NCBI GenBank assembly: GCA_949286835.1
Contig: CASEDP010000008.1
Span: 1 to 64,000, forward strand
DNA: 64,000 bases
DNA from: an uncultured Clostridia bacterium
GTDB taxonomy: Bacteria > Bacillota > Clostridia > Christensenellales > Borkfalkiaceae
Direction: 5' to 3'
A model generated the notes under the pieces. The model saw only the letters and a program-made list of their open reading frames with translations. It was not told the DNA's origin and searched no databases. The stretch's first letter is position 1. Each line of letters starts with the position of its first letter. Shown here one piece after another: positions 1-64,000 of this stretch. The position numbers and the translations under genes are program-made.

Positions 1-116
1 TAAACGCCAGACCAAAAAAGGTTTTATCTTACCTTTCGCCGCAAGATTTATTTAATTCTTTTTTATCCAAGTGTTGCACTTGATTTGACAATTCAATATT
101 TTTCAAACATCTATTT

Positions 117-1130
117 TCAGTCCTTATAGCCGCGGGGGTTCATAGTCTGCCACCTCCACAGCGAAGAGCACATCTCGTCAATGCCGAGCTTTGCCTCCCA
201 GCCAAGCTCCCTCTTCGCCTTGCCCGCGTCGGCATAGCAGGCGGCAATGTCGCCGGGTCTTCTGGGCTTTATGGAATAGGCAAGCTTATGTCCGCACGCC
301 TTTTCAAACGCGTGAATGACGTCGAGCACCGAATAGCCTATGCCCGTGCCGAGGTTGTAGACATACACGCCGCTCTTTGCAATCTTTTCAATCGCCGCGA
401 CGTGACCCTTTGCGAGGTCGACGACGTGGATATAGTCCCTCACACCCGTGCCGTCGTGGGTGGGATAGTCGTTGCCGAAAACGCCCACTTCCTTGAGTTC
501 GCCTATCGCAACTTTGGAAATATAAGGCGTCAGATTGTTGGGTATGCCCTGCGGGTCCTCGCCGATAAGTCCGCTTTCGTGTGCGCCGACGGGGTTGAAA
601 TACCTGAGGAGCACGACCGTCCACTCCTTATCCGCCGCATACATATCGGAGAGAATTTTCTCCTGATAGAGCTTTGACGTGCCGTAGGGGTTTGTTGTGC
701 CGCCCGTCCTGCACTCCTCGGTGAGGGGAAGAACCTCGGGGTCGCCGTAGACCGTTGCCGAAGAGGAAAAGACTATCTTCTTACAGCCGTGTTCCGCCAT
801 TACCTCTACGAGAGCAAGCGTGCCGCCGATATTGTTGTCGTAATAGAGTATGGGCTTTGCGCAGCTTTCGCCCACCGCCTTCAGCCCTGCAAAGTGAATT
901 ACCCAATCAATCTTGTTTTCGGTGAAGATGCGACCGAGCAGCGCCTTGTCCCTTATGTCGCCCTCGTAGAGCTTCACATCCTTGCCCGTAATCTCCTTTA
1001 CCCTCTCCAGGCTCTTTGCCGATGAGTTGTAGAAGTTGTCGATGACGACAGTTTCATAGCCCTTTTCAATGAGTTCGACAAGCGTGTGCGAACCTATATA
1101 GCCCGCGCCGCCCGTTACGAGAATTTTCAT
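117..1130 (-). CDS. galE: UDP-glucose 4-epimerase
   Basis: Interconverts UDP-galactose and UDP-glucose in the Leloir pathway, in the cytosol. It is a 337-residue extended SDR with the NAD-binding GGAGYIGS motif at residues 7-14, the SSSATVYG segment at 122-129 and the catalytic Tyr149-x3-Lys153 pair in YGTSK. The length is normal for GalE. The start is supported by a GGGGAGG Shine-Dalgarno about 5 nt upstream. It is the last gene of a GH2-galT-galK-galE operon, only 23 bp after galK. The 116 bp downstream hold a short CAAGTG/CACTTG dyad (69-83) without a clear U-run, so no convincing terminator is seen. Confidence 0.97.
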
Positions 1131-1153
1131 TCATACCTCCCCGCGCCGTAATT

Positions 1154-2269
1154 TTACAGCTCTTTGACAGTTATTCCGTCGGCTATCTCCGCGGGATAGA
1201 AAGTCGCCGCATAGCCGATTTTTTTAAGATATTTTTCGCCGACGACCTTTACGAAGTCGTCGACCGCGTCCCTCTTTACGAGGGATATCGTACAGCCGCC
1301 GAAGCCTGCGCCCGTCATCCTCGACCCGACACACGCGGGATGCGCCTGTGCAGCCGCCGCAAGAGCATCGAGTTCCTTTCCCGTCACCTCGTACAGCTCT
1401 TTAAGCGAAGCGTGGGAGGCGTTGAGCAACCTTCCGAGGGCGACGATATCGCCGCTCTTCATTGCCTTAACCGCCTCTTCTACCCTCGCGCACTCCTCTA
1501 CCACGTGTTTTGCGCGGGCATAGGGCTTGCCCTCTATTAGGTGCCCCCACTTTTCAAACTGTGCCGGGGTGACGTCTGCAAGGCAGCTTACGCCGAGTTT
1601 TTCAGAGAGCGTTTTCAGGGCGGTTTCGCATTCCGCACGCCGCTCGTTATACCTGCTTTCGACGAGGTTGTGCGGCTTGTTGGTGTTGGCGATTACAAGC
1701 GCATAGTCGCCGAGCGCAAAGGGCACATATGTACAGGAAAGCGTCTTGCAGTCGAGCAGCATACACATATCCTTTCTGCCGCACGAAGAGGCGTATTGGT
1801 CCATTATTCCGCAATTTACGCCCGTATATTCCCTCTCCGCCTGCTGCGCAAGCAACGCGATTTCGACGGGGTCTATCCTCTCCCCCGCAACCGCGGCGAG
1901 GGCGGCAATCGTCGAAACCTCTATCGCCGCCGAGGAGGACAATCCGCTGCCGAAGGGAACGGTGCAGTCCTGAAGCATATCGCAGCCGACAAGTCTGTGA
2001 CCCGCCCGCTGCCACATAAGCGCGCTGCCCGCCTGGTAGTTGCCGTACTTTAGATTATTGTAACTTTCCAGCCTGTCTATGTCAAGCGAAACTTCGCCGT
2101 CGAGCGTCGTCCACCTTATATTTATGGTATTTTTGCCGTTCGGACGGACGTAGACGGTGTTCTTTAAGGACAGCGCCACGGGGAATACCTTGCCGCCGCA
2201 ATAGTCTATGTGCTCGCCGATTATGTTTATCCTGCCCGCGGCGGATACTTTATGCGTATATTCAGCCAT
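1154..2269 (-). CDS. galK: galactokinase (GHMP kinase family)
   Basis: Phosphorylates galactose to galactose-1-phosphate with ATP. Its 371 residues carry the galactokinase signature GRINIIGEHIDYCGG near the N-terminus, the GHMP ATP-binding loop PFGSGLSSSAA, the GIMDQ segment with the catalytic Asp, and the C-terminal GAGFGGC motif. The N-terminus is about 15-17 residues shorter than E. coli GalK but all motifs are intact. It overlaps the end of galT by 8 bp, and its ATG is preceded by a GGGAGG Shine-Dalgarno, which indicates translational coupling. Confidence 0.96.
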   Translation of the reverse strand: MAEYTHKVSAAGRINIIGEHIDYCGGKVFPVALSLKNTVYVRPNGKNTINIRWTTLDGEVSLDIDRLESYNNLKYGNYQAGSALMWQRAGHRLVGCDMLQDCTVPFGSGLSSSAAIEVSTIAALAAVAGERIDPVEIALLAQQAEREYTGVNCGIMDQYASSCGRKDMCMLLDCKTLSCTYVPFALGDYALVIANTNKPHNLVESRYNERRAECETALKTLSEKLGVSCLADVTPAQFEKWGHLIEGKPYARAKHVVEECARVEEAVKAMKSGDIVALGRLLNASHASLKELYEVTGKELDALAAAAQAHPACVGSRMTGAGFGGCTISLVKRDAVDDFVKVVGEKYLKKIGYAATFYPAEIADGITVKEL

Positions 2270-3692
2270 ATATGCCGACCTCCCGTAAAAATTGCAGGGT
2301 CAAATCACTTGTTGCAAACACGGCGGTGTTTTCGAGTATTTTGCCGCAGATGACGCACAGGACGCGCCTGATTGCGGCATTTGCGTCGCCGCCGAGCGAC
2401 TTTGCCCCCTCGTAGACGAGCTTAAATTCTGACAGCTCTTCGTCGAGGACGCCCCTTTCGACGCACTCCGCGACGCGGGAGAGCTGCGCTTCGAGCCTGC
2501 CGGGGAGTATGAACAGCCCCTGCGCCTCTATGAGCCCTATCGCCTCTTTCTTTATGGCGTGGTATTCGGGGTGAGCGTGAAAAACGCCGTCGGGATATTT
2601 TTCGCTTGTGATATTGCTGCGCAGAATGAGGTTCATCTCGTAACCCTCCGCCGTCCTTATGACCGTGGGGCTGACGGCGTTGTGCTGTCCGTCCTTATCC
2701 CTTGCTATTATGCCGAGCGCGGGGTTATTGTAAGAGCACCACGCCTGCCTTATCCTCTCGCAGAGGTCGGCAATTTCGTTTCGGTCGACGCCGCATATGC
2801 GTATCACCGTGCCCGCCCAGTCGGGTATGCCCACCCTTGAGGACGGATAGCCCGCAGGGGTGAAATATTGCGCCACCGGCGCGCGGTGCAGGGGCAGGCG
2901 TTCGCCGCCGCCCTGGAAATGGTCGTGGGCGAGCACGCTGCCGCCTATCCCGGGCAGGGGCGCGTTGCAGCCGATGAAATAGTGCGGAAAGATGTCGACG
3001 AAGTCCATCAGCTTTATAAAGGTCGACCTGTCGACGTACATAGGCGTATGGCGGCAATTGACGGCAATGCCGTGTTCGCTGAAATAGCCGTAGGGCGAAT
3101 ATTGCCAGAAGAAATCCTCGCCGCCAAGCCTGAGCGAAACCGTGCGCAGGGTGTGCTTGTTGCGCGGGGCATAGCCCTCGTTTTCGCGGCAGATGACGCA
3201 GGCGGGATAGCCGCCCGCAACCGAGTTGCCGCTTGCCGCCTTTTTGGGGTCGCGGAATTCGGGTTTTGCCTTGTTTATAGTCACCGTCAGTCCGCCCTCG
3301 TCAAAGCGGGGGTTCCTGTCGAGCACGGCACGCCTTACGTAGTAGTTCTTCACGCAATAAGCGTACAGCCAATCTGTCGCCGCCCTGCCGCCGTCGTTGC
3401 TCAATATTTCCCTGAACTTTGCGTCGATGCGGGAAGGACTTAAAGAGAGTGCCGCCATTACCCTGTCGGCAACCTCCTCGCCACATTCCCGACCGCATTC
3501 AGAGAGCGCCGAAACGAGTTCTGCAACCAGCGCGTCGGGGCTGTCGCACGGCGGCACGTCCTCGCGGGAAAAGCTGCCCTCGCCGAGAATATCCAGAAGA
3601 GCATTTATCGCATAGTTTTCGTCGCGTCCGTCGAGTTCGAGGTTGCGGCGGGCATATGATATGAGCTTATTTATTACCGTATTCAAAGACAT
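2262..3692 (-). CDS. galT: UTP-hexose-1-phosphate uridylyltransferase, type 2
   Basis: Transfers UMP from UDP-glucose to galactose-1-phosphate. At 476 residues it matches the long type-2 GalT found in Firmicutes, not the roughly 350-residue type-1 enzyme. The C-terminal half contains a conserved stretch with NAVSPTV (residues about 337-343) and the preceding GGSVLAHDHFQGG (about 250-262), typical of this family. A GAGGGG Shine-Dalgarno lies 7 nt before the ATG. It sits between the GH2 gene (11 bp upstream) and galK (8-bp overlap), so it belongs to the galactose operon. Confidence 0.94.
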   Translation of the reverse strand: MSLNTVINKLISYARRNLELDGRDENYAINALLDILGEGSFSREDVPPCDSPDALVAELVSALSECGRECGEEVADRVMAALSLSPSRIDAKFREILSNDGGRAATDWLYAYCVKNYYVRRAVLDRNPRFDEGGLTVTINKAKPEFRDPKKAASGNSVAGGYPACVICRENEGYAPRNKHTLRTVSLRLGGEDFFWQYSPYGYFSEHGIAVNCRHTPMYVDRSTFIKLMDFVDIFPHYFIGCNAPLPGIGGSVLAHDHFQGGGERLPLHRAPVAQYFTPAGYPSSRVGIPDWAGTVIRICGVDRNEIADLCERIRQAWCSYNNPALGIIARDKDGQHNAVSPTVIRTAEGYEMNLILRSNITSEKYPDGVFHAHPEYHAIKKEAIGLIEAQGLFILPGRLEAQLSRVAECVERGVLDEELSEFKLVYEGAKSLGGDANAAIRRVLCVICGKILENTAVFATSDLTLQFLREVGIYG

Positions 3693-3703
3693 TTCGTTGC
3701 CCC

Positions 3704-6058
3704 TCAGATTACCGCGATTTCAGCGCTGCCCGAAAGCGTGCCGTCGGTAGCGGATACCGTCATTTTGCCGCCCGTCGCCTTTACTACGGCGAGCGCCCTT
3801 CCGTAATATGTGTAGGTCTTATCGCCCGTATAGCCCTCCTCGTTGTAGGGGCAGGCGTTGCCGAGGGCGAGAAGTTTGCCGCCCGTCACGCTGACTTCTA
3901 TCATCTTGCGGTTGAGGGGCTTGACCGTTCCGTCTGCGTCCGTATAGTCGAGCTTTACGAAGGCGATTTCGCCCTTCTTAACCTCGATTTTTTCGGGGAG
4001 GACGGTAAGATATGTCTCGTCGCCTGCTGTAAAGAGGCTGTTCCTTGCAAGCTCCCTGCCGTCTTTATCCTTTGCTATGGCACAGATTTCGCCGCTACGG
4101 TATGTCACTTTAAAGTCAAAGCGGCAATTTTTCTTAAATTTCTTCGCGCCGGCCTTCACTCCGTTTATATACAGCTCTATCCTCGGCGCGCGGGAGTAGA
4201 CCTCTACCCTTGCCTTTCTGCCGTCAAGTCCGTTCCAGCTCCACGAGGGTATGGCGTTTGAAAATTTCCAAGCCGAGGGCGAGTGCTTTTCGTCAGTATG
4301 GCTGACGGGCACGACGGCTATCTGCGGCTTATCTTCGAGCCCGAACGCCACCCTTGTATAGAGTGCCTCGCCGAGGGGATTGCCGATGAGGTCAATCCTG
4401 CCGCTGCCCGCCGTCATCCAGCCGACGCCGTGCAAAAAGTCGGGCGCGTACTCGCGGTATTCCCAGCTCCCGACGCCAACTTCGCCGAGGTAGTCCATAC
4501 CCGCCCACACGAAGTCGCCGATGAGCGCGGGGTTATCCCTTGCAATCTCCCAGAAGGCATAGGCGTCCGCGCAGAACGTCTCGCTTCCCACAATTATCCT
4601 TTCGGGGTATTTTTTCAGATCGTGGCGGTATCTCTTAATACCGTAGTTATAGCCCGCCACGTCCATAACGGCATAGCAATCTCGCGTCTTTCTGTCGCAC
4701 CCGGGAAGGCACGCCATAGTCTTCATAAACGCATCCCCCGTCAGACCCGCAAGGTTGTTGAAGAACTCGCTTCCTACCTTTTTGTTGGGGTTCTTTTCCG
4801 CCTTTTTGTCGCTGTACTGCCCGAAGCCGAGGGCATAGAGATAGTTGAAGAAGATGTTGACGCCCGTGGTGACGGGGCGGTCGGGGTCGTACTCCTTGCA
4901 GACCGCCTTCATCGACTTGAAGAACTCTATGCCGCGCTTTTCGCCCGTTTCGGCGACCTCGTTGCCGAGGGAATACATTATGACGGACGGGTGGTTGTAG
5001 TCCTTTTCTATCATATCCTTTATGTCGCGGGCATACCACTTTTCTATGTAGTCGGCATAGTCATAGCGGTTTTTGTGAATGTACCACATATCGACGTATT
5101 CATCCATTACGAGCATACCCAGCCTGTCGCAGGCGTCGAGAAGCGCCTTCGAGCAGGGGTTATGCGCCGAACGCACGGCGTTATATCCGTACTGCTTCAA
5201 GAGGCGTATCTTCCTCTCCTCCGCCTCGGCATAGCACCTTGCGCCGAGTATGCCGTTGTCGTGGTGTATGCAGGCGCCGCGCAGAATTACCCTTTCGCCG
5301 TTGATCTTAAGACCGTCGGTATGGTCGCAGGTAAGCGTGCGCACGCCGAATTTAACGCGCTGTTCGTCGGCGCCGAACGTCGCCCTGCACTCGTAGAGCT
5401 GAGGGTCGTCGGGCGACCACAGCTTTGCATCGGGAATTTCGAGGGCGAACACGGCGTCGCCGTCCTCCTGCGCCTTTACTGCGGACACCACCTCTCTGTC
5501 CCCCTTAAACACCTCAACCTTCGTTTCGCCGACGCCCGTCGTCTTTACCGTGACCTCGACGACGGCGGGATAGATTGACAGCGTGCGCACCTTTACGCCG
5601 TTGAGGACAATTCTCTTGCGCTCGCCGACATACATATGCACGGGACGGTAGATGCCCGCGCCCGAATACCAGCGGCTGTTGGGCTGTTCGGCGTTGCGCG
5701 CGATGACCAGAATTTCGTTTTCGCCGCCATAGACGAGTTTGTCGTTTGCGGTGACGTAAAAATTGGTATAGCCGTACGGTCTGTAGACCGCCTTTTGCCC
5801 GTTTATGTACACTTCGGCATTGCGGTAGACGCCCTCAAATTCAAAGATTACGTCCTTCCACTCGTACTCCGCGGGCAGGGTGAACTGCTTTCTGTACTCA
5901 TAGTCAAAGCCGAGAAACCAGCCCGTGTTGACGCCCGCTTCGGCATTCTGAGAACGCTCCTCGTATATGGCGGCGTCGTGCGGGAGCTCGACATTCTCCC
6001 ATTCGCCCTCGCCGAGATGCCTAAATGCCCAGCCCTGACAGAAATCAATCTTCTTCAT
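3704..6058 (-). CDS. glycoside hydrolase family 2 enzyme, probable beta-galactosidase
   Basis: Cytoplasmic GH2 glycosidase of 784 residues without a signal peptide. The N-terminal sugar-binding jelly-roll has the GVYRNAEVYINGQ segment, followed by an Ig-like domain and the (beta/alpha)8 barrel. The predicted acid/base is Glu367 in SLGNEVAETG, and the predicted nucleophile is Glu493 in IVGSETF. It is the first gene of the operon, and galT-galK-galE follow directly, so beta-galactosidase is the best guess. GH2 also contains beta-glucuronidases and beta-mannosidases, and substrate cannot be settled from sequence alone. A GGGGGG Shine-Dalgarno precedes the ATG. Confidence 0.88.
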   Translation of the reverse strand: MKKIDFCQGWAFRHLGEGEWENVELPHDAAIYEERSQNAEAGVNTGWFLGFDYEYRKQFTLPAEYEWKDVIFEFEGVYRNAEVYINGQKAVYRPYGYTNFYVTANDKLVYGGENEILVIARNAEQPNSRWYSGAGIYRPVHMYVGERKRIVLNGVKVRTLSIYPAVVEVTVKTTGVGETKVEVFKGDREVVSAVKAQEDGDAVFALEIPDAKLWSPDDPQLYECRATFGADEQRVKFGVRTLTCDHTDGLKINGERVILRGACIHHDNGILGARCYAEAEERKIRLLKQYGYNAVRSAHNPCSKALLDACDRLGMLVMDEYVDMWYIHKNRYDYADYIEKWYARDIKDMIEKDYNHPSVIMYSLGNEVAETGEKRGIEFFKSMKAVCKEYDPDRPVTTGVNIFFNYLYALGFGQYSDKKAEKNPNKKVGSEFFNNLAGLTGDAFMKTMACLPGCDRKTRDCYAVMDVAGYNYGIKRYRHDLKKYPERIIVGSETFCADAYAFWEIARDNPALIGDFVWAGMDYLGEVGVGSWEYREYAPDFLHGVGWMTAGSGRIDLIGNPLGEALYTRVAFGLEDKPQIAVVPVSHTDEKHSPSAWKFSNAIPSWSWNGLDGRKARVEVYSRAPRIELYINGVKAGAKKFKKNCRFDFKVTYRSGEICAIAKDKDGRELARNSLFTAGDETYLTVLPEKIEVKKGEIAFVKLDYTDADGTVKPLNRKMIEVSVTGGKLLALGNACPYNEEGYTGDKTYTYYGRALAVVKATGGKMTVSATDGTLSGSAEIAVI

Positions 6059-6127
6059 CGTTATCCCCCCGTCGGGTCACGTAGCGCCGCAAGATTTTCC
6101 TCCGCGCCGACCCGTATTTTTATTACG

Positions 6128-6155
6128 GTTATATGGTAACAAAAATCGCAGTCAA
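6128..6155 (-). promoter_or_regulatory. sigma-A promoter of the GH2-gal operon
   Basis: On the - strand TTGACT (6150-6155), 16 nt of spacer and TATAAC (6128-6133) lie about 70 nt before the GH2 start codon. It is back to back with the promoter of the araC-type gene. This is by eye only. Confidence 0.65.
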
Positions 6156-6203
6156 TTACAAGACTTCTTTTTACGCTTTATAGACAATTTTTTACCCGAC
6201 GTA

Positions 6204-6232
6204 TTGACATATGCGGTAAAATGAAATATAAT
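6204..6232 (+). promoter_or_regulatory. consensus sigma-A promoter of the araC-type gene
   Basis: TTGACA (6204-6209), exactly 17 nt, then TATAAT (6227-6232): both boxes match the consensus perfectly. The regulator start codon is 36 nt downstream. A promoter this strong suggests the regulator is made constitutively unless repressed. Confidence 0.82.
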
Positions 6233-6268
6233 CGGGACAGAGAATGACTTTCGGCAGAGGAAAGGAGA

Positions 6269-7147
6269 ATGAAGATAAACAGACAGAGATGGAACCTTAA
6301 CGAAGGCGGCGTCTGGGCGGGGCGGTTTAAAAATTCGCAGAACATACCGCACTGGCACAACGACTGCGAGCTGTTTGCGGTGGACAGAGGCGCGCTGGAC
6401 GTACTGTGCAACGGCACGGTCTACCGCGTCAACGCGGGGCAGAGCTTTTTTATCGACAGCGGGCTCGTGCACTATACGCACGCGCTGACGCCCGACACCG
6501 AGATAACTATGATTGTATTTGACTATGGCATAATAAATCCGTTTGCGGCAGGGCTCAGCCTTGAAACTCCGATAATTGCTGGCGTATATGACGTACACGC
6601 GCTGTATGACGAAGTTATGGGCGAGATGCGCGAAAAGAAGGCGCTGTACACCTTCCGCGCCGCGATAGACGTGGCGAAGTTTATGACGGACGTACTGAGG
6701 ACAGAGCGCACCGTGCCCGCGGCAAACCGCGACGCGCGCGACGAAAGGCTTAGGGCGCTGATGAGCGACATAGACGAGAAATATGCCGACTATGACCTTA
6801 CCGCCGCGGCGAAGTTTATGAATATGAATGCCTCCTACTTTTCCCGCCTCTTCCACGCGGTGACGGGCATCTCCTTCAACCGATACCTGACATACATACG
6901 CTGCGCGAACGCAGTGAATATGATTAAATCCGACAGACAGATGACTATGACGGAGATTGCCATTGCCTGCGGGTTTATGACTATACGAAACTTCAACCGC
7001 ATTTTCAAGGCATATACGGGCTATACGCCGACCAAACTGCCCGACGGATACGTGATGCAGGAGAACTTTATACCCGACGGAGCGAACGAAAACAATCCCA
7101 CCCTGAACGAATGCATACTGCTTGAGAGCTCCGACGTACAGAGATAA
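6269..7147 (+). CDS. AraC-family transcriptional regulator with N-terminal cupin domain
   Basis: A 292-residue regulator. The N-terminal cupin-like sensor has PHWHNDCELF at about residues 29-38. The C-terminal double helix-turn-helix spans about residues 185-270, with the family signature AIACGFMTIRNFNRIFKAYTG. It probably binds a sugar and activates or represses a nearby catabolic operon. It is divergent from the galactose operon and convergent with the rhamnose operon, so either could be its target; the divergent arrangement slightly favours galactose. A GAGG site 8 nt before the ATG supports the start. Confidence 0.9.
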   Translation: MKINRQRWNLNEGGVWAGRFKNSQNIPHWHNDCELFAVDRGALDVLCNGTVYRVNAGQSFFIDSGLVHYTHALTPDTEITMIVFDYGIINPFAAGLSLETPIIAGVYDVHALYDEVMGEMREKKALYTFRAAIDVAKFMTDVLRTERTVPAANRDARDERLRALMSDIDEKYADYDLTAAAKFMNMNASYFSRLFHAVTGISFNRYLTYIRCANAVNMIKSDRQMTMTEIAIACGFMTIRNFNRIFKAYTGYTPTKLPDGYVMQENFIPDGANENNPTLNECILLESSDVQR

Positions 7148-7160
7148 ATTTGACGGCTAA

Positions 7161-7197
7161 AAACCCCCGAAAGAGAACAGCTCTTTCGGGGGTTTTT
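7161..7197. terminator. bidirectional intrinsic terminator
   Basis: A perfect 15-bp stem (7161-7175 with 7181-7195) and 5-nt loop, with A- and T-runs on the two sides. It separates the convergent araC-type gene and fucO and should work in both directions. Confidence 0.92.
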
Positions 7198-7237
7198 CGG
7201 GTATTATGTATTTATGGAGATTTTTCTGTGTGCTGAA

Positions 7238-8383
7238 TTAAAGGAGCGACTTATAGAGCGCGATGATATCTTCCTTTGTGGGGTCCTTGGGGTTGCCGGG
7301 ACGGCAGGCGTCGTCCATTGCGGACTGTGCAAGGAAATCGATATCCTCTTCCTTTACGATATTCTTGAGGTCTGCAGGGATACCTACATCGTGCGAAAGC
7401 TGTTTAACAGCGGCGATTGCCGCCTTTCTGTACTCCTCCTCAGTCATATCGTCTACGCCCTTTACGCCCATAGCCCTTGCAATCTCGCGGTACTTTTCAC
7501 CCGTTGCGGGTGCATTGTATTCCATTACGGTGGGCAGAATTATTGCGTTGGCAACGCCGTGAGGAGTATCGTACAGCGCGCCGAGAGGGTGTGCCATAGA
7601 ATGAACTATGCCGAGACCGACGTTAGAAAAGCCCATACCTGCGACATACTGACCGAGAGCCATTCCCTCTCTTCCTTCGGGGGTGTTTGCCACCGCGCCG
7701 CGGAGCGACTTGGCAATTATCTCTATCGCCTTTAAGTGGAACATATCCGAAAGCTCCCACGCGCCTTTGGTTATATACCCTTCGATTGCGTGCGTGAGCG
7801 CGTCCATACCCGTTGCCGCGGTAAGACCCTTAGGCATCGTTGCCATCATTTCGGGGTCGATTACGGCAACGACGGGGATATCGTGGGGGTCTACGCAGAC
7901 GAACTTGCGGTTCTTTTCGACGTCGGTTATTACGTAGTTTATCGTAACTTCTGCCGCCGTGCCTGCCGTGGTGGGCACGGCAATTATGGGAACGGAGGGC
8001 TTCTTCGTATCGACTGCGCCCTCGAGGCTTCTTACGTCCTCGTGCTCGGGGTTGGCGATGATTATGCCGATTGCCTTTGCCGTATCCATAGACGAGCCGC
8101 CGCCTATTGCAATTATGTAGTCGGCGCCGCTCTTCTTGTATGCCGCAACGCCCGTCTGAACGTTTTCAATCGTGGGGTTGGGCTTGATATCAGAATAGAG
8201 CTCATACGCATAGCCTGCGTTTTCAAGCACCTTCAACACCTTGTCGGTCACCCGGAACTTTACGAGGTCGGGGTCGGAGCAGACGAAAGCCTTTTTAAAG
8301 CCGCGCTTTTTTACCTCGTCGGCAATGGCTTTGATTGCGCCCGCGCCGTGATAGCTGGTCTCGTTTAATATAAACCTGTTCAT
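7238..8383 (-). CDS. fucO: lactaldehyde reductase (iron-dependent alcohol dehydrogenase family)
   Basis: Reduces L-lactaldehyde from rhamnulose-1-phosphate cleavage to L-1,2-propanediol, using NADH. The 381 residues show the IGGGSSMDTAKA nucleotide-binding segment, the PTTAGTAAEVT segment and the metal-binding region GIVHSMAHPLGALYDTPHG with conserved His residues. An AGGAGG site precedes the ATG. It is the last gene of the rhamnose operon, 14 bp after mgsA, which fits the fermentative fate of lactaldehyde. Confidence 0.94.
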   Translation of the reverse strand: MNRFILNETSYHGAGAIKAIADEVKKRGFKKAFVCSDPDLVKFRVTDKVLKVLENAGYAYELYSDIKPNPTIENVQTGVAAYKKSGADYIIAIGGGSSMDTAKAIGIIIANPEHEDVRSLEGAVDTKKPSVPIIAVPTTAGTAAEVTINYVITDVEKNRKFVCVDPHDIPVVAVIDPEMMATMPKGLTAATGMDALTHAIEGYITKGAWELSDMFHLKAIEIIAKSLRGAVANTPEGREGMALGQYVAGMGFSNVGLGIVHSMAHPLGALYDTPHGVANAIILPTVMEYNAPATGEKYREIARAMGVKGVDDMTEEEYRKAAIAAVKQLSHDVGIPADLKNIVKEEDIDFLAQSAMDDACRPGNPKDPTKEDIIALYKSLL

Positions 8384-8397
8384 TTAAGTAGTCCTCC

Positions 8398-8778
8398 TTA
8401 TTGATTATATTTGTACGATTTGATTATGCAATCCGCCGTAGACACGTTGGTTGCAATGGGTATGTCATAGACTACGGCAATTCTAAGGAGCGCCTTGACG
8501 TCGGGGTCGTGCGGCTGCGCGGTGAGCGGGTCGCAGAGGAAAACTATTGCGTCTATCGCGCCCTCCGCCACCTTTGCGCCTATCTGCTGGTCGCCGCCCA
8601 GAGGACCTGAAAGAAAGCCCTTTACTTCGAGCCCCGTTGCCTCCGCAACCCTCTTGGACGTCGTGCCCGTGCCGCAGAGTTCATATTCGCCGAGCTCTTC
8701 CTTATTCCTCTTTGCCCATTCTATGATTTCCTGTTTTTTGCCGTCGTGCGCGATGAGTGCGATTACCTTCTTTTTCAT
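8398..8778 (-). CDS. mgsA: methylglyoxal synthase
   Basis: Converts dihydroxyacetone phosphate (DHAP) to methylglyoxal plus phosphate. The protein has 126 residues, slightly short for the family. It has the N-terminal [10 protein letters not shown], phosphate-binding GTGTTSK, the catalytic segment [11 protein letters not shown] (family Asp base in GGDQ) and [14 protein letters not shown]. It begins immediately after the rhaD stop codon with no obvious Shine-Dalgarno, which suggests coupling. DHAP is the other product of the RhaD aldolase next door, so the enzyme may relieve DHAP build-up during rhamnose use. Confidence 0.94.
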
Positions 8779-9606
8779 TTACAAATCCAAAAAGTCCTTT
8801 CTGTATTTAACGCCGAACAGTTCGACGAGTTTTACCATATCCTCGTCCTTGATGGTGTTGACCCTGGGAAGATGAGCGGTGAGCATATAAATCTGCGCAG
8901 CCTTTTCGACGGTTTCGATGAGTCCGAAAGTCTCGTCCAGCGTCTTGCCTGCGCCGTAAATGCCGTGCATTGCCCAGACGACAAGGCGAAACTCCTCCAT
9001 CTTCTTCGCGGTCGCCTTGCCTATTTCGGAAGTGCCGCAGAGCATCCAGGGAAGTATGCCCACGCCTTCTGGGAACACGACTATGCACTCCGTACACATC
9101 TCCCAGAGGGTATGCGTAAACTTCTTTTCATCGAGCTCGTGCACGTAGTTCATTGCGAGCGTGTTTGTGGGGTGAGAGTGAATTACTACCCTGTTTTCGG
9201 GGTCAACCTTAAGCCTTGCCATATGGCTCATCATATGCGCGGGGAATTCGGATGTAGGTCTGCCGCCGTCCTTGTAGCCCCACAGAAGCTCTATGTTGTT
9301 CTTTGCAATTCTGACTATGCCGAGATTTGTCTCGGGATCGGCCTCCACATTCTTGAAGTACTTGCCCGTGCCGGTGACTATGAAGTACTTGCCGACGAGC
9401 GGGGTTATGTCGATATCGACCTCGTTTACGCCCATAAGGGGTATCGTCCTGATGACGTTATCAATATCAAGATACTCCTTAACTTCCTTTTCGTCAAGCA
9501 TATAGCTGATATTTCCACCGTTCCTTTCGTCCCAGCCAAGCCTGTACATATTTGCCGTAGTTGCGCACATTTCCCTTACGAAGGGTGCAGCCATTATATC
9601 TTTCAT
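8779..9606 (-). CDS. rhaD: rhamnulose-1-phosphate aldolase
   Basis: A zinc-dependent class II aldolase that splits L-rhamnulose-1-phosphate into DHAP and L-lactaldehyde. Its 275 residues include GGNISYML near the N-terminus, a catalytic-site region VIHSHPTNTLAMNYV with the metal-binding HSH pair, and a third His in VWAMHGIYGAG. It overlaps the end of rhaA by 4 bp with AGGAG just upstream, as expected for an operon. Confidence 0.95.
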   Translation of the reverse strand: MKDIMAAPFVREMCATTANMYRLGWDERNGGNISYMLDEKEVKEYLDIDNVIRTIPLMGVNEVDIDITPLVGKYFIVTGTGKYFKNVEADPETNLGIVRIAKNNIELLWGYKDGGRPTSEFPAHMMSHMARLKVDPENRVVIHSHPTNTLAMNYVHELDEKKFTHTLWEMCTECIVVFPEGVGILPWMLCGTSEIGKATAKKMEEFRLVVWAMHGIYGAGKTLDETFGLIETVEKAAQIYMLTAHLPRVNTIKDEDMVKLVELFGVKYRKDFLDL

Positions 9607-10847
9607 ACCCGCTCCTTTAAAATTTCGTTTTCATATTTTCTTACAGCCGCGAGATAGTCCTCTTCGAGACCCTGGCGGCTGAGATATTCCTGCCATACGA
9701 CGCCGAAGGGCAATATCTTGTACTCTTCCTGCTTTGCCATAAGCGCAGTGAAATCGGCTTGCTTCTGCAACTTTTTGAGTTCTCCGTGGTTGACGAGAAG
9801 GGCGAAGAGCAGTGCCTTCTGCATAGCTCTCTGTCCCGTTATCCACGCCGACAGTCTGTTTATGCTCGCATCGAAGTAGTCCAGCCCTATCAGAACCTTT
9901 TCGGTCGCGTCGTTTCTTACTATCTCCTTGGCTATCTCTTTAAGCTCGTCCTCGAACAAGACGACGTGGTCGCTGTCCCACCTTACTCCCCTCGTGACGT
10001 GCAGCGCCACCTTGTCATAGAATGCAAGAAGTGCGGGAATTTTATCCGAAACGTACTCTAAGGGGTGATAGTGACCGTTGTCCAGAAGACAGCAGATGGC
10101 GTTCTTTGCGGCGTAGTTCTGATAGAACTCGTTAGAGCCTACCGTGTAGCTCTCTACGCCTATGCCGAACACCTTGCTTTCGACGGCAACTATTACCTTA
10201 TCTCTATTGTAATTTATGGCAAGAATTTCGTCAAGCGATTTCTTTAAGCGAAGCCTCGGCGAAAGCCTGTCCGCAGGGACGTCCTTATAGCCGTCGGGTA
10301 TCCAGATGTTCATCATCGTAGGCGTTCCCATCTCCTCCGCGAAGTATTCGGATATCCTGATGCACGCTTTGCAGTGCTCTACCCAGAACTTCCTGACCTC
10401 TTCGTCGGGGGAAGAGAGCGTAAGCCCGTCCTTTACCATTCTGTGGGAGAACATCGTGGGGTTGAAGTCTATGCCCGCAAGCCCAAGCTCCTTTGCAAAC
10501 TTAACCCAGGGCACGAAGTGCTTTGCCCCGTACTTGTCCCTGTCGACCTTGTCGCCGCCGAGCACGGCGTAGTTGGCGTGGAGGTTGAGACGCTTTGTGC
10601 CGGGCATAAGCGAAAACGCCTTCTTTATGTCGGCTTTAAGCTCTTCAAAGTTCCTCGCCCTGCCGGGATAGTTGCCCGTAGTCTGTATGCCGCCGCTTAA
10701 AGCCCCGCCGCCGTCCAGCCCTATTACGTCGTCGCCCTGCCAGCAATGCACCGACACGGGTATTCTTTCAAGCTTGGCTATTGCCGCCTCGGTATCTATT
10801 CCGTATGCGGCATATTGCTCTTTCGCAAGCTTATATATCTCGCTCAT
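9603..10847 (-). CDS. rhaA: L-rhamnose isomerase
   Basis: Isomerises L-rhamnose to L-rhamnulose. At 414 residues the length is normal. Recognisable segments are SVHCWQGDDVIGLDG near residue 32, KRLNLHANYA, and the metal-site region CCLLDNGHYHP around residues 245-255. GAGGAG precedes the ATG. It follows rhaB across a 159-bp gap that contains a MITE-like repeat, and precedes rhaD with a 4-bp overlap. Confidence 0.96.
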   Translation of the reverse strand: MSEIYKLAKEQYAAYGIDTEAAIAKLERIPVSVHCWQGDDVIGLDGGGALSGGIQTTGNYPGRARNFEELKADIKKAFSLMPGTKRLNLHANYAVLGGDKVDRDKYGAKHFVPWVKFAKELGLAGIDFNPTMFSHRMVKDGLTLSSPDEEVRKFWVEHCKACIRISEYFAEEMGTPTMMNIWIPDGYKDVPADRLSPRLRLKKSLDEILAINYNRDKVIVAVESKVFGIGVESYTVGSNEFYQNYAAKNAICCLLDNGHYHPLEYVSDKIPALLAFYDKVALHVTRGVRWDSDHVVLFEDELKEIAKEIVRNDATEKVLIGLDYFDASINRLSAWITGQRAMQKALLFALLVNHGELKKLQKQADFTALMAKQEEYKILPFGVVWQEYLSRQGLEEDYLAAVRKYENEILKERV

Positions 10848-10884
10848 AAGTTATCTCCTCTTTTTATTTACTGTTTATAATCTT

Positions 10885-11006
10885 CGGTAAAAAGTTACAA
10901 ACAAGACAAGGCGCGGGCGAAATGGTGCGAGGGAATTTACTTTTGCGTAAACGACCGAGCACAACCGTAACCGCAACGATGTATTGCGCAGTAAATTTTT
11001 TTTCCG
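10885..11006. repeat. MITE-like element with imperfect terminal inverted repeats
   Basis: A 122-bp noncoding segment begins with CGGTAAAAAGTTAC (10885-10898) and ends with an imperfect inverted copy (10991-11006, read on the other strand as CGGAAAAAAAATTTAC). It abuts the rhaB stop codon (11007-11009) exactly. No ORF is seen. Whether it is a real mobile repeat needs a genome-wide search; here it occurs once. Confidence 0.4.
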
Positions 11007-12317
11007 CTACCTTTTTATTTGTATTTTCAGATTGCCTATCGCCGTCGCTTCAATCGGCAGAGCTATCACTTCCTTGCCCGTAGCCTTTGCGGTAAGCTCG
11101 TTCAAATAACCGTTCTTTGCCCCGCCGCCGACTATGTACAATTTTTTGTACTTCTTGCCCGTATTGGCTTCAAGCTCGGCTATCGCCGTCCTATAGCTTT
11201 CGGCAAGGCTTAAAAATGCACATTTGAAGTAGTCCGCCCATACCTTGGGCACTCGCTTGACGCTGACATCGAACGCCTGCGTCATCCGTTCGGGCGAGAG
11301 GAACTGCGGCGCGTTTATGTCGGCAATGCAGTCATACGCGCTCGCCCTTGCGCCCTTTATGATATCGTCGAAGGGCATATCGGGGCAGAGCTCCTTTCTC
11401 AGGTTGTTGACCACCCACATACCCATTATGTTCTTCTGATAGCGGACATAGCCCACGCCGCCCTCGTTGGAGTAGTTGGCTTTTCGGCTGCCATCGTCGG
11501 TTATGGCGCTCTTTGTCTTTACGCCGAGCAGCGACCACGTGCCGGAGGAAATGTACAGTTCCTCGCCGTCCATCGGTATGCCCTCTACCGCGCTGCCCGT
11601 GTCGTGAGTGGCGCACAGCACTACCTTTGTATTGCCGCCGACATATTTCTGTATTTCGGGCAGAAGCTCGCCTACCTCTTCGCCGGGCTTGTGAAGGGCG
11701 GGGAACAGATTTTCGGGAAGCCCCAACGCCTTTATTATTCCGCCGTCGAACCCGCCCGTATCGGCGTTTACCAGCCCCGTCGTCGTCGCGTTTGTGTACT
11801 CCTTCATCTTTACGCCCGTGAGCTTGTATGCAAGGTATTCGGGTATCATAAGGAAGTCCGTGGCATTTTCCAGCCTGCCGTTTTCCCTGTCCTCGCAGAG
11901 CTGGTATATCGTGTTGAACGGCTGGAACTGTATGCCCGTCCTGGAGTAGAGCTCCGCGAAGGGCACCTTTGCGTGGACGAGGTCTATGACGTCCGCCGTC
12001 CTGCCGTCGCGGTAGGAGATGCAGGGCAGAAACTCGCTTTCGCCGCCGAGGAGCACATAGTCGCAACCCCACGTATCTATGGCGAGGCTTTCAATTTCCG
12101 CGTACTTGCCGAACGCAACCTTTATGCCCTCTTTGACGTGCGAGACGAGCGCGGCGATATCCCATACGAGATGTGCGCCCTCCTCCCTGACGCCGTTGGG
12201 GAAGCGGTAAACTTCCTCGGTGACTATTTTTCCGCCGTCCTGCCGACCGACTATGTGCCTGCCCGACGACGCGCCTATGTCTATTGCAAGGTAATATTTC
12301 ATCTGCTCCGTCCTCAT
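11007..12317 (-). CDS. rhaB: rhamnulokinase, C-terminally truncated
   Basis: Phosphorylates L-rhamnulose at C1. It is an FGGY/ASKHA-fold kinase with the N-terminal phosphate loop AIDIGASSGRH, the SLAIDTWGCDY segment and the C-terminal adenosine motif IVGGGAKNGYLN. The protein has 436 residues against about 480-490 for known RhaB. Family members continue for about 40 residues after EATAIGN, but here the frame reads GNLKIQIKR and stops beside a repeat-like element. The start at 12317 has GGAGG 7 nt upstream; a second Met five codons in is less well supported. Activity may be reduced or unaffected; sequence cannot say. Confidence 0.9.
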   Translation of the reverse strand: MRTEQMKYYLAIDIGASSGRHIVGRQDGGKIVTEEVYRFPNGVREEGAHLVWDIAALVSHVKEGIKVAFGKYAEIESLAIDTWGCDYVLLGGESEFLPCISYRDGRTADVIDLVHAKVPFAELYSRTGIQFQPFNTIYQLCEDRENGRLENATDFLMIPEYLAYKLTGVKMKEYTNATTTGLVNADTGGFDGGIIKALGLPENLFPALHKPGEEVGELLPEIQKYVGGNTKVVLCATHDTGSAVEGIPMDGEELYISSGTWSLLGVKTKSAITDDGSRKANYSNEGGVGYVRYQKNIMGMWVVNNLRKELCPDMPFDDIIKGARASAYDCIADINAPQFLSPERMTQAFDVSVKRVPKVWADYFKCAFLSLAESYRTAIAELEANTGKKYKKLYIVGGGAKNGYLNELTAKATGKEVIALPIEATAIGNLKIQIKR

Positions 12318-12335
12318 TCTTATTCCTCCGCCCCG

Positions 12336-12358
12336 CCGCAGGCATTTTCAGCCTGCGG
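12336..12358 (-). other. hairpin upstream of rhaB
   Basis: Perfect 7-bp dyad CCGCAGG/CCTGCGG with a 9-nt loop, just before the rhaB Shine-Dalgarno in the 100-bp gap after the GH78 gene. There is no U-run, so it is more likely an mRNA processing or stability element than a terminator. Confidence 0.45.
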
Positions 12359-12417
12359 TAGGACTTGGGTCGGAGAAAAAATTTATGAAAAATATCGTGT
12401 AGCCTGAATTATGTCTT

Positions 12418-14979
12418 TTAAAGCGGACAGGTGAACTTATAGTCGCCGCTTCCGACGACGTTGACGCTGCCGTCGGGAAGGGTGACGTCGCACACCGTTG
12501 AGACGGGAACGCTGACCGAAAGGGTGAACGTCCTCTCCCCGTCGATTTCCCACCTGCAAGAGATTGTGCCGTAGGGCGTCTCAGTCTGACCTTCCGCACA
12601 GGTGAGCCCGCCGCCGATTACGGGCTTTACCGCAAAGCGCTTATAGCCCGCCTCGGTATTCTCTATGCCGAGCACCCTCGAATAGAGGAACTTGCCGACG
12701 GCGCCGCTCGCGTAGTGGTTATAGGATATCATCACGCCGGCCGTGCCGTCGTCGCCGATGTGACAGGTTCCGTCCTCTGCAAGCCCGTCCCAGCGCTCCC
12801 ATACGGTGGTTGCGCCCGCCTTGACCTCGTACAGCCACGAGGGGCACTTTTCGTTGAGGAGCATCTTATAAGCCGCGTCCGCATAGCCGTTATCGGCGAG
12901 CGCGAAGAGTATGTACGGCGTCCCCGGGAAGCCTGTGCCTATGCAATAATCGTTGCGCTCGACTAAATCGACGAGGTTCTTTGCCGCCTCCCTGCGGTCG
13001 TTGCCGCTGAATATGTTGAACTGCAGGGGCAGCACATACGCCGTCTGGAACTCCTGCTTGAGTTTGCCGTTGCCGTCGGTGAATACCGAGCGGTATGCGT
13101 CCGCAACCTTTTCGGAGAGTTCTTTGTATTTCTTTGCGTCGTCCGCCTCGCCGAGAATTTCAGCTATCTCGGAGAGTATGCCGCTCGTGTTTTTAAGGCT
13201 TGCCGTGCCCGTCCACTTGCCCCTCGCCTGCCACTGCTGCATTTTGGGGAGATCGGGAGCTACCCAGTCGCCGAAGGTAAGCATTGCAGGCACGTTCCAT
13301 ATATATCTGCGCTTCCCGAAGCTTAAAAGTCCAGCCCAGAACGCGCACGCCCTGACATACTTCTTCATTGTAGGGTACATCTTCCTAAGAAGCTCTTTGT
13401 CGCCCCTCGCCTGATATTCCGCCCAGGGCACGAGTATGCAAGCGTCGCCCCAGAAGGCCACAGCCATTACGGGCATAGTGGCGGGAAAACCATAGCCGTG
13501 CACGGGTACGGTATTGGGTATGCCGCCCGTGCTGCGCTGTTCGTTCTTTACGTCCCTGAGCCATTTATCGAGGAAACGGCTCATATCGAAGTTATAGCAC
13601 GCGGTAGGCGCAAACACCGCGATATCGCCCGTCCAGCCCATTCGCTCGTCCCTCTGCGGGCAATCTGTGGGAATGTCCATAAAGTTGGACTTGGAGCTCC
13701 AGATTATGTTGCTCTGCAATCTGTTTATTCTCTCGTCGGAGCAGGAGAAACTGCCCGTGCGCCTTAAATCGGAGTAGAGCGCAACCGCGCTGACCTCTAC
13801 GTCCTTTTCGTCAATACCCGTAACCGAAATATAGCGGAAGCCCATATATGTGAGTTTGGGCGAATAGCTCTGCGCGCCGTCCTTGCAGATATAGGTTGCC
13901 GTGCATTTTGCCGAGCGGAGAAATTCGGTGAACAGCCCGCCGTCCTTTTTGAGGAATTCGGCGTGCTTTACGGTTATTTTCTGACCCTTTGCAGCCTTTT
14001 TTATTTCGAGCCTGACTACGCCCGCAAAGTTCTGACCGAAGTCGTAGACTATCTGTCCGTCCTGGAGTTTTGTAACCGTCTGCGGCTTAAACACCTCGTG
14101 CTCGCACACGAGCGAGCCGTAGGTTGCCGAAATTACGGGGTTTATTTTAAGCGTTTCGCGCGCAGCGCCGCGCCATCTGACCGCGCTAAGATCGACGGTG
14201 GCGTCGTATGTTTCGCCGTCGTAGATATCCGAAAAGCGGTAATTGCCGTCCTCGGTTACCTGCCAGCTCTCATCCGTGCCGACAACTTCCGATGTGCCGT
14301 CGGCGTAGTCGAGCCTGAGTTCGGCGAGCAGCGCCTGCCTTTCCGCATAGTGGCGGTTTTTCCTCGTCCACACGAACGAGCCGACCGCCCAGCCGCCGCC
14401 GACTACGAATATTAGCAGATTTTCGCCCTCATTCAGAAGCTCTGTAACGTCATACGTCTGATACTGCAAGTTGGTAAAATAGGATGTAAAGCCGGGCGCA
14501 AAGTAGTCCTTTCCTATCTTTTTGCCGTTGAGCGTCGCCTCGTATATTCCCATAGCCGTCGAATACAGCCTTGCGCGGACGACCTTTTTGGCGGGTGTGA
14601 CCGCCTTTTTGAAGGTCATAGGTATGGGAGATACTCCCTTTTCGGTAAAGTTATACGCGCCGTCGGATATCCACTTTGCCTTCCACGGGGTGTTCATTCT
14701 GCCCGTTTCGAAGGACATTTCCGCCTCTGCGCTTTCGCCGAAGTTGTCCGTCGCCTTTATCTTTACCGTGTAGGTTTCAAACGGCTTTAAAGGCGCGCCT
14801 TCATAGGGTATTAAGATCTGTCCGTCGACAGTCTTTTTCCATTCGCCGACGGAAATTTCCGCGCTCTTCAAGCGCACGCCCTGATTTTCAGATGAAAGGG
14901 CAAACGAGAAGCGAGGTTTTGCCTCGTCCGTCACGCAGCCTGAGGTAAGATTTTCGGTTGTGAGCCTTATAATTTTCAT
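12418..14979 (-). CDS. alpha-L-rhamnosidase, GH78
   Basis: Releases terminal L-rhamnose from rhamnosides. The 853 residues follow the bacterial GH78 plan: an N-terminal Ig-like segment (about 1-95), the rhamnosidase N domain (about 120-290), a beta-sandwich, an (alpha/alpha)6 catalytic domain from about 420, and a C-terminal beta domain. The catalytic region has DCPQRDERMGWTGD with the conserved acidic residues, and further on TTVWERWDG. No signal peptide is seen, so the substrate must be imported first. It leads the rhamnose operon, with GGGGG just before the ATG. Confidence 0.94.
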   Translation of the reverse strand: MKIIRLTTENLTSGCVTDEAKPRFSFALSSENQGVRLKSAEISVGEWKKTVDGQILIPYEGAPLKPFETYTVKIKATDNFGESAEAEMSFETGRMNTPWKAKWISDGAYNFTEKGVSPIPMTFKKAVTPAKKVVRARLYSTAMGIYEATLNGKKIGKDYFAPGFTSYFTNLQYQTYDVTELLNEGENLLIFVVGGGWAVGSFVWTRKNRHYAERQALLAELRLDYADGTSEVVGTDESWQVTEDGNYRFSDIYDGETYDATVDLSAVRWRGAARETLKINPVISATYGSLVCEHEVFKPQTVTKLQDGQIVYDFGQNFAGVVRLEIKKAAKGQKITVKHAEFLKKDGGLFTEFLRSAKCTATYICKDGAQSYSPKLTYMGFRYISVTGIDEKDVEVSAVALYSDLRRTGSFSCSDERINRLQSNIIWSSKSNFMDIPTDCPQRDERMGWTGDIAVFAPTACYNFDMSRFLDKWLRDVKNEQRSTGGIPNTVPVHGYGFPATMPVMAVAFWGDACILVPWAEYQARGDKELLRKMYPTMKKYVRACAFWAGLLSFGKRRYIWNVPAMLTFGDWVAPDLPKMQQWQARGKWTGTASLKNTSGILSEIAEILGEADDAKKYKELSEKVADAYRSVFTDGNGKLKQEFQTAYVLPLQFNIFSGNDRREAAKNLVDLVERNDYCIGTGFPGTPYILFALADNGYADAAYKMLLNEKCPSWLYEVKAGATTVWERWDGLAEDGTCHIGDDGTAGVMISYNHYASGAVGKFLYSRVLGIENTEAGYKRFAVKPVIGGGLTCAEGQTETPYGTISCRWEIDGERTFTLSVSVPVSTVCDVTLPDGSVNVVGSGDYKFTCPL

Positions 14980-15026
14980 AATTTCCCCCTGAACAAACGC
15001 GCAGATTTTTTGTCATTTTATGCGCA

Positions 15027-15089
15027 ATTATAATGCGCAGATCATTGCCGAAACACTGCTCGTTTTATGCTCGTTTTATGCTCGTTTTG
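15027..15089 (-). promoter_or_regulatory. putative activator-dependent promoter with three 11-bp direct repeats
   Basis: On the - strand a TATAAT box (15027-15032) sits about 50 nt before the GH78 start, but the -35 position (15050-15055) is very poor. Immediately upstream are three tandem 11-bp repeats of TGCTCGTTTTA type starting at 15057, 15068 and 15079. Direct repeats next to a weak -35 are typical of AraC-family activator sites. The regulator is not identified. Confidence 0.5.
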
Positions 15090-15471
15090 ATTTTATGCAC
15101 TATGCTGACAACCCTGCCGCGAAGCGCCCCGTCCGCCAGCGCCCTGCACCTTTCCGAGCATATATTTTCATCGAAATAAAAATACCATATTATATTAGCA
15201 CTTGTCAACACAACCCCTTAATTTGATTGTTATTATGAAACAGGCGCACAAAAAAGCGTTATAATGAGCACAAACGATAAAAAACGAGCATTTTCAGCGA
15301 ACGAGATTTTGCGCGCAAATCTGCACGAAACTGCAGAATAATTTGACCGCAAATGCGCGGGAATGCGCAGCCTTCAGTCAGATTTTCGTCTGCGCGAAAA
15401 CGAACAAAATCATAGTGCATTTCGCAGCAGAAAAATCACAAACGAGCAAAACTTTTCCGCGCGACGAAAGC
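15090..15471. other. noncoding region upstream of the GH78 gene
   Basis: About 380 bp with no credible gene. It holds a possible second - strand promoter (TTGACA at 15203-15208, 18 nt, TATTTT at 15179-15184) and one inverted copy of the upstream repeat motif, AAAACGAGCAT near 15281-15291. Otherwise nothing is recognised. Confidence 0.5.
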
Positions 15472-15504
15472 AAAAATCGGGCGTACACTCTTTTGTGTAC
15501 GCCC
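15472..15504 (-). terminator. intrinsic terminator after the GH3 operon
   Basis: A 10-bp perfect stem (15479-15488 with 15495-15504), 6-nt loop, and a U-run on the - strand. It lies about 30 bp after the last gene of the GH3 pair. Confidence 0.88.
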
Positions 15505-15535
15505 GACCTTTATGGGGAGAAGAAATAATGTTTAC

Positions 15536-16057
15536 TTATGCCTGTTCTTTCTTTGTCATTGCGAAGAAAGATGCAACTATTCCCGCAACAGCCGCGATGG
15601 CGAAGAACACCAGTCCGACGATTACCTGCTTGCCCACCGCGATAGCTTCGGGAGCTATTACAAGCTCTTCGTTGGAGAAGAAAGTCCAGCCGAGACCCGT
15701 GAACGAGCCGTAAACGAAATTGAGAAGCGCTACTATAATCAGTGCGGGAGCGACTATTCTGAGCGCGCCGACAACAAATTCGCATGCCTTGCCGACAATA
15801 CCTTTGAACTCGAACTGTGCAAGCACTATTGACGCTGCGAGGAATATAACCGTAAGTATTCCGCAGGTAGTCACTGCACTGATCATAGCCATATCTTCTG
15901 CGCGGTCAAGCACATAGAATAACTGGCTACCGCTTGCTATCAAGAGATCTGTGCCCGCGCTGAGAGCTGCACCGTAGATTATGAGTGCAATTATGAATAC
16001 CACTACAGTGGCGAGAGATATCCAGGTACCTATACCAAGTTTCTTAATGAACTTCAT
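15536..16057 (-). CDS. four-helix membrane protein partnered with GH3 enzyme
   Basis: Not recognised by function. The 173 residues contain four hydrophobic helices (about 12-34, 55-82, 92-114 and 140-167) with short loops and a lysine-rich C-terminus, so it is an integral membrane protein. AGGAGG precedes the ATG, which starts 1 nt after the GH3 stop codon, so the pair is co-translated. A role in anchoring or assisting the membrane-bound GH3 glycosidase is an inference from position only. Confidence 0.75.
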   Translation of the reverse strand: MKFIKKLGIGTWISLATVVVFIIALIIYGAALSAGTDLLIASGSQLFYVLDRAEDMAMISAVTTCGILTVIFLAASIVLAQFEFKGIVGKACEFVVGALRIVAPALIIVALLNFVYGSFTGLGWTFFSNEELVIAPEAIAVGKQVIVGLVFFAIAAVAGIVASFFAMTKKEQA

Positions 16058-16058
16058 A

Positions 16059-19000
16059 TTAGTCCTCCTCCTTCTGAGGTATTACTTCAGATGCAATCCA
16101 CGCAAGAGCGGAAGCCGCGAACAGTATGCCGAATACTGCTTCGAGCGCAATGAAGATGTTATCCCATACAACCTTATCCATAGTACCTACCGGCGTCTTT
16201 ATAGTGATTGTGCTGGGAGGTACGACAATGTCTTCGCCGGTGTTGGCTACGCGCTCAACATAGAGACCGGAACCGCTGCGCGCAATGGTGAAGAGCTGAT
16301 AGAGCGCCGTCTGACGTGCCTGAGCCGCAAATACGGGATCCTTCTTAGCTTCGCCGAGGGTTATATACTTAGCCTTATTGGGAGCATAACTGTCATCATT
16401 TGTATTCTGGAAAGCAGAACCGCTGCCGAAGCCTGCCCACTCGTTTACGGTCGCCATTATGATCGAGCCTAACTCGTGGTAACCGCTCTGTCCCATATCG
16501 GTGGTGATTATACCCGTGAAGCCCCACTCGCCGCGCATTATGTTCTTGATGTAGCCTACGCTGTTGGTTACGTTGGTCGCGCCTATGCGGGCAAACGACA
16601 TCATGACGCCCGTGCCGTTGCCTTCGTCTACCCTCAGAGCGCCTTCATAGCAGCGTGTATCGGTTTCGCGCACCTTCTGTTCGGTCATATAGCAAGCAAC
16701 GCCCTGACGGTTAAGCTCCTGGTCGTTGAAGCCCATATGCTTGGGACCGCAGATGGATCCCTTTTCAACTGCGCCGCGGAGCTGTTCAGCACCGATACGG
16801 TTTGCAAGCATAGGATCTTCGGTCATATATTCGGAATTTCTGCCGTTATACGCGTGTCTGTGCTGGTTGAGACCTGCGCCCCAGACGGTTATTGCCGAGC
16901 TGGAGAAGCTGCTGCCGCTTTCGGTCTTCTGGAGCCAGAGACCGCCTTCGCCTTCCATAATGCCCCACTCATATGCGAAGTCGGGGTTGAAGGACGAGCC
17001 GAGAAGCGTGTTGGAAGCCACATTGAGCGTCATAGTCTTGTCATTTTCAAGCTTGAGCTTCTGCGAATAACCTGCAACGCTTTCAGACTGCTGGCTGCCG
17101 GGGTTGCCGATATCCTCTGTATAGAGCTTGCTGGTACCGCCGGAATCGGAGACGCTGGAAATAGCCGTGCTGAGGGGAATTGCCTTTGCGACTGCCTGCC
17201 ATTCGTCGGAGTTGATGTCGCTGAACGCTTCGGGGTCGGATACGGCAATGCTCATTATCCACTCCCATACGGTAGCGAATTCCTTGCCTGCGCCTACGTT
17301 GTCGGGAAGAACGCCCTCCACGTTTGCCCACTTGGACTCATCTGTTACAGGCGTGATTTTGTATTGAGCATTGATGAGCTCTGTGAGCCACTCATCTTCC
17401 TTTTCAGCGCCCTTGATAGTGAACTTTTCTTCGCTGGCTATGCCGCTGTCGTTCACATAGTCCGTATAGTTCTTGGGGAACGTGCGGTCCCAATCGCTTC
17501 TCGAAAGATATGTAACGGTATCTTCGCCGAGGAAGTAGTTGATGTCGGCATTTTCCATCTGGTTTCTGACCTCTACGCCGTTGGAGACGGAGAACGTCTT
17601 ATCATCGAACTTTTCGAGCGTCCACTTTTCAACTTCGCCAATATCAGTCGTTCCGTCGGTTTCGTGTCCCAAAGAACTGAGGATATTATTTACTGCTGCG
17701 TGTGCACCTGCAGCTGCGGTGAAGATGTAGTCGCCTTCATCGAGTATATAGGTACCCGCGCCGTTGAGCGCAGAGCTGTCCCAACTTGCAAGATATCTGG
17801 TGGGAACTTTGATTTCTACTTCTGCACTCTTGCCCGCCTTGACAGAAACCTTTTTGGAATTGAGGAAGTCTACCGCAGACTTTTCGACCTTGTTGTCAAT
17901 GTCGTACTGGGTGTAAGGTCTGCTGACATAGAGCTGTGCCAGGAAATATCCGTCCTCGGTACCGTTGTTGGTGATCTTTACGGTTGCGGTGACGCTGCCC
18001 GTTTCAGAGTTGTTGACAACTACTTTGGTGAGCTCCTGCGTATAAGGTATATAGGAAAGGCTCTGTCCGAAGGGGAATACGACTTCGCTGGAGTAATCCC
18101 AAGCCTTGCCGACATTGGTCGAGCCCTTGACCGAAGTTGCCTTTGTGCCTTCGGGGTTGACTATGCTGTCGTAGTAACGGGTTTCGTAGTACTTATAGCC
18201 TACGTAGATGCCCTCCGCTTCTACTATGTAGTTATCGGCACGATAGTTAGTGTCGCTTCCCGTTCTTCCAAGAGGATCATTTGAAGCAAATGCAGAGATC
18301 GTTTCCAAATCGCTGTACTGCTGCTGACCCATATTTATGGACGCAGGTGTGAAGCTGTTGTCATAGACGTACGTATCGGTAAGACCGCCGGTTGCGTTTA
18401 CCTTGCCCGCAAGCACGTTTGCGATGCCCTGATACTGATAGTCGTTGGGTATGCCGCAGAAGCCGATTGCGTCGACTTCGTACTGACCGCCCTCCTCCAC
18501 GAGGGGACCGAGCTCCATTGCGTTTGCGGAGACGATGAGCACGACTACCTTTTCGCACTTCTGCTTTGCGAGCTCTACAAGCTTGAGTTCGTCAGAAGAT
18601 AGCGCAAGGGGGTCCTCCGCATTGGTTGCGGCGTCTACCTTGTAGTTGTTGCCTTCGCCGCCTCCACGACCGAGTACGACAATGCCGGTCGTCGACGCCT
18701 TATCTATCGACCAACTGTTTACCTGCTCGGTAGTGGGCGCAACTTCGGGAATAGTATATTCATAGGTTTCCCAGGGAGTTGCCGTGCCGCCGCCCCAACC
18801 GCCGCCGCGGGAAGGGCTTGACATCTTACCCGTAAACTGTTCGGAAGTTACCGTATCGTTTACGGTTATGCCGTCGATGTTGTCGAAAGCGTCCTTGAGA
18901 GTAATCTGTTTGAGGTCTTCTCTCGAAGTGGATTCGGTAACGCCGCCGCCCCAGCCCGTGGTTGCGACGCCGTTATTAGCAACTACGCCCGTATGACCCG

Positions 19001-19412
19001 AAGGGGCGTTATATGCGTTCCAACCGAAGAGCGCAACCTTTTTGCCTGCCGTCGACTTGTTGAGGGGAAGAGCGCCGTTGTCGTTCTTGAGCAGTGCAAA
19101 GCCCTCTTCGCCCTGCTTTATTGCGTGCTCTTTGAGCGCAGTGGCATACTCGTCGGCAGACTTATACATTGTCTCGTACTGCTTGCCTTTGAGATAGGAA
19201 TACCCTTCGGTCGCACCGGGAATGGTGTACCCGGGAACTTCGGTAATTTTATCTTCGTAGATCGTACGGTCGTTAATGCCGAAGAACCCGTCAACCCAGC
19301 CGATAGCCAGATCGGACTTTGCAACGCCGTAGGCAACCGTCGAAAGGGTCAGCAGCGCAGCCGTCGTCGCAGCCACGCCGCGAAGCAAGGGCTTAAACTT
19401 TTGGAGTTTCAT
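16059..19412 (-). CDS. membrane-anchored GH3 glycosidase with permuted domain order
   Basis: An 1117-residue extracellular GH3 enzyme, probably a beta-glucosidase or beta-xylosidase. A signal-anchor helix (about 10-30) and a C-terminal transmembrane helix (about 1085-1108) suggest attachment at both ends. The GH3 C-domain (KVALFGWNAYNA, about 125) comes first, then a fibronectin-like domain (about 490-590). The catalytic TIM-barrel domain is last: GPKHMGFNDQE near 885 and GFTGIITTDMG with predicted nucleophile Asp972. This inverted order is known in some GH3 enzymes. GGAGGG precedes the ATG, and the 5' leader contains a CGCAACG/CGTTGCG hairpin. Confidence 0.9.
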   Translation of the reverse strand: MKLQKFKPLLRGVAATTAALLTLSTVAYGVAKSDLAIGWVDGFFGINDRTIYEDKITEVPGYTIPGATEGYSYLKGKQYETMYKSADEYATALKEHAIKQGEEGFALLKNDNGALPLNKSTAGKKVALFGWNAYNAPSGHTGVVANNGVATTGWGGGVTESTSREDLKQITLKDAFDNIDGITVNDTVTSEQFTGKMSSPSRGGGWGGGTATPWETYEYTIPEVAPTTEQVNSWSIDKASTTGIVVLGRGGGEGNNYKVDAATNAEDPLALSSDELKLVELAKQKCEKVVVLIVSANAMELGPLVEEGGQYEVDAIGFCGIPNDYQYQGIANVLAGKVNATGGLTDTYVYDNSFTPASINMGQQQYSDLETISAFASNDPLGRTGSDTNYRADNYIVEAEGIYVGYKYYETRYYDSIVNPEGTKATSVKGSTNVGKAWDYSSEVVFPFGQSLSYIPYTQELTKVVVNNSETGSVTATVKITNNGTEDGYFLAQLYVSRPYTQYDIDNKVEKSAVDFLNSKKVSVKAGKSAEVEIKVPTRYLASWDSSALNGAGTYILDEGDYIFTAAAGAHAAVNNILSSLGHETDGTTDIGEVEKWTLEKFDDKTFSVSNGVEVRNQMENADINYFLGEDTVTYLSRSDWDRTFPKNYTDYVNDSGIASEEKFTIKGAEKEDEWLTELINAQYKITPVTDESKWANVEGVLPDNVGAGKEFATVWEWIMSIAVSDPEAFSDINSDEWQAVAKAIPLSTAISSVSDSGGTSKLYTEDIGNPGSQQSESVAGYSQKLKLENDKTMTLNVASNTLLGSSFNPDFAYEWGIMEGEGGLWLQKTESGSSFSSSAITVWGAGLNQHRHAYNGRNSEYMTEDPMLANRIGAEQLRGAVEKGSICGPKHMGFNDQELNRQGVACYMTEQKVRETDTRCYEGALRVDEGNGTGVMMSFARIGATNVTNSVGYIKNIMRGEWGFTGIITTDMGQSGYHELGSIIMATVNEWAGFGSGSAFQNTNDDSYAPNKAKYITLGEAKKDPVFAAQARQTALYQLFTIARSGSGLYVERVANTGEDIVVPPSTITIKTPVGTMDKVVWDNIFIALEAVFGILFAASALAWIASEVIPQKEED

Positions 19413-19522
19413 TTAATAGTTTCCCTCCTGTATGGAAATAATTTATTATAACCCGCAACGCTCCTTTCCCGTTGCGCAATTATTCTTTTTTACAAAAAGT
19501 GTAAACTACTTTCAGCACCCTT

Positions 19523-19551
19523 ATCATATCTATACTGCTCAATTTTGTCAA
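19523..19551 (-). promoter_or_regulatory. sigma-A promoter of the GH3 operon
   Basis: On the - strand TTGACA (19546-19551), 17 nt and TATGAT (19523-19528), giving a leader of about 100 nt before the GH3 start. It is divergent from the deoR-type promoter and adjacent to its operator-like dyad. Confidence 0.75.
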
Positions 19552-19554
19552 CAT

Positions 19555-19626
19555 CTTTGATTTATTTGATTGAAAACTTGACAAACGCGCAATTATGCCG
19601 TATAATTCAATCAAAATAAATCAAAG
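19555..19626 (+). promoter_or_regulatory. deoR-type promoter framed by a 20-bp inverted repeat
   Basis: TTGACA (19578-19583), 17 nt, TATAAT (19601-19606): a perfect consensus promoter. It is flanked by an almost perfect inverted repeat (19555-19574 and 19606-19626, one extra base in the right arm) rich in TTTGATT. The arrangement fits an autorepressor that loops across its own promoter. The left arm lies only 4 bp beyond the GH3 -35 box, so both genes could be controlled. Confidence 0.72.
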
Positions 19627-19636
19627 GCGAGCAATT

Positions 19637-20386
19637 ATGTCAAATAATGAAAGATTTTCACAAATTCTTGAATATCTGAAAATCAAGAAGAGCGCCTCTG
19701 TAGAGGAGCTCTCCAAAATGCTGTACGTAAGCGTTGCGACAATAAGACGCGACCTGACTGAATTGCAGAAGCGCGGGCAGATAAACCGCTCGCACGGGGG
19801 CGCGATACTTATGGAGGGCGCCGACGAGATTTCGATATTCATACGACAGGTGAAGAACGCCAAGGAAAAGGAAAAAGCCGTTTCCATAGCGTTGAAACAC
19901 ATACCCGAATATCAGGTAATATTCATAGACAATTCCTCTACCTGCCTCGCCCTGAGCGAGAGAATGGACCTTGCGCACAAGACTGTCATAACCAACGGAC
20001 TGCAGGTAGCTTTGCAGATTGCCAAGCACGACGACGTAAACCTGATAGTCCCCGGCGGCGAAGTCAAGTACAATATGGCCGCCGTTCACGGCAGTATGGC
20101 GGCGAACATCATCAACCATTTCAACTTCGACCTTGCGATAATCTCCTGCTCGGCGGTAGATAAAGATGGCAGCTATGAGTTTACGCTGGAATCGGCGGAG
20201 ATTAAAAAGGCTGCGCTGAGGCGCAGCAAAACTAGAATGCTGGTGTTTGACAATACAAAGGTAAACACCTCAGCCGCATTTATGTCCTCCACCCTCGAAG
20301 ATTACGACATAATAGTCACCAACGCCACCGACAATGAAATTGCACTTATTAACAGGCAGGGCGAAATAGACATCTTCAACAAATGA
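19637..20386 (+). CDS. DeoR-family transcriptional repressor
   Basis: 249 residues. The N-terminal winged helix (about 5-58) contains the DeoR signature SVATIRRDLTELQKRGQINRSHGG. The C-terminal sugar-phosphate sensor domain contains IDNSSTCLALSE and NGLQVALQ. Such proteins usually bind a phosphorylated sugar and release the operator. I chose the ATG at 19637 because the earlier in-frame ATG lies over the -10 region of the promoter. It is divergent from the GH3 operon, its most likely target. Confidence 0.92.
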   Translation: MSNNERFSQILEYLKIKKSASVEELSKMLYVSVATIRRDLTELQKRGQINRSHGGAILMEGADEISIFIRQVKNAKEKEKAVSIALKHIPEYQVIFIDNSSTCLALSERMDLAHKTVITNGLQVALQIAKHDDVNLIVPGGEVKYNMAAVHGSMAANIINHFNFDLAIISCSAVDKDGSYEFTLESAEIKKAALRRSKTRMLVFDNTKVNTSAAFMSSTLEDYDIIVTNATDNEIALINRQGEIDIFNK

Positions 20387-20409
20387 CGGCAACACTTGAC
20401 GTTTTACAG

Positions 20410-20452
20410 AGCAGCGCCCCGAAAGATTTTTCTCTTTCGTGGCGCTGCTTTT
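20410..20452. terminator. bidirectional terminator between deoR-type gene and galM
   Basis: A long stem AGCAGCGCC...GGCGCTGCT with one mismatch and an inner GAAAGA/TCTTTC pairing, followed by T's. It lies between convergent genes. Confidence 0.85.
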
Positions 20453-20485
20453 AATTTGAGTTTCAGAAGTTGTATCGGGAGAATA

Positions 20486-21484
20486 TTACTCCTCCGACGA
20501 GAACGAATATTTTATGTAGTGCCTGTGCGTCCTGCCGCTGTCTATTATGGGTTTTTTGAAATCAGGCTTATTTATTGCGTCGGGGAAATACTGCGGCTCC
20601 AGACAAAACGCCGAACGCGCGCTGTACACGCCGCCGCGCAGACGGACATTATTCAGGAAATTCGCCGTATAGAACTGCAGCCCGGGCATATCGGTATATA
20701 CGTCCAGCCTGACGCCGTCGCTCTTTGCGGATGCCGCATATTCGCCGTCCAGCGCGAAGTTGTGGTCGTACCCGCCCGAAGCAATGGCTATCTGCGCGTC
20801 CTGCAAGGCGATGTCCCTGCCTATCTCCTTAAATTCGGTGAAGTCGAAGGGCGTGCCGCCGACATCTGCAATCTCGCCCGTGGGCACGGAGTTATTGTCG
20901 ATAGGCGTGTAGGCGCGCGCGTTTATCCTTACCTCTGTGCCGAGGACAGAGCGGTTTGTGCCGCTCAGATTGAAAAACAAGTGGTTTGTAGGGTTGAAAA
21001 TCGTCTCCGCAGATGTGTCCGCGGCATACGTCACCTTGAGCGCGTCGCCCTCTATGGCATACACAACCTTTAAGACGAGGTTGCCCGGCATACCCTGGTC
21101 GCCGTCCTTGCTGAGCAGAGTGAACATCACCTCTTCGCCGTTGTCCTCTCCGTAGAACACGCGTTTGTCATATCCCTTTGACCCGCCGTGCAGAAAATTT
21201 TTGCCGCAGTCGTTGAGGTCGAGGGAATATTGCCTGCCGCCGAGGGTGAATTTGCCGCCCGAAATGCGGTTTGCCACCCTGCCTATCGTCGCCCCGAAAT
21301 AGTTTGTCGTAGTCACGTAGCCGTCGACGGCGTCATAGCCGAGCACCAACTCCCTGCCGCAGAACTTTATGCTCTGAATAGACGCACCGTAGTTTATTAC
21401 CGTGACTTCCAGGCGCCCGCCCCTGAGCGTATAGGCGTTGACCTGCCTTCCGCCGACCATTCCGAATAATCTCTTAGTTACCAT
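20486..21484 (-). CDS. galM: aldose 1-epimerase (galactose mutarotase)
   Basis: Interconverts alpha and beta anomers of galactose or glucose and so feeds GalK. 332 residues from the chosen start. The family motifs present are GATIGRVANRISGG, NPTNHLFFNLSG with the catalytic His, and a C-terminal FCLEPQYFPDA with the catalytic Glu. I chose the ATG at 21484 because AAGGAG lies 9 nt upstream; the frame stays open for 15 more codons upstream. Confidence 0.94.
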   Translation of the reverse strand: MVTKRLFGMVGGRQVNAYTLRGGRLEVTVINYGASIQSIKFCGRELVLGYDAVDGYVTTTNYFGATIGRVANRISGGKFTLGGRQYSLDLNDCGKNFLHGGSKGYDKRVFYGEDNGEEVMFTLLSKDGDQGMPGNLVLKVVYAIEGDALKVTYAADTSAETIFNPTNHLFFNLSGTNRSVLGTEVRINARAYTPIDNNSVPTGEIADVGGTPFDFTEFKEIGRDIALQDAQIAIASGGYDHNFALDGEYAASAKSDGVRLDVYTDMPGLQFYTANFLNNVRLRGGVYSARSAFCLEPQYFPDAINKPDFKKPIIDSGRTHRHYIKYSFSSEE

Positions 21485-21704
21485 ACCTTGCTTCTCCTTT
21501 GCTCCTTTGTTCATATGTGCGATAGTCATAAAATGCGCCCGTCCGAACAGCGTGCGGGCACAACCTTTCGATATTCATTAAGATGATATCACATTCAGCG
21601 CAGAATGGTATCTCCTACACACAAAAAAATTATTATTTTTCTTAAATTAAGAATTTACCGTCATAAAATGAGAAGTTATGACAACCGTCTGCAATAAAAC
21701 GGCA

Positions 21705-21733
21705 TTGACAGCGGGGCGTCCGACAGATATAAT
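21705..21733 (+). promoter_or_regulatory. consensus sigma-A promoter of the aldo/keto reductase gene
   Basis: TTGACA (21705-21710), 17 nt, TATAAT (21728-21733), with the start codon 22 nt downstream. Confidence 0.82.
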
Positions 21734-21754
21734 TGAGCTTACGGAGTACATAAT

Positions 21755-22711
21755 ATGAAATACGGAAAGATTGAAGGAATTGACCTGCCGGCATCGAAGA
21801 TAGTGTTCGGCTGTTCCAACGACATAATGAACCGCGGGAAGGATATGGGCGAAACGCTTGACGCCGCGCTGGAGGCGGGCATAAACATATTCGACACCGC
21901 AAGGGTTTACGGCGGGAGCGAACGCTCGCTGGGGAGATGGCTGAAGGACAAAAAGCGGTCGGACATAATCGTTGCGACAAAATGCTGCCATCCCTCCATT
22001 CTGCGCCGAAACAGAGTGACGCCGAAAGACATTCTCGCCGACTTTTCGCGGTCGCTCGATGAGCTTGGCACCGACTATGCAGACATCCTTATGCTACACA
22101 GGGACAGCGCCCGTGCCAACCTCGGTCAGATTATGGAGTGCCTGACCTCACTCATAGAGAGCGGAAAGATAAAGGCGTTCGGCGCATCCAACTGGGATCA
22201 TACCCGCATTGCCGAGGCGAACGCCTGTGCCGAGAGGCGCGGGCTTGCGAAGTTTGCGCTGTCCTCCCCGCACTTCGGGCTTGCGGTGCAGCACGGCGAC
22301 CCGTGGGGCGGATGCGTGACGATAAGCGGCGATAAAGAGGATGCGCGCAGTTGGTACGCCGAAAACGGGATACCTGTATTCGCCTACTCTGCGCTCGCGC
22401 GCGGACTTATGAGCGGCAGGCATTCCCCTCACGACCCCGACATATTCAAAAAATTCGACCGACCGACAAGGCGGGGGTACGCCTATCCCGACAACCTTGA
22501 AAGGCTGGCGCGCGCCGAAAAGCTTGCCGCAGAAAAGGGCTGTACCGTCGCGCAGGTAAGCACGGCGTGGCTGTTCTTCCGCGGGCTGGACGTATATGCC
22601 GTGCTGTCGCAGTCGTCGCCCGAAAGAGTATATGAAAACGCCGCCGCGACGGACATAGAGCTGACACCCGAAGAGACACAGTACCTCAACCTCGAACGGG
22701 ACGATATTTAA
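21755..22711 (+). CDS. aldo/keto reductase
   Basis: An NAD(P)H-dependent oxidoreductase, 318 residues, TIM-barrel fold. The catalytic tetrad is visible as Asp in NIFDTARVYGG, Tyr in the same segment, Lys in VATKC and His in MLHRD. The substrate is unknown; such enzymes reduce aldehydes or oxidise sugars. GGAG lies 8 nt before the ATG. It is a single-gene unit between a strong promoter and a strong terminator. Confidence 0.9.
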   Translation: MKYGKIEGIDLPASKIVFGCSNDIMNRGKDMGETLDAALEAGINIFDTARVYGGSERSLGRWLKDKKRSDIIVATKCCHPSILRRNRVTPKDILADFSRSLDELGTDYADILMLHRDSARANLGQIMECLTSLIESGKIKAFGASNWDHTRIAEANACAERRGLAKFALSSPHFGLAVQHGDPWGGCVTISGDKEDARSWYAENGIPVFAYSALARGLMSGRHSPHDPDIFKKFDRPTRRGYAYPDNLERLARAEKLAAEKGCTVAQVSTAWLFFRGLDVYAVLSQSSPERVYENAAATDIELTPEETQYLNLERDDI

Positions 22712-22784
22712 GAAAATAACCGCGTTTGTCGGGGCATATTGCCGCACGAATTGAATTTTAACGCCGATATAACATAACGTAAAA

Positions 22785-22813
22785 GCGCCCCGAAAGCCTG
22801 GCTTTCGGGGCGC
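22785..22813. terminator. bidirectional terminator between the AKR gene and lgt
   Basis: A 13-bp perfect stem GCGCCCCGAAAGC/GCTTTCGGGGCGC with a 3-nt loop between convergent genes. Confidence 0.82.
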
Positions 22814-22832
22814 GATGTTTATCATAATTGAA

Positions 22833-23717
22833 TTACTGTTCCTTGACGGGGGGTTCGGACCCCTCGTCCTCCTTTTGTTTGCTGTTTACGGGCGGCTGCA
22901 ACTCCGGGTGTTTCATCTTGTTCCGAAGCACGTACTTCCAGAGGAAGATAAATCCGATGCCCAGCACCACCATAACTATCGACCAGAACTGCGAGGGCGT
23001 AATTCCGCCGACGAAAGAGCCGCGATAATCGTCCCTGACATACTCGATGAGGAAACGCCATACGCCGTAGGAGATGAGATATACGCTGAAGTTGTGGTTG
23101 AATTTGAACTTATAGTAGAGCACAATCATAATGACCGACAGCAACACGAGGAATATGCACTCGAAGAGCTGGGTAGGCACTACCTTTATATAGCCGGCGT
23201 CGGGGGTGTGCATAAATATACCGTACCACGCGTCGGTCTCCGCACCGTGACAGCAACCCGCAAACGTGCAGCCCAGCCTGCCGAAGGCGTGCGCTATGGT
23301 TATGGAAGGCGCGACGAAGGGTATTGCGTCGCACAGACCTGCGTTCATATGGTTGGACAGTATCTTGCTCTTTGCCCTGGGCGCGATGACGTATACGTAC
23401 AGGTTCCAGAGAATTAAGAAACTGCTTACGCCGCCGATGAGCCCGCCCTGGAAGGTCATTGCCTCGCCAAGCTTAAAGCCGCCAGAAGGATCGTCGATGT
23501 AATCGTAGAGCGCCTGGAAAACGGTCGCCATAAACACGCCGAAGCCCGTGGCGAATATTCCGAAGAGAAGCAACTTATCTATCGCCTCTTCGTTGAAGTT
23601 CTTCTTCGTCATTGTGATGTAGAGGAAAACGAAACAGCATATTATCCCCGCCGCCATACAGAGACCGTAGGGATAGACGCTGAGTTTTCCTATTGTGAAT
23701 AAAGGTCCGTTTATCAT
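22833..23717 (-). CDS. lgt: prolipoprotein diacylglyceryl transferase
   Basis: Transfers a diacylglyceryl group to the lipobox Cys of prelipoproteins at the membrane. The 294 residues have several hydrophobic helices and the Lgt signature region HAFGRLGCTFAGCCHG, with the essential Arg/Gly block. The C-terminal tail is hydrophilic. GAGG lies upstream of the ATG. Before provirus insertion it would have followed leuA on the same strand, about 95 bp after the leuA stop codon. Confidence 0.94.
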   Translation of the reverse strand: MINGPLFTIGKLSVYPYGLCMAAGIICCFVFLYITMTKKNFNEEAIDKLLLFGIFATGFGVFMATVFQALYDYIDDPSGGFKLGEAMTFQGGLIGGVSSFLILWNLYVYVIAPRAKSKILSNHMNAGLCDAIPFVAPSITIAHAFGRLGCTFAGCCHGAETDAWYGIFMHTPDAGYIKVVPTQLFECIFLVLLSVIMIVLYYKFKFNHNFSVYLISYGVWRFLIEYVRDDYRGSFVGGITPSQFWSIVMVVLGIGFIFLWKYVLRNKMKHPELQPPVNSKQKEDEGSEPPVKEQ

Positions 23718-23811
23718 AATTCTGCATCCTCTGCGGCGTGCTTTAACGACCGCATATGCGCATTATACCATTATTTTTCCAATAAGTCAACGAACTGACG
23801 CACGGACATAC

Positions 23812-23828
23812 GCGCTCAGCGCGCGGCG
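23812..23828. repeat. left attachment-site repeat (attL candidate)
   Basis: GCGCTCAGCGCGCGGCG, identical to 33953-33969. It lies inside a 13-bp palindrome (CGCGCTCAGCGCG). Confidence 0.72.
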
Positions 23829-23842
23829 TAAGGTTTTACAAT

Positions 23843-23880
23843 GGTATAGAACAGTAAATGAACTGGTCTATACCGTTTTT
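23843..23880 (+). terminator. terminator at the provirus left end
   Basis: An 8-bp stem GGTATAGA/TCTATACC followed by G and a T-run. In the circular phage form it would stop transcription arriving from the transposase end. Confidence 0.7.
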
Positions 23881-23914
23881 TATTGTTCGGCAAAAATAGT
23901 GAGGTATCGAAACA

Positions 23915-24628
23915 ATGTTAAACGGAACGGACAAGTACATTGAAACGGTCGCATATCTCGGAAAGTTATACGACTATATAAATGCCGAATTGTTCGTCGG
24001 TGAGCTTGACAAACCTGTAATCACTGTACAGCGTGACGAACGCAACAAAACCAACGGTTGGTGGTCGGTTAAAAAGGTTTGGAAGTGGCGCGATTATGCC
24101 CCTGCAAACTGCGCTGAATGTGATAGCCGCGATGATTGCATGAGCGGCGGCGATGAGCCTAATTACATTGATTGCAAGCGCATGATTGAATGCGAGGCGC
24201 ACGAACTCAATATGACCGCTCAACAGCTTAATCGTCCATTTGCGGAAATTGCGGCAACGCTTATTCATGAAATGTGTCATCAGTATGCAAGCATGAATAA
24301 TTTGCAAGACACATCAAGGGGCGGCAATTATCACAATAAGCTATTCAAAAAGATAGCCGAGGTGCACGGTCTTAACGTGGCAAGTGCTCCTACTATTGGT
24401 TGGTCGGTAACGACTTTGACGGACGATACAAAGGCAAAAATGCTTGCTTTTGAGGCGGACAACCCTTGTGAGGTTATTTATCGTTTACCCGTTATGCACG
24501 GTCAGACGGTTAAAACATCGAGTACACGCAAGTATATATGCCCTGAATGCGGCATGAGCGTTAGAGCGACTAAACAAGTCAATATCATGTGTGTTGACTG
24601 TAACGAGCTTATGAAATCTTGTGATTGA
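23915..24628 (+). CDS. SprT-like zinc metalloprotease with zinc ribbon
   Basis: 237 residues. A zincin core has HEMCH at residues 118-122 and a likely third ligand His140 in GGNYHNKLF, as in SprT/Spartan proteins. A C-terminal zinc ribbon has CPEC (209-212) and CVDC (226-229). An extra CAEC...C cluster lies at 66-75. Cellular SprT/Spartan proteins can cut DNA-protein crosslinks. In a phage that replicates by a covalent Rep-DNA intermediate, a role in removing or processing protein adducts is possible but inferred. GTGAGG lies upstream of the ATG. It is the first gene of the provirus. Confidence 0.8.
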   Translation: MLNGTDKYIETVAYLGKLYDYINAELFVGELDKPVITVQRDERNKTNGWWSVKKVWKWRDYAPANCAECDSRDDCMSGGDEPNYIDCKRMIECEAHELNMTAQQLNRPFAEIAATLIHEMCHQYASMNNLQDTSRGGNYHNKLFKKIAEVHGLNVASAPTIGWSVTTLTDDTKAKMLAFEADNPCEVIYRLPVMHGQTVKTSSTRKYICPECGMSVRATKQVNIMCVDCNELMKSCD

Positions 24629-24636
24629 GGTGATTT

Positions 24637-24894
24637 ATGTATCCATTTAACAGTAAGCCTTCAAAGAAAAAATATAGCACCGACCCGAAAGGAACGGCAA
24701 AGATAAAAGACTTTCGTAAAGGCGATTATATACGCCTTGTCGATAAAAAAGGCAACCGTGGCATTAAGACTTATATTCGTGGTGATTATGACCGTGAATT
24801 AAGAAAATATCATCTTGTTGATACAACAGATGTTTTTGGTAATGGGCGTTTTGTCAAGGGTGATATTTTGGCAAATGATGACTTTGATTATTAG
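24637..24894 (+). CDS. small phage protein, unknown
   Basis: 85 residues, basic N-terminus, beta-rich centre (KGDYIRLVDKKGNRGIKTYIRG) and acidic C-terminal end. It might be a small SH3-like or DNA-binding protein. It begins 8 bp after the SprT-like gene with a GAGGTG Shine-Dalgarno. No family is recognised. Confidence 0.7.
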   Translation: MYPFNSKPSKKKYSTDPKGTAKIKDFRKGDYIRLVDKKGNRGIKTYIRGDYDRELRKYHLVDTTDVFGNGRFVKGDILANDDFDY

Positions 24895-24955
24895 TCTATC
24901 CACCGTCCGATAATGTCGGATAAATTTTAACGGGGTACTCCTCCGCCCCGTTCAT

Positions 24956-25041
24956 GGAAACGTAGCATAAAGGTAATGCAACCGATTGCTAATCGGTGAA
25001 CGCTCTGCGTTTTGCAGGTTCAAGTCCTGCCGTTTCCGCCA
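24956..25041 (+). tRNA. tRNA-Ser (anticodon GCU)
   Basis: A complete 86-nt cloverleaf. The acceptor stem is GGAAACG/CGTTTCC. The D-stem is GCAT/ATGC. The anticodon stem is ACCGA/TCGGT with loop TTGCTAA, so the anticodon is GCT. The long class-II variable arm is AACGC/GCGTT, and the T-arm is GCAGG-TTCAAGT-CCTGC. Discriminator G and an encoded CCA follow. It decodes AGC and AGU. It lies inside the provirus in the same orientation as the phage genes, just after a short AACGGGG/CCCCGTT hairpin. Confidence 0.93.
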
Positions 25042-25103
25042 AACCCGAAAGGGAAAAATAAGGACGGCTGACAACCTACTGTCAAAGGAGAATTATCAAA
25101 ATT

Positions 25104-25571
25104 ATGGCAAACGAAAAGAAGGTAAAGAACGAAGTGGCGGCAACTGTGGCAGACATGGCAAACGGAAATTTCATTGTAAGGCGTGAGGCAATCTGCGATA
25201 AGCGTGGTAATCAGTTTATGACCGAGGACGGTCGACTGTATTACGCCTATTTACTGCGCGGCAAATTGCGCGGCAGGGCAATCAAGGTAGATTTTTCGCC
25301 TAAGGATAAGGGCGGCTATACGCCCCTTGACCTTGTGTTCGATGTATCGCCCGAGGCAGAACTTGAAATTACTGACGAGGTAACCGAGTTCAACGGCAAA
25401 AAACAGCACCGCACTGTGTACACGGTAAACACCGTTGACGAGGACGGTCTTGTGTGGAAATGTGAAGTTAAACCCACCAACAAGAGTGATGTCGACTTGC
25501 TTGCAATGTTGATAAATATGACTAAAAAGGAGATTAAAACCGTCGAGGTAAACCCCGAAACGGCGGTATAA
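25104..25571 (+). CDS. phage protein, possible ssDNA-binding protein
   Basis: 155 residues, rich in beta-strand and charged residues, acidic overall, without transmembrane segments. Position (early, ahead of the virion genes) and size fit the single-stranded-DNA-binding protein that filamentous phages make in quantity. The sequence itself does not prove this. AAAGGAG lies upstream of the ATG. Confidence 0.6.
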   Translation: MANEKKVKNEVAATVADMANGNFIVRREAICDKRGNQFMTEDGRLYYAYLLRGKLRGRAIKVDFSPKDKGGYTPLDLVFDVSPEAELEITDEVTEFNGKKQHRTVYTVNTVDEDGLVWKCEVKPTNKSDVDLLAMLINMTKKEIKTVEVNPETAV

Positions 25572-25649
25572 AGAATATAAACGGTTAACCCGTCTGTGGA
25601 GTAATCTGCGGACGGGCAGACTGCTATATTTCTTCTTATAAGTAAAATT

Positions 25650-25687
25650 CCCCTGCAAGGGGTGTTTGCTCCCTGCAAGGGTGTTAA
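25650..25687 (+). repeat. two short hairpins CCCTGCAAGGG followed by TGTT
   Basis: CCCCTGCAAGGGGTGTTT (25650-25667) and CCCTGCAAGGGTGTT (25671-25685) lie between two phage genes. A third copy is at 31171-31189. Each forms a 4-5 bp stem with a tiny loop. Confidence 0.6.
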
Positions 25688-25716
25688 AGGAAATAAAAGG
25701 AAACGAGGTAACGGAA

Positions 25717-25914
25717 ATGAAAGGCTTTATTGAAGTAACATTGAGCGGCGGCGAAAAGGTTTTGTGTCCTGTACGGCTAATATCGGGCGTAGTAAAAGAC
25801 GATGACGGAGTATTTATTGAAACGGGTACGGACGGCAAAGGCAAATCGACGGGCATGTTCGTGGCGGAAAGCTACGAAAACATTAAACAAAAATTAACAG
25901 ATTGTGAGGTTTAA
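25717..25914 (+). CDS. small phage protein, unknown
   Basis: 65 residues from the ATG at 25717, which has GAGG 8 nt upstream. The reading frame continues upstream only through a TTG inside the hairpin pair. The sequence looks like a small beta-barrel or sheet protein (FIEVTLSGGEKVLCPVRLIS). No family is recognised. Confidence 0.65.
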   Translation: MKGFIEVTLSGGEKVLCPVRLISGVVKDDDGVFIETGTDGKGKSTGMFVAESYENIKQKLTDCEV

Positions 25915-25919
25915 ATCAT

Positions 25920-26156
25920 ATGGCAAAAAGAAGTTATACAGCCAAAGAGCGTAAAGCGTACCACATGGGGCGTGCGTATGCCGCGGCAAAAGCTGGCAAG
26001 CGTGTAAATTGCCCCGACAGTAAAAGTAAACAGTCATTCCGCAACGGTGTAAATTCCGTCCGTGGAAAGAGCAAGAAACAGACAAGCAAGACCGCTGGCG
26101 GCATGTGCTTTGTAGTCGATGAAAACGGCGTTGTTGTCGGTCGCATGAAGTGTTGA
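25920..26156 (+). CDS. small basic phage protein
   Basis: 78 residues, strongly basic, with repeated AYxMGRAYAAAKAGKR-like helices and a SFRNGV segment. The 89-residue protein at 30881 has a loosely similar pattern. DNA binding is plausible. It starts 5 bp after the preceding gene. Confidence 0.6.
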   Translation: MAKRSYTAKERKAYHMGRAYAAAKAGKRVNCPDSKSKQSFRNGVNSVRGKSKKQTSKTAGGMCFVVDENGVVVGRMKC

Positions 26157-26165
26157 GGCGCGCCG

Positions 26166-26363
26166 ATGATAAGGTTTACCCGAAAACAAAAACAGCTTGC
26201 TCGTACTACCTCTGCGGCAAAGTTACAGAATATGTACGAGCATACCGAACGCAAGTTAGATTATGCGGCACGGCGCGGCGATTTGAAAGCCGTTGACCGT
26301 GCAATGAAAGAGCACCGCATATATGAATATGCGTTGCTATGTAAAAAGTCAAAAAAATATTAA
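26166..26363 (+). CDS. small basic helical phage protein
   Basis: 65 residues, predicted fully helical, rich in Lys and Arg. No transmembrane segment, so not a typical coat protein. It begins 9 bp after the preceding stop codon. Function unknown. Confidence 0.55.
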   Translation: MIRFTRKQKQLARTTSAAKLQNMYEHTERKLDYAARRGDLKAVDRAMKEHRIYEYALLCKKSKKY

Positions 26364-26378
26364 AAGGAGATAAAAAAT

Positions 26379-27554
26379 ATGAATAACAATGGTGCAAAGA
26401 GTGTAGTGGCATTTCTTTTATGTGCGGCAATGCTTGTCGGCGGCGGCGCGGTCGGTTACGGTATGGCAACCGATTGGACATATGAAAAGGGCGTTCAGAT
26501 TGAACAGCCTGACGAAACACCCGACGATGAAACGCCCGAAGATGAGGGCGGCATGCAGGTTAGCGAAGTTGAGGGAAACGGTGTATCTTTAATGAGCACA
26601 CGTATATCACCCTCTGATTATTCAGCTTATGGCATATCGCCTATGGCTGAAAGTGCGCAGACGATAACGGCAACGGTTACGCCTTCAGACGCATTCAATC
26701 AGGAGCTTGATTGGTCTGTCGAGTGGGTAAACCCTTCTTCCACTTGGGCAAGCGGTAAATCGGTTTCAGACTATGTGACAGTAATACCCGAAAGCGACGG
26801 TGCTAGGAAAGCGACAGTCAGTTGTTTTCAGGCGTTTGGAGAACAGATACACGTTGTTGCTACAAGCCGTGATAATTCCGATGTTTCGGGCAAGGTGACG
26901 GTTGACTATCGTCAGTGTTATGTGGGTACAATGGCAAGCCTGCCGTTCGTGAATTCTGAATATTATGATTTGGGGTCGGTAGTTCTTAACCCTGGTCAGA
27001 CAGAAAATGCGAATATGCCAAATAAGACGGGCACTTCAAATAACACTAATACTGTATATTCTCCTGCAAATCCGATAGTATATAACTCTTTGCTTAGCGA
27101 TACATACACTATAGCTCTTGACGATAATCAGATATCGTTCACTTATTCGATTAAACTCAATCCTACGTTTTCGGCGGCATTGAAGTCTGCCTCTGGTAAA
27201 TTCACTGACAGTAATATGGCAGTCAATTGGGTGACCGTAAATGAAACAAGCGGCAATCTGACTGCGGCAGTTGACGGTGTTTCGTCTGCTGAAAACGTCA
27301 ATGTCCTTGAGTATTATTATAATCTCTGCAATCCTTTAAGAGCGGCGGTCGCTCCGTATGTTTATTACCTTACGTTAGATGCAGGTGATTTCATTCGTGC
27401 GGCTAAAAGCATATCCGATTATCATTTTCAGATAAAGGTTGTTGCGATATATGGTGGTCAGTCGTATGAAAGTATCGGTAACGTTAAGTTTGCAGCGGAC
27501 AGTCTAAATATACCTGTTAACGGTATTAGCATGTCGGGAGGGCTTGTGTTTTAG
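26379..27554 (+). CDS. exported phage protein with Ig-like domain, putative virion or surface protein
   Basis: 391 residues. Residues about 7-29 form a hydrophobic signal peptide or anchor. An acidic, proline-rich linker (about 41-58) follows, then a beta-rich segment (about 90-180) resembling a bacterial Ig-like (Big-type) fold. The rest is rich in Ser, Thr and Asn. AAGGAG lies 9 nt before the ATG. It is the first of three consecutive exported proteins ahead of the Zot-like ATPase, where filamentous phages keep virion genes. Confidence 0.65.
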   Translation: MNNNGAKSVVAFLLCAAMLVGGGAVGYGMATDWTYEKGVQIEQPDETPDDETPEDEGGMQVSEVEGNGVSLMSTRISPSDYSAYGISPMAESAQTITATVTPSDAFNQELDWSVEWVNPSSTWASGKSVSDYVTVIPESDGARKATVSCFQAFGEQIHVVATSRDNSDVSGKVTVDYRQCYVGTMASLPFVNSEYYDLGSVVLNPGQTENANMPNKTGTSNNTNTVYSPANPIVYNSLLSDTYTIALDDNQISFTYSIKLNPTFSAALKSASGKFTDSNMAVNWVTVNETSGNLTAAVDGVSSAENVNVLEYYYNLCNPLRAAVAPYVYYLTLDAGDFIRAAKSISDYHFQIKVVAIYGGQSYESIGNVKFAADSLNIPVNGISMSGGLVF

Positions 27555-27563
27555 TGTATTATT

Positions 27564-27773
27564 ATGAAAAAAATGATTATTGCTTTTATCGTTGCGACGA
27601 TTACGGTTGTTTGCGTTGTTACATTCAGCGGATGTAGTGTTGATGGTATAGGTTCTACCGTCGGTGGATGGTTTGAAAGCATAAAAAATACTGTCAGTGG
27701 CTGGGTAAATAGCTGGTTTGGAGGTAACGTCAAAGACATCATCTTTGACAAAGACATCATAATTTTCCCGTGA
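27564..27773 (+). CDS. small exported protein, lipoprotein-like or coat-protein candidate
   Basis: 69 residues. Lys-rich start, hydrophobic segment 5-21, and a lipobox-like TFSGC ending at Cys24. The remaining 46 residues contain amphipathic GGWFESIK...SGWVNSWF helices. It is the only small membrane-targeted gene in the virion block, so it could be a coat protein. The lipobox argues for a lipoprotein instead. Confidence 0.5.
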   Translation: MKKMIIAFIVATITVVCVVTFSGCSVDGIGSTVGGWFESIKNTVSGWVNSWFGGNVKDIIFDKDIIIFP

Positions 27774-27783
27774 GGTTTTAGCT

Positions 27784-29187
27784 ATGGTAAACAAATTGTA
27801 CATTTTTACGCTTGCCATGGTATTTGCAATTATATTCGGCGTGACTTCTATGGCTACACCCCTTGGCGCATTTGCTGTAACGTCAGGTGTGCTGGAAGAA
27901 CTTGAGGGCGACCCCTCATTCAATGCGGATGATTATCCGACTAAGGCATATGACTATGACCTATACGTTATCCAAGTGGGCGAGTCTGACAGCAGGCAGT
28001 TGTACATTTATTGTTATCAGCCTGCAAATAACAGTGTTGATTTGCAAGCTACGTCTGTGTCAATATCTTACGGGTTTTCAAAAGACGGCAAAGGTTTAAG
28101 CCCGTATAAGTATGCGCTTGAACTCGTTGATACGGAAGGTGTTTTTGATAAATATCGAGTGGCCGGCTTTGACGTTCCGAGTGATACAGAGCGTTATTAT
28201 AACATAGTGGCTATTTACAGGGCATTTAATGCCGACGTTGATGACCCTATTGAAGGCGGCACGACTGACGAATTGGGCATAGGTGTTGGTCAGCAGTGGT
28301 GCGTAACTGATATAAACGGTAGTAAATCTTATGAAATGGCTACATTTAATTATGTTGATATAGACATTAAGCATAGTGGTTTTATCACGTTTAAAAACGG
28401 TTTTCAGTTGGGAACATTGTTTCGCCCTGATGAAATGTTGCAGGGATGGTATGTTGCATTCGACGTTGAAAATTATATTGTGGAGCATATCTATGACGCT
28501 GATATTGCTTTTGATGTGCGTACTAAGTCTGAAACGTGGGGAACTTCGGGAACTTCGAATGTAACCTATGGTGATTGGGAACCTAAGAAAATAACGCTTT
28601 TTGACACAGATACGTTAAGTTATAGCGGTGTCGGTCTTGGCGGTAAATCATATTCTTGGAATAGGATAATGTCCACCGATGATTACATAGCAACTGTCGA
28701 CGCACAGGATATTGATTGGAATAAAACGAGTAAAGATAATGTAAAAAATAGTCAATGGGTATTTTCATTTTATGAAACCGATTACTCGGAAGATACGGGC
28801 TGGGGATATATAACGCATAAAGGCAGTGAAGTTTCTGGTATTACGATTTTACGTCTGCACTTTATGGACACTCGGCAAAAAATCTATGATTTAGGCGCAG
28901 TGTCCGATGTGGTAACACCCGATGATATTCCTGATGCTGAGGCAGGTGCCGATGACGGTATTCCCGATTGGGTAAAAGCGTTATTGACAGCCATTATAAC
29001 GATTATTATAATTGTCGCTATTGTCATAATTCTTGCCGTTCTTGCGCCGTGGATATTGTCGGCAATAGGTAACATTTTGATTGCCGTTGTTGTATTTGTC
29101 GGTAAGGGGCTTTTGTGGCTTCTGAAAGGCTTGTGGTGGCTTATAAGTCGCCCGTTTGTTGCGTTTGGGAGTTTGTTCGATAAATAA
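27784..29187 (+). CDS. exported phage protein with C-terminal membrane anchor, pIII-like adsorption candidate
   Basis: 467 residues. Signal peptide at about 1-30, a large beta-rich ectodomain (about 35-385), then two very hydrophobic helices (about 395-450) and a short basic tail. This layout, directly before the Zot/pI gene, matches the minor coat/adsorption protein of filamentous phages. There is no sequence-level homology I can name. The stop codon overlaps the ATG of the next gene by one base. Confidence 0.6.
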   Translation: MVNKLYIFTLAMVFAIIFGVTSMATPLGAFAVTSGVLEELEGDPSFNADDYPTKAYDYDLYVIQVGESDSRQLYIYCYQPANNSVDLQATSVSISYGFSKDGKGLSPYKYALELVDTEGVFDKYRVAGFDVPSDTERYYNIVAIYRAFNADVDDPIEGGTTDELGIGVGQQWCVTDINGSKSYEMATFNYVDIDIKHSGFITFKNGFQLGTLFRPDEMLQGWYVAFDVENYIVEHIYDADIAFDVRTKSETWGTSGTSNVTYGDWEPKKITLFDTDTLSYSGVGLGGKSYSWNRIMSTDDYIATVDAQDIDWNKTSKDNVKNSQWVFSFYETDYSEDTGWGYITHKGSEVSGITILRLHFMDTRQKIYDLGAVSDVVTPDDIPDAEAGADDGIPDWVKALLTAIITIIIIVAIVIILAVLAPWILSAIGNILIAVVVFVGKGLLWLLKGLWWLISRPFVAFGSLFDK

Positions 29188-30005
29188 TGATAACGATAAT
29201 ATTTGCCCCGCCGCGAACGGGAAAGACGTGTTTTTTGACGCATATTGCGAATATGGCGGCATTTGACAAAGGGCGCAATATCGCTATGCGGCGGGAAATA
29301 TTATTGAAAATGCAAAACGGCTTTGACGGGTTGCAGACAATTCCGAAGCATTGCGTATCTGCGAACTACGATATCGTAATGCACAAATTTGGGTATAGTC
29401 CCCGTCTTAGCCGCCGCATTAACCCCTTTCGGTTGGGGTATGCAAATGACTTTGTTGATACGCATTTTAATCTTCCTTATGAGTGCATTTGCATTACCGA
29501 GGCGCAAAAGTACCTTAATAGCCGTATGTCAATGTATTTCCCCGATTGGCAAAGTCGTTGGTATGAACAGCACGGGCATAATAATCTTGACATATGGCTT
29601 GACACTCAACGCCCTATGCTCATTGATGTCAATGTGCGTGAGCTTGCACAGTTCATCGAGATTATGAGCTTAGAGCTTAAATATGACGGCTATGGCAAGG
29701 TGCGCGGTCTGACTTGGAACATTCGTAAGATTGAAAACAGCTCCCTCTTTGACCGCTATATGCAGAGCGGCAAAAAGGACAAAGACTGCTACACGGAAGA
29801 GGTCGTCAAAGCCGATTATAACGTGTTTGCCTGCTACGACAGCCAAAACTGCAAACCTAAGTTTTATGACGGTCATTTGCATGATGATTTCGATTACATT
29901 CAGGCAGAGCCGAACGACGGTACGATTGACGGGTACATTAAATATCTGACCGAGTGCGATGACGAGTTGCCCGAAAACTTCTATATACGGAGGAAAGCAG
30001 CGTGA
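29187..30005 (+). CDS. Zot-like/pI-type morphogenesis ATPase
   Basis: 272 residues. Walker A APPRTGKT at 7-14 and a Walker B-like strand CICITEA at 100-106 match the Zonular occludens toxin (Zot) domain family, the assembly ATPases of inoviruses. The short C-terminal part shows no clear transmembrane helix, so it would act at the cytoplasmic face of the membrane with partner proteins. It overlaps both neighbours (by 1 and 4 nt), indicating one tightly coupled operon. This is the strongest inovirus marker in the window. Confidence 0.82.
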   Translation: MITIIFAPPRTGKTCFLTHIANMAAFDKGRNIAMRREILLKMQNGFDGLQTIPKHCVSANYDIVMHKFGYSPRLSRRINPFRLGYANDFVDTHFNLPYECICITEAQKYLNSRMSMYFPDWQSRWYEQHGHNNLDIWLDTQRPMLIDVNVRELAQFIEIMSLELKYDGYGKVRGLTWNIRKIENSSLFDRYMQSGKKDKDCYTEEVVKADYNVFACYDSQNCKPKFYDGHLHDDFDYIQAEPNDGTIDGYIKYLTECDDELPENFYIRRKAA

Positions 30006-30295
30006 TTAACTACAACAAAAACAAGCTCATAAATACCTGCCTTGGCAAGTACTATGAAACGTTTGCGCTCACGCTTGATACTGCCGACTTTGTGCCTGAG
30101 AAGTACAATAAAAAGATTTTGGCGTACATATTCAGGAACTTAAAACGGCAGTTCCGCAAAATTGACCGTGAGGACAGGTATTATCAGCGAGAATTGCGCA
30201 GAAAAGAAAAGGAAAAATTAAAGGTTAATCAGTCCGCCGCCGATGAGCATGCGGACGATAAACAGAGTTCATGTGAGGGCGTATCCCCTCATTGA
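30002..30295 (+). CDS. small charged phage protein, unknown
   Basis: 97 residues starting at GTG, which overlaps the TGA of the Zot-like gene. A helical, highly charged centre (FRNLKRQFRKIDREDRYYQRE) suggests a coiled coil or nucleic-acid binding. No family is recognised. A 9-bp hairpin (30303-30311 with 30324-30332) follows the stop codon. Confidence 0.6.
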   Translation: MINYNKNKLINTCLGKYYETFALTLDTADFVPEKYNKKILAYIFRNLKRQFRKIDREDRYYQRELRRKEKEKLKVNQSAADEHADDKQSSCEGVSPH

Positions 30296-30352
30296 CAAAA
30301 TAGCCGCTTAGGGTGGAAAAACTCTAAGCGGCATAATAATAAGAGGTGATTT

Positions 30353-30697
30353 ATGACAAAGAAAAATAAACGTTTTCAGGGACATTTCCGCAAATTTAGG
30401 TTTGCAAAATTTACAGGACACCCACAGTATGTATATGACGAGGACGGCAATGATTACAAGGTGATTGGAATTACGGAAAGTTCTGTAACGAATGGCGTTG
30501 AAAATATTCCGCTTGACGTAAACCCTGAGCCTAACAGGGCTGATAAAGCTTACATACGACCTAAGCCTGATAGGGTTGATAAAGGCGTTCGTAATGTCAG
30601 ATTGAAAGGGTGGCGTTTTGCCGCAAGTGATAAGCCAAAAGTTAAGAAGGTTATTGAGGACGAAGGTAGACGTAAAAAGAAAAAGCCCCGTAAATAA
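30353..30697 (+). CDS. small basic protein resembling proteins of Firmicutes mobile elements
   Basis: 114 residues. A GHPQYVYDEDGNDYKVIGIT block is followed by NIPLDVNPEPN and AYIRPKP, then a Lys/Arg-rich tail. I recall a similar GHPxY...IGITHS...NPNP pattern in small proteins of conjugative elements, without a known function. GAGGTG lies upstream of the ATG. Confidence 0.65.
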   Translation: MTKKNKRFQGHFRKFRFAKFTGHPQYVYDEDGNDYKVIGITESSVTNGVENIPLDVNPEPNRADKAYIRPKPDRVDKGVRNVRLKGWRFAASDKPKVKKVIEDEGRRKKKKPRK

Positions 30698-30793
30698 TAG
30701 GGCATAAAAAAAGAAAGGTCGGGGAGCCGATAAATCGTTCATTCACCAACGTTCAAGCCTTACGGCGAACAATACACAACCTTTCTATCAACT

Positions 30794-30821
30794 ATTATAT
30801 TCATCTATACATAAAAGTCAA
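30794..30821 (-). promoter_or_regulatory. antisense promoter within the provirus
   Basis: On the - strand TTGACT (30816-30821), 16 nt, TATAAT (30794-30799). It faces away from the rep module towards the end of the 114-residue gene. A weak hairpin with a U-run (about 30682-30703 on the - strand) could end a transcript of roughly 100 nt. This points to a small regulatory RNA. Confidence 0.5.
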
Positions 30822-30845
30822 TATATTTTTTACAACTTTCTAAAA

Positions 30846-30863
30846 TTGAAAGTGTACTTTCAA
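30846..30863. promoter_or_regulatory. 18-bp palindrome, operator candidate
   Basis: TTGAAAGTGTACTTTCAA lies 17 bp before the 89-residue gene. It overlaps the -10 region of a possible promoter (TTTACA at 30829-30834). A near-identical palindrome is at 33751-33768. Confidence 0.55.
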
Positions 30864-30880
30864 AAAATAAGGGGTTTATT

Positions 30881-31150
30881 ATGAAACAATTTACAGTCGA
30901 TGAAAAATTGCGGTATAATTCTAATCTGAAAACGCCGTTTTCATATGGTTATCGGTTCGGGGTTAAGGCATACAGAGATTACCCGAAAGCCTCTAAAAAG
31001 CGAAAACGCGATATGATGAGCGACATTGACAGTAATAAATTGCTTGCCATAAAGGGCGATACTTCCCGTCAGAGCGTGCAGTACGCAAAAGGCTTTATGT
31101 GCGCCATGCGTGATTGTGCGGCAGAGCGAAAGGCTCGGCAAGGCAAATAA
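30881..31150 (+). CDS. small basic phage protein upstream of rep
   Basis: 89 residues, basic, with YGYRFGVKAY and YAKGFMCAMRD helical segments. It could be a replication accessory protein or repressor. GGGG lies upstream of the ATG, and the third CCCTGCAAGGG hairpin, here followed by TGTTTTTT, lies just downstream (31171-31189). No family is recognised. Confidence 0.6.
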   Translation: MKQFTVDEKLRYNSNLKTPFSYGYRFGVKAYRDYPKASKKRKRDMMSDIDSNKLLAIKGDTSRQSVQYAKGFMCAMRDCAAERKARQGK

Positions 31151-31170
31151 TTCTTTTTTATCAGCTCCTA

Positions 31171-31189
31171 CCCTGCAAGGGTGTTTTTT
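31171..31189 (+). terminator. short hairpin with U-run, third CCCTGCAAGGG copy
   Basis: CCCTGCAAGGG followed by TGTTTTTT between the 89-residue gene and rep. The stem is only 4 bp, so it is at most a weak terminator or attenuator. Confidence 0.4.
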
Positions 31190-31225
31190 ACGCACAGCGG
31201 TGATTAAATCAATTCAGAGGTAAAA

Positions 31226-32350
31226 ATGAGTATCGCTAATCTTATTGAGGCAGACAATATCACGGGTTGTCCGTTCCCTTTTCTCGATGACACGCCGATG
31301 ACATTTAAAATATATAATGACGGCAGGCATTTGGTAGCGACTTCGTGCAGACGTCCGGTCAAAAAGCCGCAGGATATGCCGGAACGCCGCAGGAAGTCGG
31401 ACGATTTAACGCAAGAGCAGAAAGACCTTATATACAGGCGTGTTCTTCGTGATAAGAAAAAGGAACTTAAACGCCGTGTGTTTACCCCTGCCGCCGAAAA
31501 AATTGACATATCGTCAAATGTCGGCTTCGGGTATCCCCGTTCGGCTTTTGACATAATGTTCAGCGATTTGTTTTTGCAGGCGTATAACAAAGGTTTGCGC
31601 GACAGCAAAATTGAAAAGCCGATGTCTGACTATATCCGTTCGGGACTGTCAAAACTGTTTACTGAACGTGAGATTGAGGGCGAAAAAATAGATGAACTTG
31701 TAAAGCGCAAGTTCAATAATCTTTTACATCGTAAAAAGCGTTTCCGCCGCAAGGCTTACCTTAACAGGTGGAATTACTTTATTACGTTTACATACGATGA
31801 TAATAAACACGATGAGGAAACATTTAGGCGCAAGCTTCGCCGTTGTCTTTCTAACCTGCATACTCGGCGCGGTTGGCGTTATATGGGCGTGTTTGAGCGT
31901 GCGCCCGAAACGGGGCGTTTACACTTCCACGGCTTATTGTACGCACCTGCTGGCGAGATGATAGGAACGCTGACCGAAAAGACAGATTACAGTACGGCGC
32001 AGGGGCGCATGCAGACGAGGCTTGAAAACAGCTTTTTTGAAAGAGCTTTCGGACGGAACGATTTTGAGGAAATAAGCGATATGCAATTAGAGTACGGAAA
32101 TAATGTTGACTATATACTTAAATACATAGGCAAGACGAATGAGCGAATTGTTTACAGCAGGGGCATACCTACGGAAATTTGCAAGAAGTTGACGGCAAAA
32201 GATATCGTTACGGAGCTTAAAAACGACTTTGTTCAAAAGTTCATACTCTTTGACGATGTGATTGATTGGGAACGTGATATTGCACATATGCGTTATTCAA
32301 GGCAGATGTCAGTAATTGACCTGCTGTGTAACCCACGATTAGTGGGATAG
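31226..32350 (+). CDS. rep: HUH-type rolling-circle replication initiator
   Basis: 374 residues. Motif 1 FITFTYDD (185-192), the metal-binding HUH motif HFH (233-235) in RLHFHGLLYA, and motif 3 YILKYIGK (296-303), with two Tyr and a Lys, define a single-strand endonuclease of the rolling-circle Rep superfamily. It would nick the double-stranded phage DNA at the plus-strand origin and stay covalently attached. The N-terminal 180 residues are basic and not recognised. The arrangement resembles Reps of small ssDNA phages of Firmicutes. Confidence 0.86.
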   Translation: MSIANLIEADNITGCPFPFLDDTPMTFKIYNDGRHLVATSCRRPVKKPQDMPERRRKSDDLTQEQKDLIYRRVLRDKKKELKRRVFTPAAEKIDISSNVGFGYPRSAFDIMFSDLFLQAYNKGLRDSKIEKPMSDYIRSGLSKLFTEREIEGEKIDELVKRKFNNLLHRKKRFRRKAYLNRWNYFITFTYDDNKHDEETFRRKLRRCLSNLHTRRGWRYMGVFERAPETGRLHFHGLLYAPAGEMIGTLTEKTDYSTAQGRMQTRLENSFFERAFGRNDFEEISDMQLEYGNNVDYILKYIGKTNERIVYSRGIPTEICKKLTAKDIVTELKNDFVQKFILFDDVIDWERDIAHMRYSRQMSVIDLLCNPRLVG

Positions 32351-32464
32351 TTTCGTTGTAAAACTTCATCGCTCAACACTTGCGCCTATGGCTTACATAC
32401 GGCGCTTTTCGGTTTGCTCTGTAAGTGTTATTTTTGCCGTATACGGCAAATGTTTTAAAGCATT

Positions 32465-32607
32465 AACGGGGGCGCGAGGCTTGCCCGCGCCCCCGTTCTG
32501 CACGAAAACACCATAAAATAAGTCGGCAAGTAGGTCAGCACAACGCGCCACCTTGTCACGGCGGCGAACGCCGCCGCTCGTCTTATGACAAGGTGGCGCG
32601 TTGTGCT
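32465..32607 (+). other. hairpin cluster, candidate replication origin or packaging signal
   Basis: Two large perfect stems lie in the 340-bp gap after rep. The first pairs 32465-32476 with 32486-32497 (12 bp, GC-rich). The second pairs 32537-32558 with 32586-32607 (22 bp, perfect) and has an inner 8-bp stem CGGCGGCG/CGCCGCCG (32559-32566 with 32569-32576). There is no U-run after either. Filamentous phages carry their origin and packaging hairpins in such an intergenic region. Confidence 0.65.
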
Positions 32608-32689
32608 CTCTGTGTAAATTTTAACGGTAATCGGAACATAAATTTTACGGAAACTGACGGACAAAACGGACAAAGGACGGACTACGGAC

Positions 32690-33742
32690 ATGAAACGGAA
32701 AGGAACGAAAAATCTTACATATACGCAACGGCTACAATTAGAGGCGTTGTTGAAAGCAAACATACATAAACGGCAGATTGCAAAACAGTTGGGCGTGTGC
32801 CTTGCGACTGTGTACAATGAAATTAAACGAGGCGCATGCACGCAGAAAAAAATCAGTTATACGGACTATTGGGGCGAAAAGCATTATAAAATTGTGTCGG
32901 CGTACAGTCCTGAATTTGCCGAGGAAAAATATCGGCTCAATCAGACGTCGCACGGAGCACCTTTGAAAGTCGGCAACGATTATGAGTTTATCCGCTATGT
33001 TGAAAAGCGTGTTATCTGTGATAAGCTCTCCCCTGCGGCAGTCTGCGGCGAGATTAAACGCATTAAGCCATGTAAAACGATTGTAAGTAAGGCAACAATG
33101 TACCGCTATGTGGCGCAGGGGTTATTTATGGGCATACGCTCCGAGCATTTGCCCTGCGGTCAAAAACATAAACAGTACAAAAAGACGAGGGTAAAACGAC
33201 CGCCGAGAGGAACGAGCATTGAACGCCGTCCGTCTGACATTGCCTTGCGTAATTCGTTCGGGCATTGGGAAATGGACTGCGTTGTTGGCAAGAAGTTAAG
33301 CCGCGATACGCTCCTTGTGTTCACCGAACGTTTAACGCGATATGAAATCATAATGCGCATGCCTAACCGTAAGACGGCTACCGTTGTGCATTATGTCAAT
33401 AAACTTGAACGGCGGTTTGGCTCAAAGTTCCGAAAGGTCTTTAAGTCCATTACTGTTGATAACGGCTCGGAATTTTCAGACTTTGCAGGTCTTGAAAAGT
33501 CTATCTATGGTGGCAAGCGTACATCTGTTTATTACTGTCACCCGTACACCTCATGTGAACGTGGAAGTAATGAACGGTTAAACCGTGAAATACGTCGCCT
33601 GCTCCCGAAGGGTACGGACTTTACAAAGTACAGCGATAAACAAATACAGCGCGTGCAAGATTGGGTGAACGCTTACCCGCGCGAGATATTTGGGTTTGCC
33701 GCTTCTGCCGAACTGTTCACAAAACAGTTATCTGCTCTTTGA
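32690..33742 (+). CDS. IS30-family DDE transposase, putative phage integrase
   Basis: 350 residues. An N-terminal helix-turn-helix (about 12-47, QIAKQLGVCLATVYNEIKR) is followed by an rve-type catalytic core: Asp196 in HWEMDC, Asp257 in TVDNGSEF and Glu295 in GSNERLNRE. The last spacing is 37 residues, a little longer than usual for IS30. No serine or tyrosine recombinase is present in the provirus, so this enzyme is the likely integrase. It sits at the right end of the provirus, and tandem terminators follow. Confidence 0.88.
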   Translation: MKRKGTKNLTYTQRLQLEALLKANIHKRQIAKQLGVCLATVYNEIKRGACTQKKISYTDYWGEKHYKIVSAYSPEFAEEKYRLNQTSHGAPLKVGNDYEFIRYVEKRVICDKLSPAAVCGEIKRIKPCKTIVSKATMYRYVAQGLFMGIRSEHLPCGQKHKQYKKTRVKRPPRGTSIERRPSDIALRNSFGHWEMDCVVGKKLSRDTLLVFTERLTRYEIIMRMPNRKTATVVHYVNKLERRFGSKFRKVFKSITVDNGSEFSDFAGLEKSIYGGKRTSVYYCHPYTSCERGSNERLNREIRRLLPKGTDFTKYSDKQIQRVQDWVNAYPREIFGFAASAELFTKQLSAL

Positions 33743-33750
33743 TTGATTTT

Positions 33751-33768
33751 TTGAAAGTGCACTTTCAA
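33751..33768. repeat. 18-bp palindrome, partner of 30846-30863
   Basis: TTGAAAGTGCACTTTCAA, one base different at the centre. The similarity extends over about 23 bp in inverted orientation (TTGAAAGTGYACTTTCAAAAAAT), so rep and transposase are framed by an inverted repeat. Confidence 0.55.
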
Positions 33769-33778
33769 AAATGTTTAC

Positions 33779-33800
33779 AGCCGCTAAATGCGGCTTTTTG
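33779..33800 (+). terminator. terminator after the transposase
   Basis: AGCCGC/GCGGCT stem with a 5-nt loop followed by TTTTG. Confidence 0.75.
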
Positions 33801-33810
33801 TCGTACAATA

Positions 33811-33846
33811 AAACGGGTGCCATCATCGAGGTTGTACCCGTTTTTT
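33811..33846 (+). terminator. second terminator at the provirus right end
   Basis: An 8-bp stem AAACGGGT/ACCCGTTT with a T-run. Two further perfect hairpins follow (33851-33861 with 33865-33875; TTGCG-type at 33877-33896), making the right end unusually hairpin-dense. Confidence 0.72.
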
Positions 33847-33952
33847 GTTGATAAGTCTTTCTCTGAAAGACTTATATTGCGCTAATTATAACGCAAGCTA
33901 AAAAATTTTTTTGAATTTCTAAAAAAATTCTATAAAATTACTTGACTTTTCA

Positions 33953-33969
33953 GCGCTCAGCGCGCGGCG
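33953..33969. repeat. right attachment-site repeat (attR candidate)
   Basis: GCGCTCAGCGCGCGGCG, identical to 23812-23828. It contains the last codons and the stop codon of leuA, so insertion left leuA intact. Confidence 0.72.
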
Positions 33970-35618
33970 AGCAGGTTGTTGACCGCAGAAGCCAGCGCCT
34001 TGTAAGAGCTCTTGATTATGTCGTCGTCGATGCCCGCGCCCCAGAAAGTTCTGCCGCCGCTCTCCACGCCGACATAGGAAATCGCCTTCGAGGTGGAGCC
34101 GTCGGTAAGGGCGTGCTGTTCATAGCCCGTGAGCACATAGTCTATGCCGAGGTAGAACTTTATCGCGTTGGAAACGGCGTCAAGCCTGCCGTTGCCGTTA
34201 GCCTCCACCACGTCTCTCCTGCCCTGCCTGAGGAAGGTGACGGCGGCGTCTATGCCGTCAACCTGGCGGAAGTGACATTCGGGAATGTCGAAATATGCCC
34301 TCGAGTTGATGTAATTATCGATGAATACGCCGTATACCTCCGACGGCTTGAGCTCCTTGTGCGCCCTGTCGGAGACAGCCTTAGTCTTATACCCCATATC
34401 CTCCTTCATCTTGGCGGGCATCTCAATGCCGTAGTTGGACATCATTATATAGCCCACGCCGCCCTTGCCGCTCTGCGAATTGATGCGGATGACGTCGCTC
34501 TCGTACTCCCTGCCGACGTCGACGGGGTCGATTGGTATATACGGCACGTTCCACATGGAGAGATTGTGCTTTTTGCGATATGACATACCCTTTGCGATTG
34601 CGTCCTGATGAGAGCCGGAGAACGCGGCGAACACAAGCTCGCCCGCGTAGGGCTGGCGGGGGCTTACGGGCATAGACGTGAACTCCTTGTAGAGCGCGAC
34701 GACCCTGGGCATATCCGAAAAGTCAAGCTTAGGGTCGACGCCCTGCGAGTACATATTCCCCGCGAGCGTTACAATGTCGCAGTTTCCCGTCCTTTCACCG
34801 TTGCCGAAGAGCGTGCCCTCTATCCTGTCGGCGCCCGCAAGCAGTCCGAATTCCGCCGCGGCGACGCCCTCCCCCCTGTCGTTGTGGGGGTGAAGGGAGA
34901 TTATGACCCCCTCCCTGTATTTTATGTGCTTTGCAATGTATTCGACCTGCTGCGCGTATACGTGCGGCATTGCGTTTTCGACGGTGGCGGGCAGGTTGAT
35001 TATCGCCTTTCTGTCCGCTTTCGGCTGCCATACGTCGAGCACGGCGTTGACGACTTCGAGCGCGTATTCGGGCTCCGTACCCGTAAAGGATTCGGGCGAG
35101 TACTCGAAGCGGTAGTCCGCGCCGTCCTCGTCGGCGAGCTTCTTGAGGAGCTTTGCGCCGTCGGTGGCAATCTTCTTAATCTCTTCCCTGTCCTTGCCGA
35201 ACACCTGCTCGCGCTGGGCGACGGAGGTGGAATTGTAGACGTGCACTATGACGTTTTTTGCGCCCCTTACCGCGGCAAAGGTCTTTTTGATTATATTCTC
35301 CCTCGCCTGCGTGAGTACCTGAATGGTCACGTCGTCGGGAATGAGGTTATCGTCTATGAGCTTGCGCAGGAAGTTATATTCAGTCTCGCTCGCCGCGGGA
35401 AAACCGACCTCTATTTCCTTGAAGCCGAGTTCGGTGAGGAACTTGAAAAATCTCACCTTGGTTTCCAGCGACATAGGCTCTATCAGGCTCTGATTGCCGT
35501 CCCTCAAGTCGACGGAGCACCAGACGGGCGCGCGCTCCACCGCGTCTTTTTCCGCCCAGTCCATACACCTTTCGGGAGGAAGATAGTACTGTTTTGAATA
35601 CTTGTTGTTGTTAAGCAT
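33957..35618 (-). CDS. leuA: 2-isopropylmalate synthase
   Basis: Condenses acetyl-CoA with 2-ketoisovalerate, the first step of leucine synthesis. The catalytic barrel opens with SVDLRDGNQSLIEPMS and has the metal-site ISLHPHNDRGEGVAAAE. The C-terminal region forms the regulatory LeuA dimer domain. This is the long (yeast-like) LeuA type, 553 residues from the chosen ATG at 35618, which has AAGGAG just upstream. The frame runs further upstream but would enter the T-box terminator. Its stop codon lies within the provirus attachment repeat. Confidence 0.95.
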   Translation of the reverse strand: MLNNNKYSKQYYLPPERCMDWAEKDAVERAPVWCSVDLRDGNQSLIEPMSLETKVRFFKFLTELGFKEIEVGFPAASETEYNFLRKLIDDNLIPDDVTIQVLTQARENIIKKTFAAVRGAKNVIVHVYNSTSVAQREQVFGKDREEIKKIATDGAKLLKKLADEDGADYRFEYSPESFTGTEPEYALEVVNAVLDVWQPKADRKAIINLPATVENAMPHVYAQQVEYIAKHIKYREGVIISLHPHNDRGEGVAAAEFGLLAGADRIEGTLFGNGERTGNCDIVTLAGNMYSQGVDPKLDFSDMPRVVALYKEFTSMPVSPRQPYAGELVFAAFSGSHQDAIAKGMSYRKKHNLSMWNVPYIPIDPVDVGREYESDVIRINSQSGKGGVGYIMMSNYGIEMPAKMKEDMGYKTKAVSDRAHKELKPSEVYGVFIDNYINSRAYFDIPECHFRQVDGIDAAVTFLRQGRRDVVEANGNGRLDAVSNAIKFYLGIDYVLTGYEQHALTDGSTSKAISYVGVESGGRTFWGAGIDDDIIKSSYKALASAVNNLLAAR

Positions 35619-35651
35619 AATTCTCCTTACAGCGTCTTTATACTGACATAT

Positions 35652-35902
35652 AAAAACAGGCACGATAATCTCTTAAAGAGACGCCGTGCCCTGCGTGGTA
35701 CCACTCTTCTTTACGGAATAAATCCGCCTTACGGCTGCCAAACACAGCCCGTCACCTTTACGGCTGACAACCCGTACGCGCTTACTGAAAAACTTTCGGC
35801 GCGTCTGCTCCGCGGCGAGTTCGCCCCGCCCCTTCGGCTGTCTTGCACCTGACGACAGCTCTCTGAACCAGAGGACGCGGTTACTTTTCCGCTTCGACGC
35901 AT
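35652..35902 (-). promoter_or_regulatory. Leu T-box riboswitch leader of leuA
   Basis: The - strand leader carries the T-box core AAGAGTGGTACCACGC (35693-35708). A terminator follows (35652-35690: GGCACG/CGTGCC with U-run) that competes with the antiterminator. The stem I specifier region reads GCGAACTCGCCGCGG with CTC (35817-35819), a leucine codon. Uncharged tRNA-Leu should stabilise the antiterminator and switch leuA on. Its agreement with the downstream gene makes the call firm. Confidence 0.93.
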
Positions 35903-35923
35903 TATAAATATTGAATTTTATAC

Positions 35924-35952
35924 ATAATAACACACGCCCGACAAAAAATCAA
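35924..35952 (-). promoter_or_regulatory. sigma-A promoter of the T-box-leuA transcript
   Basis: On the - strand TTGATT (35947-35952), 17 nt, TATTAT (35924-35929). It overlaps the end of the MATE gene. Confidence 0.6.
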
Positions 35953-37328
35953 GTATTTTTTTGCAGAGCATATTTTTTCCTTAAGCAGGGCGTTGCAATA
36001 AAGAACCCGACGGCTATGAACATACTTATTGACCAGCCTATCGCCCACGCCCAGCAGACGCCTGCAAAGCCCATACCCGCGTCGACGAGGATATAGACGA
36101 ACACCACCCTCAGAATGAGGTCGGTGAATGTGGAAATGGTAAAACCGAGGTTGCCGCCGCACCCCCTTACCGCGCCGTCGGAGACTATCTTGACGCAGAC
36201 GGCGGGCAGGAACGCCGCAACTATCTGCAGGAAGAGTATGGAACACTCTATCGCCTCTTCAGTGGGATTGTCGATGAATGCCATAGTGAGCGGCAGAGGT
36301 ATTATCTCGCACAGTGCAAGGAAGATGAGGCTGGTTATCATCGCATAGACGAGCACAGCGAAATAGCCGACCTTGATGCGCTTATACTCCCCCGCCGCCT
36401 TGTTCTGCGAACAGAAGTTGGCAAGTCCGCCCGTCATCGTGCCGACGCCGACGTTGGCTATCTGCACGAGCTTGAAAGCCGTAGTGAAGCCGGCAGCCGC
36501 GTCGTAACTTATCATATTTATCTTCTTCTGCACGAAGAGGTTGCCGACGGATACAAAGCTGTTCTGGAGTATTATGGGAATTGAGGTTATTACAAGGTCG
36601 CGGCAGATGTATTTGTTGAACATCTTTGCGCCGTCGCCGCCAACTTCCCTGAGCTTTCTTACGAGCACTATTAGCGTAAGCACGCACGCCGCCGCCTGCG
36701 AGATGAGCGTCGCCCACGCCGCACCCGCCACGTCCCAGTGGAACGCGCAGACAAACAGAAAGTCCAGCCCGACGTTTACCACCGAGGAGAATACGAGGAA
36801 CAAAAAGGGCGATTTGCTGTCGCCGAGCGCTGAACATATGCCGCAGCCGACGTTGTAGAGGAACACAAAGGGCATTGACAGCACGTATATGTTGAGATAT
36901 GCGAGGCTGTTGTCCATTATAAACCCTTCGTCCACGTCGAGCGCGTGCATTGAAGGCTTTGCAAGCGCGAAGCCGAAAATCATTACGACGGCGCACAGCA
37001 CGGCGAAGGATATCAGCGAGGTATTTACCGTCTCCCTCACCTTCTGACTGTTCTTCGCGCCGAAATAGCGCGAAACTATTACCGAACAGCCGCCGTTGCA
37101 GCCCAGCGCGAACGCCAGGAGTATGTTGACGATTATCGTCGCCTCTCCGACGGCGGTGAGCGCATTCTGCCCATCCGCGGCGAAGTTGCCGACGATTATC
37201 AGGTCGACAAGCGAATATGCCTGCTGAACCATCGCGCTGCCGAGAAGGGGCAGCGAATACAGAAGCAATACCTTCCAGACATTGCCCTTAGTTAAATCGA
37301 TTGTCTTTCCCTTTGTCTTTTCCTTCAT
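35949..37328 (-). CDS. MATE-family efflux transporter
   Basis: 459 residues with twelve hydrophobic segments in two repeated halves, as in Na+/H+-coupled multidrug or metabolite exporters. The N-terminal LLYSLPLLGSAMVQQAYSLVDLIIVGNF and its mid-protein counterpart SIPIILQNSFVSVGNLFVQKKIN show the internal repeat. The substrate cannot be inferred. A GGGGAACGG stretch precedes the ATG. Confidence 0.92.
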   Translation of the reverse strand: MKEKTKGKTIDLTKGNVWKVLLLYSLPLLGSAMVQQAYSLVDLIIVGNFAADGQNALTAVGEATIIVNILLAFALGCNGGCSVIVSRYFGAKNSQKVRETVNTSLISFAVLCAVVMIFGFALAKPSMHALDVDEGFIMDNSLAYLNIYVLSMPFVFLYNVGCGICSALGDSKSPFLFLVFSSVVNVGLDFLFVCAFHWDVAGAAWATLISQAAACVLTLIVLVRKLREVGGDGAKMFNKYICRDLVITSIPIILQNSFVSVGNLFVQKKINMISYDAAAGFTTAFKLVQIANVGVGTMTGGLANFCSQNKAAGEYKRIKVGYFAVLVYAMITSLIFLALCEIIPLPLTMAFIDNPTEEAIECSILFLQIVAAFLPAVCVKIVSDGAVRGCGGNLGFTISTFTDLILRVVFVYILVDAGMGFAGVCWAWAIGWSISMFIAVGFFIATPCLRKKYALQKNT

Positions 37329-37411
37329 TTCCGTTCCCCGACGCGCGAAAAAGCGCGCGAAACCGCCTTTGTGCGCCTGACTATAATCTTCGGTACACCA
37401 TTATAACACCA

Positions 37412-37437
37412 AAACCGCCGAATTATATCGGCGGTTT
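37412..37437. terminator. hairpin between ssb-like and MATE genes
   Basis: A 10-bp stem AAACCGCCGA/TCGGCGGTTT with a 6-nt loop, about 65 bp after the ssb-like stop codon. It gives a short U-run on either strand and is the likely terminator of the ssb-like unit. Confidence 0.6.
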
Positions 37438-37499
37438 CAAATTATCGGAAATGTTTATTTGTCACAAGATATTTGTTAAATAAGTAAATGAGTTGCCTA

Positions 37500-38195
37500 T
37501 CAGTCCTTGACGTGTTCCGCGTCGTGCTGGCGGGGAAGCGAATAGAGGTCAAACTCCTCGTCTATGTCAAAGTCGCTGTCGTCGTCAAACGTTGCGAGTT
37601 TGGAGACGGAAACTTCGTATGCCGTCATAGTGACGAAAGTATCGTCGAGCTGTTTTTTCTGGTACTCCCGCGACTGAATTCTGCCCGACAGCGCAACTTT
37701 GTCGCCTACCTGAAGATTTCTTACGAAGCGCGCGTTCCTCCCCCACGCGATCGTGGGGATATAGTCGCTCTTGTTGTAGGAGCGGTTTACGGCAATGAGC
37801 AGGTCGGCAATCTCCCTGTTGAAAGGCGTAGTCCTGTACACGGGCGGCTTGCAGATATAGCCCGACAGCACAATCGAATTGGGATTTTTGCAGGGATGAC
37901 TTGCCAGCACTTCCCTGACGAACACCGTAAGCATAAGGCGGGATTTGCCGTTTTCAAGCTTGTTGTAGGAGCGGAACTGTCCGAGTGCGCACAGCTCGTC
38001 GCCCTTCTTCATTCCTTCGCCCATCAGTCTTTCCGAAACGGTTACGGGCAAAAGATCGGTCTGCCCCGACAATCTGGAGACCTCTACGAAAAATTCGTAG
38101 AAGCCCTCACCGAAAACTTCGTGCGAGAATACGGCGTCGGAGACTATTCTTCCGCAGATGTAGACCCTGTTGTTCTTTTCAGTCGTGTAGTTCAT
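37500..38195 (-). CDS. single-stranded DNA-binding protein-like, two OB folds
   Basis: 231 residues from the ATG at 38195, which has GAGGTG 6 nt upstream; a GTG three codons earlier is less likely. Two OB-type halves are visible: NRVYICGRIVSD... (about 8-100) and NSIVLSGYICKPPVYRTTP...GDKVALSGRIQSREY (about 105-195). A very acidic linker follows. The canonical SSB tail DDDIPF is absent, so this is probably not the main replicative SSB. Confidence 0.75.
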   Translation of the reverse strand: MNYTTEKNNRVYICGRIVSDAVFSHEVFGEGFYEFFVEVSRLSGQTDLLPVTVSERLMGEGMKKGDELCALGQFRSYNKLENGKSRLMLTVFVREVLASHPCKNPNSIVLSGYICKPPVYRTTPFNREIADLLIAVNRSYNKSDYIPTIAWGRNARFVRNLQVGDKVALSGRIQSREYQKKQLDDTFVTMTAYEVSVSKLATFDDDSDFDIDEEFDLYSLPRQHDAEHVKD

Positions 38196-38228
38196 TGTTT
38201 TCACCTCTTTTTTTGTATGTCATATTTG

Positions 38229-39014
38229 TCAACTGAGCGGCACTTGCCTGCCCTGGACATTTATTGTATAGTTTTCACGATAGATGAGCTCGCCTATGGG
38301 CACGAATTTATAGCCCCTGTTCTTGAGCGTATCTATTATGATCGGCACGGCTTCCGCCGTGTGAAGTCCGTTGTTGTGCATAAGTATTATTGAGCCGTTT
38401 TTTACGCCATTTATTACGCGCACGGCTATGTCCGTTGCCGAGAGATCTTTCCAGTCGAGCGAGTCGACGTCCCACTGAATGGAATAGTATCCCTCCTCCG
38501 CGGCAGTAGAGATGAGCTCGTCGTCATAGTCGCCGTACGGAGGACGGAAGAGCTCCACTTTTTTGCCCGTAAGCTCCTCTATCGCCTCCGACGAGGTGGA
38601 AAGTTCGAGGCGTATTTCCTCGCCGTTCTGCTTGGACATATAGGAGTGCGTCGCGGAGTGGGTGCCTATCTCGTGCCCCGCCCCGTCAATCTTCCTGACG
38701 TATTCGGGGTACTTTTCCGTCCAGAACTCGACCATAAACCACGTCGCCTTAACATCGCCCACTCTCAGCGCGTTGAGTATTGCGTCGGTATGCTCTACGC
38801 CCCACGCGCAGTCGAAGGAGATGGCGACAACCTTTTCCTCCCTTTCTACGGAGTAGATGGGAAGGCGACCAGGCACGCCGCCGTACCATACGGCATATGC
38901 GCCGGAATAGTATGCCGAAAGCGAAAGGGCGGTTATTACCACCGCCGTTATGAAGCACAATATGACGCTTTTAAATCTGATTATTACAGCCAAGAGCTTC
39001 TCCCATTTTAGCAA
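38229..39014 (-). CDS. polysaccharide deacetylase (CE4/NodB), PdaB-like
   Basis: 261 residues. An N-terminal signal-anchor (about 12-36) precedes a NodB domain. The motifs are ISFDCAWG (catalytic Asp), HEIGTHSATHSY (metal-binding His pair), FRPPYGDYD and a C-terminal SIILMHNNG with the last His. It would deacetylate peptidoglycan or a related polymer outside the membrane. PdaB-type proteins act in spore cortex formation, consistent with a sporulating host; the exact role is inferred. Confidence 0.88.
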   Translation of the reverse strand: MLKWEKLLAVIIRFKSVILCFITAVVITALSLSAYYSGAYAVWYGGVPGRLPIYSVEREEKVVAISFDCAWGVEHTDAILNALRVGDVKATWFMVEFWTEKYPEYVRKIDGAGHEIGTHSATHSYMSKQNGEEIRLELSTSSEAIEELTGKKVELFRPPYGDYDDELISTAAEEGYYSIQWDVDSLDWKDLSATDIAVRVINGVKNGSIILMHNNGLHTAEAVPIIIDTLKNRGYKFVPIGELIYRENYTINVQGRQVPLS

Positions 39015-39298
39015 TGCGATAATGCGGAAAAAATTACCGTTTTGCCGTTTTTTGTGTTTTTTTGCCGAAAGCGCCGTGACCTTACGGCGGCGCTCTTTAG
39101 TTATAGTCTATTAACCTCGCCGCCCGATTAGAACGAAAAACGGCGCAAAAACTCAGCCGCCGACGAGTTGTCCTGACAGGATAATAAAGAATTTGCAAAA
39201 TAACGCAGATATCGTTTGCGTTTTTTACAGAAATTGTACTATTATATGAATAAGGTTTTACAAACTTGTGATACCCTGATCTTCAAGGAGAAACATTT

Positions 39299-40174
39299 AT
39301 GCCCGCAGCTTATGCGCACTTCCGCCTGGCAAGGCAGATTATTTTGCAACTTCCGGAACGCCTGAAAGAGCTTACCTCAAGCTACCCCGACCTCTTCTTT
39401 GCGGGGGCGCAGGGACCCGACCTATTGTTCTTTTACAAGCCGCTTAAGTTCAACGGCGTGAACAAGGTGGGCTATGACCTGCACGAGGAGAGCGGCAAGC
39501 TGTTCTTCGGAAACGCGCTCAAAATCATAACCCAAAATCGGAAAAGGGCAGATTTTAAGGCATACGCCCTGGGACTTTTATGCCACTATGCGCTGGACAA
39601 GGCGTGCCACGGCTACATTGAAAACAAGATTGCCGTGTCAAACGTAAGCCATTCGGCGATTGAAAAGGAATTCGACAAATACCTGATGAGAATTGACGGC
39701 ATTGAACCGTTCAGGTACGACCTTTCGTGCGGAATAAAAAAAGACGCCGCCGACGCGGCGGCAATAACGCCTTTCTTCAACGATATGAGGGACTATTTCA
39801 AGATCATATCCGTTGAGGAAGTTCTGGACGCACTGGGCGGGTTTATCACCTACAACAAACTGATGCTGGGCAGGACGAGAATAGGAAGAGCGGCAATCTT
39901 TGCCGCGCTGAAACTTGCGGGAAAATATGAGGATATGCGCGATATGTTTTACTCCCGAAAGGACATTGCGGCGTGCGAGGACAGCAATATGCGCCTTTTA
40001 AAGCTGTTTGAAAGGGCAAAGGGCGACTTTTATGCGCTTGCGGATGAATTTTTCGCCCGCGCGGAGGACGGCGCGCCCCCGGGCGACAGCTTTGCGCCGA
40101 CGTTCGGTCCGTGCGACGGCTGGCAGGATATCCCCGTACTGAGCACTAAAGAGGAAAGAGAATATGAAATTTAA
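39299..40174 (+). CDS. zinc-dependent phospholipase C-like protein
   Basis: 291 residues. The N-terminal segment AYAHFRLARQI, the FAGAQGPDLLFFY motif and CHYALDKACHGYIE supply the His and Asp metal ligands of the Zn_dep_PLPC domain. No signal peptide is seen, unlike secreted phospholipases, so the substrate may be intracellular or the function different. AAGGAG lies 8 nt before the ATG. The 284-bp gap upstream holds only a possible promoter (TTGCGT, 18 nt, TATTAT) and a GC-rich hairpin near 39070-39098. Confidence 0.82.
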   Translation: MPAAYAHFRLARQIILQLPERLKELTSSYPDLFFAGAQGPDLLFFYKPLKFNGVNKVGYDLHEESGKLFFGNALKIITQNRKRADFKAYALGLLCHYALDKACHGYIENKIAVSNVSHSAIEKEFDKYLMRIDGIEPFRYDLSCGIKKDAADAAAITPFFNDMRDYFKIISVEEVLDALGGFITYNKLMLGRTRIGRAAIFAALKLAGKYEDMRDMFYSRKDIAACEDSNMRLLKLFERAKGDFYALADEFFARAEDGAPPGDSFAPTFGPCDGWQDIPVLSTKEEREYEI

Positions 40175-41477
40175 ACTTACTGACAGCGAAAAGAAATGGG
40201 TGTGGTATGACGTCGGAAACTCTGCGTTTACCCTGCTGGTGTGCACTATAATACCCATATACTTCAACACTCTTGCCGAAAATGCAGGCATTTCGGAGAC
40301 GGACTATCTTGCATACTTCGGCTATGCAACGAGCGCCTCTACCCTGCTGGTAGCGCTGCTCGGTCCCGCGCTGGGCACGCTTTCGGACATAGGCGGACTG
40401 AAAAAAAAGATTTTTTCGGTTATGGTGCTGGTCGGAGCGGCAGGTTGCATAGTGTTGAGCTTTATAAGCTCGTGGCTGTGGTTTCTGCTGCTCTTCGTCA
40501 TCGCCAAGTCGGCATACTCTGTCAGTCTTGTAATCTACGACAGTATGCTCGGCGACGTAACCTCTCCGGAGAGAGTGGACGAAGTCTCCTCCTACGGGTA
40601 CGGGCTGGGATATATCGGCAGTTGCCTTCCATTCGTGCTGTCGCTCATACCTGTAATACTCGCTATGCAGGGTATGCTGGCGCAGGAAATCGCTATGCCG
40701 ATAGCCTTTATAATCGTAGCCGTATGGTGGGTTGGCTTTTCGGTGCCGCTGTGGAAGGACTACAGACAGATACACTTTGTAGACAGTGCCTCTCACCCCG
40801 TAAAGACGGGCGCGAAAAACCTTGCGAAGGTGTTCAGAGAACTGTGGCGCGATAAGAAGATACTCTTCTTCCTCATCGCATTCTTCTGCTACATAGACGG
40901 CGTATATACCATAATAGATATGGCGACGGCGTACGGACAGTCGCTGGGACTGGATACGACTATGCTGCTCGTCGCCCTGCTCGTAACGCAGATTGTCGCC
41001 TTCCCCTCCGCCATACTTCTGGGAAAGCTTTCGAGAAGCGTTAAGATAGAGATTATCATAGGCGTATGCATTGCGGCATACCTCGGCATAAGCGTATATG
41101 CAATATTCCTCGACGAGCTGTACGAATTCTGGATACTTGCGGTTTGTGTGGGGCTTTTCCAGGGCACAATTCAGGCGCTCTCCCGCTCGTATTATGCCAA
41201 GATTATCCCCCTTGAGAAGTCGGGCGAATACTTCGGCGTATACGATATATTCGGCAAGGGCGCGGCGTTTACGGGAACGCTGCTCGTTTCAGTCGTAACG
41301 CAGGCAACAAATAACCAGAACTACGGCGTAGGCTCGCTTGCCGTGATGTTTGCGCTTGGCATAGCGTTCTTTATCCTCGCCGTGCGCTGCAAGGACAGCA
41401 CCGAAAAGCGCAACGCGTTGTCGCCCTGCCCCGCCGCGGAGATTGCCGCAGCCTCCGGCGAGGTCAGCGAGGAGTGA
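40164..41477 (+). CDS. MFS transporter, Atg22/UMF1-like
   Basis: 437 residues with about twelve transmembrane helices. The start KKWVWYDVGNSAFTLLV and the helix-2/3 region with GPALGTLSDIGGLKKK are characteristic of the Atg22-like (UMF1) subgroup of major facilitator permeases, which export amino acids or related solutes. It overlaps the preceding PLC-like gene by 11 bp, so the two are co-expressed. Confidence 0.9.
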   Translation: MKFKLTDSEKKWVWYDVGNSAFTLLVCTIIPIYFNTLAENAGISETDYLAYFGYATSASTLLVALLGPALGTLSDIGGLKKKIFSVMVLVGAAGCIVLSFISSWLWFLLLFVIAKSAYSVSLVIYDSMLGDVTSPERVDEVSSYGYGLGYIGSCLPFVLSLIPVILAMQGMLAQEIAMPIAFIIVAVWWVGFSVPLWKDYRQIHFVDSASHPVKTGAKNLAKVFRELWRDKKILFFLIAFFCYIDGVYTIIDMATAYGQSLGLDTTMLLVALLVTQIVAFPSAILLGKLSRSVKIEIIIGVCIAAYLGISVYAIFLDELYEFWILAVCVGLFQGTIQALSRSYYAKIIPLEKSGEYFGVYDIFGKGAAFTGTLLVSVVTQATNNQNYGVGSLAVMFALGIAFFILAVRCKDSTEKRNALSPCPAAEIAAASGEVSEE

Positions 41478-41502
41478 CGGCGCAGCAACACTGCAAAATA
41501 AG

Positions 41503-41545
41503 GCAGCCCCTGGCGGAAAAGATTTTCCGCCAGGGGCTGCTTTTT
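41503..41545 (+). terminator. strong intrinsic terminator after the MFS gene
   Basis: An 18-bp perfect stem (41503-41520 with 41523-41540) followed by TTTTT. Confidence 0.93.
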
Positions 41546-41587
41546 AAGTATTACGACAATATAGATTTGTTGAGAATTCTGGACGGA

Positions 41588-41666
41588 CGCTCGGACGTTG
41601 CGGGCTTTTCAGGGGCTCGGGCGAGGCGCGGTTTAGGGAAAGTCGCTCGGGCGTTGCGGGCTTTTC
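41588..41666. repeat. 23-bp direct repeat pair
   Basis: Two copies of CGCTCGGxCGTTGCGGGC plus TTTTC (41588-41610 and 41644-41666) differ at one base. They lie in a noncoding gap of about 175 bp between convergent terminators. Function unknown. Confidence 0.55.
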
Positions 41667-41719
41667 CGGCAAGCTGACGAAAGGGCGCGCGCAATTGGCG
41701 CGACTTAACTGAAACGGAC

Positions 41720-41756
41720 AAAAAATTGCGGCGGGGCTTTTTGAAAGAGCCCCGCC
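41720..41756 (-). terminator. terminator after the flavodoxin-fold gene
   Basis: A 9-bp stem GGCGGGGCT/AGCCCCGCC and, on the - strand, a U-run after it. Confidence 0.85.
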
Positions 41757-41770
41757 TCCATACTTAATAT

Positions 41771-42394
41771 TTACCTTATGAAATTTGTCCTCGCCTTTTT
41801 GACTATGACGGGGCGTTCGAGCTCGGTGCCCTTTGCCTTTTCGAGCAGCTTTAAAATCCACGCCATATTCGAGCCTATCGCCTTCATAACGGTTACGCCC
41901 TCTTCGTCAAGCATTGCCTGTTCGCCGTTGCTGCCGAATACCATATTCCAATATGTAGAGGGAACCTGTATCATACTGCTTATCTGCATATATTTATTGA
42001 GGACGTCGTAGGAAGCCGTGGTGCCCGCGCGCCTTGCGACTACGACCGATGCGCCCGGCTTGAACTTCATAAACCGTCCGTAGGAGTAGAACAACCTGTC
42101 CATAAGCGCTATCATTGCGCCCGCGGGCGAGGCATAGTGTACGGGCGCGCCGAAGATATAGCCGTCCGCCTCCTTCACCTTTTCGCCTATGGCGTTCACG
42201 GGGTCGTCGTCGAACACGCATTTGCCGTTCTTCTGGCAATTTCCGCAGCCCATACAGGTATGTACAGCCGCCGTGCCGACGGAGATTATCTCGCTTTCGA
42301 CGCCCTGCGCCTTTAACTCTTCGGCTATGACGCTGAGCGCGGCATATGTAGTGCCTTGCGCGTGCGATGAGCCGTTTATCATCAGAACTTTCAT
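41771..42394 (-). CDS. flavodoxin-fold NAD(P)H-dependent reductase with Cys cluster
   Basis: 207 residues from the ATG at 42394 (AAGGGG 7 nt upstream; the longer frame has no support). The N-terminal MINGSSHAQGTTYAAL is the FMN phosphate loop. CMGCGNCQKNGKC is the Cys-rich motif of the iron-sulfur flavoprotein/FMN reductase subgroup. GAPVHYASPAGAMIALMDR completes the flavin site. The substrate is unknown. Confidence 0.88.
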   Translation of the reverse strand: MKVLMINGSSHAQGTTYAALSVIAEELKAQGVESEIISVGTAAVHTCMGCGNCQKNGKCVFDDDPVNAIGEKVKEADGYIFGAPVHYASPAGAMIALMDRLFYSYGRFMKFKPGASVVVARRAGTTASYDVLNKYMQISSMIQVPSTYWNMVFGSNGEQAMLDEEGVTVMKAIGSNMAWILKLLEKAKGTELERPVIVKKARTNFIR

Positions 42395-42405
42395 AATTTT
42401 ACCCC

Positions 42406-43086
42406 TTAAAGACTTTTTAATTTTGCCTCTATGAGCGGAATATACTTGAGCTCGTACCCCGCCGAATTGGGGTGGGTGCAGTCGCCCTTGCCCCAGCCGT
42501 AGCTGTCGAACGTAAATGCGTCGCGGTGGACGGGGATAAAGGTGTTCATACCGCTCTCCGAATAGAGGTCGACGTATGCTACGCCCCACTTTCTGCAGAT
42601 TTCAAGCGCCCTTTCGCCGTAGAGCTTTTGCAGCGCGTCGTCCCGCCTGCCCATATTGTGGGGGCGAACAAACAGTATCTTAGCCGTGGGGAAGTGCGTC
42701 ATAAACGCACAGACGACCTCCTCGAAACAGCGCGAAAAGCTCATCTCTTCGGTGACGTTGAAGATATCGAAACCCGAATAGCCCGCTGTCATTTCGCCGA
42801 GCGGCACGTCCGGAAGGGTGTTTCCCTCGGAGATGTTGCAGTCGTTGGTAAAGCCGTCAAATACTATGTAATCGGGCTGTTCGCCGTTTTCAATTGCCCG
42901 ACGCACCTGCTCTGCAAGCCAGCTCTTGCCCCTGTTGTATCCCACCCTCGCGCCGCCTACGGCATACTTTTCAAAGGTTATGCCGAGATGATCTGAGAGA
43001 TATTCTCCGACGCCCTTTCCTCCGTTGCCGGAGCCGTACATTATGCTGTCGCCGAAGATGAGAAGTTTTTTATCCGAATAGTCCAT
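42406..43086 (-). CDS. SGNH/GDSL hydrolase
   Basis: 226 residues, no signal peptide. Block I is LLIFGDSIMYGSG with the nucleophile Ser; the Gly and Asn blocks are less clear; block V is GDCTHPNSAGY with the Asp/His pair. It is likely an esterase or deacetylase acting in the cytosol. It is 11 bp upstream of the flavodoxin-fold gene and 4 bp after the zinc-ribbon gene, within a long operon. Confidence 0.85.
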   Translation of the reverse strand: MDYSDKKLLIFGDSIMYGSGNGGKGVGEYLSDHLGITFEKYAVGGARVGYNRGKSWLAEQVRRAIENGEQPDYIVFDGFTNDCNISEGNTLPDVPLGEMTAGYSGFDIFNVTEEMSFSRCFEEVVCAFMTHFPTAKILFVRPHNMGRRDDALQKLYGERALEICRKWGVAYVDLYSESGMNTFIPVHRDAFTFDSYGWGKGDCTHPNSAGYELKYIPLIEAKLKSL

Positions 43087-43090
43087 TTTT

Positions 43091-43792
43091 CTACACTTTG
43101 TAAAGGAAACGGTGGCAGTTTTCGCACTCTACCACTCTGCCCGCCGAAACGACTTCCTTATCGGCGAGCGACAGCTCCATTCCGCACTTGGAACACCTGT
43201 CTGACTTTATCTCGCAAAGTATGGGGAAGATTCTCTCCGCGCGCTTTGCCTTGTATTTTTTGAGCACCGCCTCGTCGATGTCCTTTGCTATGCTTTCAAG
43301 CTCCGCCGTTACCTTTGCCGCGGCATCCTGGCGGGTCTTTTTGTATTCCTGATATGCGTTCTTGAGTTCGGGATACTGCTTTTGCGCGGCAAGCACCTTC
43401 TTCTTGAGGGCGAGATATTCTTCCTGCGTCTCCTTGGCGATGGCTATGAGATTGTTGACCTCGCCTTTGAGCGACTTTAAACTGTCGGTGAGCTGCTGTG
43501 CGCTGCGCTGATAGAAGGATATGTCCGCGCCGCCCGCAACGAGTTCGTCAATGTGCTCGTAGTCCTTGAGCGTTTCGGCAATCTCTTCATACTTGCCCGT
43601 AAGCCTTTCAAAGAGCGCGGCGAGTTCCTGCGACTTGCCCTCGAGCTGGTCGAGCTTTTCCGAAGCCTTTTTGAGGAAGTTCTGCGTCTGGAGATACTTC
43701 TTCCTCTCCTCGGAGTTGGCAATTTCCTCCTCCATTGCTAAAAGTTCGCTGTCCTTCTTCTGGTAGTTCAAAAGCTGTGTAATCTGTGACAT
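43091..43792 (-). CDS. coiled-coil protein with C4-type zinc ribbon
   Basis: 233 residues. A long coiled coil (about 10-180) is followed by a zinc ribbon CSKCG...CENC near the C-terminus. This is the widespread bacterial zinc-ribbon family often found beside nif3 and trmK genes, as here. Its precise function is unsettled. Confidence 0.85.
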   Translation of the reverse strand: MSQITQLLNYQKKDSELLAMEEEIANSEERKKYLQTQNFLKKASEKLDQLEGKSQELAALFERLTGKYEEIAETLKDYEHIDELVAGGADISFYQRSAQQLTDSLKSLKGEVNNLIAIAKETQEEYLALKKKVLAAQKQYPELKNAYQEYKKTRQDAAAKVTAELESIAKDIDEAVLKKYKAKRAERIFPILCEIKSDRCSKCGMELSLADKEVVSAGRVVECENCHRFLYKV

Positions 43793-43807
43793 CTTATACT
43801 CCTTATG

Positions 43808-44596
43808 TCACGCAAGCCCTTCGTCGTAGTAGAACGACGACGGCGCACGCAACTGTCTTTTTACCTTTTCATATATACGGTTAAAACCGTATGCCTCCGC
43901 ACTGTAATGCGTGAGCTCTATTACCGCTATGCCGCACTCGGTGAGTTCGGCAATTTCGTGGTGCTTCAGATCCGAAGAGACGAACGCGCTTACGCGCTGT
44001 GCCTTTGCAAAGGCCATAGCCGCGCCGTCGCAACCCGCCCCGCAGAAAGAAGCCACACTGTCTATTATTTTGTTGCCGTCCCCGAACGCAACCGCGCGGC
44101 GCGTTCTGAACGTCCTTTCAATATTCTTCAAGAAGTCCTTTACGGCGAGCGGCTCTACGCTGTATGCCCTACCGTATGCGCCGCCCTCCACGGTGGCGAG
44201 AACGGCGCACTGTCTGCCGCCCAGCCCCTCCATAAGGAAATAATCTATTCCCTCCGGCGCGGCGTCGAAGTTGAGGTGCATAGAGATAACCGAAATGCCC
44301 CTCTTCATACACTCCGCAATTGCCGCCGCCTTGCCGTCCGAAAGGGTGTCGAGGCGGCTTATTCCGCCGTAGATTGCGGGGTGGTGAGTGACTATGAGAT
44401 TATAGCCCAGCTCTGCCGCTTCCTTTACGGCGTTTTTGGAAAAGTCGAGCGAAAAGAGACAGCCCGTGACCTCCTCGCCCATATCTATTATTATTCCGCT
44501 GTTGTCGTAGAGCTTATACTTTGAACAGAAGTCGTCCGAAAGCTTTACGGGCGCGACTTCCGCCTCAAGTATGCCGAGAATGTCCTGCGGCTTCAT
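43808..44596 (-). CDS. Nif3-like dinuclear metal centre protein
   Basis: 262 residues. Conserved VTHHPAIYGG (two His) and ISMHLNFDAAPEG form part of the dinuclear metal site, and a C-terminal ELTHYSAEAYG supplies further ligands. It is often annotated as a GTP cyclohydrolase I-type protein, but the reaction is not established. It overlaps the end of trmK by 32 bp, a common pairing in Firmicutes. Confidence 0.92.
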   Translation of the reverse strand: MKPQDILGILEAEVAPVKLSDDFCSKYKLYDNSGIIIDMGEEVTGCLFSLDFSKNAVKEAAELGYNLIVTHHPAIYGGISRLDTLSDGKAAAIAECMKRGISVISMHLNFDAAPEGIDYFLMEGLGGRQCAVLATVEGGAYGRAYSVEPLAVKDFLKNIERTFRTRRAVAFGDGNKIIDSVASFCGAGCDGAAMAFAKAQRVSAFVSSDLKHHEIAELTECGIAVIELTHYSAEAYGFNRIYEKVKRQLRAPSSFYYDEGLA

Positions 44597-45233
44597 ATGT
44601 ATCCATTGCCTCCTTCAAAAGCTCCGCCTGCCGTCTGAGAGAGGAACATTCGGCACCCTCTGCACAGCCGTCAAGATAGCTAAGTTTCTTATTCAGTTCG
44701 GTACGGGCAAAGTCGAAGAACGCGGGGTTTTTGAGGCTGTCTTTGCCGAACTCGTATTCAAGTTCGCCATATCCCTCCGTACCGCCCGTCCTTTCGCCCT
44801 TGATGACGAAATAGTACTTGCCGTCCCTGAAGATGTCGTCGCGGACAATCTTTGCGCCGCGCTCTATGAGATACCTTCTTAAAAGGGGGGCGTTTTTCAT
44901 AGGCTGAAAGACAAATCTTTTCGGAATGAATGATGAGGAGAGTATCTTAATTATTTCCTCCCCGCCCATTCCCGCAATGAGCACCTGGTCGGTATCTTCG
45001 TCTATTTGCTTCAGTCCGTCGCAGCACACCGGCTTTACCCTGCCTTCCGCAATGCTGACAGAAAGCAGTTTCTCCGCTTTGGAAAGGCTCTTGGCGCTGA
45101 TGTCGGCGATTACCGCTCTTCGGCACAGCCCGTTTTGCAGCGCGTATTGTGTACAATAGCCGTGGTCGCAGCCGACGTCGGCAAACGTATCGCACCTGTC
45201 GAGGAAGGCGCACAGCGCCTCTATCCTGCCCAT
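44565..45233 (-). CDS. trmK: tRNA (adenine22-N1)-methyltransferase
   Basis: 222 residues. A Rossmann methyltransferase with FADVGCDHGYCTQYAL as the SAM-binding motif and VLIAGMGGEEI as motif IV. It methylates A22 of tRNAs. It starts 1 bp after the rpoD stop codon, with nif3 downstream, which is the usual Firmicutes order. Confidence 0.92.
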   Translation of the reverse strand: MGRIEALCAFLDRCDTFADVGCDHGYCTQYALQNGLCRRAVIADISAKSLSKAEKLLSVSIAEGRVKPVCCDGLKQIDEDTDQVLIAGMGGEEIIKILSSSFIPKRFVFQPMKNAPLLRRYLIERGAKIVRDDIFRDGKYYFVIKGERTGGTEGYGELEYEFGKDSLKNPAFFDFARTELNKKLSYLDGCAEGAECSSLRRQAELLKEAMDTYEAAGHSRHT

Positions 45234-45234
45234 A

Positions 45235-46296
45235 TCAGGTGTCGAGGAAGTCCTTTAAATGCTTGGAACGCGAAGGGTGGCGCAGCTTTCTCAACGCCTT
45301 TGCCTCTATCTGGCGTATGCGCTCCCTCGTAACGTTGAATTCTTTGCCGACCTCTTCGAGAGTTCTGGGTCTGCCGTCGTCGACGCCGTAGCGCAGCCTC
45401 AATACCTTTTCCTCTCTGGGGGTAAGGCTGTTGAGCACGGAGAGCAGGGTCTCCTTGAGCATCGTCGTCGAGACGCTGTCCGAAGGGGTTATTGCCCTGT
45501 CGTCCTCTATGAAGTCGCCGAGGTGGGAATCCTCCTCTTCGCCGATAGGCGTTTCAAGCGAGACGGGATCCTGCGCAATCTTCTGGATTTCCCTTACCCT
45601 GTCCTCCGAAATGCCCATTTCCCTGGCTATTTCCTGGGGGGTGGGCTCTCTGCCGAGCGTCTGGAGGAGTATCCTTGAAACCCTTGTCAGTTTGTTTATC
45701 GTTTCGACCATATGCACGGGTATTCTTATGGTGCGCGCCTGGTCTGCAATCGCCCTGGTTATTGCCTGCCTTATCCACCACGTGGCGTAAGTCGAGAACT
45801 TGAACCCCTTCTGATAGTCGAACTTTTCAACCGCCTTCATAAGTCCGAGGTTGCCCTCCTGAATGAGGTCCAGAAAGAGCATACCCCTGCCGACATACCT
45901 CTTGGCTATGGAGACGACGAGCCTTAAGTTTGCCTCCGAAAGCTCCTTCTTTGCCTCCTCGTCGCCCTCCTGCATTCTCCTTGCGAGATAGATTTCGTCC
46001 TCGGCTGAAAGGAGGGGCACTTTGCCGATATCCTTTAAGTACATCTTGACTGGGTCGTCCAGCCCGATGTCAGAGAGAGCCTGTTCATATAGCTCCTTGT
46101 CCCTCTCCGCCTCGTCTATAATCTGTATTCCCGCATCGGCTATCGACTTGTAAACGAAGTCCATCTGCGTAGGCGTCGTTTCATACTTTTCCATAACGTC
46201 GCAAAGGGCGTTGGTCGTTATCGCACCTTTGGATGAATAGGTGTCGATAATCTGCTTTAACACTTCGTTGAGTTTCTGTTCGGATAAGTTCATCAT
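45235..46296 (-). CDS. rpoD: primary sigma factor RpoD (SigA)
   Basis: 353 residues from the ATG that overlaps the dnaG stop (ATGA). A short region 1.1-like N-terminus is followed by region 1.2 ([11 protein letters not shown]), region 2 ([11 protein letters not shown] to [18 protein letters not shown]), region 3, and region 4 with the helix-turn-helix [30 protein letters not shown]. This is the housekeeping sigma whose consensus promoters are seen throughout the window. The longer frame upstream lies inside dnaG and is not used. Confidence 0.97.
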
Positions 46297-48086
46297 TTTA
46301 CTCCGTTTTTGATTTTCTGCTTTTGTCTTGTCAGTTCGACTATATATTCGCCAATCCTCGCGCGTTCGGCGAGGTCGGCACATTCGTCCAGTTTTTTGGT
46401 CTGCTCCCTTATCTTTATGTCGACGGCGTGCTCTTTTAGCTTTGTCACGCAGTCGATGAAGTACTTCCGGGAAACTTCGCCCGAAAATCCCGCACCCTCC
46501 GAATAGTCGAGTATGTAGGAGAGCTCGTCATACTCCGGCGTGTTCTCGTCGAAAAATTCAAAGAGTTCGCTGAGGCGAATGGGCTCGTCCATCAGTTTTT
46601 TGGAGCGGACGTACCGCGCAATTATGTCGTGCACGGGGTCGGTGAACTCTATCTCGGAGATGTCCGCGTCCGCAGCATAGTCCGCGCCGAAGAGAAAGCT
46701 CGAAACGACAAAGCGGGAGGCAAGTTTGATAGCGTCGGCATTGTCCGTGCGCGCCGAGGGCTGTTCTGCGGTCTTTGCCGCCTTTTCCCGCGGCTGGTTT
46801 TCAAGGTCGCGGCGAAGCGCCTCGAACGAGATGCCGCTCATCGCCCTGAGTTTTTTTAAAAGCTCTTCCTTTTCGGCGTTGCTCTCCGCCGTGTTTATTA
46901 CCTTTATCGCCTCGGAGACGAACTTGCGCTTGTCCTCCGTGCGGGTGAGGTCGAAGTCCTTTTTCAAGACGTCGAGCTTGTAGTCTATTAAGGGCATTGC
47001 GCTGTCGAGACAGCCCTGATATGCCTCGTTGCCCAGCTTTTTTATGACGTCGTCGGGGTCGAGCCCTTCGGGTAGGGGGACGACCCTTACGTTAAGTCCC
47101 TCTTCCTTCAATATGTCCAGCCCCCTCAGGTTTGCCTTCTGCCCCGCGGCGTCGCCGTCGTAGCTTATGAGCACGGTGTCGGTATAGCGCCTGATCAGCC
47201 GTGCCTGGTCCTGCGTGAGCGAAGTGCCCATACTTGCGACTACGTTTTTAAAGCCCGCCTGATAGAGCGAAATTGTGTCCATATATCCCTCTACCATTAT
47301 GACTTCCTTAATAGTCTGCGCGCGTTTGAGCTTTTTTAAAAGGTTTATGTTGTATAAATTCTTGCGCTTGGTGAACACTATCGTATCGCGCGTGTTGACG
47401 TACTTTGCGAAGTTGGTCTTTTTGAGCACCCTGCCGCCGAAGCCTATTACCTCGTCATACGAATTGATTATGGGGTAGATAAGCCTGCCGCCCTGCGCAT
47501 CGGTAAGTCTGCCGTCCGCCTCGTTCACGGCGCCGCTGTCCAGAATATCCTGTTTGGAATAGCCCTTTGCAAGGAGATAGCGCGGCAGGTCGGTATAGTT
47601 GAGGCTTGCGCCCAGCCCGAACGCCCTGACGATGTTTGCGGGAATTCTGCGGCTTAAGATGTACTCTATATGCGCATCCGCCTTGCCGGAATTGAGGTTG
47701 TCGAGGTAAAAGTGCGCGCAGTCGTTGAGTATCTTCAGCACGGTGTCCTTCTTGCGCTTGAGTTCCGCCGTTCTGCCGTTGTCGTTCTCCTGCCTGGGCA
47801 TAGGTATTTTAGCCCTCTCCGCAAGCATCTTTACGCCGTCAATGAAGTCGACGGACTCCATCTCGCAGACGAACTTTATTACGTCGCCGGACGCGCCGCA
47901 GCCGAAGCAGTGATAGTATTGATTTGCCTCGTTTATGGCAAAAGACGGCGTCTTTTCGTGGTGGAAAGGACAGCACGCCCAATAGCTTGCTCCCCTCTTT
48001 TCAAGCGAGATATAGCTCTCCGCCACCTCGACTATATTTACTTTTTCCTTTAAGTTCCTCAAGAACTCCTGATCGACACCGCTCAT
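46293..48086 (-). CDS. dnaG: DNA primase
   Basis: 597 residues. The N-terminal CHC2 zinc finger ([12 protein letters not shown]...CFGCGASGD, about 37-67) comes first. The catalytic TOPRIM domain has [14 protein letters not shown] (about 265-280) and SYDGDAAG. A helicase-binding C-terminal region follows. It makes RNA primers for replication and is translationally coupled to rpoD (4-bp overlap), the classical macromolecular-synthesis arrangement. Confidence 0.97.
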
Positions 48087-48133
48087 CTCTATAAGTTATG
48101 GATATACCCCGAAAGTCGGGGCGAAAAAATTTT

Positions 48134-49171
48134 TCAGTTGATTTCGTCGCCGAACGACCAGCCGCGCGGCACGAAGATTTTGTTGAATACGTAGACGGCG
48201 TACCTGTCCGTCATAGAGGATATGTAATCGCAAACCGCCTCGTCGAGGCTGAACCGCTCTGCAAGTCTTAAGAAATTTTCGGGCAGCGTTTCGGGATAGC
48301 GCGAAAAGTAGTCGTACATTGCCGAAATCATACGCTCTGCCTTTTCCTCTTCGCCCATCGCGTACTTAGTGCGATAGACGCGCTCGAACATAAATTCGCG
48401 CAGAGCATCGCTCGCCTCCCGCACGTCGTCCTCCATTCTGACATACGGCTTGCCTTCGCTTGCGCGAAAGACCGAGGTTATAGCCGTGTTTATCCTCTCC
48501 CTCGACGTCGAACCGAGCACTTTTACTATGTCATTCGGCACGTCGTCTGCCGTGAGAACGCCGGCGCGTATGGCGTCGTTCAAATCGTGATTTATGTATG
48601 CCACCCTGTCGGCTATGCAGACGCACTTGCCCTCCAGCGTGCAGGGCTTTGCCGGGTCGGTAAAGCTGTTGTGGTTGAGTATGCCGTCGCGCACCTCGAA
48701 GGTGAGATTGAGCCCCCTGCCGTCCTTCTCGAGGACGTCGACCACCCTTACGGACTGTTCGTTGTGCCTGAAGCCCTTGGGGGAGAGCTTGTTGAGTATG
48801 CGCTCGCCGCTGTGCCCGAAAGGAGTATGACCCAGATCGTGACCGAGCGCTATCGCCTCCGCTAAATCTTCATTCAGAGACAGGGCGCGCGCAAGAGAGC
48901 GCGAAATCTGCGAAACGTCGAGGGTGTGGGTGAGCCGCGTGACGTAGTGGTCGCCTTCGGGGGAAAAGAACACCTGCGTCTTGTTCTTGAGGCGCACGAA
49001 TGCCTTGGAATAGATTATTCTGTCCCTGTCGCGCTGATATTCCGTGCGCATAGGGCAGGGCTCTTCCTCCCTCTGTCTGCCTCGCGTATCTTCCGAAAGT
49101 GCGGCATAGGGGGAAAGGAACGCCTGCTCGAACGCATACCTCTTTTCCCTTATCGACTTAAAATTACCCAT
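48134..49171 (-). CDS. dgt: deoxyguanosinetriphosphate triphosphohydrolase-like protein
   Basis: 345 residues of the HD superfamily. The metal ligands are visible as TRLTHTLDVSQI, ALGHDLGHTPFGHSGE and the later DRVAYINHD. It removes triphosphate from dNTPs. It lies 47 bp before dnaG. The ATG has no good Shine-Dalgarno, so the start is slightly uncertain. Confidence 0.9.
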   Translation of the reverse strand: MGNFKSIREKRYAFEQAFLSPYAALSEDTRGRQREEEPCPMRTEYQRDRDRIIYSKAFVRLKNKTQVFFSPEGDHYVTRLTHTLDVSQISRSLARALSLNEDLAEAIALGHDLGHTPFGHSGERILNKLSPKGFRHNEQSVRVVDVLEKDGRGLNLTFEVRDGILNHNSFTDPAKPCTLEGKCVCIADRVAYINHDLNDAIRAGVLTADDVPNDIVKVLGSTSRERINTAITSVFRASEGKPYVRMEDDVREASDALREFMFERVYRTKYAMGEEEKAERMISAMYDYFSRYPETLPENFLRLAERFSLDEAVCDYISSMTDRYAVYVFNKIFVPRGWSFGDEIN

Positions 49172-49229
49172 TTTTCAATCTATATATACGAAAAAATTTG
49201 CCGTTTTCCTCTTTTTTCATTCAAATTTT

Positions 49230-49955
49230 TTATTTGGCGAAGCCGCCGCCGACGGACAGAACTTCGCCCGTGACGTAGCTGTTTTCGGCAAGGTACAGGC
49301 ACGCCTTTGCGACGTCCTCGCCCGTGCCCAGTCTGCCAAGCGGTATCTGCGAGATGAGATCCTCCATCTCCACGTCGGAGAGGTGACTGTTCATCTCCGT
49401 GTCGATGACGCCGGGAGAAACGCAGTTTACGCGCACGAACGATGGCGCGAGTTCCTTTGCGAGCGCCCTGGTGAAGGCGATAAGCGCGCCTTTTGAAGCG
49501 GAATACGCCACCTCGCAGCTCGCCCCGACTTCGCCCCAGACAGAGGCTATGTTTATTATCGAGCCGCCGCCGTTGCAAATCATATTGTCGGCAACTTCCC
49601 TGCTGCAGAGAAACGCGCCGCCGACGTTTACCGCCATTATTCGCCTGAAGTCCTCGTCCGAGGTATCCTGAATGACGCGGATTAGCGATATGCCCGCGTT
49701 GTTTACGAGCACGTCGATTTTGCCGTATATGCGGAACACTTCCTTGAACATATCCTTTACCTGCGCTTCATCCGATACGTCGGCGCGCATAAGCACGGGA
49801 CAATAGCCCTGTTCGTTGAATTCCTCCTGGGCGGCGAGCGCCGCCTCTTCGTCGCGGCAGTAGTTGAGTATGACCTCATATCCCTGCTGCAGAAATTCCT
49901 GGGCGATTGCCCTGCCTATTCCCCTTGTTCCGCCCGTAATAAGTACGGTTTTCAT
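49230..49955 (-). CDS. fabG: SDR-family 3-oxoacyl-ACP reductase-like protein
   Basis: 241 residues. TGGTRGIGRA is the NAD(P)-binding loop, NNAGIS the structural motif, and Ser...YSASKGAL contains the catalytic Tyr-x3-Lys. It resembles FabG/YmfI. No other fatty-acid gene is adjacent, so a role in another reduction is possible. Confidence 0.85.
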   Translation of the reverse strand: MKTVLITGGTRGIGRAIAQEFLQQGYEVILNYCRDEEAALAAQEEFNEQGYCPVLMRADVSDEAQVKDMFKEVFRIYGKIDVLVNNAGISLIRVIQDTSDEDFRRIMAVNVGGAFLCSREVADNMICNGGGSIINIASVWGEVGASCEVAYSASKGALIAFTRALAKELAPSFVRVNCVSPGVIDTEMNSHLSDVEMEDLISQIPLGRLGTGEDVAKACLYLAENSYVTGEVLSVGGGFAK

Positions 49956-50095
49956 AAAATAACTCCTAAAATACAGTTTCGTGAATTTTGTTTGCTAAGA
50001 TGCGCAAACAAAATTGCCCGATTTGAGGGCGCCGCCCTCTTGACATATTATGCTGCGGCACACGATTATTAGAAAATATGTCAATTCACCTGCTC

Positions 50096-50222
50096 AGGTT
50101 GCGGTAGCAACAAATGTAGACGAGCGACGCATTTCATAGGACAGTGGACACCCACTGTCCGTGCGGCGCGGAGAGACCGCGACCTGCCGAGCGTCAGCGT
50201 GAGGCGTCGCGGAGCCGACCAA
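50096..50222 (+). repeat. 127-bp repeat module, copy 1
   Basis: Begins AGGTTGCGGTAGCAAC (a GTTGC/GCAAC hairpin) and contains the stem GGACAGTGG/CCACTGTCC preceded by TTCATA. 126 of 127 bases match copy 2. Confidence 0.9.
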
Positions 50223-50410
50223 GGAAACCCTGCTTGCGCCGTTGAGTTGTTTTCGTAAATTTGTTTTCCGGTGACGAAAACAAATTTGACGATCTTGAGC
50301 GGCTCTGCCGCTCTTGCCGCGACGTTTAAGTGCTCTCAATTATGAGAAGTCGCGGCAATTCACACCGCTGCCCGCCCGACGAAGTCGGTCGCACGGAGTG
50401 TCAGCGTAGT

Positions 50411-50537
50411 AGGTTGCGGTAGCAACAAATGTAGACGGGCGACGCATTTCATAGGACAGTGGACACCCACTGTCCGTGCGGCGCGGAGAGACCGCGACCT
50501 GCCGAGCGTCAGCGTGAGGCGTCGCGGAGCCGACCAA
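50411..50537 (+). repeat. 127-bp repeat module, copy 2
   Basis: Same as copy 1 except one A to G change. The start of this copy overlaps the end of the stem series 50254-50413. Confidence 0.9.
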
Positions 50538-50664
50538 CGACGAACGAGCACACTTCATAGAAAGGTGGTCACCCGCCTTTCGTGTGTGAGTGAGATGAGT
50601 GAGCAGATAGTGTTCCGTGCGAACGGTGCCCGAAATCGCCCTCGTCTCACAAAGCCCAATTTTC

Positions 50665-51162
50665 TTATTGCTGCATTTTACCGACTATTATGTCGGCAAG
50701 CTCGGCGGGGGTCTTGTCGTCGGTGTCGACTATCTCGTCCGCAGCGCCCTCGTATATCGCCGAGCGGTTCTTTAAAATTGTATGTACCCGCTCTTCAAGG
50801 TCGCCCTGAAGAAGGGGGCGAGCACTGTCCCCCCTGACGCGGGAAATAATCGTGTCCGCACGCGTGCGGAGATAGAAAATTCTGCCGTTTTTTTTGAGCG
50901 CTTCGACGTTGCTCTTCCTCAGTGCCACGCCGCCGCCAAGCGAGATGACATATCCGTCGAGAGAGGCAACTTCCTCCACTACCTGACTTTCGATGTCCCT
51001 GAACCGCTCTTCGCCCAAGTCGCGGAATATGGCATTGATTTCGCCGTGACGTCTTACTATAATCTCGTCCGTGTCGATTACGCTGAAGCCGTAAACGTCC
51101 CCGAGAGCGCGGGCGACGGTAGTCTTGCCGCTGCCCATCATTCCGCAGAGCACTATGTTCAT
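50665..51162 (-). CDS. aroK: shikimate kinase
   Basis: 165 residues. The P-loop GMMGSGKTT, shikimate-binding DTDEII with FRDLGEERFRDIE, and GGGVALR are all present, as is the RPLL lid segment. It phosphorylates shikimate. The start at 51162 overlaps the aroQ stop (ATGA). Last gene of the aro operon, bordering the structured repeat region. Confidence 0.95.
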   Translation of the reverse strand: MNIVLCGMMGSGKTTVARALGDVYGFSVIDTDEIIVRRHGEINAIFRDLGEERFRDIESQVVEEVASLDGYVISLGGGVALRKSNVEALKKNGRIFYLRTRADTIISRVRGDSARPLLQGDLEERVHTILKNRSAIYEGAADEIVDTDDKTPAELADIIVGKMQQ

Positions 51163-51569
51163 AGCTTGAAACTCTCCGCCGCGAGGATATAGCTGTTCTT
51201 GCCGAAGCCGAGCACTACGCCCCTGCATACCTCCGACAGCACCGACTTATGCCGGAATTCCTCCCGCGCGTGCACGTTGGACATATGCACTTCTACCACG
51301 GGAATATCTATGGAGGCGATTGCGTCCCTTATAGCATAGCTGTAATGGGTGAACGCGCCCGCGTTGAGAATTATCCCGTCGGCGTCGGCATTGTGGAGCG
51401 CCGTGCATATTTCCCCCTCTATATTGCTCTGGAAGAACACGCACTCGTCGCCCTTGAAGCGGGCGGCAATCTCCTTGTTTATGTCGTCGAGCGACTGGCT
51501 GCCGTAGACGCCCTTTTCGCGCCTGCCGGTGAGGTTTAAATTTACGCCGTTGATGAATAAAAATTTCAT
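51159..51569 (-). CDS. aroQ: 3-dehydroquinate dehydratase, type II
   Basis: 136 residues. INGVNLNLTGRREKGVYGS carries the type II signature with the catalytic Tyr, and NAGAFTHYSYAIRDAI and EVHMSNVHAREEFRHKS complete the active site. It forms 3-dehydroshikimate. The start at 51569 overlaps the aroE stop by 4 nt. Confidence 0.95.
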   Translation of the reverse strand: MKFLFINGVNLNLTGRREKGVYGSQSLDDINKEIAARFKGDECVFFQSNIEGEICTALHNADADGIILNAGAFTHYSYAIRDAIASIDIPVVEVHMSNVHAREEFRHKSVLSEVCRGVVLGFGKNSYILAAESFKL

Positions 51570-52366
51570 AGTCCGAGCTCCTTTAAATATGCTGAAAACA
51601 GCCTTTCCGCAACGCTGTCCGACGGAACTATGCCGAGATAGATGCACTCCGCATAGTACGCCTGATAGAAGAGCATTGCCCTGCCGTTTATCACCTTTTT
51701 GCCGAGCGCTTCGGCAATTTCGAGAAAACGGCTCCTTTCGGGCTGATAGATGAGGTCGACCGCGACCTCGCACTTTGCGAGAACATCCTCGCCGACGGGG
51801 GAGATGCCCACCGTCTTATGCATACCCACGCCCGTTGCGTTTATTATGAGATAGCGCTCTTCGGGAGTTACCTCGGTCACGCACTTTACTCCGCCGAACT
51901 CTGCGGCGACCGCCTGAGCGTTTTCCGTGCGCTTGTCGTAGACCTCTACCTCCGCGCCGTCGTCCAAGAGCTTTTTTGCCACGCTTCTGCCCGCGCCGCC
52001 GGCGCCGAGCAGCAATACCCTTTTGCCCCTTGCGTTTACGCCCGCCGAAGTGAGCATCTGCATAAAGCCCAGCCCATCGGTGTTGTAGCCCGTGAGCGTC
52101 GAAGCGAGTATCGTATTGACCGCGCCGAACACGGGAGCGTCGCCCTCCAGCTTCTTAAGGTGGGGGATTACCGCAAGCTTATAGGGTATTGTGACGTTGA
52201 GCCCGTCGTATTCCCTCAAGAGAACGTCGATTTTATCTTCAAACTCCTCCTCGGGCACGGATATCTTTTCATACGATATCTCCCTGCCGAGGTTGTCGGC
52301 TATAAATTTGTGCATTTCGGGACTTGTCGAGCGCGACACGTCCTTGCCTACCACTGCGAATTTCAT
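51566..52366 (-). CDS. aroE: shikimate dehydrogenase
   Basis: 266 residues. The substrate domain has GKDVSRSTSPEMHKFI and LNVTIPYKLAVIPHL with the catalytic Lys. The NADP domain has LLLGAGGAGRSVAKKL. It reduces 3-dehydroshikimate. I chose the ATG at 52366 because AAGGAG lies 8 nt upstream. Confidence 0.94.
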   Translation of the reverse strand: MKFAVVGKDVSRSTSPEMHKFIADNLGREISYEKISVPEEEFEDKIDVLLREYDGLNVTIPYKLAVIPHLKKLEGDAPVFGAVNTILASTLTGYNTDGLGFMQMLTSAGVNARGKRVLLLGAGGAGRSVAKKLLDDGAEVEVYDKRTENAQAVAAEFGGVKCVTEVTPEERYLIINATGVGMHKTVGISPVGEDVLAKCEVAVDLIYQPERSRFLEIAEALGKKVINGRAMLFYQAYYAECIYLGIVPSDSVAERLFSAYLKELGL

Positions 52367-52394
52367 AATGTTTTCTCCTTTGCGGCGGGGCGGC

Positions 52395-53453
52395 TCATCT
52401 TGCGCCGAGCTCTTCCGCACACTCCTCTATGAGCGCCGCATACTGCTCTATGGGAAGCACTATCTCCTGACAGCTTCCCGCCTTGCAGGGCGCAACTACC
52501 GACACCATTGACTGCACGTCGTTCTTCTTGTCGTACTTTGCCACGAGCGCCGCCCTGCCCGCGTCCGCATATGCGGGCACGCCGCCTGTGACCTTCTTTA
52601 TCAGTCTGCGCAGGCTGTCGGCGTAGTCCTTTTCAATCTTGCCGAGGCGCTCTGCGATATACAGCTCGTAGAACATTCCTATGAGCACGAATTCGCCGTG
52701 CGACTTGCGTTTATAATAGAGCTCGAACGCGTGCCCCGTGGTGTGACCCAGATTTAAGGTCTTTCTCGCGCCGCCCGTGTCCTTTTCGTCGCCCGCGACG
52801 ACGTCTGCCTTATGCTGTATGCAGGGCGCGGTGACCGCCTCCGCAAAGCCGAGGGAAAAGAGGCTGCGGGCGTTGAGGAGCATATCGTATATGCCGGCGT
52901 CGAGTGCGCCGTACTTTATTATCTCGCCGAGACCGCAGCGCAATTCGCGCCTGGGCAACGTCTTTAAAAAGACGGGGTCTACGATTACTTCCTGCGGCTG
53001 ATAGAAAGTGCCGACGATGTTTTTAACCCCGTCGAGGTCTATCGCCGTCTTGCCGCCCACGGAGCTGTCCACCTGTGACAGGAGAGTCGTGGGTATCTGC
53101 ACGACCTTTACGCCGCGCATATAAAGCGACGCCGCAAGCCCAGCTATGTCGCCGACAACGCCTCCGCCGAGCGCGACGACCATGGAAGAGCGCGTCATTC
53201 CCGCCGCTATCATATGGCGGAGTATGGCGAGGAGAACGGAATAGTTCTTGCTTGCCTCGCCCGCTTTAACTATGTGCACCGCCGCGCCGCTGAAGCGTTC
53301 GGCAATTAGATTTACGTACAGCCTTGCAACGTTGCTGTCCGTTATGACGAACAGCCCCTTGCCGTCCGCTCGGGGGGCATACTTTTCAAACGCGCCCTCG
53401 CCGCAGTGAATTACGCTCCTCATCGAGGGAGCGTCAATGACTATGTCCCGCAT
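52395..53453 (-). CDS. aroB: 3-dehydroquinate synthase
   Basis: 352 residues. The NAD-binding ALGGGVVGDIAGLAASLYMRG, QIPTTLLSQVDSSVGGKT and metal-ligand NLGHTTGHAFE blocks are all present. It cyclises DAHP. It lies 7 bp after aroC and 28 bp before aroE. Confidence 0.96.
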   Translation of the reverse strand: MRDIVIDAPSMRSVIHCGEGAFEKYAPRADGKGLFVITDSNVARLYVNLIAERFSGAAVHIVKAGEASKNYSVLLAILRHMIAAGMTRSSMVVALGGGVVGDIAGLAASLYMRGVKVVQIPTTLLSQVDSSVGGKTAIDLDGVKNIVGTFYQPQEVIVDPVFLKTLPRRELRCGLGEIIKYGALDAGIYDMLLNARSLFSLGFAEAVTAPCIQHKADVVAGDEKDTGGARKTLNLGHTTGHAFELYYKRKSHGEFVLIGMFYELYIAERLGKIEKDYADSLRRLIKKVTGGVPAYADAGRAALVAKYDKKNDVQSMVSVVAPCKAGSCQEIVLPIEQYAALIEECAEELGAR

Positions 53454-53460
53454 CCGTATT

Positions 53461-54591
53461 TCAGGGCAGAAGGTCGTATCTGCCCTTTACCTCCTTGATG
53501 TTGTCGCCGCCCAGCCGTTCGGAGACTGCCTCCGCAAGGGCAAACGCCGCTACGCTCTCTAAAATTATCTCGCAAGCGCAGATTGCGGCGACGTCGCTGC
53601 GCTCGCTTGCCGCAGTACAGGGCTCGCCCGTGGCATAATCTACCGTCTTGAGCCCCCTCATAAGCGTGGGGATGGGCTTCATCGCCGCGCGGAGAACGAT
53701 CTCCTCTCCGTTGGACATTCCGCCCTCTATGCCGCCCGCGTTGTTGGTGCGGCGACGGTATCGTCCGCCCTCGGAAAATATCTCGTCGTGGACGGCGCTG
53801 CCCGCACATCTTCCGACGCCGAAGCCCATTCCGACTTCTACGCCCTTTATCGCCTGAACGCTCATAAGCGCCGCGCAGAGGCGCGCGTCGAGTTTTTCCG
53901 AATAGCTCATACAGCTTCCGAAGCCGCTCTTGAGCCCCTTAATCCTTATCTCGACTATGCCGCCCGCAGTGTCGCCAAGCTCCTTGAGCTTGTCAATCTT
54001 TGCCATTGCCTCCGTCTGCTTTTTATCGTCGAGCATAAAGAGCGGCTGAGTTTTTGCGCCCTCCAGCTCTTCAAACGCGTGAAAAGCTTTATCCTCTACG
54101 CCGCACACGCAGCGCACATAGCCGCTTACCTCCACGCCGAGCGCCCTTAAGTACTGCCTTGCGATTGTGCCGCCGACCACCCTTGCCGCAGTCTCCCTCG
54201 CGCTGGCGCGCTCGAGTATGTTGCGGGCGTCGGTCTGGTCGTACTTGATTATGCCCGTAAGGTCTGCGTGACCGGGGCGCACTTTGGTGAGGCGCCTGAG
54301 CGACGTATCCGCTCCCTCCGGCGCCATACACGCCGCCCAATTTTCATAGTCGCGGTTTTTTACGGCAAACGCGAGCGGGCTTGCGAGCGTCTTTCTGTCC
54401 CTGACGCCAGAGAGAATTTCAACCCTGTCCCTCTCTATCTTCTGTCTGCCGCCCCTGCCGTAGCCGCCCTGACGGAGAGAGAGATATCTGTCTATCTCCT
54501 CTATGTCTATGACGAGGTTGGAGGGCAACCCCTCTATAATCCCCAAGAGCATCTTGCCGTGCGATTCGCCTGCGGTGGTAAGTTTCATCAT
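53461..54591 (-). CDS. aroC: chorismate synthase
   Basis: 376 residues, FMN-dependent. It starts with TTAGESHGKMLLGIIEGLP, has RPGHADLTGIIKYDQTDARN and ERASARETAARVVGG, and ends with the NNAGGIEGGMSNGEEI block; all are AroC signatures. It makes chorismate from EPSP. Its start overlaps the stop of the preceding MBL-fold gene by 4 nt. aroA and aroF/G are not in this window. Confidence 0.96.
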   Translation of the reverse strand: MMKLTTAGESHGKMLLGIIEGLPSNLVIDIEEIDRYLSLRQGGYGRGGRQKIERDRVEILSGVRDRKTLASPLAFAVKNRDYENWAACMAPEGADTSLRRLTKVRPGHADLTGIIKYDQTDARNILERASARETAARVVGGTIARQYLRALGVEVSGYVRCVCGVEDKAFHAFEELEGAKTQPLFMLDDKKQTEAMAKIDKLKELGDTAGGIVEIRIKGLKSGFGSCMSYSEKLDARLCAALMSVQAIKGVEVGMGFGVGRCAGSAVHDEIFSEGGRYRRRTNNAGGIEGGMSNGEEIVLRAAMKPIPTLMRGLKTVDYATGEPCTAASERSDVAAICACEIILESVAAFALAEAVSERLGGDNIKEVKGRYDLLP

Positions 54592-55613
54592 TTCTCCTTG
54601 AATATCTGATAGTTTAAAGAAGTTGCGACGACGGTTATGTCGCCGTCGTAATCGGTATAGTATGGCGACGTGTAGTTGTATACGTCCGAAAGCGCCGAAG
54701 AACTAGGATAATCCGCAAAGTTTTTGCCGACGCTTACGACGGCGTGCGCGGGTGAGATGAGGTCGTAGAAGGGCGCGAATGTGTTGTTCTCGCCGCCGTG
54801 TGCGGGCACGGTGACGACGTCGCACTCTTCAAGCTTCGGCGATTGCCCGCCTACCTCGCAGTAGGGCTGATTTAAAAGTTTGCAAAGTTCATATTCGGTG
54901 GTTATCCGCTCCAGCGTCTCCACGCGTGCGTCCGAGGTGAAGAGAAAGGCGTTTTCGCCGTATTCCAGCCACATTACGACTGACGCCTTTTCTATGTTGA
55001 CGTTTGTCGCGCTCTCGTTGAGGTCGGCATATTCGCCGTCGGGGCTTAAGCTGTTCACGGGCGAGAGAAAGCTGAAAAACCAGCCGTTTTCATCGTCCGC
55101 CTGCCCTTCGCCGACCTGCGCGGTCGTACAGGGAATGTCCTTTTCTTCGAGAAGGGAGATGAATTCGTGATATTCTTCCGTCACCCTCGTGTTCCTGCAA
55201 TAGGGTATGTAAGCCTCGCCTATCTCCTTATAGCGCACGACTTCGGAAAGTCCGCCGCAGTGTTCGTCCTTGACCGATGTGCAGACGAGATAATCTATCT
55301 TTTCCACACCTCTTCTGTTGAGCAGCGTCAGAACGGAGAGCATATTGTCATAGTCGCCGTTGCCGCCGTCTATGAGCATTGTCTTGCCGCCGGGCAGCTC
55401 CGCAAGCGCACAGTCGCCGAAGCCCACGTCGAGGTAGGTTATCCTGAGTTCCTCCTCGTTCCTGTCCTCCGCGCGGACGACATACGCCGACAAATACTTT
55501 ACGGGCACGAAGCAGTTGACTATTATGAGGGCTATGCTCGCCGCCACTATGAGCGCGGCGAACGCGACGCTTATCGCCGCCGCCGCGGATATGCGCTTTT
55601 TCTTTGCTTTCAT
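54588..55613 (-). CDS. ComEC-like metallo-beta-lactamase-fold protein with degenerate metal site
   Basis: 341 residues. One N-terminal membrane anchor (about 10-33), then an extracytoplasmic MBL domain beginning LRITYLDVGFGDCALAELPGG as in the ComEC C-terminal domain. The metal-binding THxHxDH motif reads TSVKDEH (112-118), so two His and the Asp are replaced. The fold is probably kept, while normal hydrolase chemistry is doubtful. It is translationally coupled to aroC, but no functional link is obvious. Confidence 0.82.
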   Translation of the reverse strand: MKAKKKRISAAAAISVAFAALIVAASIALIIVNCFVPVKYLSAYVVRAEDRNEEELRITYLDVGFGDCALAELPGGKTMLIDGGNGDYDNMLSVLTLLNRRGVEKIDYLVCTSVKDEHCGGLSEVVRYKEIGEAYIPYCRNTRVTEEYHEFISLLEEKDIPCTTAQVGEGQADDENGWFFSFLSPVNSLSPDGEYADLNESATNVNIEKASVVMWLEYGENAFLFTSDARVETLERITTEYELCKLLNQPYCEVGGQSPKLEECDVVTVPAHGGENNTFAPFYDLISPAHAVVSVGKNFADYPSSSALSDVYNYTSPYYTDYDGDITVVATSLNYQIFKEK

Positions 55614-55692
55614 CTCGTATAAAATTTCGTTTTTGTGTTATTTATATACAATAATACACAATAATTATACATTAGTCGTCCCCGTTTGTAAA

Positions 55693-55730
55693 TAAAAAAA
55701 TGAGCGGTTTTTGCATAAAACCGCTCATTT
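55693..55730 (-). terminator. terminator of the pfl operon
   Basis: An AAATGAGCGGTTTT-type stem (55697-55710 with 55717-55730) with a U-run on the - strand, about 110 bp after the glycyl-radical gene. Confidence 0.88.
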
Positions 55731-55839
55731 TACACAGCGTTTGTGCCGTGTTGCAGTCCATCAACGGAGAGCAGAGCCCCCCTGCCGCCGTACGCCTGCC
55801 CGACGCGCGAAAAAAATCCTCTCCGCGGGCAGAAAAAGC

Positions 55840-56070
55840 TTACAGGCTTTCGTGTATGGTACGGCTGATTACGTCGTCCTGCTGCTCTTTGGTGAGCTTG
55901 TTGAAGTTGACCGCATAGCCCGAAACCCTTATGGTGAGCTGGGGATATTTTTCGGGATGAGCCTGCGCATCGAGCAGCGTTTCGCGGCTGAATACGTTTA
56001 CGTTGAGATGATGTCCGCCGTCCGCAACATAGGCGTCCAGCATATTTACAAGATTATCTGCCCTTGACAT
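55840..56070 (-). CDS. stand-alone glycyl-radical domain of pyruvate formate-lyase
   Basis: 76 residues matching the extreme C-terminus of [21 protein letters not shown], then [18 protein letters not shown] with the radical glycine Gly51 in RVSGYAV. It begins where the large PFL protein ends, so the two genes together make one complete PFL. It has its own AAGGAG site 9 nt before the ATG. It is shorter than E. coli YfiD/GrcA, lacking that protein's N-terminal extension. It should be activated by PflA and supply the radical in trans. Confidence 0.92.
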
Positions 56071-56144
56071 AGTTTAATTCTCCTTATTTTTTTGAGTTAT
56101 ATATAAAAGTAGTTCAAATGATTAAAACTTTGCGAATACTTTCG

Positions 56145-56301
56145 CCTACTATGCTTACGCTCCGTGCGACCGACTTCGTCGGGCGGGCGGCAGGTGAATT
56201 GACATATTTTCTAATAATCGTGTGCCGCAGCACAATATGTCAAGAGGGCAACGCCCTCAACCTCGTCAAATTTGTTTTCGTCACCAGAAAACAAATTTAC
56301 G
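56145..56301 (-). repeat. structured repeat copy between the two PFL genes
   Basis: On the - strand it carries the same stem series as 50254-50413: an AAATTTGTTTTC/GAAAACAAATTT hairpin, GAGGGC/GCCCTC, TTGACATATT/AATATGTCAA and a CCGAC/GTCGG hairpin ending in TAGTAGG. It begins 8 nt after the pflB stop codon. Confidence 0.85.
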
Positions 56302-56309
56302 AAACCCAT

Positions 56310-58343
56310 TTACTCCTTCCCCAGCGACGCGGGCGTAACCGAGAAGGTGTTGGAAATGCCGTCCCTCGAATACTCATAGGGAAGTTTTGCAACCGATTCC
56401 AGCGAGGCGAGCGCGCCGCTCTTGTCCCTGCCGTGCATAGGGTTTGCGCCGGGCGCGAGGGGCTGACCCGCCCTTCTGCCGTCTGGCGTGTTGCCCGTCT
56501 TTTTGCCGTAGACGACATTTGAAGTTATGGTGAGTATTGACATAGTCGGTACGCTTTCGCGGTAGGTATAGTTGCTCTTCACCTTGTTCATAAAGGTCTT
56601 TACGAGCCATACCGCAATCTCGTCCGCACGGTCGTCGTTGTTGCCGTACTGGGGATATTCCCCCTCCGTCCTGAAGTCGACGACAAGCCCTTCCTCGTTG
56701 CGTACGGGATATACCTTTGCGTACTTTATTGCCGAGAGCGAGTCCACCGCGCAGGACAGCCCCGCGATGCCCGTGGCAAAGAAGCGGCGCACGTTTGTAT
56801 CGTGCAGAGCCATCTCCAGCGCCTCGTAGGAGTATTTGTCGTGCATATAGTGAATTAAATTTAGCGTATTGACATACAGCTTTGCCAGCCAATCCATCAT
56901 CTGTTCGTACTTGACGATTATGTCGTCATAGTCGAGAGCGCCGTCGCCGATGACGGGCGCAAACATAGGCGAAACCTGCAGGGGCTTGCCCGTCTTTTTG
57001 TCCTTTACGAGCTCGTCCTTGCCTCCGTTTATTGCATACAGCAGGCACTTTGCGAGGTTTGCCCTCGCGCCGAAAAACTGCATATCCTTGCCCACCCTCA
57101 TACAGCTTACGCAGCAGGCGATGCAGTAATCGTCGCCCATCTCGGGGCGCATTAAATCGTCGCTCTCGTACTGTATTGCGGATGTAGCTATCGACGTCTC
57201 CGCGCAGAACTTCTTGAAGCCTGCGGGCAGGTTTTTTGACCACAGCACCGTGAGATTGGGTTCGGGCGCGGGTCCGAGGTTTTTGAGCGTGTGGAGTATT
57301 CTGAACGACGACCTGGTGACGAGCGTCCTGCCGTCCACGCCCATTCCGCCGATGCTCTCCGTAACCCACGTGGGGTCGCCCGAGAACAGCTCGTTATACT
57401 CCTTTATCCTCATAAATTTGACTATGCGCAGCTTCATTACGAACTGGTCGATGAGCTCCTGCGCCTCGACTTCTGTGAGTATTCCGCGCGCTATGTCCCT
57501 TTCGATGTAGATGTCGAGGAATGTCGAGTTTCTGCCTATCGACATCGCCGCGCCGTTCTGGTCCTTGACTGCGCCGAGATAGCCGAAGTAGAGCGCCTGG
57601 ACAGCTTCCTGCGCTGTGGCTGCGGGCTTGGAGATGTCCTTGCCGTAGATTTCCGCCATCTTCTTGAGTTCGCCGAGGGCGCGTATCTGCTCTGAAAGCT
57701 CCTCCCTGTCCCTGACCCTGTCGGGCGTCATATCGCCGTCGATTAAGTCCTTGTCCCTCATCTTCTGTCCGATGAGGTAATCTACGCCGTAGAGCGCGAC
57801 CCTGCGGTAATCGCCGACTATTCTGCCCCTGCCGTAGGTGTCGGGAAGCCCCGTCAGAATGTGCGCCGTGCGCGCCCTGCGCATTTCGGGCGTATATGCG
57901 TCATACACGCCGTCGTTGTGCGTCTTGCGGTATCTGGTGAAGATAGTCTTGACTTCGGGGTCGAGCTCATAGCCGTACATATTGAGCGCCTGCTCTGCCA
58001 TCTTTATGCCGCCGAAGGGCTGCAGGGAGCGCTTGAAAGGCTCGTCCGTCTGCAGTCCGACAATCTTTTCGAGCTCCTTGTCGATATATCCCGCGCCGTG
58101 GCTCGTCAGGGTGGAGACAATCTTTGTGTCCGCCTTGAGTACGCCGCCCGCGTCGTGCTCCTTCTTGGAGAGCTCCAGAATTTTCTGCCACAGCCTGTTG
58201 GTGGCATCGGTAGGTCCTTCGAGGAAGGAACCGTCGCCCTCGTAAGGGGTATAGTTGCGCTGAATGAAATCGCGCACGTTTACTTCGTCATCGCTCCATT
58301 TTCCGGGATTGAAGCCCTCCCACTGTGTATAGAACATCTGCAA
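56310..58343 (-). CDS. pflB: pyruvate formate-lyase catalytic subunit lacking the glycyl-radical domain
   Basis: 677 residues. It converts pyruvate and CoA to acetyl-CoA and formate. The catalytic Cys410-Cys411 pair lies in CIACCVSCM, followed by [35 protein letters not shown] and the family's [17 protein letters not shown] follow. There it stops, whereas normal PFL (about 750 residues) continues into the radical domain. That domain is encoded separately 239 bp downstream. The remaining sequence looks fully conserved, so this is a split enzyme and not a decayed one. Confidence 0.93.
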
Positions 58344-58412
58344 TTCTCCTCAAAATGATACTTTTTTCTGTAAGTTGATTTTTCCGACAGGTCGGCTTTC
58401 CCGCCGCGCCCG

Positions 58413-58709
58413 TCACTTTCCGTCGTTTTTGTGCTCTTCCGTCTTGCTCTCCAGCCAGATTTCGAGTATTTCCGGCGGCTGATAGCCCGAAAAACGGGCA
58501 AATTCTTTGCCGTCGTCCATAAGTATTGCCGTAGGCACGCGCGTTATCGAGTACTTTTCCGCCGCCGCACCGTCCGCCTCTAAATCTACCCTTATAAACC
58601 TGTACCCGAACCGCGGGGCGAGCGCGCTTAAAACAGGCATAACGGCGTGACAGCTTGCGCAGGCGTCGCCGTAGAATTCAACTATGCACATTCCCTTTAA
58701 ATCTGTCAT
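58413..58709 (-). CDS. thioredoxin-like protein
   Basis: 98 residues, thioredoxin fold with Cys17-Ala-Ser-Cys20 (DACASC) in place of the usual CGPC and a cis-Pro in RVPTA. It lies between pflA (4-bp overlap) and pflB (69-bp gap). A role in keeping PFL or PflA cysteines reduced is suggested by position only. Confidence 0.9.
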   Translation of the reverse strand: MTDLKGMCIVEFYGDACASCHAVMPVLSALAPRFGYRFIRVDLEADGAAAEKYSITRVPTAILMDDGKEFARFSGYQPPEILEIWLESKTEEHKNDGK

Positions 58710-59428
58710 TTAGTCACCCCGAGTATTTTTTTTGCGTTTTCCACCCGCTCCCTCGAAGGCGGCTCTACGCCATTGAGCGGATAGTCGACGCCCAGCGACG
58801 CGTACTTTGAAACGCCCATAGTGTGGTATGGCAGAACCTCAATCTTTCTTACCGTCTTAAGAGTGCCTATGAACGCGGAGAGCGATTTTAAATATCCGTC
58901 GTCGTCGGTAATGCCGGGAACCAACACGTGGCGTATCCACATATCCTTGCCGATATCCGAAAGATAGCGCGCGAACGCCATCACATTTGCGTTGGAATGT
59001 CCCGTAAGCTCCCTGTGCTCGCCGTCGTCTATGTGCTTTATGTCGAGAAGCACGAGGTCCGTGACGGCGAGAAGTCCGTCGAATTTGTGCGGGTCGTTCG
59101 CGTCGAACAGCACGCCCGACGTATCCAGCGCGGTGGAGACGCCCGCCTTCTTTATGAGCGCGAAGAGCTCCTGCGCAAAAGCCGCCTGAGCCATAGGCTC
59201 ACCGCCGGAGAGGGTTATCCCCCCGCCGCCGACAAAGTAGTTCTTATAGCGCAGGACGTTTTTCGCCACCTCTTCCGCGGTGTACTTTTTGCCAACGCCG
59301 AACGCCCAGGTGTCGGGGTTGTGGCAGTACTTGCAGCGCATAGGGCAGCCCTGCATAAACACGACGAAGCGTATGCCCGGACCGTCGACGGTGCCAAAGC
59401 TTTCAAACGAATGAACGTACCCTTCCAC
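58706..59428 (-). CDS. pflA: pyruvate formate-lyase-activating enzyme (radical SAM)
   Basis: 240 residues from a GTG start (59428) with GGAGG 5 nt upstream; the homologous protein starts at the same place (xEGYVHSFESFGTVDGPG). The radical SAM cluster is Cys28-x3-Cys32-x2-Cys35 in GCPMRCKYCHN, followed by GGGGITLSGGEP. It installs the glycyl radical, here on the separate 76-residue protein. It is the first gene of the operon, an unusual order since pflA normally follows pflB. Confidence 0.93.
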   Translation of the reverse strand: MEGYVHSFESFGTVDGPGIRFVVFMQGCPMRCKYCHNPDTWAFGVGKKYTAEEVAKNVLRYKNYFVGGGGITLSGGEPMAQAAFAQELFALIKKAGVSTALDTSGVLFDANDPHKFDGLLAVTDLVLLDIKHIDDGEHRELTGHSNANVMAFARYLSDIGKDMWIRHVLVPGITDDDGYLKSLSAFIGTLKTVRKIEVLPYHTMGVSKYASLGVDYPLNGVEPPSRERVENAKKILGVTK

Positions 59429-59574
59429 GCGCACCTCCGCATAAAATAAGGGCAAAATTACCGCTGTTTGCGATATCTTTGCCCAGACGAACGACTTTAA
59501 AGACAGTGTGCCGCTCCACGCGGTAATCCGCCAATAATCGTCAGTCACGGCAACACCCAAATCACTACACTGCG

Positions 59575-59603
59575 ATTATAGCATACACTGATTGCATTGT
59601 CAA
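59575..59603 (-). promoter_or_regulatory. consensus sigma-A promoter of the pfl operon
   Basis: On the - strand TTGACA (59598-59603), 17 nt, TATAAT (59575-59580): a perfect match, about 150 nt before the pflA start. Confidence 0.82.
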
Positions 59604-59676
59604 CACCTTATTACAAAATATTGCTATATATTTTTTAACTAAACACAATATATTGTATTTTGCCAGAATTTTACAA

Positions 59677-60126
59677 CTATATGAAAGAATATATCAGACC
59701 GACTGCGACGCCCGAAAAAACGCCGAACACGATGATTGCGCCCGCGACCGTGAACATCTTTGCAGCCATACCGTATATCCACCCTTCGGTCTTGAATTCC
59801 ATTGCGGGGGAGGTCACGGAGTTTGCAAAGCCCGTTATCGGCACGATAGAGCCCGCGCCCGCGTATCTTCCAATTCTGTCATATACGCCCAACCCCGTAA
59901 GGAGACAGCCTATGAATATGAGTATCGCCGACACCGTGCCCGCAAGCATATCGCCGGAGAGCCCCGCAAACTCCAGCATATATCTGAAAAACTGCCCTAT
60001 ACAGCAGATAAGCCCGCCCACGCTGAACGCCGCCGCGCAGTTTTTCAGGTGCTTGGTGGGAGGGTCGTGCAGCTTTACGTAGTTGAGATAGTTGGCGTTA
60101 TAGTTCTCCCTGTGTTTGCCTGTCAT
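59677..60126 (-). CDS. spoVAC: stage V sporulation protein AC-like membrane protein
   Basis: 149 residues with about four transmembrane helices. The start PPTKHLKNCAAAFSVGGLICCIGQ and GAGSIVPITGFANSVTSPAMEFKTEGWIYG are typical of SpoVAC/SpoVAE proteins, which move dipicolinic acid into and out of the spore. SpoVAD and SpoVAEb, the usual neighbours, are not adjacent. This is the best sign that the host forms endospores. Confidence 0.9.
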   Translation of the reverse strand: MTGKHRENYNANYLNYVKLHDPPTKHLKNCAAAFSVGGLICCIGQFFRYMLEFAGLSGDMLAGTVSAILIFIGCLLTGLGVYDRIGRYAGAGSIVPITGFANSVTSPAMEFKTEGWIYGMAAKMFTVAGAIIVFGVFSGVAVGLIYSFI

Positions 60127-60205
60127 TTCTGATGCCTTCCCCCTTAATTCCCTTTATCAGCGTCTCGCGCTCGTCGCGGCGCGATAAGTCGATTTCCTTT
60201 CTCAT
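60098..60205 (-). CDS. possible 35-residue leader peptide between SDR gene and spoVAC
   Basis: An open frame of 36 codons starts with an ATG overlapping the SDR stop (ATGA) and ends inside spoVAC. Very charged sequence (MRKEIDLSRRDERETL...). It could serve translational coupling. It could equally be chance. Confidence 0.25.
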   Translation of the reverse strand: MRKEIDLSRRDERETLIKGIKGEGIRNDRQTQGEL

Positions 60206-61020
60206 TGATGGAACATCCTCTCGCCGATATACAGCGCAAGCTTTTCGGGCATTACGCGCGTTGCAATTCTCTTTGCAGTGTTCATAGCCCCGCAGGTCTT
60301 GATTATGGGAGGGCGGTCGGACATCAGAGTTTTATATATGTCCTCTGCCACGCGCGAGGGCTTCATTCCGCTCTGTTCCATATTGTTGAGCGCCGCAACC
60401 GCCCTGTTGACCGACTTGCTGTACGTACCGTTCTCCTCCTCCGTGTACACCTTGCGCTTGAACGAAAAGTTTGTCGCCGTGCCGCCGGGGAGCACCGCCG
60501 TTACGCGGATATCGTAGCGGTTGAGTTCGGCGTTAGCCTCTCTTGCAAGCATTTCGAGCGCCGCCTTTGACGCGGAATAAAACGCATCGAAGAGGATGGG
60601 CACGTCGCCGCCGAGCGAGCCGACAAGCACAATCTTGCCGCCCCTCTTCTTCATAAGCGGGATTGCCGCCTGCATAGCCCGAAGAGCGCCGAAGAAGTTG
60701 ACCTCGAAGAGGTATTTATAGTCGCTCTCCCTTGCGTGCTCTATGGGCGCAGCCATAGAATAGCCCGCGCAGTAGATGAGCGCGGTGAGTCCGTGCTTTT
60801 CCGCAGAGGCGCGTATAGCCTCCGACACCTCCGTGCCGTGGGCGACGTCCGCGCATATGTTTTCGACACTGGCGTTGTTGCACGCCGTCCTTGAGATATT
60901 GGTTACCGCCCAGCCCCTGTTGACGAGGCGGACGCACGTTTCGTAGCCTATGCCCGAACTGCCGCCGACGACGATTGCAGAAGGGCGTATTTTTTGCATT
61001 GACGCTGTGTTGTTTTCCAT
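60202..61020 (-). CDS. short-chain dehydrogenase/reductase
   Basis: 272 residues from the ATG at 61020. VVGGSSGIGYET is the cofactor loop, YCAGYSMA the structural motif, and LVGSLGG...FYSASKAAL the catalytic Ser and Tyr-x3-Lys. The longer C-terminal part fits the classical fatty-aldehyde/steroid-like SDRs. The substrate is unknown. No good Shine-Dalgarno is seen at this or the next ATG (60999), so the start is uncertain. Confidence 0.85.
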   Translation of the reverse strand: MENNTASMQKIRPSAIVVGGSSGIGYETCVRLVNRGWAVTNISRTACNNASVENICADVAHGTEVSEAIRASAEKHGLTALIYCAGYSMAAPIEHARESDYKYLFEVNFFGALRAMQAAIPLMKKRGGKIVLVGSLGGDVPILFDAFYSASKAALEMLAREANAELNRYDIRVTAVLPGGTATNFSFKRKVYTEEENGTYSKSVNRAVAALNNMEQSGMKPSRVAEDIYKTLMSDRPPIIKTCGAMNTAKRIATRVMPEKLALYIGERMFHQ

Positions 61021-61117
61021 ACTATCAGCATACCGCAAAGCGCAAAAAATATTCGCCCCGTTCAGAATGAATGGGGCGACGAACACCAAATATCGAGCGC
61101 ATATGCGACAACTTTCA

Positions 61118-61894
61118 TCAGCCGAAAGCTATGTCGAGTATCATCATCAGCGCAAAGCCTAAAACTATGCCCGCCGTAGCCTTGCCTTTGTGCACGGCAA
61201 AGCTGTCGGGGACGAGTTCGGCGCAGACGACGGCAATCATCGCGCCCGAAGAGAAGGCGAGCGCGAAGGGCAGAAGCCAGTTTATGACGGTGACGGCAAG
61301 CGCGCCTATGACGCCCGCGACAATCTCCACCGCGCCCGAGAGCTGACCTATAAAAAAGCTCTTTGCGCGCGACATTCCGTTCGCCCTCAAGGGGAAGGCG
61401 ACGCACATACCTTCGGGGAAGTTCTGTATGCCTATGCCGATTGCGAGCATTGCCGCCGCGGCAAGCCCTGCCTCTCCCCCGCCCATAAGCGCGCCGAAAG
61501 CCACGCCGACGGCAAGACCTTCGGGTATGTTGTGCACGGTGACGGCGACGCACATTACGGCGGAGGAACGCCCCCTGCCGTCGCCTTTCCTGCCCGTTGC
61601 GAGGGACATTATGAAGTCGGTGAGCATTATTATGAAACCGCCGAGCACGAAGCCCGAAGTAAGTACTAAATACGCGTTATCTCCGCCGCGCTCCAGCGCC
61701 GGAAGAAGCAGCGAGAAAAAGGACGAGGCGAGCATTATGCCTGCCGCGCCCGCAGTCATTATGCAAAAGGCGGTTTTACCCACCTTTTTACAGAAAAAGA
61801 CGAGCGACGCGCCTGCCGCCGTCATAAACCACGTGAACAGCGTGGCTATGAGCGCCTGCAGCCACCCGTCCAGCCCGATAAACCAATCCAACAA
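61118..61894 (-). CDS. ZIP-family metal transporter
   Basis: 258 residues with about eight helices. VTVHNIPEGLAVGVAFGA (helix 4) and IGIQNFPEGMCVAFPL (helix 5) hold the His/Asn/Glu metal sites of ZIP zinc or iron importers. It must start at TTG (61894 or 61891), because an in-frame stop lies just upstream; GGGAG is 7 nt before 61894. A dyad surrounds the start region. Confidence 0.9.
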   Translation of the reverse strand: MLDWFIGLDGWLQALIATLFTWFMTAAGASLVFFCKKVGKTAFCIMTAGAAGIMLASSFFSLLLPALERGGDNAYLVLTSGFVLGGFIIMLTDFIMSLATGRKGDGRGRSSAVMCVAVTVHNIPEGLAVGVAFGALMGGGEAGLAAAAMLAIGIGIQNFPEGMCVAFPLRANGMSRAKSFFIGQLSGAVEIVAGVIGALAVTVINWLLPFALAFSSGAMIAVVCAELVPDSFAVHKGKATAGIVLGFALMMILDIAFG

Positions 61895-61901
61895 AATTCA
61901 T

Positions 61902-61949
61902 CTCCCGTAAGACAGTATTTTTTATAGTCTATGCCTTACGGGAGTTAAA
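61902..61949 (-). promoter_or_regulatory. dyad and promoter of the ZIP transporter gene
   Basis: A perfect 10-bp inverted repeat CTCCCGTAAG/CTTACGGGAG (61902-61911 and 61935-61944) surrounds a likely -10 box TATAAA (61921-61926 on the - strand). A weak -35 TTTAAC lies at 61944-61949. The inner arm also contains the Shine-Dalgarno. If this promoter is used, the outer arm is not transcribed, so a DNA operator for a metal-responsive repressor is more likely than an RNA hairpin. Confidence 0.5.
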
Positions 61950-62052
61950 TTGTGCGCGGTCGGTCCGGTGAGACTTGCACGGAATAAGCGCAGGGGCGAA
62001 TGACCTAAAAAAAACGCCGGTCGGTCGTCCTGCAAAAACGGCGACTAAGGAC

Positions 62053-62086
62053 GAAAATGCGGCGCGCTTCAACTAAAGCGCGCCGC
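62053..62086 (-). terminator. terminator after acpP
   Basis: An 11-bp stem (62059-62069 with 62076-62086) and U-run on the - strand, about 20 bp after the acpP stop codon. Confidence 0.82.
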
Positions 62087-62107
62087 CACAAAAAATATCA
62101 GACTAAA

Positions 62108-62329
62108 TTATAAGTTCTTGAGAGTTTCCACAAGATCGCCTACCGTCTTTATGGTTGCAACCTTATCGTCGGGAATGGTCTTGCCCGTCGTATCTTCAAG
62201 CTGCATAAGGAGTTCTACGACGTCGAGAGAGTCCGCGCCGAGGTCCTCTACTATTCTGCTCTCCAAGGTGACCTTGGACTGGGGTATGCCGAGCTGTTCG
62301 GAAAGTATCTTTGCAATTTCGTCCAACAT
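62108..62329 (-). CDS. acpP: acyl carrier protein
   Basis: 73 residues, acidic, with the phosphopantetheine attachment Ser in GADSLDVVELLM. It carries acyl chains in fatty-acid synthesis. It stands alone here; no fab genes flank it apart from the distant fabG-like gene. Confidence 0.96.
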   Translation of the reverse strand: MLDEIAKILSEQLGIPQSKVTLESRIVEDLGADSLDVVELLMQLEDTTGKTIPDDKVATIKTVGDLVETLKNL

Positions 62330-62383
62330 AATGAATATCTCCTATCGGTTATATTTTGATTGTATATCAAACGCCCCGAATTG

Positions 62384-64000
62384 TCAAGTATTTTTTTGTT
62401 TTGCCGTCTTTGAGAGCTGCTTTATGGACAGCCCTATGCGCTGTTTCTTGACGTCGAGGTTGATTATTACCGCCTTGACGCGCTGACCGACTTTGAGTAC
62501 GTCAGAGGGGTGTTTTATGTACTTATCCGTAATTTCGGAGATATGCACGAGCCCGTCCTGGTGCACGCCGATATCTATGAATGCGCCGAAGTCGATTACG
62601 TTGCGAACCGAACCCTCCACGACCATTCCGACGGACAAATCCTCTATGCTCATTATATCGCGTCTTAGCACGGGCGCGGGAAGGCTGTCCCTTATGTCTC
62701 TGCCGGGTTTTACGAGCTCGGTGACTACGTCGGAGAGCGTAGCCTTGTCAAGCCCGGAATATTCCGCCGCCTTTTCCTCTCCGAATGTCTTTACCTTTTG
62801 GGGCAGTTCCTTAAGTCCGCCGTTTCTGACGTCCTCGTCGGTGTAGCCGAAGAGCTCAAGAAGTTTTTCCGCCTTGTCATAGCTTTCGGGGTGAACCGCC
62901 GTATTGTCGAGTATGTTATCGCCGTCGGTGATGCGCAGGAAGCCGGCGCACTGTTCATACGCCTTTGCGCCGAGCTTGGGCACCTTTAAGAGCTGAGCGC
63001 GCTTTGTGAACTTGCCGTTCTCCTCCCTGTAGGCGACTATGTTCTTGGCTACGCCCGCGTTAAGCCCGGCGACGAATTTTAAAAGATATGCGCTCGCCGT
63101 GTTGAGGTCTACGCCGACGCTGTTTACGCAGTCTTCAAGCACGCCGCCGAGAACGGCGTCCAACCTCTTCTTGTCCATATCGTGCTGATACTGCCCTACG
63201 CCTATCGACTTGGGGTCAATCTTTATTAGCTCGGCTAAGGGGTCCTGAAGCCTTCTCGCAATGGATATCGCCGAACGCTTTGTAAGGTCAAGGTCGGGGA
63301 ACTCCTCCACGGCAAGAGGGCTTGCCGAGTACACGCTGGCGCCCGCCTCGTTGACGACGGCATAGCTGACGGGGCGATCAACCTCCTTTAAAAGTTCGGC
63401 GACGAATATCTCCGTCTCCTTGCCCGCCGTGCCGTTGCCTATCGAGATGACGTCTACGTTGTGCTTTTTTATTAAATCCTTGATTATCCTCTTGCTGCCC
63501 TCTATGTCCTCTCGCGGGGGAACGGGATAGATTACCGACGTATCCAGAACCTTGCCCGTCTCGTCGACGACGGCGACCTTGCAGCCCGTGCGGTAACCGG
63601 GGTCGAGCCCGAGCGTTACCTTGCCCTTTACGGGAGGCTGTAAAAGCAGGGGGCGAAGATTGACTTCAAACATATGTATTGCCTGCTCGCTCGCCCTGTC
63701 GGTGAGTATGGAGCGCACTTCCCTTTCGACAGACGGCTGAATGAGCCTGTCATAGCCGTCGGACGCCGCCTCTCTTATGAGGTCGGCGCAGTCGCCCTTT
63801 GTGGTTATGTATTTTGCAGCGCATACCCTCTTTGCAAGGTCGGCATCGAACGCTATCTTTACCCTGAGGCACTCTTCCTTCTCGCCCCTGTTGATGGCAA
63901 GTATTCTGTGGTCCTTGATTTCGGATACGAGCTCGGCATAGTCGGCATACATATCGTAAGTGCCCTTTTCGTCGCTCTTTACGAGCTTGACCTGCACTTC
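62384..64000 (-). CDS. tex: Tex-family RNA-binding transcription accessory protein (N-terminus beyond window)
   Basis: At least 537 residues are visible and the frame is open to the window edge; full Tex proteins have about 720-780. The YqgF/RNase H-like domain (TLGLDPGYRTGCKVAVVDE) comes first, then helix-hairpin-helix repeats (DLNTASAYLLKFVAGLN). A C-terminal S1 RNA-binding domain follows (DLSVGMVVEGSVRNVIDFGAFIDIGVHQDGLVHISE). Probable role in RNA processing or transcription. Confidence 0.94.
   Translation of the reverse strand, partial: EVQVKLVKSDEKGTYDMYADYAELVSEIKDHRILAINRGEKEECLRVKIAFDADLAKRVCAAKYITTKGDCADLIREAASDGYDRLIQPSVEREVRSILTDRASEQAIHMFEVNLRPLLLQPPVKGKVTLGLDPGYRTGCKVAVVDETGKVLDTSVIYPVPPREDIEGSKRIIKDLIKKHNVDVISIGNGTAGKETEIFVAELLKEVDRPVSYAVVNEAGASVYSASPLAVEEFPDLDLTKRSAISIARRLQDPLAELIKIDPKSIGVGQYQHDMDKKRLDAVLGGVLEDCVNSVGVDLNTASAYLLKFVAGLNAGVAKNIVAYREENGKFTKRAQLLKVPKLGAKAYEQCAGFLRITDGDNILDNTAVHPESYDKAEKLLELFGYTDEDVRNGGLKELPQKVKTFGEEKAAEYSGLDKATLSDVVTELVKPGRDIRDSLPAPVLRRDIMSIEDLSVGMVVEGSVRNVIDFGAFIDIGVHQDGLVHISEITDKYIKHPSDVLKVGQRVKAVIINLDVKKQRIGLSIKQLSKTAKQKNT

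Follow-up and report, generated by a model that had tools for sequence, protein, structure and literature searches.

REP/REPIN sequences and BIMEs are many-copy intergenic palindromes arranged in mosaic clusters, and they have been proposed to be non-autonomous, with an HUH enzyme (TnpA_REP/RAYT) mobilising the folded ssDNA (sections of PMC8266576 and PMC3116915 on which we draw). In IS608, terminal hairpins are recognised on ssDNA, and T-AT and A-AT base triplets aid the assembly of the complex (PMC5934647). The BOX, RUP and SPRITE repeats of pneumococcus are folded, non-autonomous and intergenic with an unproven mobiliser, and BOX is modular as well (excerpted text of PMC3049150). In addition, the intrastrand triplex motifs TM and BoxC are repeated in bacteria and have been tied to genome instability (PMC4666352).

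Here we compare with these systems a repeated element from a window of 64,000 nucleotides, the whole stretch of DNA that was analysed, which is part of a metagenome-assembled genome of 1.57 Mb. Like REP/REPIN sequences and BIMEs, as far as the sections cited above describe them, the element is intergenic, palindromic, multi-copy and mosaic. However, REPs are palindromes of 20-40 bp (PMC4666352) while this element is ~190 nt long and has a third strand besides its five hairpins, which vary in sequence, and its copy number, in contrast to the REP/RAYT arrangement, does not follow the presence of an HUH gene. It shares hairpins at the ends and base triplets with IS200/IS605 elements such as IS608, its own triples being read from covariation alone, but it has neither an internal or linked tnpA nor a fixed 5' junction tetranucleotide, and the partner of its third strand would be a hairpin arm instead of a cleavage site. 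Since IS608 complexes use T-AT and A-AT triplets, the comparison with REP and IS200 is mechanistically sensible, and by this analogy the element would resemble REP/IS200-type elements in its working, although it lacks the tested features that need a linked HUH gene. As the excerpted text of PMC3049150 describes BOX, RUP and SPRITE, the element is likewise folded, non-autonomous, intergenic, modular and without a proven mobiliser; the terminal inverted repeats of BOX and RUP differ in that they resemble known IS, the words 'compensatory' and 'covariation' are absent from the paper's text, and the excerpt reports no triplex. With TM/BoxC the element shares a repeated single-strand triplex motif, deduced here from covariation. 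With its loops limited to 1-6 nt, the TM/BoxC search would miss the candidate triplex of this element, whose third strand lies past H3. Taken together with the comparisons below, the element is a family-restricted, non-autonomous repeat constrained for its folded shape, most likely as ssDNA, and comparative evidence speaks for a triple helix.

Architecture of the element and its copies in the window

The core of the element (~190 nt) runs in the order H1, H2, H3, a single strand (TTCACACCGCTGAGG), H4, CAAATT, H5 and an AT-rich tail. H1 (TTCAC...GTGA) has 12-15 bp of nearly unconstrained sequence, H2 has 5-7 bp, and H3 has 10 bp with an inner loop that contains AAGGGC.C.CAATTAT, which is conserved unpaired as are TGAGG and CAAATT. 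Some copies are enlarged by modules B/C, an extra loop ahead of H4 or a bigger H2. In the sister genus g109 the full plan is kept with a longer H2, and in the sister genus g3 H1 and H5 are kept and H2/H3 are lacking, so that the hairpins at both ends persist even in these short copies. Three copies were located in the window by cmsearch, together with two copies of a palindromic module and a related one, as follows.

49978-50135, plus strand: copy 1, covariance-model match (cmsearch, 104 bits)
49978-50118, plus strand: core of copy 1, H1 to H4 (cmsearch, sequence)
49984-50015, plus strand: H1 of copy 1, a 12-bp 5'-terminal hairpin with 100% complementary arms, AATTTTGTTTGC/GCAAACAAAATT (49984-49995/50004-50015)
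50025-50039, plus strand: H2 of copy 1, GAGGGC/GCCCTC (50025-50030/50034-50039; sequence, covariation)
50040-50084, plus strand: H3 of copy 1, TTGACATATT/AATATGTCAA (50040-50049/50075-50084; sequence, covariation)
50085-50098, plus strand: third strand of copy 1, TTCACCTGCTCAGG (covariation with H2)
50098-50111, plus strand: H4 of copy 1, GTTGC/GCAAC (sequence, covariation)
50119-50219, plus strand: module B1, a second palindromic repeat inserted ahead of the copy 1 end hairpin (repeat search)
50220-50250, plus strand: 3' end of copy 1, the remaining H5 (GGAAACCCTGCTTGCGCC) and AT-rich tail (aligned with the 3' ends of other copies)
50252-50413, plus strand: core of copy 2, comprising H1, H2, H3, third strand, inserted loop and start of H4 (cmsearch, 119.9 bits)
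50257-50287, plus strand: H1 of copy 2, with 100% complementary arms, AAATTTGTTTTC/GAAAACAAATTT (50257-50268/50276-50287)
50297-50313, plus strand: H2 of copy 2, GAGCGGC/GCCGCTC (50297-50303/50307-50313; sequence, covariation)
50314-50358, plus strand: H3 of copy 2, TTGCCGCGAC/GTCGCGGCAA (50314-50323/50349-50358; sequence, covariation)
50359-50370, plus strand: third strand of copy 2, TTCACACCGCTG (covariation with H2)
50371-50412, plus strand: optional extra module of copy 2 between third strand and H4 (CCCGCCCGACGAAGTCGG...), present in other own-genome copies
50434-50540, plus strand: module B2 (repeat search)
50541-50650, plus strand: module C, a relative of B with inner stem AAAGGTGG/CCGCCTTT (copies in contigs C13 and C4)
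56145-56303, minus strand: element copy 3 (cmsearch, 87.9 bits; blastn)

The region 49980-50620, which the original prediction had treated as one repeat family, thus holds modules B1, B2 and C besides the element. Module B1 separates the 3' end hairpin of copy 1 from its core, and modules B1 and B2 form a direct repeat of 130 nt with 98% identity. H2 of copy 1 is one base pair shorter than that of copy 2, and its third strand is one base shorter in step. When folded as ssDNA, copies 1 and 2 are far more stable than their shuffles (z -3.6 and -6.5).

Pairing is also maintained through sequence change in B-type modules of other genomes. The B/C modules consist of an outer stem, an internal loop such as TTTCATA and an inner stem, often followed by GAGATGAGTGAG; besides the three in the window they occur at L021, L047, L049, L057, L081, L090, L092, L110, L111, L144 and L173, and both stems are altered between genomes yet still paired. 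The window also contains a T-box leader (35674-35906, minus strand) and a ZMP/ZTP riboswitch (59474-59558, minus strand), both at the Rfam gathering score and ordinary.

Stem covariation and a candidate triple helix

A blastn search yielded 37 pieces in the own genome, and a MAFFT alignment that made no use of structure was built from 39 copies of this genome and its genus. In this alignment RNAalifold found 33 pairs, 31 of which have compensatory changes. A covariance model built from it gave 26 matches in the own genome, and when 120 copies were aligned to the model, every one of the 33 stem pairs showed double changes and 96.8% of the 3788 cells were paired; this larger alignment leans on structure, and the MAFFT alignment made without it agrees. 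The covariation score was 0.674, compared with 0.177 for shuffles (0 of 500 reached the observed value) and 0.07, at most 0.084, for slid arms. H1 alone accounts for 14 covarying pairs across the family. The arms quoted in the original prediction are all present in the window and perfectly complementary, and its claim that arms change together under selection for structure holds for the conserved structure itself, although the re-perfecting of palindromes by mutation could contribute to the stems. Neither of the failures it had foreseen occurred, as the signal is overwhelming at 120 copies and the family extends far beyond three.

The strongest covariation outside the stems links H2 with the strand 3' of H3, and both H2 arms are involved: z is 22-26 for model positions 51/61 with 113, 16-17 for 49/63 with 111 and 13 for loop position 56 with 116. 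The register is parallel, and the third strand has C at a G-C pair, T or A at an A-T pair and A at a C-G pair. When H2 lacks one pair the third strand lacks one base (12 copies, 2 exceptions). The relation is destroyed when third strands are permuted only within genomes: 111 of 116 were consistent as observed, compared with a mean of 79 after permutation (0/5000), for a code that was derived from the same data on which it was scored; g109 therefore matters as an independent genus. In g109 the third strand is approximately the mirror image of the H2 pyrimidine arm, for example CTCCCTCTT / CACCCTCTT and GAGGGAGA / CACCCTCT, with T matching T 17 times, C matching C 15 times and a single exception, at position 5 (0/5000 for unique combinations).

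As published, the pyrimidine triplex motif combines mirror symmetry with T.A-T and C.G-C triples that a parallel strand forms (PMC4666352), and by covariation the third strand of the element runs in the direction of the purine strand in a pattern that corresponds to both of these triples. Some of its triples are non-canonical, since A stands opposite A-T at H2 positions 49-50 and opposite C-G at 51. We therefore propose that H2 is the duplex of a candidate triple helix, which is apparently conserved in the element. Folded as a single strand, the element would carry terminal hairpins H1 at its 5' end and H5 at its 3' end with H2, H3 and H4 between them, and the third strand would run alongside the 5' arm of H2, which is purine-rich, in parallel orientation. 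This would give a short triple helix of the pyrimidine type, which a single Watson-Crick pair to the H2 loop would lock. The fold, and not its sequence, may then be bound by a recombinase or transposase that acts on single strands in trans; with the fold as binding target, arms would be selected for pairing while their sequences drift. Antiparallel pairing between the third strand and the segment 3' of H4 was rejected, as the tested pairs did not covary (z about 0). The H1 loop and the inner loop of H3 also covary (model positions 21-24 with 85-87 in alignment A3, z 7-14, confounded by lineage), perhaps through a kissing contact.

Among the H2-H4 cells there are 2325 Watson-Crick pairs, 9 G.T, 8 A.C and 17 others. 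Functional RNAs use G.U as an intermediate, and control RNAs from the same loci, a small set of eight tRNAs, a further tRNA, a T-box and a ZTP riboswitch, contain 10 G.U against 164 Watson-Crick pairs (Fisher p 1e-7 versus the element). Mismatches in the element are nearly absent and symmetric, unlike those of real RNAs, which suggests that the constraint acts on DNA pairing.

Genomic placement, host range and the search for a mobilising enzyme

Of the 61 congeneric genomes, 54 were matched by the covariance model, and the number of matches in a genome ranged from 0 to at least 46; G008, G012, G025, G043, G046, G047 and G056 were without a match. In an order-wide sample of 200 genomes, further matches were found only in g3, a sister genus of the same family, and they were weak. 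The conserved 3' hairpin GCGCAAAAGCGTGGTTTTGCTTGCGC is shared by g1, g3 and g109, three genera of the family. In a sample of ~300 genomes from across the order it was seen in no other family. As far as the sampled genomes show, the element is confined to a single bacterial family. The searched phages, plasmids and viral contigs contained no match, and a phage or plasmid origin was rejected. Pattern matches with a named organism include Candidatus Coproplasma and the remainder are uncultured Clostridia MAGs; the hosts are presumably gut bacteria, and the genus name is assigned with the same reserve.

Intergenic copies fall into all four classes of gene orientation (55, 30, 29 and 21), and 18 of 173 copies overlap a mechanically called ORF. 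The statement that no protein is encoded agrees with these results, as only mechanical ORFs cross the element and it has no Rfam match. One orthologous junction is empty in G009; G005 has a single copy there, G052 a reversed copy and G028 a tandem array, and such arrays in G028 comprise about four copies. Another junction, in an operon named atp from its sequence with no search behind the name, is filled in the own genome and short in G028. The 5' flank is AT-rich and has no fixed tetranucleotide, neither a conserved target site nor a target duplication is readable at empty sites, which are too diverged between species for exact junctions, and inspection of own-genome ends revealed no clear terminal inverted repeat. 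Insertion into the lagging strand is expected to leave a replication-strand bias; the bias observed is weak and contradictory, gene orientation and GC skew giving opposite results. At L026 3999-4044 (G000:C9:35498-35543) a solo H1 stands where G028 has the tandem array, which suggests a deletion down to the end hairpin.

The trans-acting transposase that the original prediction had called for was sought and not found. Of the 61 genomes, 18 have Y1 (HUH) transposase genes, but their presence does not follow the copy number of the element: G002, G014, G016, G030, G038 and G053 have at least 46 matches and no Y1 match, and G012 has Y1 and no element match. No Y1 locus carries both element ends. 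The Y1 transposase was therefore rejected as the mobiliser, because copy number does not track it and the ends are unlinked. An ORF-bearing version of the element was not present among the fetched loci. Tyrosine recombinase/integrase counts are alike in element-rich and element-empty genomes, with IntI not singled out, so these counts do not discriminate; a search for Y2 transposases gave no match, and its controls were equally silent.

Competing explanations for the folded repeat

We give a probability of roughly 0.52 to the reading that the repeat is an interspersed mobile element of the MITE or REP type, non-autonomous, which would work as folded ssDNA and be moved in trans. A more specific version, which we hold only tentatively and consider doubtful, is an undescribed ssDNA transposable element in which a three-dimensional DNA fold with a maintained triple helix is recognised, by a recombinase class so far unconnected with it. 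The original prediction had offered an RNA and an intermediate of ssDNA transposition as alternatives, and the evidence leans toward ssDNA, given that G.T is as rare as A.C, orientation is mixed and orthologous sites are empty. Action as an RNA is rather unlikely in our judgement: functional RNAs, too, can have numerous covarying helices, conserved motifs that stay unpaired and a pyrimidine triple helix, and a Y-motif triplex is possible in RNA (PMC4666352), but G.U is tolerated no better than A.C, Rfam searches at E<=1 and at the gathering score returned no match in the element and only a weak or unrelated one nearby, and mixed gene orientation led us to reject a fixed 5' leader or terminator.

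The near-perfect Watson-Crick stems with rare intermediates, and the great excess of double over single changes except between the nearest copies, would also be expected if replicative strand switching templated by hairpins re-perfected palindromes, so that arms co-change without selection for the fold. Single-arm changes do occur between the nearest copies, however, and the third strand mirrors the 3' arm of H2, a relation that template copying would probably not produce, yet it covaries, length included; we regard this explanation as very improbable. That the repeat is a BIME-like chromosomal element used by the host, which binds nucleoid proteins, gyrase or polymerase or trims transcripts and spreads slowly, would suit its intergenic, mosaic and palindromic character, its tandem clusters and the sites conserved between species (L148/L166 and L165/L169). 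Seven congeneric genomes without any match indicate that it is dispensable at the genus level, and we find this reading quite improbable. The pattern points to a selfish element whose sequence is free to change as long as its hairpins, and apparently its triple helix, stay.

If the mobile, folded-ssDNA reading is correct, the family would be a natural case of a DNA fold rewritten repeatedly by evolution with its hairpins and base triples preserved, and comparative evidence that selection in living cells maintains folded ssDNA, triple helix included, as a functional form. It would also make triplex function in bacteria directly testable, provide a large natural alignment for tertiary structure of DNA (not RNA) and indicate an undiscovered mobilising enzyme in a common gut Clostridia family.

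Two own-genome contigs (G000:C19, L011, and G000:C13, L012) end within module B, and copy numbers from metagenome assemblies are therefore probably too low. A 709-bp stretch with element copies is shared at 99.6% identity between contig ends of two different species (L190, G027:C42, 74-782, and the end of L189, G031:C25), and may reflect recent transfer or binning carry-over.
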